Of a stretch of DNA of 33,415 nucleotides, positions 1-33,415 are shown one piece after another. Positions within the stretch are counted from its first letter, which is position 1, and each line of letters starts with the position of its first letter. This stretch comes from Candidatus Aenigmatarchaeota archaeon (GTDB lineage Archaea; Aenigmatarchaeota; Aenigmatarchaeia; CG10238-14), in contig JAGVVZ010000010.1 of assembly GCA_018304545.1 (NCBI GenBank), positions 1-33,415 of the forward strand, given 5' to 3'. The notes under the pieces were generated by a model that saw only the letters and a list, made by a program, of their open reading frames with translations, was not told where the DNA came from and ran no database searches. The translations under genes and the position numbers were made by a program.

Positions 1-213
1 GACAACTACATTATTCTGCGTCTCACTCCATAATGCCGTGCCACCTGTAGAAACATCATATATTTTGAAGACGAAGTTGTAAGACCCTGTTAGTGGATTG
101 TCGCTTGCATCCGTAAGCTTCCCTTGATAATTAATTACGGAAGGAATCGCGGCTAATGCTGTTGAAATTAAAAGGAGGGAAAATATGATCGGCAGCAAAG
201 CGAGTTTTTTCAT
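1..213 (-). CDS. Secreted protein, N-terminal part only (runs off left edge)
   Basis: The reverse strand reads 71 codons from an ATG at 213 to the window edge without a stop. The start MKKLALLPIIFSLLLISTALA is a clear Sec signal peptide: two lysines, a hydrophobic core of about 15 residues, then an Ala-x-Ala-like cleavage site near residue 21. The mature part (INYQGKLTDASDNPLTG, then YNFVFKIYDVSTGG) matches a repeated theme of exported bacterial and archaeal surface proteins, in which a beta-sandwich segment begins INYQG+LTD and is followed by FxIYD and LWSE. Function cannot be given from this fragment; a cell-surface or fibre-like protein is an inference. The adjacent ATPase gene is on the same strand about 120 bases upstream. 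Confidence 0.7.
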   Translation of the reverse strand, partial: MKKLALLPIIFSLLLISTALAAIPSVINYQGKLTDASDNPLTGSYNFVFKIYDVSTGGTALWSETQNNVVV

Positions 214-334
214 TTTATCCTACACCAAGTATTTGGAATTCCTATATAAAGTTAGTTTTCTTTCTTTATAAAATTAGTCTATGATATGCACTTTTAGGCG
301 ATTAATAACTGTTCGGTGACTACTATGAACGATG

Positions 335-1636
335 TTATTCATGTATGCAATTGTCAATTATATATTCATCACTACTAGAATTTATCGGTGTTAACAGCCA
401 CTTCCAGAGAGGGATGAATTGCACCTTTATCCTATCAATAGTCTCAGCACGTTCAACATCTTTTGTTATTATCAAACCATTTTTTAAATTAAACTCTTTA
501 GCGCATGCGACCAAGCCGCCAAGTTCCCGTTTCATTGTTTTTTCGTCTTCCATTTTATATACAACTTGGATAATTTTTTTGACATTCAAACCTTCACGAA
601 CAACAAAATCAGTTTCGATACCACTTGAGTTTTTCCAATAATGAATGTCCTCTTTTAGCGATAATCTTCGTTTTAACTCTAAAAAAACTGTATTCTCGAA
701 CAATCTTCCCATGTCAGTTTTTCCACTTAACGCGTTCATAAAACCCGTATCTCCAATATATACTTTTCTTGGATATTGTAATCTGTCTTTAATTGTACGA
801 GAAAATATTGGAATGAAAAAAAACAAATACCCATCCTGAGAATATTTTTCAAGATTAAGAATACTTTGCTTACCGATTTTATGTCCGAGGCTCTTAAAAA
901 AGTTCAAACATTTTGAGGCAGAAAAATACGGTGATTCAATTATATATCTGCCGAAAATATCAACTGTGCTGATGTTTTCTTTTGCCATCTCAGATACATC
1001 AAGCCCCATTATATCCTTGAAATAGGAGTTCAGTAATCTTATTTTATCTGTTTTGTTTTCCGTAAGGGCAACTTCAGGAAATCCTCCATAAATGACATAT
1101 TCACCAAGGGTTTTTTCTATGCGTCCTATTCCTACCGTGGTATGTTCGAGTTCTATATCCTTGAATTTGAGGAATTCTTTGAAAGATAGCGGATAAAGTT
1201 CATACGGAAGCATTCTACCTCTCAATGGTTTAGAAGGCACTACAAGCTTTTTTCTGGATGAACTAACAATCAGATATAATTTATCCTTTAATAGTTCATG
1301 ATTTCGAGCAAGCCAGCTTTCCCAGTCGTGTACGTTTGTTATTTCGTCTAGCAAAAGATATCCAGAATCTCCGAACCATTTTAATATATCATTTAGCACA
1401 TCAATTGAATTCTTGATTCTACTGTCTTCTAAATTTATATACGCTGTATTTTTATTTTCTTTAATAAGTTTTTGTAGCAAAAGAATAAGAAGGCTCGACT
1501 TTCCAGATCTTCTTATGCCCGTAATGGCAATAATTTTAAGATGCGAATTAGATTCAAGTCTTTCTAAGTCAATTGCTCTTGTTTTCAATACTTTCTTTTG
1601 CGCATACGTATTCCATTCCTCAAATACTAATTCCAT
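335..1636 (-). CDS. AAA+ ATPase of the AAA_14/DUF4143 family
   Basis: This 433-residue protein has a Walker A motif GIRRSGKSS at residues 40-48 and a Walker B LLLDE at about 94-98. These are typical of the archaeal/bacterial AAA ATPases that carry a C-terminal DUF4143. The C-terminal part contains ETDFVVREG followed by IIQVVY, resembling the E-x-D...(E/Q)xK core of restriction-like nuclease folds found in that domain. The protein ends with the family signature IPLWKWLLT. The role of these ATPases is poorly known; they are scattered, often mobile, and frequently sit among toxin-antitoxin genes, as here. It is apparently monocistronic. Two 21-bp direct repeats immediately upstream of the start suggest tight, possibly autogenous, control. 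The family assignment is firm; the biological role is unknown. Confidence 0.85.
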   Translation of the reverse strand: MELVFEEWNTYAQKKVLKTRAIDLERLESNSHLKIIAITGIRRSGKSSLLILLLQKLIKENKNTAYINLEDSRIKNSIDVLNDILKWFGDSGYLLLDEITNVHDWESWLARNHELLKDKLYLIVSSSRKKLVVPSKPLRGRMLPYELYPLSFKEFLKFKDIELEHTTVGIGRIEKTLGEYVIYGGFPEVALTENKTDKIRLLNSYFKDIMGLDVSEMAKENISTVDIFGRYIIESPYFSASKCLNFFKSLGHKIGKQSILNLEKYSQDGYLFFFIPIFSRTIKDRLQYPRKVYIGDTGFMNALSGKTDMGRLFENTVFLELKRRLSLKEDIHYWKNSSGIETDFVVREGLNVKKIIQVVYKMEDEKTMKRELGGLVACAKEFNLKNGLIITKDVERAETIDRIKVQFIPLWKWLLTPINSSSDEYIIDNCIHE

Positions 1637-1640
1637 ATAT

Positions 1641-1693
1641 TGTTTTTATACAGAACTATATATAAAGATTTCTGTTTTTATACAGAACTATAT
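1641..1693 (-). promoter_or_regulatory. Promoter with duplicated 21-bp operator upstream of the DUF4143 ATPase
   Basis: The 21-bp sequence tgtttttatacagaactatat (plus-strand sense) occurs perfectly at 1641-1661 and at 1673-1693, 32 bp apart, about three helical turns. Between them, on the minus strand, lies a TATA-like TTTATATATA. The proximal copy lies only about 5-25 bases upstream of the ATPase ATG at 1636. Repeats on both sides of a TATA element suggest a repressor pair occluding TBP/TFB. The repeats are seen directly; the binding protein is unknown. Confidence 0.55.
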
Positions 1694-1811
1694 TATCTCA
1701 TGACATATGTCACCCCTATACAAATAATTAAATAATACGTAAGCGAATGTAGTATCCCACATTAATGTCCTTCTAGTAAATAGAGAAGACTATACAAAAC
1801 CAGCATTTCAC

Positions 1812-1949
1812 ATGCTGAAACTAAACAAGAGAAAGATTAGATGGATAGTAAGGGAAGTTGATAAAAGGAGTCTAAGCATTTACCGTATAGCCAAGATACA
1901 GAAAATAACACATTATGAGTTTTCGGATATTCTGTCAAAAAATTAGCTA
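1812..1949 (+). pseudogene. Transposase N-terminal remnant
   Basis: A 45-codon open frame starts at the ATG at 1812. Its product begins MLKLNKRKIRWIVREV and continues with YRIAKIQKIT, the helix-turn-helix head of archaeal IS transposases/integrases that start with a nearly identical sequence and carry a DDE domain downstream. Here the frame stops after 45 residues and no DDE domain follows in any frame. The next 100 bases instead contain a relic of a different gene. This is therefore the stub of a decayed insertion sequence. No terminal inverted repeats or target-site duplications are visible around it. Assignment rests on pattern recognition of the N-terminus only. Confidence 0.55.
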
Positions 1950-1983
1950 ATTATGAAGATTGAGTATGTTTAATTATTTGGTT

Positions 1984-2043
1984 TTAGTGAACAGATGTTA
2001 GAAGCCATTTCCAGAGAGGGGTGATATGACATCCTATACTTAG
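1984..2043 (-). pseudogene. C-terminal relic of a second DUF4143 ATPase
   Basis: The minus strand encodes a short tail, HITPLWKWLLTSVH, then a stop at 1984-1986. This repeats the end of the intact ATPase at 335-1636 (IPLWKWLLT), and the DNA is similar too: gccatttccagagaggg here against gccacttccagagaggg near 397. A stop lies just upstream in the same frame at 2044-2046, so only about 20 codons survive. It is best read as the remains of a paralogous ATPase gene removed by deletion, possibly linked to the neighbouring transposase stub. Confidence 0.55.
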
Positions 2044-2060
2044 CTATGCTTTATTATAAT

Positions 2061-2447
2061 TCATTTAATAAACGTTTTAACCCAGTTCAGAAATCTTTCT
2101 GCCTTTTTCACCAAAATTTCAGCATCGTTTTTACTTATGGTTTTCCTGACATCATACTCTGTAGATTCTCTTAATTCTAGTCCCTTTTGAACTATATCAA
2201 GTTTTGAAGAGTCGCCAATTTTTTTTATGGCCTCTTTATGTAAAAATAAGGCTTCTCTATGATCTTTTGTTGCTCTTTTATTTATTGTATAAACGGTGAA
2301 AGCATCGTTGGTGTTGATTATTGATTGTGTAGCATTAAACGCTGATTCTTCTGGATACAAATCTAGGTTTTTTCTAGCTATTTCTAAAAATATTTCAGAT
2401 TTTTTAATAAAATCTTTAGCATATTCTTTCGGGTATTCTTTCATCAA
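2061..2447 (-). CDS. HEPN-domain protein (putative toxin of a HEPN/MNT pair)
   Basis: This 128-residue, mostly helical protein fits the HEPN fold: several amphipathic helices with an R-x4-H motif at R58-H63 (RATKDH), the ribonuclease signature of HEPN toxins. The residue two after the His is Glu, not the Tyr found in HEPN toxins known to be poly-AMPylated by MNT partners. Its start overlaps the stop of the upstream nucleotidyltransferase gene by 4 nt (ATGA), so the two are translationally coupled. The antitoxin-first order with a fused DNA-binding domain fits an autoregulated toxin-antitoxin module. An alternative is that the HEPN protein is a non-toxic partner. Fold assignment is good; toxicity is inferred. 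Confidence 0.7.
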   Translation of the reverse strand: MMKEYPKEYAKDFIKKSEIFLEIARKNLDLYPEESAFNATQSIINTNDAFTVYTINKRATKDHREALFLHKEAIKKIGDSSKLDIVQKGLELRESTEYDVRKTISKNDAEILVKKAERFLNWVKTFIK

Positions 2448-3028
2448 ATCACGCCGTCAATATCTCCAAATATAACCCTACCATTTACTATATCTACAAC
2501 TAAAGGGTTTTTTTCTTTATATTTTCTTTTGAATTCATTTTTTTCAAAAATGTGCGTGGAAAAAATAATATATTCTTCTTTAATATATTCCACCTTCAAT
2601 TTACTTACGATATTCTCTAATTTTTCCGGTTTTTCTACTATGATGGCTAAGTCTATATCGCTAGTTGGTTTTTGTTTATCCAATACTGAACCGAAAACTA
2701 CAACTACAATTATATCTTTTTTGATTTTTTCACAGAATTCTTTCGATTTCTCAAATAAAATTTCAGAATCCTTTTTTAGCAGAGGTTCTATCACTTCCTT
2801 TATCATGAAATGCTTTCTGTTCAATTGTAAAATAATGTTTCTGCTGGTTTTTTTGTATTCATTAACAACATTCTGATCAACAAAAGATTTTATAGCTCTA
2901 TGAACACTCGATTTGGGTATGGAAAGCTCTCTAGATATTTCTGCCTCTGTAAACAGCCACTCGGGCCTGTCCACTAGCAATTTAAGAACTCTAATTTTAA
3001 TTTCTGAGTTCAGTATTTTCTCAATCAT
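2444..3028 (-). CDS. Winged-helix/MNT minimal nucleotidyltransferase (putative antitoxin and repressor)
   Basis: The 194-residue product has two parts. Residues about 1-75 form a winged helix-turn-helix (WLFTEAEISRELSIPKSSVHRAIKSF). Residues about 100-190 form a minimal nucleotidyltransferase of the DNA polymerase beta type with FGS followed by SDIDLAI, the GS-x(9-10)-DxD metal and NTP site. Known MNT antitoxins transfer AMP to HEPN toxins; here the DNA-binding head suggests the same protein also represses its own operon. In support, a strong palindrome with direct repeats lies 30-70 bp upstream of the ATG. It overlaps the HEPN gene by 4 nt. The domain calls are clear; the partner chemistry is inferred from the family. 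Confidence 0.8.
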   Translation of the reverse strand: MIEKILNSEIKIRVLKLLVDRPEWLFTEAEISRELSIPKSSVHRAIKSFVDQNVVNEYKKTSRNIILQLNRKHFMIKEVIEPLLKKDSEILFEKSKEFCEKIKKDIIVVVVFGSVLDKQKPTSDIDLAIIVEKPEKLENIVSKLKVEYIKEEYIIFSTHIFEKNEFKRKYKEKNPLVVDIVNGRVIFGDIDGVI

Positions 3029-3058
3029 AATTTTATCTTTGTCAAATGAATATTTAAA

Positions 3059-3096
3059 TGTTCTATTTTTGGAACATATATGTTCTATTTTTGGAA
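3059..3096 (-). promoter_or_regulatory. Operator/promoter of the wHTH-MNT/HEPN operon
   Basis: A 16-bp direct repeat tgttctatttttggaa occurs at 3059-3074 and 3081-3096, 22 bp apart (two helical turns). The junction between copies forms a perfect 14-bp palindrome GAACATATATGTTC at 3072-3085. On the minus strand a TATA-like TTTAAATA lies at about 3050-3057, between the operator and the ATG at 3028. The arrangement suits cooperative binding of the winged-helix protein encoded by the first gene. The repeats are seen directly; the regulator is inferred. Confidence 0.6.
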
Positions 3097-3266
3097 TAAT
3101 ATTATTTTAGTGAACTTTATCTTGAATTCCACAATAACCATTTCCAAAAAATAGCATCTTCTTTTTACAGATTGTAAAATTAGGCGGAAACTTTACGTTT
3201 GGCGTTTAAAACTGTTTCGATGATTTTATTATCAATTTATTAATCTAATAAAATAATAAAAATTGT

Positions 3267-3629
3267 ATGGAAAATGAAATTGATAGATGGATTAAACGAT
3301 CTGAAGAGGATTTTGAAACAGCAAAGGCCAACTTCAAAATAAGAAAATACAGGTTTGCTTCTTTTCTGTGCCAGCAAGCTGTAGAAAAAGCTCTAAAAGC
3401 GTTATTGTTAAAAAAAACCAAAAAAATAATTAGGATTCACGACCTTGTCGAGTTGGGAAAAAGAGTTGATATAGAAAACAACTATTATGATTCACTTGAA
3501 AAATTAACATATGTATATGTTGATTCTAGATATCCTGATACATCTGATAAAGATTACACTTTACAAGAAACAAAGGAGGATTTAAAAATAGCAGAAGAGG
3601 TTATAAAATGGATAAAAAAAAAGATATAG
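3267..3629 (+). CDS. HEPN-domain protein (PF05168-like)
   Basis: The 120-residue protein follows the classical HEPN pattern WIKRSEEDFETAK, then a helix with FLCQQAVEKALKALL, then RIHDLVEL, and finally the DSRYPD motif. This is the family often paired with MNT nucleotidyltransferases. The R-x(4-6)-H ribonuclease motif is not obvious here, so catalytic activity is uncertain. It shares 22 nt with the following nucleotidyltransferase gene, indicating coupled translation. The gene diverges from the wHTH-MNT/HEPN operon with a roughly 240-bp shared upstream region. Fold confidence is high; whether this pair acts as toxin-antitoxin or has another role is open. Confidence 0.8.
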   Translation: MENEIDRWIKRSEEDFETAKANFKIRKYRFASFLCQQAVEKALKALLLKKTKKIIRIHDLVELGKRVDIENNYYDSLEKLTYVYVDSRYPDTSDKDYTLQETKEDLKIAEEVIKWIKKKI

Positions 3630-3925
3630 ATAGATTGAGAGAATTTAAAAAAAATCTTTCAAAAATAGTTCCAATATATAAAATGATTTGGTTCGGATCC
3701 AGGGTTTCTGGAAAATCTTACCGCTGGAGTGACTTTGATCTAATTATAGTAAGTTCTAAGTTCAGAAATGAGAAATTCAGATATAGACCACTAGGATTTC
3801 GTAAATATTGGAATCTCAATTATCCTGTAGATTTCCTTTGCTATACGCCAGAAGAATATGAAAAATTAAGAAAAGAAATCAGCATAGTAAAAGAAGCTGA
3901 AAAAAACGGCATAGAAATTAAGTAG
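3608..3925 (+). CDS. MNT-type minimal nucleotidyltransferase
   Basis: The 105-residue product has the minimal nucleotidyltransferase core IWFGSRVSGK...WSDFDLIIV. The glycine-serine is followed after ten residues by DFD, the metal-binding DxD, so the active site looks intact. It lacks any DNA-binding extension, unlike the MNT protein in the divergent operon. In the family, such proteins act as antitoxins by adenylylating the HEPN partner. The start lies inside the 3' end of the HEPN gene (22-nt overlap), giving the toxin-first order that is usual for this class. No other gene follows on the strand for about 1.7 kb, so the operon ends here. Confidence 0.8.
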   Translation: MDKKKDIDRLREFKKNLSKIVPIYKMIWFGSRVSGKSYRWSDFDLIIVSSKFRNEKFRYRPLGFRKYWNLNYPVDFLCYTPEEYEKLRKEISIVKEAEKNGIEIK

Positions 3926-4028
3926 ATCAGTAGAAGTAACAAAGAATGTTTTCATTAGTTCGCTCAAACATCCGAATAAGAGAACATAACGAACATCAGA
4001 TATTTTTAAGGGAGGGTTGACACTTCAA

Positions 4029-4388
4029 TCATTCAGGAAAATGTAAAACAGCCGAATCTCTTCTGACCTTTTCATCGCCCTTTAATTTATATTCTATCCA
4101 GAATTTTTTGCCTTCCGAGAGCGTTAAGCTACTGAATGTAATTTTATATCCTGGTTCAGCGGCTGGAATTGATACAGTACCTTCAGACACTTTAACTAAC
4201 TCCACACTTTTATCACCATTGATAACGTTTATCTGATTATTTGTGTGATCGATATACTTGAAGTATGAGAAGCACGGACCGCAATCGGGATTCGTAAACA
4301 TCCATTTGAAAAATATAACTGCCACTAAGAACAACAAAAAAACTAATAACAAGTTTAGATTAGATTTTTTTTCAGGCGTTAATGGCAT
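4029..4388 (-). CDS. Hypothetical single-pass membrane protein
   Basis: The open frame can start at 4469, but the ATG at 4388 is preferred because the protein then begins MPLTPEKKSN and leads straight into the only hydrophobic segment (LNLLLVFLLFLVAVIFF). The extra 27 residues of the longer form look like non-coding sequence. After the membrane segment comes NPDCGPC, two cysteines close together, then about 80 mostly beta-type residues (VSIPAAEPGYKITFSS, KFWIEYKL) probably outside the membrane. I do not recognise the family. It resembles small membrane-anchored extracytoplasmic proteins of archaea. It sits between the HEPN/MNT and vapBC-like relics without an evident operon partner. Confidence 0.5.
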   Translation of the reverse strand: MPLTPEKKSNLNLLLVFLLFLVAVIFFKWMFTNPDCGPCFSYFKYIDHTNNQINVINGDKSVELVKVSEGTVSIPAAEPGYKITFSSLTLSEGKKFWIEYKLKGDEKVRRDSAVLHFPE

Positions 4389-4491
4389 TGAATAAATATT
4401 GGTTATTGCATTATTTATTAATTGTGATTTTAAGATTTCGTTTGGAAAAGTATCTTGAATTAAAAACAACTAACAAATAAACAATTATCAA

Positions 4492-4850
4492 TTATTCTAT
4501 TAGTATAGTATCTAGTTCCTCAATTTGTTTTATGTGTTTATTTCTGGTGACTAAAGTCATACTGTTTTCTATTGCCTGACTCGCTGTGAGCAATTCTGCT
4601 AAAGGAAGTGGCTTGCCTGTCTTGTATTTTTTGTTGTTTGCAAAACTTCAAAATTTTCAATAAATTCTATTGATTTTTATTTTTTAGCAGGAGATTTCTT
4701 GATCAGACCAAAGATAAATTCAAAATAGGTTATGAAAGTTATTATCGGAGGCGTAATCGTATATTTTGTCAATTCATTTATGTGATCTAACACGCTTTTA
4801 TTCCTTGATTCCAGATCTATCAGAACATCCGTATCCAAAACTATGTTCAT
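4492..4850 (-). pseudogene. Broken VapC-like PIN-domain toxin
   Basis: From the ATG at 4850 the frame reads MNIVLDTDVLIDLE, the first acidic patch of PIN ribonucleases, then ITFITYFEFIFGL, which holds the conserved Glu. It then meets an in-frame TAA at 4677-4679. Past the stop it continues KSIEFIENFEVLQTT. A jump to another frame gives GKPLPLAELLTASQAIENS and VTRNKHIKQIEE to a stop at 4492, the normal PIN C-terminal half with its conserved Asp position altered. A nonsense mutation plus a small deletion and frameshift therefore destroyed the gene. The start overlaps the antitoxin-like gene by 4 nt (ATGA), as in functional vapBC operons. The toxin is almost certainly inactive. Confidence 0.75.
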
Positions 4851-5088
4851 TTTTTAAAACCTTCTTCATTTCTGAGTTCTCTCACTATTTTTTTCATTTC
4901 ATTTGCTTCTTCCTCTGAAAGCAATTTCTCTCCGTTCAGAAGTATTTCCCATTTGTGTCTTGAATCTTTCACATAATTGTCAATCATATGCTTTAACAAT
5001 TTATCCATTCTGATTCCTCGCTAACCGCTAGGGATTTAAACTTGTTCCATATCTTTTCATTAACACCTTTTATTGTCTTTAGTCCCAT
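4847..5088 (-). pseudogene. Frameshifted VapB-like antitoxin
   Basis: Two frames together give one antitoxin. Frame one starts at the ATG at 5088 and reads MGLKTIKGVNEKIWNKFKSL, a ribbon-helix-helix-like head typical of archaeal VapB. Frame two, entered near 5008 just after AVSEESE, reads MDKLLKHMIDNYVKDS and ends LRNEEGFKK at 4847. One base lost between 5010 and 5030 would explain the break. The 53-residue second frame alone could still be translated, since a GAGG lies 7-8 bases before its ATG, and it would keep the toxin-binding tail while losing the DNA-binding head. The gene overlaps the vapC-like relic by 4 nt, confirming the pairing. The module appears to be decaying. Confidence 0.7.
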
Positions 5089-5100
5089 ATAAGTATTATT

Positions 5101-5617
5101 TTACTGTATTTTTACCACTCCTATTATCAGATTTGATTCCCCTAGAACAATCGTATCGTTGACCGTGCCGTTATAATTATATCTTATATATTTCAGTGTA
5201 GAATTTTCGCCCGATCTGAATATTCCCTGGACAGGAACTGGGATATTGGATATCTGAAAATCATAAGCAACTATGGGTGACTGGGTTGTTTTAACTACTA
5301 TCCTTGATCCTGATATCTTCTCGTCTTTGATGTACTTCATAGTTTTTTTGGGATATACGAATGGGATAATTCAGATCGATTTCAGAAATCACTGTCAAGC
5401 TAGCATTTGTCGGACGGGTATTAGAGCTTTTGCCGACATCATACAATTTTATTATCTCGGTAGAAGTTTGGACAGCTATCTGCTTCATACCTACGTCTAT
5501 ATTCCTTCTCAGTATGTTGTTGTAATAATTATATATTGTGGTGGTGAAAAGAGTAAGCATAACAAAACCCAACAAAATCAAAAAAGTATAAGTTATGAAT
5601 TTAGAAACGCCTTTCAT
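5101..5617 (-). pseudogene. Pilin-like membrane-anchored protein, frameshifted at a 7-base homopolymer
   Basis: The first frame (start 5617) encodes MKGVSKFITYTFLILLGFVM, a hydrophobic N-terminal helix like that of type IV pilin-like proteins, then about 70 residues up to NYPIRI. It shifts at a run of seven T (seven A on the coding strand) at 5343-5349. The second frame continues PKKTMKYIKDEKISGSRIVV to a stop at 5101, with a beta-rich body ending LIIGVVKIQ. The joined protein is about 171 residues. One base fewer in the run restores a single frame. The gene diverges from two prepilin genes, so it probably encodes a minor pilin or pilus accessory protein. It could be a real pseudogene, a sequencing slip, or a gene relying on slippage. 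Confidence 0.65.
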
Positions 5618-5670
5618 AATAATATATTGTAAGCTAAAATTTTATTATCTCCTAATCGAATATTTGTAGT

Positions 5671-6102
5671 ATGAAAGGGATATCTCCTTTGGTCGCTTCC
5701 GTTATTCTAATAGCTGCTACAATGTCTATTGCCGGCATCCTTTCATATTGGGCTAGTAGCTTTGTCCAAAGAGGACTGACAGAATCAGGTAATACGACAC
5801 AAGAATCGCAATGCCTCTCGTCCCAGTTCAGAGTTTATTCCGGAAGATATACAAATGCTTCAAAATCTTTAACAGTCATTCTAGAAAATCAAAGGTTGGC
5901 GGACATTTCTCTGAGCAATGTGTATATGTTCTATCCAAACGACGAACTGAAAAGTTTCAATATAACAGGCGTGATTGCTGGCAATGAACTAAAAACATTT
6001 AATGTCAGCAATATTGATCCCGGCTTCACTTCGGGGGAAATAAGAAGTACTTGTCCACAAATCGCTGCATCTTTCAAATGCGGAGCCATCGCATGCTCGT
6101 AG
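5671..6102 (+). CDS. Archaeal type IV prepilin/archaellin-like protein
   Basis: The 143-residue product begins MKGISPLVASVILIAATMSI, the class III signal: a short charged leader ending in Gly, cleaved by the EppA/PibD-type peptidase, followed by a roughly 20-residue hydrophobic helix that polymerises as the pilus core. The remainder has several N-x-T/S sequons (NTT, NAS, NIT, NVS) and a C-terminal cysteine pair (CGAIAC). It probably forms the main or a minor pilus subunit. The next gene, 7 bases downstream, encodes a second prepilin in the same direction, so they form an operon that runs towards the inverted secretion genes. A TATA-like AT-rich stretch lies before the start. Confidence 0.8.
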   Translation: MKGISPLVASVILIAATMSIAGILSYWASSFVQRGLTESGNTTQESQCLSSQFRVYSGRYTNASKSLTVILENQRLADISLSNVYMFYPNDELKSFNITGVIAGNELKTFNVSNIDPGFTSGEIRSTCPQIAASFKCGAIACS

Positions 6103-6109
6103 TGATACA

Positions 6110-6553
6110 ATGAAAGGTATTTCTCCATTATTAGCATCCGTATTGTTGATAGCGTTCACTCTTGCAGTCGCAGCTATATACAGCGGCTGGCTAACAAGCT
6201 TCACCAGAAAAACAGCAACAGAAGTAGAAGAAAGATCAACAATCAGAGTCACATGCAGTTACGGAGGCATCGAAATAAGCAATCTTCAGTATAATTCAAC
6301 TGCCTCAAGTGGAAATGTTTCTGGGACTATAGAAAACACAGATATTATTGATTTGGGTGACATAGATGTTGAAATATTTTTCACCAACTCTACAAGATAT
6401 CTCTTAGACCTCAATAGAACACTAAGGCCAGGCGAAAGAGACACATTCAATACGAGAATAAACACTTCAACCTATGACAAAATAAGGGTGAAAACAAACT
6501 GCTCGAATGTGAATGACGAGTTGACATCAAGTTACGTATCTGTAGTAACTTAA
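6110..6553 (+). CDS. Second archaeal type IV prepilin
   Basis: The 147-residue protein starts MKGISPLLASVLLIAFTLAV, nearly the same class III leader and hydrophobic helix as its neighbour, so the pair arose by duplication. The body is beta-rich with many possible glycosylation sequons (NST, NVS, NRT, NTS, NCS). It begins 7 bases after the first prepilin and converges with the membrane-assembly gene, the two ends overlapping by 4 bases. A leader peptidase is not encoded in this window. Pilin or archaellin identity cannot be separated from sequence alone. The absence of the archaellum-specific genes flaC-H nearby favours an adhesion pilus. Confidence 0.8.
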   Translation: MKGISPLLASVLLIAFTLAVAAIYSGWLTSFTRKTATEVEERSTIRVTCSYGGIEISNLQYNSTASSGNVSGTIENTDIIDLGDIDVEIFFTNSTRYLLDLNRTLRPGERDTFNTRINTSTYDKIRVKTNCSNVNDELTSSYVSVVT

Positions 6554-7392
6554 ATTGTAGATAGCGTGAAAATTAAAAGTCCTCCTATCATCATTCCCGC
6601 ACTATGTTTGACACCGGCAGACAATTCACCTTCCGACATTTTTCCAATGACCAAACCAGCGAACAATCCCTGAAGTATGATTAAATTTCGGAATATCGTT
6701 TTGTATTCAACAGTCAATTGTTTTGCTTGCTGCTGTTGTAGGTCTACTTGCCCTTCAGTCTGCTGTTTCAACGATATATCAGCTAGAGTGGGCACCAAGA
6801 ATTTCTGGAGACCTATTATTACTGCCAAGAAAATAAAGAATATGACATAACCTGAAATGATTTGGGAGTTTAGATAAAGCTTTCTTTCTTCCCTCAGCCT
6901 CTCTATCTCGACAGTTGTTTTACTTATCGATTCAAAAATATCTGTCAGATTGCCACCGTATTCATGACTCTCTATAACCGTTGAGCTTATACGCCCCACT
7001 AGTTTGGAATTAGTTGACCGTGCAAAGCTGAGAAATGCCCTAGCAAAAGGAATACCCCAATCCAGTTGGGCATTCAATTTTTTCAGATGATAAGATAGTG
7101 CTCCGTACTCATTTTGAACGACACTTTTTAATGCCATTGGCAGAGTCATACCAGATCTGACAGCTTCTACAAGATCTTGCATGAACTGCGGAAACATGTC
7201 CTCTATGAGTTTTATTTTAGTCATCTCATTGTATTTGATCAGGGATATTGGAGCTGCTGCAACGATCAGTGCGACAACAACGACTGTTGAGAATAATGCA
7301 GGCGTTTCCCTGAAAACAACGAAACCAAGCGCTATTAAAACCAAGCCAACAATTCCGCTGACAGATAATATAATGATTGTTTTATCGTCCAT
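6550..7392 (-). CDS. Type II/IV secretion system F (GspF/TadC) membrane protein
   Basis: The 280-residue protein contains a T2SSF domain: two membrane segments at the N-terminus (IIILSVSGIVGLVLIALGFV and the next), a cytoplasmic helical region around residues 60-165 with the family patterns LVEAVRSGMTLPMALKSV and SRISSTVIESHEYGGNL, then two or three C-terminal membrane segments. These proteins form the inner platform on which the assembly ATPase acts. It directly follows the other F-type protein with no spacer (stop at 7393, start at 7392), so the two probably make the paired platform seen in archaeal Tad/pilus systems. It is co-transcribed with the ATPase and S26e-like genes. Confidence 0.85.
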   Translation of the reverse strand: MDDKTIIILSVSGIVGLVLIALGFVVFRETPALFSTVVVVALIVAAAPISLIKYNEMTKIKLIEDMFPQFMQDLVEAVRSGMTLPMALKSVVQNEYGALSYHLKKLNAQLDWGIPFARAFLSFARSTNSKLVGRISSTVIESHEYGGNLTDIFESISKTTVEIERLREERKLYLNSQIISGYVIFFIFLAVIIGLQKFLVPTLADISLKQQTEGQVDLQQQQAKQLTVEYKTIFRNLIILQGLFAGLVIGKMSEGELSAGVKHSAGMMIGGLLIFTLSTI

Positions 7393-8274
7393 CTACATCT
7401 CCACTTGTGTCGAATGCAAGAATAACATGAACCCTATATTGAGCGCCGGCACCAGTATATATATACTGAGTTTCATCAGCTGCAATATGCCGACACCACC
7501 TAAATTGGATTCAATCATATTCATAACTGAGAATAATGAAATTATAAACAATGGCGCAGCAATGAGAAGACCTGTATAGAACTCTGCATATGTATCCAGC
7601 TGCTGCAGATATTTCTGTCTTTTTGTTCTCCATTCAAATAGAGCCTGCTCACCCATAATTTTCAAGTATGTCTTCAAATCACCGCCGCTCTCAATTGTGC
7701 TAACAAATCCAAGCAATATTTGCTTGAGTTTTTCCGAAGGGCTTCTTTTAGCAACTTCCCTAATTGATGACATTGGATCCATGCCGAACATGTCCATATT
7801 CCTCACTATCTTTCCCATTTCAACAGCCAAAGCGTCATACTCGCTGAAATCCGCCAACAATTTGAAAATGGCTGATGGAGGAATACCTGAAGTGGCAATA
7901 GATCCCATGTGAGCTACAGCAAAAGGAAGATTCGTATCTATGCTGGTCTTTCTTGTAGTCATTTGATTATAAGGCACGAAATATGACATCAGAAAAACGG
8001 ACATCCCAACAGCAATAGGAACAAATAAAATTGCTCCTATCATCGTGAAAATGTTTGGATGCCACACTGTTGCTAAAAGAAATATTAAAAGTATTAGTCC
8101 AATCACATATCCGATAACGGTCATAAAAATCATTAAAGCTCCGTAATTTCTTGCCGGTATATTCACTCCGGATTTAGGAATTATCTCGTTTAGACTTTTG
8201 AATATTTCTTGGTTGTTATCGACAACGGAACCAAAATTTTTGCTTGCAATGCCAACTATTGAATCAATCATCAA
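7393..8274 (-). CDS. Type II/IV secretion system F (GspF/TadB-like) membrane protein
   Basis: The 293-residue protein has two adjacent membrane segments at about residues 45-100 (MIFMTVIGYVIGLILLIFLL and the next), a cytoplasmic T2SSF domain (SIDTNLPFAVAHMGSIATSG, FVSTIESGGDLKTYL) and further membrane helices at the C-terminus. The GDL motif and the IATSG motif are typical of archaeal FlaJ/TadB-like platform proteins. A second Met one codon later could be the actual start. It lies 35 bases after the ATPase gene and abuts the next F protein. In the pathway it anchors the pilus assembly motor in the membrane. The two F genes are not close copies of each other, so they probably occupy different positions. 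Confidence 0.85.
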   Translation of the reverse strand: MMIDSIVGIASKNFGSVVDNNQEIFKSLNEIIPKSGVNIPARNYGALMIFMTVIGYVIGLILLIFLLATVWHPNIFTMIGAILFVPIAVGMSVFLMSYFVPYNQMTTRKTSIDTNLPFAVAHMGSIATSGIPPSAIFKLLADFSEYDALAVEMGKIVRNMDMFGMDPMSSIREVAKRSPSEKLKQILLGFVSTIESGGDLKTYLKIMGEQALFEWRTKRQKYLQQLDTYAEFYTGLLIAAPLFIISLFSVMNMIESNLGGVGILQLMKLSIYILVPALNIGFMLFLHSTQVEM

Positions 8275-8309
8275 TTAATTCATTGTATTGAGTTAGTATA
8301 TTTTTTACG

Positions 8310-10130
8310 CTATGCGCTGATCAAAGATCGGCGTCTATTCTCAACAACTTTAAAGCCAAACAATTTTATCAAATCAACTCTCTCTTCTTTTTCTAGAGTT
8401 TGTGGTTTCTCCTCTTTCACTTCTTTCTTTTCTGTTTCCTGCGGATTTTCAGTTACAGTTCCGCCATTAATTTTTTCGACTACCTTTCCTTTAGAAATAT
8501 CAATCTCGATTTTACCAACTTGATCTAATATACTCTTCGGATTTTTATAAAATTCATTAATGATGGCGGTCACTTCCTTAAAATCTTTCTTGCCTGATTT
8601 AGCGAGCCATTGCAATATGATTTTTCTCTTTTCGACTTCTTTCAAAGCATCTTCAAAAGTTATACCTTTATTATGCGCTATTTTTCTTAGCAATATGCTA
8701 TCTGGATTATAAATATAGGTGTCAGCAGCGGGATCCCACTCAATCACTTTTCTGGTTGTAGCTTTTAACGTATTTGAATCAATAGATTCTATTTCTTCTA
8801 TTTCTTTAATTCTTCTTGCAGACTTGCCCTTTTCTCTTGCATGGATCATAATTACAATAACATCTAAGCTTTCGACCAAACTAGCAGACAGATCTATTGG
8901 TGCTGTAGTAAGTCTTTTAATAACTGTGTCAACCGATCCAGCGTGGAATGTAGCGATGGAAGGGTGACCAGAACTCATACCCTGAAACATGACGTAAGCT
9001 TCTTTACCTCTTACTTCACCAACAATAACATAATCCGGATTCTGTCTGAACGATCCCTTCAATAGATCGAATAATGTGACTTCTCCATATTTTTCCCCGG
9101 ATGCTAAAGGTATACCAAAACCTAACCTAGAAACAGCTGGTATCCAGTGATCATGAGATAGTTTGAGTTCTCTTGTATCCTCGATGCTAACGATCTTCGC
9201 TTCAGGAGGTATGAACATGCATATGCTATTCAGGAATGTGGTCTTACCTGTAGCGACTCCACCTGCTATTAACATAGATACACCTGTTTCCATCAAGAAC
9301 CAAAAATATGCCATTATTTGCGCGTTGCAACTACCTAGTTCCATGAGTTCAACTGGCGAATACGGCCTCTCGGTAAACTTTCTGATTGAAAATGTAGGAC
9401 CGCGTGTCGTAACGTCACCAGCTAAACTTGCATTGACTCTGGAACCGTCTGGAAGTGTAGCGTCAAGGATCGGCTCGGCGTAACTGACATATCTTCCTGA
9501 TCTTTCAGCTATTTTTATAACAAATTCTCTCAATTCACCTAGATCGTGAAAAATAATGTCTGATTTTATAGATCCGTATCTTCGATGAACAACAAAAAGT
9601 GGTATGCCGACCCCGTCGCATCCTATATCCTCAATCATCGGATCTCTCAACAACGGCTCAATCTGATTCAGTCCGACAAAATCTCTATATATATAATACA
9701 TCAATCTCGTATACTGATCAGACGTCAATGAAACGCCTAAATGTTTGAAGACTTTCTTTATCTGTATTTCTAGATATTTTATAGCCTCAGTGTTTTCTTT
9801 AATAGATGTCAACCCAACCTGAATCATGTCAACTAATGAAGAGCAAGATTTTTTATACATCTTTTTCTCTTCTTCTGATAAAATAGGCTCTTCTAAACTA
9901 TACACAACCTGTTGAATAGTGGGATCCCATTTTATATGAGCATAAGCAAAAGGTGGTATTAAAGGGTATCTCACATCTATATCACTGATTTTATTGACTT
10001 TGGGAATCTGAATGAAATTACTTGGAACATCTACGCGAAAACCTGGCAATACTGCCTCAGCTGCCTTTTTTTCATGCATCTTCCTCCACAACATTCCTCT
10101 ATATTTCCGAATGTCGACCATAGAAATCAT
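8310..10130 (-). CDS. Type IV pilus/secretion assembly ATPase (GspE/FlaI/TadA family)
   Basis: The 606-residue protein has an N-terminal all-alpha/beta domain (about 40-230), then the ATPase core: IGCDGVGIPLFVVHRRYGSI, SYAEPILDATLPDGSR, Walker A GGVATGKTT with the lysine at residue 296, the acidic box VSIEDTREL, the Walker B VIVGEVRGKEAY, and the His box GHPSIATFHAG. All catalytic motifs are present. After about residue 520 an extension rich in K and E (EKKEVKEEKPQTLEKEE) follows, which is unusual for the family and probably flexible. The ATPase powers assembly of the pilins encoded nearby. The start overlaps the stop of the upstream ribosomal S26e-like gene by 4 bases. Confidence 0.9.
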   Translation of the reverse strand: MISMVDIRKYRGMLWRKMHEKKAAEAVLPGFRVDVPSNFIQIPKVNKISDIDVRYPLIPPFAYAHIKWDPTIQQVVYSLEEPILSEEEKKMYKKSCSSLVDMIQVGLTSIKENTEAIKYLEIQIKKVFKHLGVSLTSDQYTRLMYYIYRDFVGLNQIEPLLRDPMIEDIGCDGVGIPLFVVHRRYGSIKSDIIFHDLGELREFVIKIAERSGRYVSYAEPILDATLPDGSRVNASLAGDVTTRGPTFSIRKFTERPYSPVELMELGSCNAQIMAYFWFLMETGVSMLIAGGVATGKTTFLNSICMFIPPEAKIVSIEDTRELKLSHDHWIPAVSRLGFGIPLASGEKYGEVTLFDLLKGSFRQNPDYVIVGEVRGKEAYVMFQGMSSGHPSIATFHAGSVDTVIKRLTTAPIDLSASLVESLDVIVIMIHAREKGKSARRIKEIEEIESIDSNTLKATTRKVIEWDPAADTYIYNPDSILLRKIAHNKGITFEDALKEVEKRKIILQWLAKSGKKDFKEVTAIINEFYKNPKSILDQVGKIEIDISKGKVVEKINGGTVTENPQETEKKEVKEEKPQTLEKEERVDLIKLFGFKVVENRRRSLISA

Positions 10131-10408
10131 TTCATATGTTTTTTCCTTACAGATTTACCTTTTTTAACGATATGTTGGAATCTTGCACAGCCCGGGCAAA
10201 CTCTCATTTGTCCGCCCATCAAATGAAGCATTCTTCTGTCTACTTGCTTAAGTATAGACTGGTCCGTAATTCTAAAACCTCTATACGCTACAAAAGTTTT
10301 CCATCTCGGAACTATTTTTCCACAGTAGCCACAATTCACTGTTCCTTCTCTTCCTCTTTTTTTGCTGTGTTGATATTGTCGTGTATAAGGCGCTGTCGAT
10401 ACAGGCAA
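10127..10408 (-). CDS. Ribosomal protein S26e-like small zinc protein
   Basis: The 93-residue basic protein has two CxxC pairs, CGYC (about 27-30) and CPGC (about 73-76). The first is followed by GKIVPRWK and the second precedes a basic tail, GKSVRKKHMK. This is the layout of ribosomal protein S26e: N-terminal basic arm with RGREGTVNC, then C-x-x-C-x-x-V-P-x-x-K, then C-x-x-C-A. S26e is a small-subunit protein at the mRNA exit site, known from eukaryotes and some archaea. An alternative is a generic zinc-ribbon RNA-binding protein. It starts the minus-strand group that continues into the pilus ATPase with a 4-base overlap, an odd partnership. Confidence 0.6.
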   Translation of the reverse strand: MPVSTAPYTRQYQHSKKRGREGTVNCGYCGKIVPRWKTFVAYRGFRITDQSILKQVDRRMLHLMGGQMRVCPGCARFQHIVKKGKSVRKKHMK

Positions 10409-10459
10409 TAAATCACCCCTTTATTATAAGATTTACTTTTATGAATTATATAGTTAAAT

Positions 10460-11092
10460 TCAAAAAACTTCCTTTAACATAGGCAAAGCAATTTTTGACC
10501 AGTCCTCTACAATTACTCCTTCAGAATTGCATATATCTTCCAGTTCTTGGATCGTAAACATACCACACTGTTGGGCTTCCGAGCCAGCTAACTTGATTTC
10601 TTCATGATTTGTCTCCACCAAATATAGGATACCAAAGTGCACTTTTCCCACATCATTAGAATCGTCGTTAATATAACCCAGGACACTTGGCCTTATTTTC
10701 TCGTTTATATCCAACTCTTCTTTTAATTCTCTTTCCAAACTTGCTAAAATGGGATTTTTTGATGTTTCATCTATTTTTTCTATGTGACCACCGACACCCC
10801 ACGACCATTTACCACGAAGCCTCGTTTCTGTGTATCCTGTACCAGCAGAGCGTTGGTATGCGAAAACTCTTCTTAATTTCTTATTAACAACGACGACATA
10901 TGCGATAGGCTGTTTGAAGCTTGGATTATCCTCAGCCAAGCCTCTCTTCATATATTCAAAATTTTTCAAAATTATTTCTTCAAAATTTAATCCGTCTTGC
11001 TTTAGAAAATTCTGAAAATAATTTTCTTCAAATAATTTTTTCGTCGAAATGACCATTATCTCTTGTTCGTCTTTATTCATAGAATCATACAT
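10460..11092 (-). CDS. NUDIX hydrolase family protein (COG4112-like)
   Basis: The 210-residue protein carries a NUDIX motif: GVGGHIEKIDE, a short insertion (TSKNPILASLE), then RELKEEL, the metal-binding helix. The usual spacing between the glycines and the RE-x-x-EE helix is enlarged by about five residues, as in the predicted phosphoesterase subgroup COG4112. Such enzymes cleave nucleoside diphosphates linked to other groups; the substrate is unknown here. Upstream of the box AYVVVVNKKLRRVFAYQRS forms the typical first strand pair, and downstream HFGILYLVET completes the fold. It diverges from rtcB across a 62-base AT-rich promoter region. Two early Met codons leave the exact start open by a few residues. 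Confidence 0.75.
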   Translation of the reverse strand: MYDSMNKDEQEIMVISTKKLFEENYFQNFLKQDGLNFEEIILKNFEYMKRGLAEDNPSFKQPIAYVVVVNKKLRRVFAYQRSAGTGYTETRLRGKWSWGVGGHIEKIDETSKNPILASLERELKEELDINEKIRPSVLGYINDDSNDVGKVHFGILYLVETNHEEIKLAGSEAQQCGMFTIQELEDICNSEGVIVEDWSKIALPMLKEVF

Positions 11093-11111
11093 TATTTGAA
11101 TGGTGCAGGAA

Positions 11112-11150
11112 TTTAAAACTTCTGCTATTATATTATAATATAAAAGGTGA
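11112..11150 (+). promoter_or_regulatory. TATA box and Shine-Dalgarno for rtcB
   Basis: A TATA-like TTTAAAAC sits at 11112-11119, and an AAAGGTGA ribosome-binding sequence at 11143-11150 ends 4 bases before the rtcB ATG. The distance from TATA to the expected start of transcription (about 25 bases) puts the mRNA start just ahead of the ribosome-binding sequence. Confidence 0.4.
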
Positions 11151-11154
11151 ATAA

Positions 11155-12630
11155 ATGGGATTTGGAAATAGGGAATTTCAAAAACCGAAAATGAAAAAAA
11201 TAAGCAACGTTATTTGGGAAATACCGCCAGAATTTAAGAAAGGAATGAGAGTACCTGCAAGAATCTACGCTAGTGAAAAAATAGTAAATGACATGGATTT
11301 GCAAGTATACGATCAGATAACAAATGTTGCCACATTACCAGGAATCCAAAAATATGCGTTCTGCATGCCCGATGGCCATAGTGGATATGGGTTTCCTATC
11401 GGCGGTGTAGCCGCATTTGATATAAATGATGGTGGAGTTATATCACCAGGTGGTATAGGATTTGACATCAACTGCGGTATGCGTTTAGTTTTAACTAATT
11501 TAACTTATGATGATGTTAAACCGCATTTGAAAACTTTGGTTGATAATTTATTCCAAAGGGTTCCTGCAGGTGTCGGCTCGACTGGTTTTGTGAAATTAAG
11601 CAAAGACGAATTTAGGAAAGCTGTAGAAGAGGGAGCACGTTGGGCAATAGAAAAAGGATATGGATGGAAAGAAGACTTGGAAAGAACTGAATTAAATGGA
11701 AAGGCTGAATGGGCAGACAATAAAAAAATTTCTGATAAGTCAGTGGAAAGGGGTTTCAATCAAATTGGTACTTTAGGATCTGGTAATCACTACCTTGAAA
11801 TACAAGTTGTAAAACCAGAAAATATTATGGATGACAAATTAGCAAAAAAATGGGGGTTATTTCCAAATCAAATCGTTATCATGTTTCATTGCGGAAGCAG
11901 GGGTTTTGGTCATCAAGTTGCAACTGATCATCTTCAAATTTTCTTGAACGTGATGGAAAGAAAATATGGAATAAAAATTTTGGATAGAGAATTGGCATGC
12001 GCTCCTTTTAGCTCTCCTGAAGGACAAGACTATTTCAAAGCGATGGCGTGCGGAGTCAACATGTCCTTTGCTAACAGACAAGTTATCCTACATAGAATCA
12101 GAGAGGTTTTCGAAAAAATATTCAAACAAGATGCAGAAAAATTAGGAATGCATCAATTATTTGATGTTAGTCATAATAGAGCTTCGGTGGAAAAACACAA
12201 AATTGATAATGAGACAAAAGAAGTTGTTGTGCATCGAAAAGGTTCTACAGGAAGTTATTATGCGGATAGGAATGAAATTCCAAAATTATATAGAGGTGAC
12301 GGAAGCCCTGTTATTATCGGCGGTTCAATGGAAACGGGATCTTATCTGCTTGTAGGAGGAGATAAATCGCATGAAACTTTTTGCTCAACAGCTCATGGAT
12401 CAGGAAGAACAATGTCAAGAACGAAGGCTAAGCAGTTATTCAGAGGTGACATATTGCAAAAAGAAATGGAAAAAAAGGGCATTTATGTAAAATCTATCAG
12501 TTTTGCTGGATTAGCTGAAGAAGCCGGAGCTGCTTACAAAGATATTGACACTGTCATTGACGCAACACATGAAGCTGGAATTTCTAAAAAGGTTTGCAAG
12601 TTGATCCCAATAGGAAATGTGAAAGGATAA
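11155..12630 (+). CDS. rtcB: RNA-splicing ligase RtcB
   Basis: The 491-residue protein is full-length for RtcB, which joins 2',3'-cyclic phosphate or 3'-phosphate RNA ends to 5'-OH ends using GTP and Mn(II), mainly after tRNA splicing. Active-site motifs are intact: DINCGMR with the metal-binding Cys at 107, GSGNHYLEIQ, HCGSRGFGHQVATDHL, VSHNRASVEKH, the GMP-binding KGSTGSYYA, and STAHGSGRT whose His at about 414 is the residue guanylylated. No intein interrupts it. The gene has its own promoter and ribosome-binding site. Its activator archease is encoded 3 kb downstream on the same strand, separated by unrelated genes. Confidence 0.97.
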   Translation: MGFGNREFQKPKMKKISNVIWEIPPEFKKGMRVPARIYASEKIVNDMDLQVYDQITNVATLPGIQKYAFCMPDGHSGYGFPIGGVAAFDINDGGVISPGGIGFDINCGMRLVLTNLTYDDVKPHLKTLVDNLFQRVPAGVGSTGFVKLSKDEFRKAVEEGARWAIEKGYGWKEDLERTELNGKAEWADNKKISDKSVERGFNQIGTLGSGNHYLEIQVVKPENIMDDKLAKKWGLFPNQIVIMFHCGSRGFGHQVATDHLQIFLNVMERKYGIKILDRELACAPFSSPEGQDYFKAMACGVNMSFANRQVILHRIREVFEKIFKQDAEKLGMHQLFDVSHNRASVEKHKIDNETKEVVVHRKGSTGSYYADRNEIPKLYRGDGSPVIIGGSMETGSYLLVGGDKSHETFCSTAHGSGRTMSRTKAKQLFRGDILQKEMEKKGIYVKSISFAGLAEEAGAAYKDIDTVIDATHEAGISKKVCKLIPIGNVKG

Positions 12631-12671
12631 TCGCATTTTAATTTTTAAAATATGATTAATAAACAGTTTAT

Positions 12672-13481
12672 ATGACGAATTATGTTTATTTGGGAGACCA
12701 TGAATTTGATCCGTACACAAACTTAGCTATAGATGAAACATTACTCGAAAGGACAAAATCTGGTATTGTTTATTTAAGAATTTATTCATTTTCTGCACCT
12801 GTAATGATTTTAGCATACAGCGAAAGCCCATCAGATTTAAAGTTAGATTATATAAGAGGACAAGGAATAAATGTTGCTAGACGGTTGTCTGCTGGATCTG
12901 TTATGTATTGTGATCAAAAAAGTTTATGTTATTCACTTATTGGGAGACAAGAGAATATGCGATACCCAAATGAAATACATAGAGAATATGGCGGAAAAAT
13001 AAAAGATGTTTTATCAAAAATCATGGGCTGTGATATTTATATAGGTGAACATTTCAGTTTGAGAACAAGACAAGATGCAACAGGCATAATAGCAGGTCAC
13101 GGTATTAAATTGGGCTCTGGATCTTATTTGTATCATGGAATAATAGCTGTCCAACCGTGGAACTTGAATTTACTTAATAGCAGTATTGTTTTATCAGAAG
13201 AAGAACTAACAGTAATTCCGCAATTGCCTTATGTAAACATGCCTAGGACAGTTATCATAGAAAACTTATTAAGAGGTTTAACTGATGACAAGCACACCAT
13301 GACTGGCAGAGAAGAATTTAACGAAATTATTTTAGCTGCTAGAAAACTTGCTTCAGAAAAACATGGAAAGGACCATTGGATAAATGAAGGTAGATCTACA
13401 GAACAATCAGGGGGTCATAAACTTTTTACAAATGGTGGTTTTTGTTTTTGCGTGACACGAGGAGACGAACCTTTACTATAG
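12672..13481 (+). CDS. Lipoate/biotin protein ligase-like protein (LplA family)
   Basis: The 269-residue protein shows the biotin/lipoate A/B ligase fold: DPYTNLAIDETLL at the start, a stretch equivalent to the RRxSGGGAVYHD loop (here ARRLSAGSVMYCDQ), and GIKLGSGSYLYHGIIAV containing the conserved substrate-activating lysine at about residue 146. The loop is divergent, since the three glycines are reduced to AGS. Specificity for lipoate, octanoate or biotin is therefore unclear. No lipoyl-domain protein or lipoate-using complex is encoded in the window. It begins 41 bases after rtcB and lies 9 bases ahead of the CobW-type GTPase, so it probably belongs to the same transcript as the cobalamin-related genes. 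Confidence 0.75.
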   Translation: MTNYVYLGDHEFDPYTNLAIDETLLERTKSGIVYLRIYSFSAPVMILAYSESPSDLKLDYIRGQGINVARRLSAGSVMYCDQKSLCYSLIGRQENMRYPNEIHREYGGKIKDVLSKIMGCDIYIGEHFSLRTRQDATGIIAGHGIKLGSGSYLYHGIIAVQPWNLNLLNSSIVLSEEELTVIPQLPYVNMPRTVIIENLLRGLTDDKHTMTGREEFNEIILAARKLASEKHGKDHWINEGRSTEQSGGHKLFTNGGFCFCVTRGDEPLL

Positions 13482-13490
13482 GCTAATATT

Positions 13491-14378
13491 ATGACATCAA
13501 AAACACCTATCGTCATCATAACGGGTTATTTGGGTAGCGGTAAAACCACTTTACTCAGAAATATCTTAGACCAATCAGATAAGAAATTGGCAATATTAAT
13601 GAACGAATTTGGTGAGATAGGAATAGATGGCAAAATAATCAAAGGAAAAAATGTTGATATGGTTGAACTTTCCGGCGGATGCGTATGCTGCTCGATGACA
13701 GGAGAATTTGAAGCCGCAATAAAAGAAGTCGTAAAAAAAATAAAACCTGAAATGATTGTTGTTGAAACAACAGGTGTAGCTGAACCGGACGCATTAATTT
13801 TCGACATAGAAGAAAATATACCAGAAGTGAAATTGGAAGTTGTCATAACTATTATCGATTGCGATTCTATGATAAGATTCCCCAATTTGGGACAAACAGG
13901 AAAAATTCAGATCGAAATGGCAGACGTGCTAATAATGAATAAAATTGATCTCGTTACAAAAAAACAAACCCAGGAAATAGAAGACGGATTAAAGGAGTTG
14001 AATGAAAGAGCCGTTGTACTCAAATCAATAAAATGTGAACTAGATACGAGTCTGCTATTTGGAATAGATGTTGACAAGAAAAGAAATAAAAAGACACATA
14101 AACACGAAACAGAAAATATTGAATTTTTCGTTTATAGCACAAGAAAAATTTTGAACAAAAATAAATTTGAAAAAATAATTCAGAACTTACCAAAGAACAT
14201 TTACAGGGCTAAAGGATTCGTCAAGTTTTCTGACGGTAATTATCTGTTTAATTATGTCGCAGGGAGATATGATTTTGAAAAATTTCAGACAAAAGAAACT
14301 CGAATAATCTTTATAGGAATTAAAGCGAAAACATCAGAAAGAAAAATAAAAGACATGTTAAAAGAGGCTGCCATATGA
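13491..14378 (+). CDS. CobW/ZNG1-type GTP-dependent metallochaperone
   Basis: The 295-residue GTPase has a P-loop GYLGSGKTT at residues 12-20, the metal-binding CxCC (C64, C66, C67) in ELSGGCVCCSM, the ETTGVAEPDALI switch, and MNKIDL as the guanine-specificity motif. These define the COG0523 family: proteins that load zinc or cobalt into target enzymes, including some linked to cobalamin synthesis. The C-terminal CobW_C domain occupies roughly residues 205-290. The stop overlaps the start of the cobalamin adenosyltransferase gene by 4 bases, favouring a role in cobalt or cobalamin metabolism over zinc supply, though this remains an inference from gene order. Confidence 0.85.
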   Translation: MTSKTPIVIITGYLGSGKTTLLRNILDQSDKKLAILMNEFGEIGIDGKIIKGKNVDMVELSGGCVCCSMTGEFEAAIKEVVKKIKPEMIVVETTGVAEPDALIFDIEENIPEVKLEVVITIIDCDSMIRFPNLGQTGKIQIEMADVLIMNKIDLVTKKQTQEIEDGLKELNERAVVLKSIKCELDTSLLFGIDVDKKRNKKTHKHETENIEFFVYSTRKILNKNKFEKIIQNLPKNIYRAKGFVKFSDGNYLFNYVAGRYDFEKFQTKETRIIFIGIKAKTSERKIKDMLKEAAI

Positions 14379-14926
14379 AACCTAATATTGGTGCGGGAGA
14401 TAAAGGACGGACATCATTAATTGGAAAAAATATCGATAAAACGAATTTAAGAATTTCTTGCATAGGAAATGCGGATGAACTAAATGCTTTTTTGGGTTTA
14501 GTCAGATCAAGATTGAGTGATGATAAGAGAATGACTGATATAAATAACGCTTTGGAAAAAATTCAACAAGATATTTTCTTAATAGGATCGAACCTAGCTA
14601 ATATAGAATATCATAAAAGTATTAAAAAAATCACAATGAATCATGTAAAATTTTTAGAAGATAAACTACAATTATTCGAAAAAGAATTAGAAACTCTTGC
14701 TAAATTTATCTTACCTGGAGGCACAAAAACAGCATCACTTCTCCATATATCTCGCGCAGTCTGCAGAAGGTTGGAAAGAAATCTGCATCTCCTATTAAAA
14801 AAAGGAAAAATCGATGAAAGCATTTTATCTTATGTGAATAGACTATCTGATCTGTTGTTTGAACTCGCTAGAGTTGTTAATAAAAGATCACATGTAAAAG
14901 AGGTAGAATGGGTAGGCAGACAATAA
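14375..14926 (+). CDS. Cob(I)alamin adenosyltransferase, PduO type
   Basis: The 183-residue protein fits the PduO family, which attaches the 5'-deoxyadenosyl group of ATP to reduced cobalamin to make coenzyme B12. Motifs are GAGDKGRTSLIG at the N-terminus (the ATP-binding loop, normally TGDxGxT), NADELNAFLG, ILPGGTKTASLLHISRAVCRRLER and SYVNRLSDLLFELAR. The key RxxxRRxER helix is present. It overlaps the CobW-type gene by 4 bases and ends directly against the convergent alaX gene. The window contains no B12-dependent enzyme, so the user of the cofactor must lie elsewhere. Small-genome archaea often lack de novo B12 synthesis, so salvage is likely. Confidence 0.9.
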   Translation: MKPNIGAGDKGRTSLIGKNIDKTNLRISCIGNADELNAFLGLVRSRLSDDKRMTDINNALEKIQQDIFLIGSNLANIEYHKSIKKITMNHVKFLEDKLQLFEKELETLAKFILPGGTKTASLLHISRAVCRRLERNLHLLLKKGKIDESILSYVNRLSDLLFELARVVNKRSHVKEVEWVGRQ

Positions 14927-15640
14927 TTACAAAACTTTATAATAAACTCTTCTATTATTTTTTCCCTTGTTTTCTATACTAACTAACTCAATTGTTCCTA
15001 TTTCTGATGTATTTCCAACTTGTGTTCCGCCATCCGCTTGTAAATCAACACCTTCTATTTCTACTAGTCTCAGTTCGGATACTTGGGGAGGCAGAGCTTT
15101 GGCCAACTTAACTACATCGGGTATTTCCATTGCCTGTTCTCTCTTCATAAAGTAGAATTTTACTGGTAAAGTTCTTGTTACTATTTCGTTTGCTTTTTGG
15201 AAATATTCTTTTATTTTGTCCCTATCGAAATTTTCTAAATCAAAATCAATTCTTGATTTATCAACTCCAAGTTGGTTTCCTGTTATTAAAGCACCTGTCT
15301 CTTTGTTTATAACAGCACTAAGAATATGCGCAGCTGTATGCATTCTCATTAGAATATATCTCCTTTCCCAATCTATAACTCCTGTAACTTCATCGTCTAC
15401 TGAAATACCTGATTCTACAACTTCATGAACAATTTCTCCCTTTTGTTTAATTACTCTCAAAACAGTAAATTTCTGGTTATCTGATTTTCTTATAATAACA
15501 CCAAGGTCAGTTGATTGTCCACCTGATTCTGGATAAAAGACCGTCCTGTCAAGAATTATTTTATTATTATCTTCAACTTTGATAACACTAGCATCAAACT
15601 CTTTCATGTAATGATCTCTCAAATATAGCATTTCTGTCAT
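14927..15640 (-). CDS. alaX: Alanyl-tRNA editing protein AlaX (standalone)
   Basis: The 237-residue protein is of AlaX-M length. It has the N-terminal FYPESGGQSTDLG motif and the zinc site HTAAH at residues 101-105, so the HxxxH half is intact. The second half, normally CGGTH, is DGGTQ at residues 203-207 within LQADGGTQVGNTSEIG. The Asp at the Cys position is common among AlaX-M proteins; the Gln at the final His position is less expected. Family function is hydrolysis of Ser- or Gly-tRNA(Ala). The altered zinc site makes activity worth checking. It is convergent with the adenosyltransferase and divergent from archease. A second AlaX-type domain is fused to MetRS elsewhere in this window. 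Confidence 0.9.
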   Translation of the reverse strand: MTEMLYLRDHYMKEFDASVIKVEDNNKIILDRTVFYPESGGQSTDLGVIIRKSDNQKFTVLRVIKQKGEIVHEVVESGISVDDEVTGVIDWERRYILMRMHTAAHILSAVINKETGALITGNQLGVDKSRIDFDLENFDRDKIKEYFQKANEIVTRTLPVKFYFMKREQAMEIPDVVKLAKALPPQVSELRLVEIEGVDLQADGGTQVGNTSEIGTIELVSIENKGKNNRRVYYKVL

Positions 15641-15704
15641 ATTCTACATATAGGAAAGATATTATTTTATTTCTATTGGTTGAAATAACAATCAGAGTGT
15701 TTGT

Positions 15705-16133
15705 ATGACATATAAATTTTTAGAAAAAATATCTCTTGCGGATGTAGCTTTTGAAGCTAAAGGTAAAACATTAGAAGATATGTTGGAATCGGCCGCTTTA
15801 GCAGTCACAAACACTATGATAAAAGACATAAAAAAAATCACACACAAAATCAATAAAAAAGTAAATGTTATTTCAGACGATGCAGAAAAATTAACACATG
15901 ATTTTTTACAAGAGATAGTATTCCTCAAAGACGCTAAAAAACTTTTATTTTCCGAGTTTAAAATAAAAATAAAATACGGCCATAAATTAGAATTAAATGC
16001 TGTATTGAAAGGAGAAAAGTTGAATATGAAAAAACACGAACTACTAGTTGATGTAAAAGCAGTTACATGGCATAAATTTTCTGTAAAAAAAGATGGAAAC
16101 GGATGGAAAGCTATCGTCGTCCTGGATGTTTAA
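15705..16133 (+). CDS. Archease, RtcB activator
   Basis: The 142-residue protein matches archease: MTYKFLEKISLADVAFEAKG at the start (the strand with the metal-binding Asp), ESAALAVTNTM, a central helix with HDFLQEIVFLKDAKK, then KAVTWHKFSV, and VVLDV at the C-terminus with the terminal acidic residue. Archease speeds up guanylylation of RtcB and widens its nucleotide use. It is encoded 3 kb from rtcB on the same strand, separated by the cobalamin genes and alaX, so it must use its own promoter between alaX and its start. Identification is confident. The first helix reads EDMLESAALA as in other members. Confidence 0.93.
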   Translation: MTYKFLEKISLADVAFEAKGKTLEDMLESAALAVTNTMIKDIKKITHKINKKVNVISDDAEKLTHDFLQEIVFLKDAKKLLFSEFKIKIKYGHKLELNAVLKGEKLNMKKHELLVDVKAVTWHKFSVKKDGNGWKAIVVLDV

Positions 16134-16181
16134 AGAATATATTATTCCATACTTATAATTTCAATAATAAAGACGATTAAT

Positions 16182-16630
16182 ATGTTGAATGTTGGAGATG
16201 AAGCACCCAATTTTGAAGCGCTAGATCAAAATGGAAAGATTATAAAACTTAGTGATTTCAAAGGCAAAAGAGTAGTGATGTATTTTTATCCCAAAGACTA
16301 TACACCTGGCTGCACTATAGAAGCATGTGAATTTAGAGATTTTATGGAAAAATTTCAGAAAAAAATGTAATAGTTTTAGGTATTAGCGTAGATGATATAT
16401 TTTCTCACAAAGGTTTTATAGAAAAGCATAATCTGAATTTTATATTAATATCGGACGCTGCAAAAAAAATTTCGAAGGATTATGGAGTCTTGAACATAAC
16501 TGGAAAATCAATAAGATCTACTTTCATTATAGATGAAAATGGAGTGATAAAATATATATTTTCTAAAGTAAACCCAGATGGTCATGCCAAAGAAGTTTTA
16601 GAAGCTATAAGAAAATCATTTAATTTATAA
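16182..16630 (+). pseudogene. Peroxiredoxin (BCP/PrxQ type), frameshifted at A7
   Basis: The first frame (16182-16370) encodes the thioredoxin-fold front half, NVGDEAPNFEALDQNGK and YFYPKDYTPGCTIEACEF, with the peroxidatic Cys at 44 and the resolving Cys at 49, as in bacterioferritin comigratory protein. It ends after FQKKM at a run of seven A (16359-16365). In the frame entered at 16367 the other half continues perfectly: VIVLGISVDDIFSHKGF, RSTFIIDENGVI and a stop at 16630. One additional A would give a full 149-residue enzyme. The end overlaps the convergent dehydrogenase-like gene by 6 bases. A base missed in assembly or slippage at the A tract is as likely as true loss. Confidence 0.85.
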
Positions 16631-17575
16631 CTCAACCATGTTTTTTGATTTATTTTTAGCTAATGCAACAATATTTTCTACCCAAGTTTCCATCAATGCT
16701 GTCATTACCTCACTTGTATACCAACCAAAACCCTGCAGCCCAATAGCATTTTCTAAATCAGCTAAAGGAGTATTAATCAAATCTTCAGCTTCATAAATAT
16801 AAGTAGCAACTTTTTTTGATCTGATCGCCTCTGCCATAGCTTCTTCATCGACCATTTCTCTATCAGCAATATTTATTATAATAGCACCTTTTTTTATTTT
16901 ATGAATTTCCTTCTTACTGATTAATCCTTTATTTTCGTTGACATGGGTAGCATGAATTGATATGGCATCTGACTCTCTTAAGATTTCACCGAGAGTTTTC
17001 ATTTCTACACTATTTTGACTCTTAGGTGAACGGTTACAAGCAATTACTCTCATACCAAAGCATTTAGCAATTTCAGCAACTCTGCTTCCTATGTTACCTA
17101 AACCTATTATTCCCAAAGTCTTACCTTTCAACTCAAACCCCATTTCTAATTTATATTGACCTTTCTGCGTTCTCCTATCAGTTAAAATTATTTGTTTACT
17201 TGCGCATAACAGAAGAGCTATTGTGTGTTCAGCAATTGTTTCACTTTGTAATTTAGCAGGGAGACTACATACAACAATTTTTCTTTTTCTACAGTAATCA
17301 AGATCGACCCAGCCATATGATGTTGTACCTAAGGCAATTCCTTTTAGTCTTGGTAAAGTTTCCATAATTGTTACTAATCTATTTTTTGCTTTTTCAAAGC
17401 CTCCAAGAATATCAGGATTTACCGCAATTATTTCAGCATCTTTAGCAATCTCGATTAATTGATTCAATGGGTATTCTTTATATTCATCAACAAAACTCAC
17501 TTTTCCTATATTGGTTAGCGTGATTTGTTGTTCTTTGAGAAAATCTGACTTTGGATTAAAAATGACGATCTTCAT
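16625..17575 (-). CDS. D-2-hydroxyacid dehydrogenase-like protein lacking catalytic residues
   Basis: The 316-residue protein has the NAD-binding domain of the family: GKTLGIIGLGNIGSRVAEIA, the following MRVIACNRS, and the SIHATHVNENKGLI segment. The residues that do the chemistry are changed. The usual ARG motif reads INIADREMVDEEAM, putting Asp where the catalytic Arg belongs, and the TPH segment reads GLQGFGWYTSE with no His. The Glu in YIYEAED may remain. NAD binding is probably kept but classical dehydrogenase activity is doubtful. It lies 9 bases downstream of the endonuclease IV-like gene in the same direction, so they are probably co-transcribed. Confidence 0.8.
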   Translation of the reverse strand: MKIVIFNPKSDFLKEQQITLTNIGKVSFVDEYKEYPLNQLIEIAKDAEIIAVNPDILGGFEKAKNRLVTIMETLPRLKGIALGTTSYGWVDLDYCRKRKIVVCSLPAKLQSETIAEHTIALLLCASKQIILTDRRTQKGQYKLEMGFELKGKTLGIIGLGNIGSRVAEIAKCFGMRVIACNRSPKSQNSVEMKTLGEILRESDAISIHATHVNENKGLISKKEIHKIKKGAIIINIADREMVDEEAMAEAIRSKKVATYIYEAEDLINTPLADLENAIGLQGFGWYTSEVMTALMETWVENIVALAKNKSKNMVEL

Positions 17576-17584
17576 AATATTTAA

Positions 17585-18415
17585 TTATTCACTAAATTTA
17601 TATCCTAATTTTTCAAAAATGTTTTTCATCTTTAAACTGTCATGCTCCAATAAAGGACTTTCTGAAATTACTGTTATGTCGATTTTTCTTTTCAAGATTT
17701 CTCTCGCCAAAGGTTCAAAAGGAGGATGTGAATTAATAGGAACGTGTACATCTACGAATCTTTTCTTCTTTTCGTCGAATTTAACACCTTCAAAATGAGA
17801 GTATATACGATCTGATTTCAAAATTTTCAATTTATCAAAAACTTCACCATAATCTATTTTACCATTATTTCTTGCAAACAAATGGGCCCAGTCTATATAA
17901 GGTATTAATTGTCTCGCTTCTTTGCATAGTTCTATTGTTTCATCCAAAGTTCCAAATTGACTCTCCCTAGCCATAGTTTCAATTCCAAGTTTGACATTTT
18001 TTATTCCTTCAGATTTCATTTTATCTAAAATATCCATAAAACCTTCTTTAGTTTTTTCTAATGCTTGTTTAGAATTTAAACCTGTATAATAAGCAGAATG
18101 AATAGCTATTGCTTTTGCATTCATCAATTCTCCTCTATCAGCTGAATCTAATATCATCTTTTTACTAGCTTCAATAGTTTTCTTATCTTTTGAGCAGAGA
18201 TTTATGAAATAGGGTGCATGAATTGTTAATTGAATGTTTAATTTTTTTGCTAAGTCACCTACTTCTCTAGCCAATTCTGGTTTCATTCTAACTCCGCGAA
18301 CAAATTCACATTCTATAGAATTTAACCCTAGTCTAGAAACTTCTTTTATACCTTCTAATGTTCCACCTTTTGTTGTAGTTGGTATTCCAGCTGGGCCAAG
18401 AAATATTTTTTGCAA
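17585..18415 (-). CDS. Endonuclease IV-like TIM-barrel protein (AP endonuclease family 2)
   Basis: The 276-residue protein follows the Nfo metal-site pattern: IHAPYFINL, AIAIHSAYYTG, KLGIETMARESQFGTLDE, DWAHLFARN, IYSHFEGVKF, NSHPPFEPL and ISESPLLEHDS, covering His, His, Glu, Asp plus His, His, His and Glu. One position, the Asp of the classic D-x-H pair, is Asn here. Members of this archaeal branch are annotated as deoxyribonuclease IV, but sugar-phosphate isomerase-type enzymes share the fold, and the change of one ligand keeps that open. It shares a transcript with the dehydrogenase-like protein. It diverges from the alpha-galactosidase gene across a 65-base AT-rich region. Confidence 0.75.
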   Translation of the reverse strand: MQKIFLGPAGIPTTTKGGTLEGIKEVSRLGLNSIECEFVRGVRMKPELAREVGDLAKKLNIQLTIHAPYFINLCSKDKKTIEASKKMILDSADRGELMNAKAIAIHSAYYTGLNSKQALEKTKEGFMDILDKMKSEGIKNVKLGIETMARESQFGTLDETIELCKEARQLIPYIDWAHLFARNNGKIDYGEVFDKLKILKSDRIYSHFEGVKFDEKKKRFVDVHVPINSHPPFEPLAREILKRKIDITVISESPLLEHDSLKMKNIFEKLGYKFSE

Positions 18416-18480
18416 AAAACCACCTATTAAATTTTAATTACTAATGATTTAATAATAAAAATTATTTATAGGGTTTTGTA

Positions 18481-20223
18481 ATGGTTCTTTTTGATATAAA
18501 ATTTAGCAAAGAAAAAAACAATTTAGAAATCCATAATAAAAAAACTAAAGAAGTTATTTTGAGTGATGCTAATTTCGGTATAATTTACAAGAAAAATGGA
18601 AATATCATAAACACTATAGATGCCAGTTTTGAAAAAAAATTCAAAATAGATAATGGTAAATTAAAATTACGAAAAATTAATGGCGATCTAGAAACCAATT
18701 TTCATATAATTTTAGGCACCGACGAGTCAATAGAATTATTTCTATCAGTGAAAAATAAAACAAACAAGAAAATTACATTAATTAATTCTGTTTTATTAGA
18801 GGGTTATCTGGCTTTATGTAAAAAATTTAATAACTGGAAATTTTTCGAACATGGGTGGAATACGGTTAGCCAGTCAAAATATAAAAAAATTTCTGATAAA
18901 TCCAAAAAGAGTATTGTATTATCTAGAAATTATAATATTAATTCATTCAATAAAGACTATGGCTCGTTAGGAAATGAAATTGTAAGTGAAATGTTTAGTT
19001 TAGCGGTAGATAAAACTAATGATCTATGTTTGTTAATGGGGGCTACTACAACAAAAAAACAATACTCGCAAGTGTATTGGTATTTAGACGATTTTCCTAA
19101 GTTTAGATTAACATCACAAATGGACGAAGTCACGTTAGAAAAAAATGAAGAAATATCTACAGAAATTTTTTTAATTTGTTTTGGAGAAAAATCGGAAGTA
19201 TTAAAGTTGTATTCAAAAAAGGTTGCAGAAAAAATGAACCCGCCAATACCAGAAAAAAATTATAGTGGATGGTGCTCGTGGTATTATTATAGTAATGATA
19301 TTTCTGAAAAAATAATACTTAGAGAATTAAAAGTTGTATCTAAAATAAAACAAAAAATTCCTTTCAAATATTTTTTGGTGGACGATGGTTATTGTATAAC
19401 AGGAGACTGGTTAGAATATCACAAAGTTTTCCCGAATGGCATGAAATTTTTAGCCGATGAAATCAAGAAACAAAAACTATCGCCGGGCATCTGGTTAACA
19501 CCATATTTGATTGATAGAAAATCCAAAGTTTATAAAAAACATCAAGATTGGATATTATTAAACAAAAAAGGAAACCCCGTTTTTTGCACAAAAATTACAT
19601 TCAACCCATTAATTGGTTTTGAAAAATGGAATAAATACACTTTAGATCCAACACATCCTGAAGTCAAAAAATGGATAACGCATGTTATAGATACAGTGGT
19701 TAACGAATGGGGGTATGAATTGCTGAAACTGGATTTCTTACATTCATTATCTATGTCCGACAGTTACTATCAAAAAAATATAACAAGAGCACAAGCACTA
19801 AGAATAGGAATAGAAACAATAAGAAAAACTGCGGGAAATAAAGTTCATATAACAGGAGCCATAACACCGTTGTCTCCAACTATAGGAATTTTTAATTCTA
19901 TGAGAATATCGGGAGATATAATATCGCCACCTTTGGCTCATTTACCAATAATAAATAGAATAATCAATAAATTTACATTTCAAAATAATTTTAGGAACAT
20001 AACATATAGAAAATTCATGCATAAAAATTTTTGGCTGAATGATCCTGATTGTTTGGTTGTAAGATCAAGATTGAAATTGGATAAAAATATTTTCAATAAA
20101 TATTACAATATGATAAAAAATTCTGACTATCAAATCTTTTTGGGAGATAGTATAATAAGACTGAATAAAGAAATAGACACACTAATTTCGCCTATATTCA
20201 ATAATAAGCAAAAAAAACTATAA
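18481..20223 (+). CDS. Alpha-galactosidase-like glycoside hydrolase, GH36
   Basis: The 580-residue protein has the GH36 layout: an N-terminal beta-sandwich (1-about 250), then a TIM barrel opening with YSGWCSWYYYS, FKYFLVDDGY, SPGIWLTPYLID and TLDPTHPEVKKWI. YELLKLDFLH contains the nucleophile Asp at 418, and NSMRISGDI contains the acid/base Asp at 479. There is no signal peptide, so it acts inside the cell. The substrate is an alpha-linked galactose or related sugar; the exact sugar is unknown. It diverges from the endonuclease IV-like gene, and the next gene on the same strand is a membrane glycosyltransferase. A hairpin with a T-tract follows its stop. Its AT content is high, like its neighbours. 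Confidence 0.85.
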   Translation: MVLFDIKFSKEKNNLEIHNKKTKEVILSDANFGIIYKKNGNIINTIDASFEKKFKIDNGKLKLRKINGDLETNFHIILGTDESIELFLSVKNKTNKKITLINSVLLEGYLALCKKFNNWKFFEHGWNTVSQSKYKKISDKSKKSIVLSRNYNINSFNKDYGSLGNEIVSEMFSLAVDKTNDLCLLMGATTTKKQYSQVYWYLDDFPKFRLTSQMDEVTLEKNEEISTEIFLICFGEKSEVLKLYSKKVAEKMNPPIPEKNYSGWCSWYYYSNDISEKIILRELKVVSKIKQKIPFKYFLVDDGYCITGDWLEYHKVFPNGMKFLADEIKKQKLSPGIWLTPYLIDRKSKVYKKHQDWILLNKKGNPVFCTKITFNPLIGFEKWNKYTLDPTHPEVKKWITHVIDTVVNEWGYELLKLDFLHSLSMSDSYYQKNITRAQALRIGIETIRKTAGNKVHITGAITPLSPTIGIFNSMRISGDIISPPLAHLPIINRIINKFTFQNNFRNITYRKFMHKNFWLNDPDCLVVRSRLKLDKNIFNKYYNMIKNSDYQIFLGDSIIRLNKEIDTLISPIFNNKQKKL

Positions 20224-20232
20224 TATCCGTAT

Positions 20233-20255
20233 ACTTCTATTTTATAGAAGTTTTT
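20233..20255 (+). terminator. Hairpin with T-run after the GH36 gene
   Basis: An 8-bp perfect stem, acttctat paired with atagaagt across a three-base ttt loop (20233-20251), is followed by a run of T to 20255, ten bases after the stop codon. Archaeal termination relies mainly on T-tracts, so the T-run may be the active part. Confidence 0.45.
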
Positions 20256-20301
20256 AAAATAATAATCGCGTTTTTAAAATTTAAATTTTACAATTATATT
20301 A

Positions 20302-21963
20302 ATGAAGCAAAAAACGGCCATATTAGCAATTTTTATTATTTCTGCTATAAGTTTATTTATTTTCCTTTATGGAACAAAAAACGAAGCTCCAATGGATGAT
20401 GCATATATCGGCTTTGAGTACATAAGAAACATAAAAAATAATAAGGGATTAGTTTTTAATGAAAACCAATACACGGGAATTGGTGCGAGCACAATTTTAT
20501 GGTATTTTATTTTGGCTTCTGGATTAAACATAGGGATTAATGAAATTTTGTTTTCAAAAATAATAGGAATACTATCATATTTCATATCTGTACTCTGCGT
20601 TTTTTATTTATCAAAAATTTTTTCTTCAGTACTGTTTAAAGATTATAAACAAAATTTATTCGTTTTGTTTTCAACTTTATTTTTTTCTATATCGGGAAAT
20701 ATAATTTGGTTTTCAATTTCTGGTATGGAAACTATAATGTTTATTTCCCTATTATTAATGAGCCTGGTATTCTACCTTAAAGAGAAAAAAATATTACTGG
20801 GTATTGTACTTGGTCTTTTAACTTTAACGAGATTAGAAGGATCTACCATGTTATTATCCATGGTCATCATAGATATCTACAACTCTAAAAATCGGAACAA
20901 AATTTTTCCATACTTATTTTCTTTTTTAATTGTAGTAATTCCATGGCTAATCTTTATTTACAGTACAACTGGAAATGTGTTTCCAACATCGTTCTCAGGA
21001 AAAAGATATACTCAAATTACTGCAATAAACAAATTAACTGACAATTTTCCTCTAATATCTTACATAACAAAAAACAATCTTTTGCTCTTTCTTAGTACAT
21101 GGACATTATACTCATTTTATTTCGTGTTTGACGGAATCAATTTGCCAGGAATTACTATTTCGACAAGTAAATTGTTGGGAATTCCGTATTTTAATTTTTC
21201 TTTAATAGGACTCGTAGTGTTTTTATTCTTTGTTATACCATTAACATTTTTGGGGTTTAGAAAAATAATTCAAAGCAAAAAAAATGTCAATTTAAAATAT
21301 AAGAGCCATAATATCATAGTAATTTTCTTACTATGGATTATTTTACATAACATATCATATATGGTTTTTTTACCAACAATAGGAACTACTAGCAGATATC
21401 AAAGCATGAACCACTATCTAGTTTGGTCAATTCCGTTAATAGGTATAATCGCAATCAGAAACAAAAAGGTTATGAGTTTATTTTTATTTTTATTAGTTGT
21501 ATTATCAGTTTTGAATGTTATTTATTGGTCTAATGTATATAAGGCCAATCTAACTCATATAGAAAACGTAAGGAAACAATCGGCATTCTTTATCAGGAAT
21601 ACTTCTACTAATAAATTTGCAGCGCATGATATAGGTGTTGTAAAATATTACTCGTCAAAAACAGTCGTGGACTTGGGAGGACTAATAGATAAAAATTTTA
21701 TCAATTTTATAAAAAATGATAAAGTAGATGACTATCTAAAGAATAACAATGTAACATATTTGGTTTTACCGGGAAAACATAGTACAGAAGAAAAACCGAT
21801 ATATGATTTTTTAGAATTTTTGAAATTAACAAACTCGACAGAGAAATATAGAATCAAAGAAATAGCATCGTTTGAAATTGATTTTGAAACCTGGGAACTC
21901 GGATTTGAACCAACAGGAAATTATTTGCCAAGTGTTAAAGTGTACGAAATCGAATGGATATAA
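20302..21963 (+). CDS. GT-C fold membrane glycosyltransferase-like protein
   Basis: The 553-residue protein starts with a membrane helix (AILAIFIISAISLFIFLYG) followed by APMDDAYIGFEYIRN, with the acidic DD at residues 32-33. This is the catalytic loop of lipid-linked glycosyltransferases in the GT-C group, where the pattern is usually DDAYISFRYARNL...G.VFN. About ten more hydrophobic segments follow up to residue 420, and a soluble C-terminal domain of about 120 residues ends the protein. It is expected to add a sugar from a polyprenyl-phosphate donor to glycolipid or glycoprotein at the outer membrane face. It lies downstream of the GH36 gene and may share its sugar pathway, although a terminator-like hairpin separates them. 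Confidence 0.7.
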   Translation: MKQKTAILAIFIISAISLFIFLYGTKNEAPMDDAYIGFEYIRNIKNNKGLVFNENQYTGIGASTILWYFILASGLNIGINEILFSKIIGILSYFISVLCVFYLSKIFSSVLFKDYKQNLFVLFSTLFFSISGNIIWFSISGMETIMFISLLLMSLVFYLKEKKILLGIVLGLLTLTRLEGSTMLLSMVIIDIYNSKNRNKIFPYLFSFLIVVIPWLIFIYSTTGNVFPTSFSGKRYTQITAINKLTDNFPLISYITKNNLLLFLSTWTLYSFYFVFDGINLPGITISTSKLLGIPYFNFSLIGLVVFLFFVIPLTFLGFRKIIQSKKNVNLKYKSHNIIVIFLLWIILHNISYMVFLPTIGTTSRYQSMNHYLVWSIPLIGIIAIRNKKVMSLFLFLLVVLSVLNVIYWSNVYKANLTHIENVRKQSAFFIRNTSTNKFAAHDIGVVKYYSSKTVVDLGGLIDKNFINFIKNDKVDDYLKNNNVTYLVLPGKHSTEEKPIYDFLEFLKLTNSTEKYRIKEIASFEIDFETWELGFEPTGNYLPSVKVYEIEWI

Positions 21964-22073
21964 TTACCGATAGATAAAATAATTAAAACCTATTTATTAA
22001 TTACTATCTAAAAAATAATATGGTACGATGCTTTAATAGTTAACTTTTTTATATTAGAGATTAATATATTCAT

Positions 22074-23024
22074 ATGCTACATATATCAAAAAATAAGCTT
22101 CACCATTTATATTTAGTTAAAAAATTGGATTCTGTAGAAATTGCTAAAATTTTTAATTGTAATAAAATGACCATTCTTAGAAAATTACACGAACATAATA
22201 TAAAAATAAGACCAGGCGGATCAAAAGTTAAAATAAATAGAGCCACATTAGAGAACTTGTATTTAAAGGATAGAAAATCTACTTGGAAAATTGCGGAAAT
22301 TTTAGGATACTCACGTTCTACCATTTATCAGCACTTGATAAAATTAGGCATTAAACCAAGGGATCTATCAAGTTCTCATATTTTATATAAAAGAAAAAAA
22401 TTTAGTGGCAATGAGGTAGAGAAATCGTATATTGTTGGTTTTGCCATAGGTGATTTGAGAGTTAGAAAATCTGGAAAGGAAGGTAAAACAATTAAGGTTG
22501 ATTGCGCCTCAACAAAAAAAGCGCAAATAAAACTAATAGAAAGTTTATTTAAAAGATATGGTCGAGTTTGGAAAAGTAAACTATTTGGTGGCGGAAAAAT
22601 TCAAATAGAAGCTTTTTTGGACGACTCCTTTTCCTTTTTATTGAATTCGAGAGAATATTTAAATCATATATTTAATGAAGATAGAATGTTTTGGCCTTTT
22701 TTTGCGGGTTTTGTTGATGCTGAAGGATGTATACATATAAGCAATAACAGGCCACATCTTTTAATAGGAAACTATGACGTTGAATTATTGATAAAGATAA
22801 GAAAAAAATTAATCTATATGGGTCTACCTATTAGACCGCTGACCAAGGACAATAAGCTCAGAGTTAATAGTGGGGGTTATGTTAGGAAGAATTACTACTG
22901 GACGTTACGTGTGGATAGAAGGGATTCGCTTAATTTTTTGTTTAAAATTTTAATAAAATATATAAAACATGCTAAAAGAATTTCAGATATGAAAAAGGCA
23001 ATGAGTATGATAAGTAAAAATTAA
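22074..23024 (+). CDS. Free-standing LAGLIDADG homing endonuclease with tandem HTH head
   Basis: The 316-residue protein begins with two short helix-turn-helix repeats (DSVEIAKIFNCNKMTILRKL, then TWKIAEILGYSRSTIYQHL) at about residues 15-100. It then carries two LAGLIDADG-type motifs: SYIVGFAIGDLRV (about 118-130, degenerate) and FFAGFVDAEGCI (about 211-222, well kept). The spacing and the sequence between (KVDCASTKKAQIKLI, LLNSREY) fit a monomeric LAGLIDADG enzyme. It is not inside an intron or intein: it stands between complete genes, 110 bases after the glycosyltransferase and 39 bases before metG. Such enzymes cut a long DNA site and spread themselves. The target cannot be told from this window. 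The second motif retains its acidic residue. Confidence 0.85.
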   Translation: MLHISKNKLHHLYLVKKLDSVEIAKIFNCNKMTILRKLHEHNIKIRPGGSKVKINRATLENLYLKDRKSTWKIAEILGYSRSTIYQHLIKLGIKPRDLSSSHILYKRKKFSGNEVEKSYIVGFAIGDLRVRKSGKEGKTIKVDCASTKKAQIKLIESLFKRYGRVWKSKLFGGGKIQIEAFLDDSFSFLLNSREYLNHIFNEDRMFWPFFAGFVDAEGCIHISNNRPHLLIGNYDVELLIKIRKKLIYMGLPIRPLTKDNKLRVNSGGYVRKNYYWTLRVDRRDSLNFLFKILIKYIKHAKRISDMKKAMSMISKN

Positions 23025-23063
23025 AAGTATAAAAAGATTAAGTTACTAAATAGTTGGTATTCA

Positions 23064-26027
23064 ATGGTGGTAAAACTAAAAGATAAATTTTACATAACAA
23101 CGGCTTGCCCATACGTAAATGCACCCCCGCATGTGGGTCATGCTTTAGAACTAATGCAGACAGATGTTATTGCAAGATATCGAAAATTAAGAGGCAATGA
23201 CGTATTCTTCTTAACTGGTACAGACGAGAATGCACAAAAAAATGTTTTATCCGCGGAACATAACGGCATTAAAGTAGAATATTTGGTCAACCGAAACGCT
23301 AAATTATTTAAAAAATTAACAAAAACACTTGGCATATCTAATGATGATTTTATAAGAACAACGGACAAAGAAAGACACTGGAAAACAGCAATTAAAATAT
23401 GGGAAACATGTACAAGAACTAAAGATATTTACAAGAAAACATATACAGGTTTATATTGTGTGGGTTGTGAAGCATTTGTAACAGAAAAGGATTTGATAAA
23501 CGGTTTATGTCCCGAACATTTAAAGCCGCCTGAAAAAATATCAGAAGAGAATTACTTTTTTAAACTTTCTAAATACCAAAAGAAACTGGAAGAATTAATA
23601 GAAAAAAATAAACTAAGAATTATTCCAGAAACGAGAAAAAATGAAGTATTGAGTTTCATTAGAGACGGTTTAGAGGATTTTAGCGTTTCTAGACCTGCCG
23701 AAAGAATGAAAAAATGGGGAATACCGGTACCTGAAGATGATAAACAGACCGTCTACGTTTGGTTTGACGCATTAATATATTATCTATCTGGACTAGATTT
23801 TTATAAAAATTCTGAAAAATATAGAAAATACTGGCCTGCAGATCTTCAAGTTATAGGAAAAGGAATAATCCGTTTTCATGCCGTATATTGGCCAGCAATG
23901 CTTTTGTCGGCAGGTATTGATCCACCTAAATCTATACTGGCTCATGGCTATATTACTGTGAATGGCCAGAAAATAAGTAAGTCTTTAGGAAATGTTGTTG
24001 ACCCCATTGGAATATCTGACAAATATGGTGTTGATCAATTGAGATATTTCTTACTCAGAGATGTTCCAGTATTTGATGACGGCGATTTTTCAGAAAAAGC
24101 GTTGGTTGAAAGAGTCGATAATGAATTAGTTGCAAATTATTCTAATCTGTTTTACAGAATTACATCTTTCATTGAGAAAAATTTTAATGGAAAAATACCA
24201 AAACCTGGAAAAGAAGGAGAGAGAGAAAATGATTTAAAGAAACTATTCAAAGACGAAGTGAAAAAATATGAAAAAGCTTTCGAGGAATACAGGTTAAATG
24301 AAGCGCTGACAGTTGCAATGGACCTTTCTTCCCATTTAAATAAATACTTCCAAGAAAAACAGCCATGGGTTACTGTGAAATCAGATCCAAGCACTTGTGC
24401 AACTACACTTTACACATCAGTTAATCTGTTGAAAATCATATCAACTTTATTGTATCCTTTCATACCTTCATCTAGTGAGAAGGCTTTAAATTGTCTAGGG
24501 GTTAAAGTAGGGTGGGAAAATGTGGATTCTGACATAAAAGAAAATAGTAAAATAAAATCATTAATGCTTTTCAAAAAAATTGAATATTTGGAAAAGATTA
24601 AACACAAAAAAATAGAAATTTTTATAGAGCCAGAAGTTAGAAATTTGGGAATTAATATCAAAGCCGTTATTATTAGAGGAGTTAATATAGCCAATAAAAA
24701 TCCGAAGCTTGAAGAACTAAAGAAACAAGTTGTTCAAGACATTAAAAAAGTTGATTTGAACAACCCCGTGACTAGTGAATATAGGAATCTGTATCAAAGA
24801 ATGAAAGTTAAAGGCGAATCACCGGGTGAATTTTTTGTAAATTTTGTTAAAGAGAAAGGAAATTTACCTAACATAAATACCCTAGTCGATTCGTATAATT
24901 TAATTTCCTTAAAAACCCTCATATCTGCAGGTGCGCATGATTTAGATAAAATTGAAGGCAACGTCGTTTTTAAAATAGCAAATGGTGGTGAACTTTTCGT
25001 TCCATTAAATAGTAAAACACCTCAAAAAATAAATAAAGGCGAACAGATTTGCATGGACGATAAGAAAGTACTATGTTGGATTGATATTAAACAAGGAGAT
25101 CAAGACAGGATAACGAAAGACACTAAAGAAGTTCTAATATATGTACAAGGAAATAAAAATATCAGCGAAAAAAATTTGAACGAAGCAATAGAAAAAATAT
25201 CAAACAATGTAATTGAATTTTGTGGTGGTTCAGTAGAAAGAGTTGACGTTAAATTATTAAAAAGTGAAGAAAAGGCATCAAGCACAAGCATGAAAAACGC
25301 AACTAAATTGATCTACTTGGAAGACTCCTGCAAATTGCACGACACTGCTAAAGTTTTAGATGTTGTGGAAGGTGAAAACAATAAAATTATTATTTTGGAT
25401 CAAACTATATTCTACCCTCAAGGTGGCGGACAACAATATGACACAGGAAAAATAGAAAGCGGAAGTGCTATCTTTGTAGTCAAAGAAGTTAGACTGAATC
25501 AAGAGGGTGTTGTTAATCACATAGGAGATTTCATAAAAGGTAATTTCAACAAAGATGAAGAAGTTAAACTAATAATTGATAAAGAAAGAAGAATGTTCAA
25601 TAGTAAACTACAATCAACAGGCCATCTTGTTGACAATGGAATGATTAACATAGGTATGAAACTGGTACCGACAAAAGGCTATCATTTTCCTGATGGACCT
25701 TATGTAGAATATGATGGGAATATCCCTGAAGACAAAAGAGAAGAAATAAGACAGAAAATTGAACATGAAGTTAACAGAATGATTAAACAAGGATTTAATG
25801 TTAAGGCTGAACTAGTAAACAAAGATCAATTAAAGGAAAAATGCTATTTTATCCCTGAATTTTTACCAACAAACAAACCTTTACGCGTCGTGACAGTTTG
25901 GGGTAATTTAGGAATACCTTGTGGTGGAACACATGTTAAAAATATAAAAGAAATCGGGGAAGTGAAAATATCCAAAATCAGCACAAAAGCAGGAAAAGTC
26001 AAAATAAGCTATTTGATTGAAAAATGA
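23064..26027 (+). CDS. metG: Methionyl-tRNA synthetase fused to B3/B4 and AlaX-type editing domains
   Basis: The 987-residue protein has three parts. Residues 1-about 512 are methionyl-tRNA synthetase with HVGH (23-26), a single zinc knuckle C132, C135, C149, H152, and KISKS (303-307); the one-knuckle form is bacterial in style. Residues about 516-738 match the solo B3/B4 domain of PheRS beta (COG3382), with LVDSYNLISL at about 607 and HDLDKIEGN at about 625. Residues about 748-987 match an AlaX-type deacylase with FYPQGGGQQYDTG and CGGTHV (C953, H957), but the first zinc half is QSTGH (850-854), so one His is replaced by Gln. The usual C-terminal OB-fold is a separate gene, overlapping by 4 bases. 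Neither junction shows a stop or frame break. Confidence 0.9.
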   Translation: MVVKLKDKFYITTACPYVNAPPHVGHALELMQTDVIARYRKLRGNDVFFLTGTDENAQKNVLSAEHNGIKVEYLVNRNAKLFKKLTKTLGISNDDFIRTTDKERHWKTAIKIWETCTRTKDIYKKTYTGLYCVGCEAFVTEKDLINGLCPEHLKPPEKISEENYFFKLSKYQKKLEELIEKNKLRIIPETRKNEVLSFIRDGLEDFSVSRPAERMKKWGIPVPEDDKQTVYVWFDALIYYLSGLDFYKNSEKYRKYWPADLQVIGKGIIRFHAVYWPAMLLSAGIDPPKSILAHGYITVNGQKISKSLGNVVDPIGISDKYGVDQLRYFLLRDVPVFDDGDFSEKALVERVDNELVANYSNLFYRITSFIEKNFNGKIPKPGKEGERENDLKKLFKDEVKKYEKAFEEYRLNEALTVAMDLSSHLNKYFQEKQPWVTVKSDPSTCATTLYTSVNLLKIISTLLYPFIPSSSEKALNCLGVKVGWENVDSDIKENSKIKSLMLFKKIEYLEKIKHKKIEIFIEPEVRNLGINIKAVIIRGVNIANKNPKLEELKKQVVQDIKKVDLNNPVTSEYRNLYQRMKVKGESPGEFFVNFVKEKGNLPNINTLVDSYNLISLKTLISAGAHDLDKIEGNVVFKIANGGELFVPLNSKTPQKINKGEQICMDDKKVLCWIDIKQGDQDRITKDTKEVLIYVQGNKNISEKNLNEAIEKISNNVIEFCGGSVERVDVKLLKSEEKASSTSMKNATKLIYLEDSCKLHDTAKVLDVVEGENNKIIILDQTIFYPQGGGQQYDTGKIESGSAIFVVKEVRLNQEGVVNHIGDFIKGNFNKDEEVKLIIDKERRMFNSKLQSTGHLVDNGMINIGMKLVPTKGYHFPDGPYVEYDGNIPEDKREEIRQKIEHEVNRMIKQGFNVKAELVNKDQLKEKCYFIPEFLPTNKPLRVVTVWGNLGIPCGGTHVKNIKEIGEVKISKISTKAGKVKISYLIEK

Positions 26028-26368
26028 ATGTTGTGATTAAAATGATTAGCGTAGATAAATTCAGAGACATAGAAATGAGAGTAGGTACTGTAGAAAAAGT
26101 AGAAGAAATATCAGGATCAAAAAATCTATACAAACTAACAGTAAATATCGGTGATGAGAAAAGACAAGTGATTTCTGGTATTAAAAAATACTACAAACCT
26201 GAAGATCTCGAAGGTAAACAATTTGTTTTTGTAACCAATTTAGAGCATGCAACACTTATGGGACAAAAATCAGAAGCTATGATATTAGCAGCAACTGATG
26301 AAAATAAAGATAAAGTAATACTGATAAAACCAGAAAAATATACAGATAACGGAATGAAATTAACCTAA
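26024..26368 (+). CDS. Trbp111/MetRS beta-type tRNA-binding OB-fold protein
   Basis: The 114-residue protein is the OB-fold tRNA-binding module that in many MetRS enzymes is fused at the C-terminus. Motifs are DKFRDIEMRVGTVEKVEEI, KLTVNIGDEKRQVISGI, FVTNLEHATLMGQKSEAMIL and the final VILIKPEKYTDNGMKL. It overlaps metG by 4 bases (ATGA), so it is translationally coupled and presumably binds the MetRS product as a separate subunit. The Met at codon 7 (26042) is a possible alternative start that would begin MISVDKFRD. The separate subunit fits the unusual C-terminus of this metG gene, which is occupied by editing-type domains. Confidence 0.9.
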   Translation: MNVVIKMISVDKFRDIEMRVGTVEKVEEISGSKNLYKLTVNIGDEKRQVISGIKKYYKPEDLEGKQFVFVTNLEHATLMGQKSEAMILAATDENKDKVILIKPEKYTDNGMKLT

Positions 26369-26841
26369 GCGAGCTTATCAAAAATTTTAGAATATATATA
26401 ACTAAACATAACTGGTACGACGAATAACGAAATTAGAAAATATATATTCATAGAGAAGCTCTTTAGAACCACTAAAACATCCGTCAATATCCAAAAAACC
26501 AAGTTCATATACATGGATTTTCTGAAGAAATTCTCGCCTGGAATTTTATCTTTAAGAATAGTTATTAATAAACCAAGAATTGTTCCTGTCGCCATACTAC
26601 TAATCGCTGTTTTAAAAAACACCTCATTAACTGTAGTGGCATAATAATCAGTAACAATCAAGGTTGAAGACACAAGATATTCATAAAGACTTTTATAAAA
26701 ATTATTCAATGGTATAGGATCTGTTGACAATGAACTTACAGATTTAATAAGAACAAGCCTGAAAAGAGTCACAATAATTGCTGTTATTATTCCAGCATAT
26801 AATCCTAATTTTATTGTTGGCTTTGAAATATCTAATGTCAT
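26365..26841 (-). CDS. Hypothetical four-helix membrane protein
   Basis: The 158-residue protein has about four membrane segments: LYAGIITAIIVTLFRLVLI (about 13-32), a hydrophobic stretch from ISSMATGTILGLLITIL (about 80-97), YMNLVFWILTDVLVVL (about 110-126), and IYFLISLFVVPVMFSYIYS (about 133-151). The loop between the first two contains several polar residues and no recognisable motif. I do not recognise the family. It converges with the MetRS beta-type gene (4-base overlap at the ends) and stands alone on its strand, with AT-rich sequence before the start. Function is unknown. Confidence 0.55.
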   Translation of the reverse strand: MTLDISKPTIKLGLYAGIITAIIVTLFRLVLIKSVSSLSTDPIPLNNFYKSLYEYLVSSTLIVTDYYATTVNEVFFKTAISSMATGTILGLLITILKDKIPGENFFRKSMYMNLVFWILTDVLVVLKSFSMNIYFLISLFVVPVMFSYIYSKIFDKLA

Positions 26842-26978
26842 TTAATCAAATTAATATTTGCTTTGATTTCTTTTAAAATTTCTCTATAAAATAGAAAAAT
26901 ATTATGTTGCAACATTAATTGGATCTCTCCTATGTTATTAATTTATAATATTTCTCCTCATAATAACATAATCTTCTC

Positions 26979-27728
26979 ATGGAAGGAATTAAACCCCATA
27001 CGCATGAAGATCGAACAAAAATTCTCAAGAAATTGGTGCCTCTCATTAAAAAGAAATTTGGTAGCAATTTTATCGCACTTGCAGCAGATGGTTCATATGC
27101 CAGAAATGAGGATACTGATTATTCAGATTTGGAGCTTATCGTGTTTTTAAAGAAAATTCCAAAAGATGCAAATTGGAGTGTGAGGAAAATAATGAATGGT
27201 TTACTTATTGAAATAATTCCTGATACAAAAATCTCATTTATAGAGAAATATCTCGAGGTATCAGACATGTGGTATGCTTCAGGAGCTGGTCAACTTCTGC
27301 CAATAGTCAATAATCAGTTTATAGAAAAAATAAACAGTTTTAAGCCTGATAACCTTGAGAAAAAATGTTGGAACCAAGCAGTAAAAAGGTGGAATCAGTA
27401 TCAGGAGATAGCGTCGAAGGTATTAAATAACATTAGACAGAAAAATAAGGAAGCTATACCGCTTGTATTCTCGCAAATGGTAAAAGAAACTCTTGTTATC
27501 TTATCATTCATCAACACTACTCCATATAAAACTCTCGGCTCATATATATCACAAGCTAAACGATTTTTCATACAGCCGAAAGAGTTCAGTAAATTAACTG
27601 ATATTTTTGTTAACGGTGAATATCAAGATTTATCATTATTATCTAAAGTTGTAGAAGATACATTTTCTGGCCTGGAGAAGATTTTCCAGCGAAAGGGTAT
27701 AAAACTGTATTTTGATGCTATATTGTAA
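26979..27728 (+). CDS. Kanamycin nucleotidyltransferase (ANT(4'))-like protein
   Basis: The 249-residue protein is similar in length and pattern to staphylococcal kanamycin nucleotidyltransferase: TREER-like start (HTHEDRTKILKKL), the catalytic DGSYARNEDTDYSDLELIV with Asp50 and Glu52 as metal ligands, ISFIEKYLEVSDMW, a Gly-Gln-LLPI segment (AGQLLPIV) like the bacterial GQFFSILPIY, and a helical C-terminal half. The bacterial enzyme has a catalytic Glu in the second half, but the matching region here reads RWNQYQEIASK and its conservation is unclear. In an archaeon, antibiotic modification is not a given role; a nucleotidyl transfer to another hydroxylated compound or a toxin-related role is possible. 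It appears to be monocistronic. Confidence 0.7.
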   Translation: MEGIKPHTHEDRTKILKKLVPLIKKKFGSNFIALAADGSYARNEDTDYSDLELIVFLKKIPKDANWSVRKIMNGLLIEIIPDTKISFIEKYLEVSDMWYASGAGQLLPIVNNQFIEKINSFKPDNLEKKCWNQAVKRWNQYQEIASKVLNNIRQKNKEAIPLVFSQMVKETLVILSFINTTPYKTLGSYISQAKRFFIQPKEFSKLTDIFVNGEYQDLSLLSKVVEDTFSGLEKIFQRKGIKLYFDAIL

Positions 27729-27771
27729 TATATCGACTGCTTTTATTATTCTGTATTAAATTAAGAAACTA

Positions 27772-27856
27772 CGCTGAGACAGGGATTTGAACCCTGAAGT
27801 GACAAAGTCACGCAGGTTTAGCAAACCTGTGCCATACCAGATTAGGCGATCTCAGC
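27772..27856 (-). tRNA. tRNA-Ser (anticodon GCU)
   Basis: Reading the minus strand, the acceptor stem GCTGAGA pairs with TCTCAGC. The D arm has GCC/GGC with the GG of CTGGTATGGC. The anticodon stem CAGGT/ACCTG encloses the loop TTGCTAA, with anticodon GCT reading AGC and AGU. A long variable arm, GTGAC-TTT-GTCAC, is typical of tRNA-Ser. The T arm is CAGGG-TTCAAAT-CCCTG. The discriminator base is G, and CCA is not encoded (the next bases are TAG). No intron is visible. Confidence 0.95.
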
Positions 27857-28098
27857 ATATCAAAATTATTAGAAAATTAAATAATAATACTTAAAAGGAT
27901 TCCAAAAAATCATTTGTATAGTCTTCTTGGAGAATATGGACTAGCTATGATTGGGTAAGATACAGACTGACTAACATTCCAATAAATTGGGCTCAATTTA
28001 TCTCTATAACTGCAACAAGTCATAGTATCATTATATAGTAAAAAAATTAAAATTATTAATGCATTTAATTTAAATAATGAATAGTTACAATATATTTT

Positions 28099-28106
28099 AA
28101 GGAGGT
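28099..28106 (+). promoter_or_regulatory. Strong Shine-Dalgarno of the PRC-barrel gene
   Basis: AAGGAGGT lies 7 bases before the ATG at 28114. It is the strongest ribosome-binding sequence seen in this window, where many starts have weak or no such signal, and suggests high expression of this small protein. Confidence 0.7.
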
Positions 28107-28113
28107 AAATATA

Positions 28114-28386
28114 ATGCCAATAACAGTGAAAGAAGTTTCTGAAATGGTTGGAAGGGATGTTTTTACTGATAAAGGATTCTACTGTGGAAAAATCAGCGAT
28201 GTTGAATTTGATTTAGCCAGGTATAAAGTAAGATCACTTGTAATTGTAGCAGCTAAAGGTACATTTTTAGGTAACATGGTTGGTACAAAGAAAGGTGTAA
28301 TTGTGCCTTATCCGATGGTCCATTCTGTAGGTGATGTTGTAGTAATTAAACACATTACAACTCCCCTTCCAGAGGAAGGATCATAA
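28114..28386 (+). CDS. PRC-barrel domain protein
   Basis: The 90-residue protein is a single PRC-barrel: VSEMVGRDVFTDKGFYCGKISDVEFDLARYKVRSLVI followed by the strand-rich GVIVPYPMVHSVGDVVVIK. This small beta-barrel occurs in photosynthetic reaction centres, RimM, and archaeal proteins, where some members (CdpB) act with SepF in cell division. Nothing here identifies a partner. A strong ribosome-binding sequence precedes the ATG, with an upstream TATA-like aatttaaata. The gene stands alone between the tRNA and a convergent hypothetical gene. Family membership is good; a cell-division role is only suggested by relatives. Confidence 0.8.
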   Translation: MPITVKEVSEMVGRDVFTDKGFYCGKISDVEFDLARYKVRSLVIVAAKGTFLGNMVGTKKGVIVPYPMVHSVGDVVVIKHITTPLPEEGS

Positions 28387-28445
28387 TTTTCCTTTTTAAC
28401 AAATTATTCTGAATCTGTCCTAGAGTTGTAAATAAAAAAAAGAAA

Positions 28446-28715
28446 TCAGGCAGGAGAAACTGCTGGTTGCGGTGTTTCTTGTGATCTTGGTCTACCAATT
28501 GTGAATCTGTACATTTGTTCTGCATAATTCAGAGTTGTATTAAACCATCCTCTATAAGGGTCTGGTAAATTTCTTAAATAATCTTTCAATAATGCGTATG
28601 CTGGAGCACTTCCTTCTTTATCCAAAGTCAAAACTAGTTGATATATTGCAGCTAATGTTTGAGTCACTGTTCTGTTCAGCGGGTCTATATATTGTTTCCA
28701 CGGCCAATTAACCAT
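28446..28715 (-). CDS. Hypothetical small protein
   Basis: The 89-residue protein starts MVNWPWKQYIDPLNRTVTQT. It is mostly alpha-helical in appearance, with a proline-rich tail (ETPQPAVSPA). It contains no cysteines and no membrane segment, and I do not recognise any family. Codon use and reading frame length look like those of a real gene: no other good frame covers this stretch, and the gene lies between two well-defined genes. It is convergent with the PRC-barrel gene and upstream of nothing else on its strand until aIF5A, whose gene ends 71 bases before its start. Function is unknown. Confidence 0.5.
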   Translation of the reverse strand: MVNWPWKQYIDPLNRTVTQTLAAIYQLVLTLDKEGSAPAYALLKDYLRNLPDPYRGWFNTTLNYAEQMYRFTIGRPRSQETPQPAVSPA

Positions 28716-28786
28716 TTAAACACCCAATTAATATATGAAAAGAAATTTATTTAATCCTATGTTTTAAGACTACTAAATAGTAACGA

Positions 28787-29176
28787 TTATTTCAATTGTC
28801 TCAATGTTCTTACGCCTGCTACTTCATAATAGCTGATTTCTTGACCAGAAATTAATTTGCCTGCCAATTCTTCGGGTATATCCAATTCAAAATTAGAATA
28901 ATCTTCTAAATCCATTAGTTGTGCCCTATCACCGGCTAAAGCTAGTACTTGTGCTTTTTTTTTGTTTAAAATAGGTACGTCAACAGAAGCATCTGCCGGC
29001 TTGACTATACTTCTTCTTCTGCCGTCAAATAGTCCTATACCATCTACTCTAGCTTTAGCTGCACCATGCTTACCGCTCTTACTAACTGAAATATCATCTA
29101 CTTTGCAAGGAACTTCATCAATAAAAACAAAACTACCTTTTTTTAGCGCTTTTAACACACCCACAGTTTTTTCCAT
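28787..29176 (-). CDS. Translation initiation/elongation factor aIF5A
   Basis: The 129-residue protein has the two-domain form of IF5A. The first SH3-like domain carries the loop SKSGKHGAAK, with the lysine at residue 36 that receives the deoxyhypusine/hypusine modification. The second, OB-fold domain ends in the family's usual VAGVRTLRQL. aIF5A helps ribosomes through difficult peptide bonds and in termination. The loop has Ala where many members have His or Ser, a mild change. The start ATG at 29176 lies about 20 bases after the histone gene stop, so it probably shares that gene's transcript. No deoxyhypusine synthase is encoded in the window. Confidence 0.95.
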   Translation of the reverse strand: MEKTVGVLKALKKGSFVFIDEVPCKVDDISVSKSGKHGAAKARVDGIGLFDGRRRSIVKPADASVDVPILNKKKAQVLALAGDRAQLMDLEDYSNFELDIPEELAGKLISGQEISYYEVAGVRTLRQLK

Positions 29177-29196
29177 TAATTCACCTAAAATAAGAA

Positions 29197-29400
29197 TTAT
29201 CGATAAGCTATTTTTATATCGCTCGATTTTACTGTAACTCTACCTGCATGGTGGGCTGCTGCCACAGCTTCAACGCATATCTTTTCTGATAGATCAACCA
29301 CGGCTTCTCTCAAAGCTTTCACTGCACTCAAAGAAACTCTTTCTGCGCCTGCTTCTCTTGCAATTTTTTCAAGCGGAGCCAAAGGAAATTCTCTCACCAT
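29197..29400 (-). CDS. Archaeal histone-fold protein
   Basis: The 67-residue form starts MVREFPLAPLEKIAREAGAE and continues RVSLSAVKALREAVVDLSEK and HHAGRVTVKSSDIKIAYR, the three-helix archaeal histone (HMf type). The open frame could begin at 29481 with 27 more residues, but the start at 29400 is preferred: it gives the standard length, an AGGT lies 9 bases upstream, and a TATA-like CTTAAATATT lies about 40 bases upstream. It packages DNA as dimers and multimers. The gene lies in a minus-strand group between the DUF3467 protein and aIF5A. If the long form is made, the N-terminal tail would be unusual among archaeal histones. Confidence 0.85.
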   Translation of the reverse strand: MVREFPLAPLEKIAREAGAERVSLSAVKALREAVVDLSEKICVEAVAAAHHAGRVTVKSSDIKIAYR

Positions 29401-29495
29401 AAGCAACATACCTAATAGAGTATCTTTTAATAGATTAGCAACTCTAATATTTAAGTTAGATTGATTTGCTTCTTTCTTCAAAGCTTTTCTCGCTT

Positions 29496-29852
29496 TTAAC
29501 CAATGTAACTGGAATATTCTGAAAATTCAAGCTCTTTCTCGTCTTTTTTTACTTTCTCTTTGGTTAAAGGTATCTTTACCTCTCCAAACTTCTTCTCGTA
29601 ATTCTCTATATTTGTTCTTAGTGTGTTCAAAAAGTCTTTCGCAAAGGTTGGTGTCATTACTAGTGTTTTATGTTTTATTGCAAAACTTTGATGTCTTTCA
29701 TTACCAACTGTCTCAAATCTTGGTGTAATTTGAGAAAAATCTAAGACAAACGTGTCTTTAGTATGAGAAACTGTTACACTATTGCTAAAAAATGCTTGTT
29801 CTGCGTTTTCTACATTTACATTGATTCTCTTTTTTTCTTCCATTTTTATCAA
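29496..29852 (-). CDS. DUF3467 family protein
   Basis: The 118-residue protein matches the small DUF3467 family: EEKKRINVNVENAEQAFFSN at the start, FVLDFSQITP in the centre and MTPTFAKDFLNTLRTNIENY, where a conserved helix follows. Function of the family is unknown; members occur in bacteria and archaea. The start could be Met1 at 29852 or Met4 at 29843, the latter giving MEEKKRI. It lies just upstream of the histone gene on the same strand, with 95 bases between the two coding regions by the short histone start. It diverges from the TFB gene across a region with AT-rich promoter elements. Confidence 0.75.
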   Translation of the reverse strand: MIKMEEKKRINVNVENAEQAFFSNSVTVSHTKDTFVLDFSQITPRFETVGNERHQSFAIKHKTLVMTPTFAKDFLNTLRTNIENYEKKFGEVKIPLTKEKVKKDEKELEFSEYSSYIG

Positions 29853-29976
29853 ATTTAATAGTAATAATCAGAATATAAAACCACTGCTAACCTGAAACAT
29901 GTGTTATAAAAGTGTATAATTTATAAGTTTTGAAGACAATTATTACAGATAAACTTAAAAGTAAAATACAGAAAGC

Positions 29977-29984
29977 TTTATATG
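29977..29984 (+). promoter_or_regulatory. TATA-like element of the TFB gene
   Basis: TTTATATG lies 31 bases before the TFB ATG at 30016 and is preceded by GAAAGC, a possible BRE. The spacing predicts transcription starting near 30005-30010, so the mRNA would have a very short leader. Confidence 0.45.
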
Positions 29985-30015
29985 CTTTTCTATACTTACT
30001 TATACGTGATAATCT

Positions 30016-30951
30016 ATGAAATCCTCACCTAACGATTTCAGAAAGTGCCCAGAATGCGGTGCTTCTCACTTTTTAGAGGACCAAACTAGAGGTGAGATGA
30101 TTTGCTCAAAATGCGGACTGGTTCTAAAAGAGGATATAATTGATAGAGGTCAAGAATGGAGAGCATTTGATAGCGAACAAATGTCTGACAGGGCAAGAAC
30201 TGGTGCTCCATTAACGTTTACTAAACATGATAAAGGACTAACAACTGAAATTGGCAAAGGTTTAGGCGAACTGTATAAAGTTCCTGGCAAGAAAAGGGCT
30301 CAGTATTACAGATTAAAAAAATGGCATAAAAGACTAATTGAATCTAAAGATAGAAACTTGTCCTTTGCCTTATCCGAGCTACAACGAATGGTTTCATTCT
30401 TAAATATTCCAAAAGCTGTTCATGAAAGAATCGCAAGATATTATGAAGAAGCTGTAGATAAAGGATTGGTCAGAGGAAGATCGATCGAATCGGTCATCGC
30501 AGCTTTGGTTTATGGCGTCGCTAGACAGTTTGATACTCCTAGAACATTAGATGAAATTGCTGAAGCATCTGGTTTAGAGAAAAGAGAGATCGGCAGAACG
30601 TACAGATATATTTCAAGGGAGTTGAAAATCAGAATATTACCTTCAGATCCAAAGGATTTCGTTCCAAGGTTCTGCTCTATGCTTAACTTGAGCGATAAAG
30701 TTCAAGCTAGGGCAATTAAAATTTTAGATAAAGCTAAAAAAATGGATATCACATCAGGTAAAGGTCCGACAGGAGTAGCATCGGCTGCTATTTACATTGC
30801 TTGTGTTTTATCTGGTGAAAAGAGGACACAACGTGAGGTAGCAAGTATAGTGAATGTCACCGAAGTTACCATAAGAAATAGATATAAAGAACTTATTGAG
30901 AAACTCGGCCTGGAAGAAGAAATAGAGAAGAAAGCAGAAGAAGAAAATTAA
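30016..30951 (+). CDS. Transcription initiation factor TFB
   Basis: The 311-residue protein has the N-terminal zinc ribbon C11, C14, C30, C33, the B-finger region (DRGQEWRAFDSEQMSDRART), and two cyclin-like repeats (about 110-200 and 205-300). The first contains LSFALSELQRMVSFLNIPK and the second SGKGPTGVASAAIYIACVL with TQREVASIVNVTEVTIRNRY, the HTH that contacts the BRE. TFB bridges TBP at the TATA box and RNA polymerase. It is full length. The gene is monocistronic and diverges from the DUF3467 gene. No second TFB gene is in the window. Confidence 0.97.
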   Translation: MKSSPNDFRKCPECGASHFLEDQTRGEMICSKCGLVLKEDIIDRGQEWRAFDSEQMSDRARTGAPLTFTKHDKGLTTEIGKGLGELYKVPGKKRAQYYRLKKWHKRLIESKDRNLSFALSELQRMVSFLNIPKAVHERIARYYEEAVDKGLVRGRSIESVIAALVYGVARQFDTPRTLDEIAEASGLEKREIGRTYRYISRELKIRILPSDPKDFVPRFCSMLNLSDKVQARAIKILDKAKKMDITSGKGPTGVASAAIYIACVLSGEKRTQREVASIVNVTEVTIRNRYKELIEKLGLEEEIEKKAEEEN

Positions 30952-31097
30952 TTCTTATTAATCATGTATTTTAAATTGCTTTATAAAATTCTATATTCCA
31001 TTGTAATTTGGAATGAGTGTACTTGATTTCTTTTACCACATCTACTAATCAGTTGCCTAGACTTCAAAATTGGAACAATTACAAAAACCACTATTTA

Positions 31098-32645
31098 TCA
31101 AGATGAAATTTCTTCTATTTCCAATATTTTATCGATACGAAAAACTCTCATGTCCCTTCTTTCAAAGCAATAAGCATCAACGCCTACATATTTTTTTCCC
31201 ATGTATTCCTTTTCACCAACGCTAAACGGTTTTATAACTCTTTTAGATTTTTGATCATTTGATTTCAAATAAACAATATTTAATTTTGATCTGTTTCTTA
31301 TAGCATTCTGTATGATCTTCATCTTGTCATCTAAAGGCATTCTTTTCTCTGACAATTTATACTGGAATTTTGTAAGAAAGTTGACTATTTTCCAGTCCAT
31401 GAAAATATGTTTTTTCTGTATTGGTTTTTTAAGTATAATTCCGTCTAGAGAAGTACAGCGACTTAGTGCTACATAAACCTGACCGTGGGTGAAAGTGCCT
31501 TTACCTATATCTATTATAACTCTATCAAAAGTTTTCCCCTGACTCTTATGAATAGTAATAGCCCACGCAAGTTTTATTGGATACTGTCTGAAAGAACCCA
31601 TGGTCTTCGAATCCAAATTGTCTATATTTCTGTCATAATACAGTTCAAATATTTTCCACGTATGCGGTCTTATTTCTACTTTATTTTTATTAAATAACTC
31701 TACTATGATTACATCATCGTTTTCGCTTGGTCTAATGTCTATTATTTTTCCAACTGTACCGTTGACATATCTACCACTCTGATCATTGTTAACAAGCATT
31801 ACTTGAGAACCTATTTTCAGTTTCAAATCGATATCGGTAGGCAAATAATGTTCTTCAAATTTACCTTCAATTATTCCATTATATTGGAATAATTTTGTCT
31901 TTATTTTGGATATCTCATTCTCATTAATTTCTGTGGCTAATTTGTTGGTGGTTGTTAATTGAATAAAGAAATCACTGCTATTAATATTGAAATTCGTGTC
32001 CAGCCTTTCATTTACTGATTCAAGTTGTTTTTGAGTTATCGAATTGTTTCTGATAGAATTAAGTAAATTTATGAATTTGTTGTCTTTTTGACGATATATT
32101 TTTTCTAATTCAACAAATTCTATTTCAAAATTCTGAAATGTTATAGAATCAAAAAAATACTGGCCCTTATACTGGCTTATAAACATGCCTTTTTCTTTAC
32201 TTGTAACCACAGGAGGCAGCTGATATAAATCACCGATAAAAATCATTTGAACTCCACCAAACTGTTTAGCGGGGTTTTTTCCATTCAAACGCATAAATTT
32301 ATCGATACAGTCTAGGAGATCAGCTCTAACCATGGAAATTTCATCTATCACAACAGCTTCGATTTTCTCATAAACCTCTTTGTCCCAGCCCTTATATTTT
32401 TTCACTTTATTTAGTGTTATATCAGGTTTGAATTTAAAGAACGAATGAATTGTTTGTCCTTCAACATTAATAGCAGCTACTCCAGTTGGGGCCAAAACAG
32501 TAATTTTCTTTTTAGTATTATTTCTAAAATAATTTAACAGTGTGGATTTTCCTGTACCGGCTTTGCCTGTAATAAAAATGTTTTTATTTGAATTATTCAT
32601 TAAGTTTAAAGCATGCTTAAATTGATCATTTAATTCTATGTCCAT
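31098..32645 (-). CDS. PIF1-like helicase with C-terminal WYL-like domain
   Basis: The 515-residue protein has helicase motif I GKAGTGKST (27-35), motif Ia APTGVAAINVEGQTIHSFF, motif II AVVIDEISMV, motif III MIFIGDLYQLPPV, motif V IHKSQGKTFD and motif VI VYVALSRCTS, the PIF1/RRM3 set of SF1B 5'-3' DNA helicases. Residues about 435-515 (IRNRSKLNIVYLKSN, MGKKYVGVDAYCFERRDMR, FRIDKILEIEEI) resemble a WYL domain, which elsewhere binds nucleic acid or nucleotides and controls activity. The fusion is known in small-genome bacteria and phages. It overlaps the upstream methyltransferase gene by 20 bases, so it is translationally linked. A role in replication, recombination or defence is possible. Confidence 0.88.
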   Translation of the reverse strand: MDIELNDQFKHALNLMNNSNKNIFITGKAGTGKSTLLNYFRNNTKKKITVLAPTGVAAINVEGQTIHSFFKFKPDITLNKVKKYKGWDKEVYEKIEAVVIDEISMVRADLLDCIDKFMRLNGKNPAKQFGGVQMIFIGDLYQLPPVVTSKEKGMFISQYKGQYFFDSITFQNFEIEFVELEKIYRQKDNKFINLLNSIRNNSITQKQLESVNERLDTNFNINSSDFFIQLTTTNKLATEINENEISKIKTKLFQYNGIIEGKFEEHYLPTDIDLKLKIGSQVMLVNNDQSGRYVNGTVGKIIDIRPSENDDVIIVELFNKNKVEIRPHTWKIFELYYDRNIDNLDSKTMGSFRQYPIKLAWAITIHKSQGKTFDRVIIDIGKGTFTHGQVYVALSRCTSLDGIILKKPIQKKHIFMDWKIVNFLTKFQYKLSEKRMPLDDKMKIIQNAIRNRSKLNIVYLKSNDQKSKRVIKPFSVGEKEYMGKKYVGVDAYCFERRDMRVFRIDKILEIEEISS

Positions 32646-33261
32646 TTTTCACACTATTTTTTGGTTCAAATATCATATAAATATAAGCTGTTTTAGACAA
32701 CTCGCTTTTTGATGTATAAATACATTCAAAATATCCAGAAAACAGTCTAAGCAGTTCTTTTTCTGAATAAAATACTGTATATCTCTTTTCATTCGGATAT
32801 CTCAAATCTTCTATAAATTCTTCGTTTTTACCTTCTTTCATTGTTATTGAAAGAATTCCATGCGACTTCAATATGCCAGAAATTTTCTTTATAACTCTCT
32901 TTATGTTCTTTTTAGAAACATGAATCAAAGACGTATAAGCCCAAACACCATCAAAACTATTTTCAGGAAAATCTAGTTTTTCAATATCCATGACTTTAGC
33001 TTCAAGCCCTTTCTCTTTGCAAAGTCCTATCATCTTTTCAGAGAAATCTATGCATAATGATCCAAAACCCCTGTTCTTAAAATACAAAGAATCTCTACCT
33101 GGTCCGCTACCTAGATCTAGAATTCTTTTACCTTTAAGATTTTTCAAAAATAGTTGTAATTCGTTTTCAATATATTTCGTGTAATTTCTAGTGTTTTTTT
33201 CGTATTTCTTTGCATATCTATCATACAAACGTTTTGTTGATTCTTTATAATTTTTTCTCAT
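32626..33261 (-). CDS. SAM-dependent methyltransferase (class I)
   Basis: The 211-residue protein has the class I methyltransferase core: motif I RILDLGSGPGRDSLYF, the acidic SLCIDFSEKMI (motif II-like), KVMDIEKLDFPENSFDGVWA, and LIHVSKKNIKRV after the fourth strand. The substrate is not evident; the ubiE-like arrangement is shared by small-molecule and tRNA methyltransferases. It overlaps the helicase by 20 bases and the upstream kinase-like gene by 17, so the three are one operon. The N-terminus has a helix rich in Arg, Lys and Tyr (YKESTKRLYDRYAKKYEKN) that could hold a substrate. Confidence 0.8.
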   Translation of the reverse strand: MRKNYKESTKRLYDRYAKKYEKNTRNYTKYIENELQLFLKNLKGKRILDLGSGPGRDSLYFKNRGFGSLCIDFSEKMIGLCKEKGLEAKVMDIEKLDFPENSFDGVWAYTSLIHVSKKNIKRVIKKISGILKSHGILSITMKEGKNEEFIEDLRYPNEKRYTVFYSEKELLRLFSGYFECIYTSKSELSKTAYIYMIFEPKNSVKNGHRIK

Positions 33262-33415
33262 ATTTATCTAACCAATCTATTTTTCCTGCTTTGTATCTTT
33301 CACCCTTGGTTTTAATTATTGAGAAAACACGTTCAGCAACCTGTTGTGATGTTATTCTGCTTACATCAACTTCAAAAACGTTATCATTTTTTTGTACGCT
33401 TTCTGATGTTATAAC
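33245..33415 (-). CDS. C-terminal part of a P-loop kinase-like protein (runs off right edge)
   Basis: Fifty-six codons are visible before the stop at 33245. The frame ends FEVDVSRITSQQVAERVF and YKAGKIDWLDKYEKKL. The pattern VDVS.ITS..VAERV..I followed by GKIDWL resembles the C-terminal end of small nucleotide kinases of the adenylate kinase or AAA_18 group, where the last strand and helix precede an I-D-W motif. This is a weak inference, since the P-loop lies outside the window. The end overlaps the methyltransferase start by 17 bases, so it is the first visible gene of the operon. Confidence 0.4.
   Translation of the reverse strand, partial: VITSESVQKNDNVFEVDVSRITSQQVAERVFSIIKTKGERYKAGKIDWLDKYEKKL

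Follow-up and report, generated by a model that had tools for sequence, protein, structure and literature searches.

CtdA, a stand-alone protein with a B3/4 domain, clears canavanyl-tRNA(Arg) (PDB 9f7e, 9mkl; PMC10018355), and reviews treat it as a family of deacylases with kinship to PheRS (PMC11415595). The AlaX-M and AlaX-L types target tRNA(Ala) and depend on its G3:U70 pair, whereas AlaX-S lacks tRNA specificity (PMC11295145). An AlaX-like domain also occurs on a class I synthetase of another specificity, the apicomplexan TrpRS, where it is N-terminal, has lost all four zinc ligands, is not accompanied by B3/4 and, in Plasmodium, is required for the binding and charging of tRNA (PMC3680381). 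MetRS is described as editing in its synthetic site, before transfer, and homocysteine as being edited at this stage by MetRS and LysRS alike (PMC7373986). In PheRS, the editing domain of the beta chain is a B3/B4 domain. MetRS is not known to have a post-transfer editing site.

The window analysed, 33,415 nt long, makes up one entire contig of a metagenome-assembled genome of the phylum Aenigmatarchaeota (G000; 0.96 Mb, 92% complete). A single open frame on its plus strand, from ATG at 23064 to TGA at 26025-26027, comprises 987 codons and encodes, according to Pfam and NCBIfam profiles, a MetRS core followed by a B3/4 domain and an AlaX-type domain. The features of the locus are as follows.

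23064-24581, plus strand: MetRS core and anticodon-binding domain, residues 1-506 (Pfam tRNA-synt_1g, Anticodon_3).
24582-26032, plus strand: extra B3/4-AlaX segment relative to the unfused metG locus of genomes G009 and G006; ends placed to within a few bases.
24606-25253, plus strand: B3/4 domain of the MetRS-linked subfamily, residues 515-730 (PF03483, fold, clade support).
25254-25289, plus strand: linker between B3/4 and AlaX, of low model confidence (pLDDT <50, model residues 231-240).
25290-26024, plus strand: AlaX-type domain, residues 743-987, opening at an internal Met codon (AlaXM and AlaRS profiles).
25611-25613, plus strand: Gln850 (CAA) replacing the first zinc His of HxxxH (alignment, DNA).
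25623-25625, plus strand: His854, the second His of HxxxH, kept.
25920-25934, plus strand: CGGTH motif, residues 953-957, with C953 and H957 as the second zinc-ligand pair, kept.
26024-26368, plus strand: separate, overlapping OB-fold (tRNA_bind) gene (PF01588, E 5e-28; TIGR00399 above its cut-off).

The fusion of MetRS, B3/4 and AlaX in one 987-residue chain, proposed in an initial annotation of the sequence, is real. The frame is open throughout, GC content by codon position is alike along it, the three parts are correlated in relative codon use (0.75-0.76), and the domain junctions showed no repeats. All domains were matched by profiles, with the Pfam matches of B3/B4 and AlaX, on whose detection the proposal depended, lying above their cut-offs. 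Since the sequence comes from a metagenome assembly and makes up a whole contig, we considered an assembly or frame artefact that joined separate genes. However, MetRS-B3/4 fusions were found independently in four other genomes, and the extra segment slots exactly into the junction of metG and the OB gene as seen in unfused relatives. On this recurrence and fit, and given the open frame and even codon statistics, we rejected an artefact as barely credible. The fusion had also been called unfamiliar, rightly so: we found no description of a MetRS-joined B3/4 domain in the open-access papers searched.

Structure prediction agreed with the domain assignments. The C-terminal 483 residues were modelled by AlphaFold with a mean pLDDT of 87.5, and their folds matched AlaX-M and CtdA. 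In a full-length model the core resembled MetRS structures (TM up to 0.95); the pTM of this model was 0.58, making its domain arrangement unreliable, and its AlaX part was poor because the underlying alignment contained no AlaX rows.

The MetRS part is a complete class Ia core of the single-knuckle, bacterial-like type, as had been read from the letters. It has HVGH (residues 23-26) and KISKS (303-307) signatures, a zinc knuckle (CxxC at 132-135 and CPEH at 149-152; C132/C135/C149/H152) and a Met-type anticodon domain. The Pfam families tRNA-synt_1g (PF09334, E 3e-102) and Anticodon_3 (PF19303) were both matched, and the NCBIfam MetG match spans residues 9-507. The closest PDB sequence match was Aquifex MetRS (2csx, E 9e-134). 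The core nests in the MetRS of family f1, with 69% identity to that of G009. No second MetRS was found in the genome; this one is predicted to charge tRNA(Met) with methionine.

Comparison with unfused relatives located the extra segment to within a few bases. In G009, a member of the same family, metG ends in ...ATGCTTTTCAAAAAAATAAACGTGTGATTAAAATGATAAGC, and the final ATG there starts the OB-fold gene. The window reads ...ATGCTTTTCAAAAAAATT at the same place, continues for about 1.45 kb and then resumes with GTGATTAAAATGATTAGC. The extra segment thus lies at the last metG codons, directly before the OB gene, with GTGATTAAAATG at 26033 as its 3' flank; the OB gene start homologous to that of G009 is the ATG at 26042. 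Compared with MetRS proteins that carry a C-terminal OB fold (MetG plus tRNA_bind), the window has the same core and encodes the OB fold directly downstream, but B3/4 and AlaX sit between the two. The initial annotation correctly placed the OB fold in a separate overlapping gene and supposed that the fusion had displaced it there. We rejected the displacement, since the OB fold is already a separate gene in G009 and G006, the nearest relatives without the fusion. In G003, G005, G008 and G010 the OB fold is fused to a MetRS without B3/4. The window MetRS nests among unfused family members (97/90, 100/99), which favours a gain of the module in the window's lineage, the direction that we infer, over repeated loss. 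Some OB-fold proteins of the downstream gene's family deacylate Ala-tRNA (PMC12021450), and the downstream OB fold itself could matter. On the other side of metG, 39 bases upstream, positions 22074-23024 (plus strand) gave helix-turn-helix and LAGLIDADG-type, homing-endonuclease-like matches.

The B3/4 domain belongs to its family by both score and fold. It matched B3_4 (PF03483) over residues 589-703 (E 5e-21; 75.6 bits against a cut-off of 29.3), its best PDB sequence match was CtdA (9f7e, E 1e-6), and Foldseek against the PDB also gave CtdA (TM 0.77-0.82). It is nonetheless distinct from CtdA, which stands alone and acts on tRNA(Arg): the window domain is fused to MetRS, has GAHD (623-626) and KQGD (676-679) instead of GGED...RRWNWRE, lacks the RRWNWR motif and falls outside the CtdA-like clade, CtdA itself having been compared by alignment only. 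The PheRS beta editing domain shares the Pfam family and fold but matches the window sequence more weakly than CtdA does. An origin as a PheRS-beta fragment was rejected on this ground; the B3/B4 domain noticed initially is present, but its sequence is closer to CtdA than to PheRS beta, to which it had been likened. In a pairwise alignment to E. coli PheT, the position of the PheRS editing histidine (H261 in T. thermophilus) is Gly623 in the window protein. CtdA too has Gly at this position.

Profile searches covered 156 genomes of the one phylum, and the 84,980-species collection was scanned once with exact peptide patterns of the window protein, which reach near relatives only; MetRS-B3/4 may thus spread wider. 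Searching domain architectures, as the initial annotation had proposed, yielded the four further MetRS-B3/4 fusions, in G094, G115, G130 and G126, and placed AlaX on MetRS only in the window's genome. G094 and G115 encode MetRS-B3/4-OB in one chain. The B3/4 domain ends the chain in G130 and G126, and no OB-fold gene was found beside either fusion. The five fusions span five families. Most genomes of the phylum lack a MetRS-linked B3/4 module, which is thus not essential for MetRS. In trees that contain few fused members, the MetRS cores of the five did not form one clade (five label changes; AU p 1e-78 against one clade), and that of G115, with two knuckles, clearly belongs to another type. 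Their B3/4 domains did form one clade (support 96/96; 99/97 without long branches), indicating that the module stays with MetRS across unlike cores. Every domain seen in this clade was attached to MetRS.

Two related clades were associated with other synthetases. The LysRS-linked clade comprises a fusion to class I LysRS in G126, a gene that immediately follows LysRS in an operon of G028, and a stand-alone protein of G145. The G126 fusion (G126:C51, L080:1192-3606, minus strand) is a single 805-residue frame with the B3/4 domain at the C-terminus, in a genome that also has the MetRS-B3/4 fusion. In G028 (G028:C29, L039:503-3550), genes for class I LysRS, B3/4 and an AlaX-type protein succeed one another on the same strand, and a Cdc6-like gene comes next. 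B3/4 and AlaX beside a synthetase are therefore not unique to the window, although the G028 AlaX is not close to that of the window (31% identity). The CtdA-like clade comprises lone proteins (one of them in the window's genome), an N-terminal fusion to ArgRS in G154 (G154:C32, L082:2236-4749, plus strand) and neighbours of alaS. Such neighbours lie directly upstream of alaS with overlapping frames in G087 (L087) and G104 (L081), and likewise just upstream in G077. A divergent lone B3/4 protein of 222 residues in the window's genome (G000:C3:20091-20429; L090, L096) was barely above the family cut-off.

The clades also differ in their motifs. GAHD is present in four of the five MetRS-linked domains (GTYD in G126), together with KQ or RQ near GD or CD; LysRS-linked domains have WD and YRD; CtdA-like domains mostly have GGED and RRWNWRE, with GGEN and RRWNWRQ in CtdA itself. 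These differences fall in the better-aligned half of the domain. As far as clades and motifs can indicate, they suggest that B3/4 editing modules are specialised by synthetase. We tentatively propose that B3/4 deacylases radiated into synthetase-specific modules for MetRS, class I LysRS and ArgRS, with every branch adapted to a wrong amino acid of its own, and that MetRS may in this way have gained a post-transfer site; the odds of this wider scenario are slightly under even. The attached synthetase would then hint at the substrate of each B3/4 enzyme, and the G154 fusion would join a canavanyl-type editor to the very synthetase that commits this error. Together with the MetRS-linked domain, the LysRS- and ArgRS-linked relatives would make this little-studied family testable as editing enzymes.

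The AlaX-type domain has the AlaX/AlaRS editing fold. Pfam matches were the C-terminal portion of tRNA-synt_2c (PF01411, residues 749-842; 56.6 bits, cut-off 30.3) and tRNA_SAD (PF07973, 941-976; 29.8 bits, cut-off 24). The NCBIfam AlaXM profile matched residues 747-977 with 116 bits, below its curated equivalog cut-off of 300. Both the best PDB sequence match (9iuw, E 2e-18) and Foldseek (TM 0.87) pointed to AlaX-M. Fold, GGGQ and CGGTH are common to the window domain, AlaX-M trans-editing proteins and the AlaRS editing domain (PDB 9iuw, 2e1b, 2ztg), from which it differs in being fused to MetRS and in its zinc site. The CGGTH motif is intact, as first noted, but the site as a whole is not: three of the four ligands of HxxxH and CxxxH are kept (H854, C953 and H957), and the fourth is Q850, at a position that is His in every other complete AlaX-type row of the alignment. 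One base change in its CAA codon would alter the residue. The closest AlaX relative found (G042:C28, L041:957-1694) is 36-46% identical by parts; at the place of the Gly of KGYHF in the window protein, its frame contains a TGA, through mutation, error or recoding. A plasmid search with the AlaX part gave matches of about 33% identity or less throughout.

An AlaX domain on MetRS might be explained by G3:U70 in tRNA(Met). We rejected this explanation, as the initiator and elongator tRNA(Met) genes that we identified both have C3:G70 (acceptor pairs read by eye). With Gln for the first zinc ligand and no G3:U70 in tRNA(Met), the AlaX domain more likely helps to bind tRNA than to edit Ser- or Gly-tRNA(Ala), and possibly retains a weak or unspecific hydrolysis.

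We prefer to read the protein, with a probability of roughly 0.55, as a MetRS to which a post-transfer editing module has been added, B3/4 acting in cis to remove a wrong amino acid from tRNA(Met). Catalysis, substrate and cis action are inferred from the function of the family and its repeated association with MetRS. After charging by the MetRS core, the tRNA(Met), still bound or captured again, would present its acceptor end to the B3/4 domain, and this domain would hydrolyse tRNA(Met) bearing a wrong amino acid that resembles methionine in shape. The AlaX-type domain, with its damaged zinc site, would add acceptor-stem binding and possibly weak or altered hydrolysis. The match of B3/4 to a proven deacylase, CtdA, in sequence and fold (PMC10018355), the single B3/4 clade shared by unlike MetRS cores and the placement of related clades with class I LysRS (G126, G028) and ArgRS (G154) support this reading; the low number of fusions (n = 5), the lack of the module in most genomes of the phylum, Gly623 at the PheRS editing-His position and the unreliable domain arrangement count against it. 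The MetRS-specific branch suggests an undescribed proofreading step. If so, some organisms would need a second check on tRNA(Met), which is also used in initiation.

Candidate substrates are homocysteine and analogues such as norleucine, and the data favour none. Against homocysteine, one of its sources, S-adenosylhomocysteine hydrolase, was not found in the window's genome. The gene was detected in 43 of the 156 genomes and two of the five with fusions (G094, G130); its absence from G115 and G126 is weak evidence, both being incomplete. We saw no pattern and rejected homocysteine from this enzyme as the driver.

The initial annotation had offered two roles, action on a mischarged tRNA(Met) and a general editing hub. 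The latter would have B3/4 and AlaX serve other mischarged tRNAs in trans, for instance Ser-tRNA(Ala), with MetRS a mere carrier, and would accommodate an AlaX-M-like activity, which would not fit the C3:G70 of tRNA(Met) given the G3:U70 used by AlaX-M and AlaX-L (PMC11295145). However, besides an AlaRS equipped with an editing domain, the genome encodes PheRS beta, a CtdA-like protein and a separate AlaX-type protein, and the AlaX domain of the fusion has lost a zinc ligand; a hub is thus not obviously needed. The recurrence of B3/4 on MetRS in four other genomes, and of this clade on MetRS only, favours a task tied to tRNA(Met), and we consider a hub improbable. The separate AlaX-type protein is encoded in the window itself (14927-15640, minus strand); it has HTAAH but DGGTQ for CGGTH, so that its zinc ligands are altered too, at the other pair.

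Somewhat less improbable, if still unlikely, is that both added domains are non-catalytic appendages raising affinity for tRNA(Met). The Plasmodium TrpRS domain, which has lost its zinc ligands and for which a tRNA-binding role has been proposed (PMC3680381), offers a precedent, the window AlaX has likewise lost one ligand, and B3/4 in G130 and G126 might replace the OB fold as tRNA binder. Yet G094 and G115 carry B3/4 and OB fold in one chain, B3/4 keeps clade-specific invariant residues and a proven deacylase fold, and the AlaX domain keeps three zinc ligands with GGGQ and CGGTH. A role of the modules in stripping Met from non-Met tRNAs appears very unlikely. In several organisms, one of them the archaeon Aeropyrum pernix, MetRS also charges non-Met tRNAs (PMC11415595), and such removal would correct this relaxed specificity, but described B3/4 relatives discriminate by amino acid and nothing in our data points to relaxed tRNA specificity here.

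Elsewhere in the window, positions 26979-27728 (plus strand) gave a weak ANT(4')-type nucleotidyltransferase match, far below model cut-offs, and RtcB is encoded at 11155-12630. Many tRNA genes of the genome (loci L115-L144) are 83-119 bases long, which suggests frequent introns.
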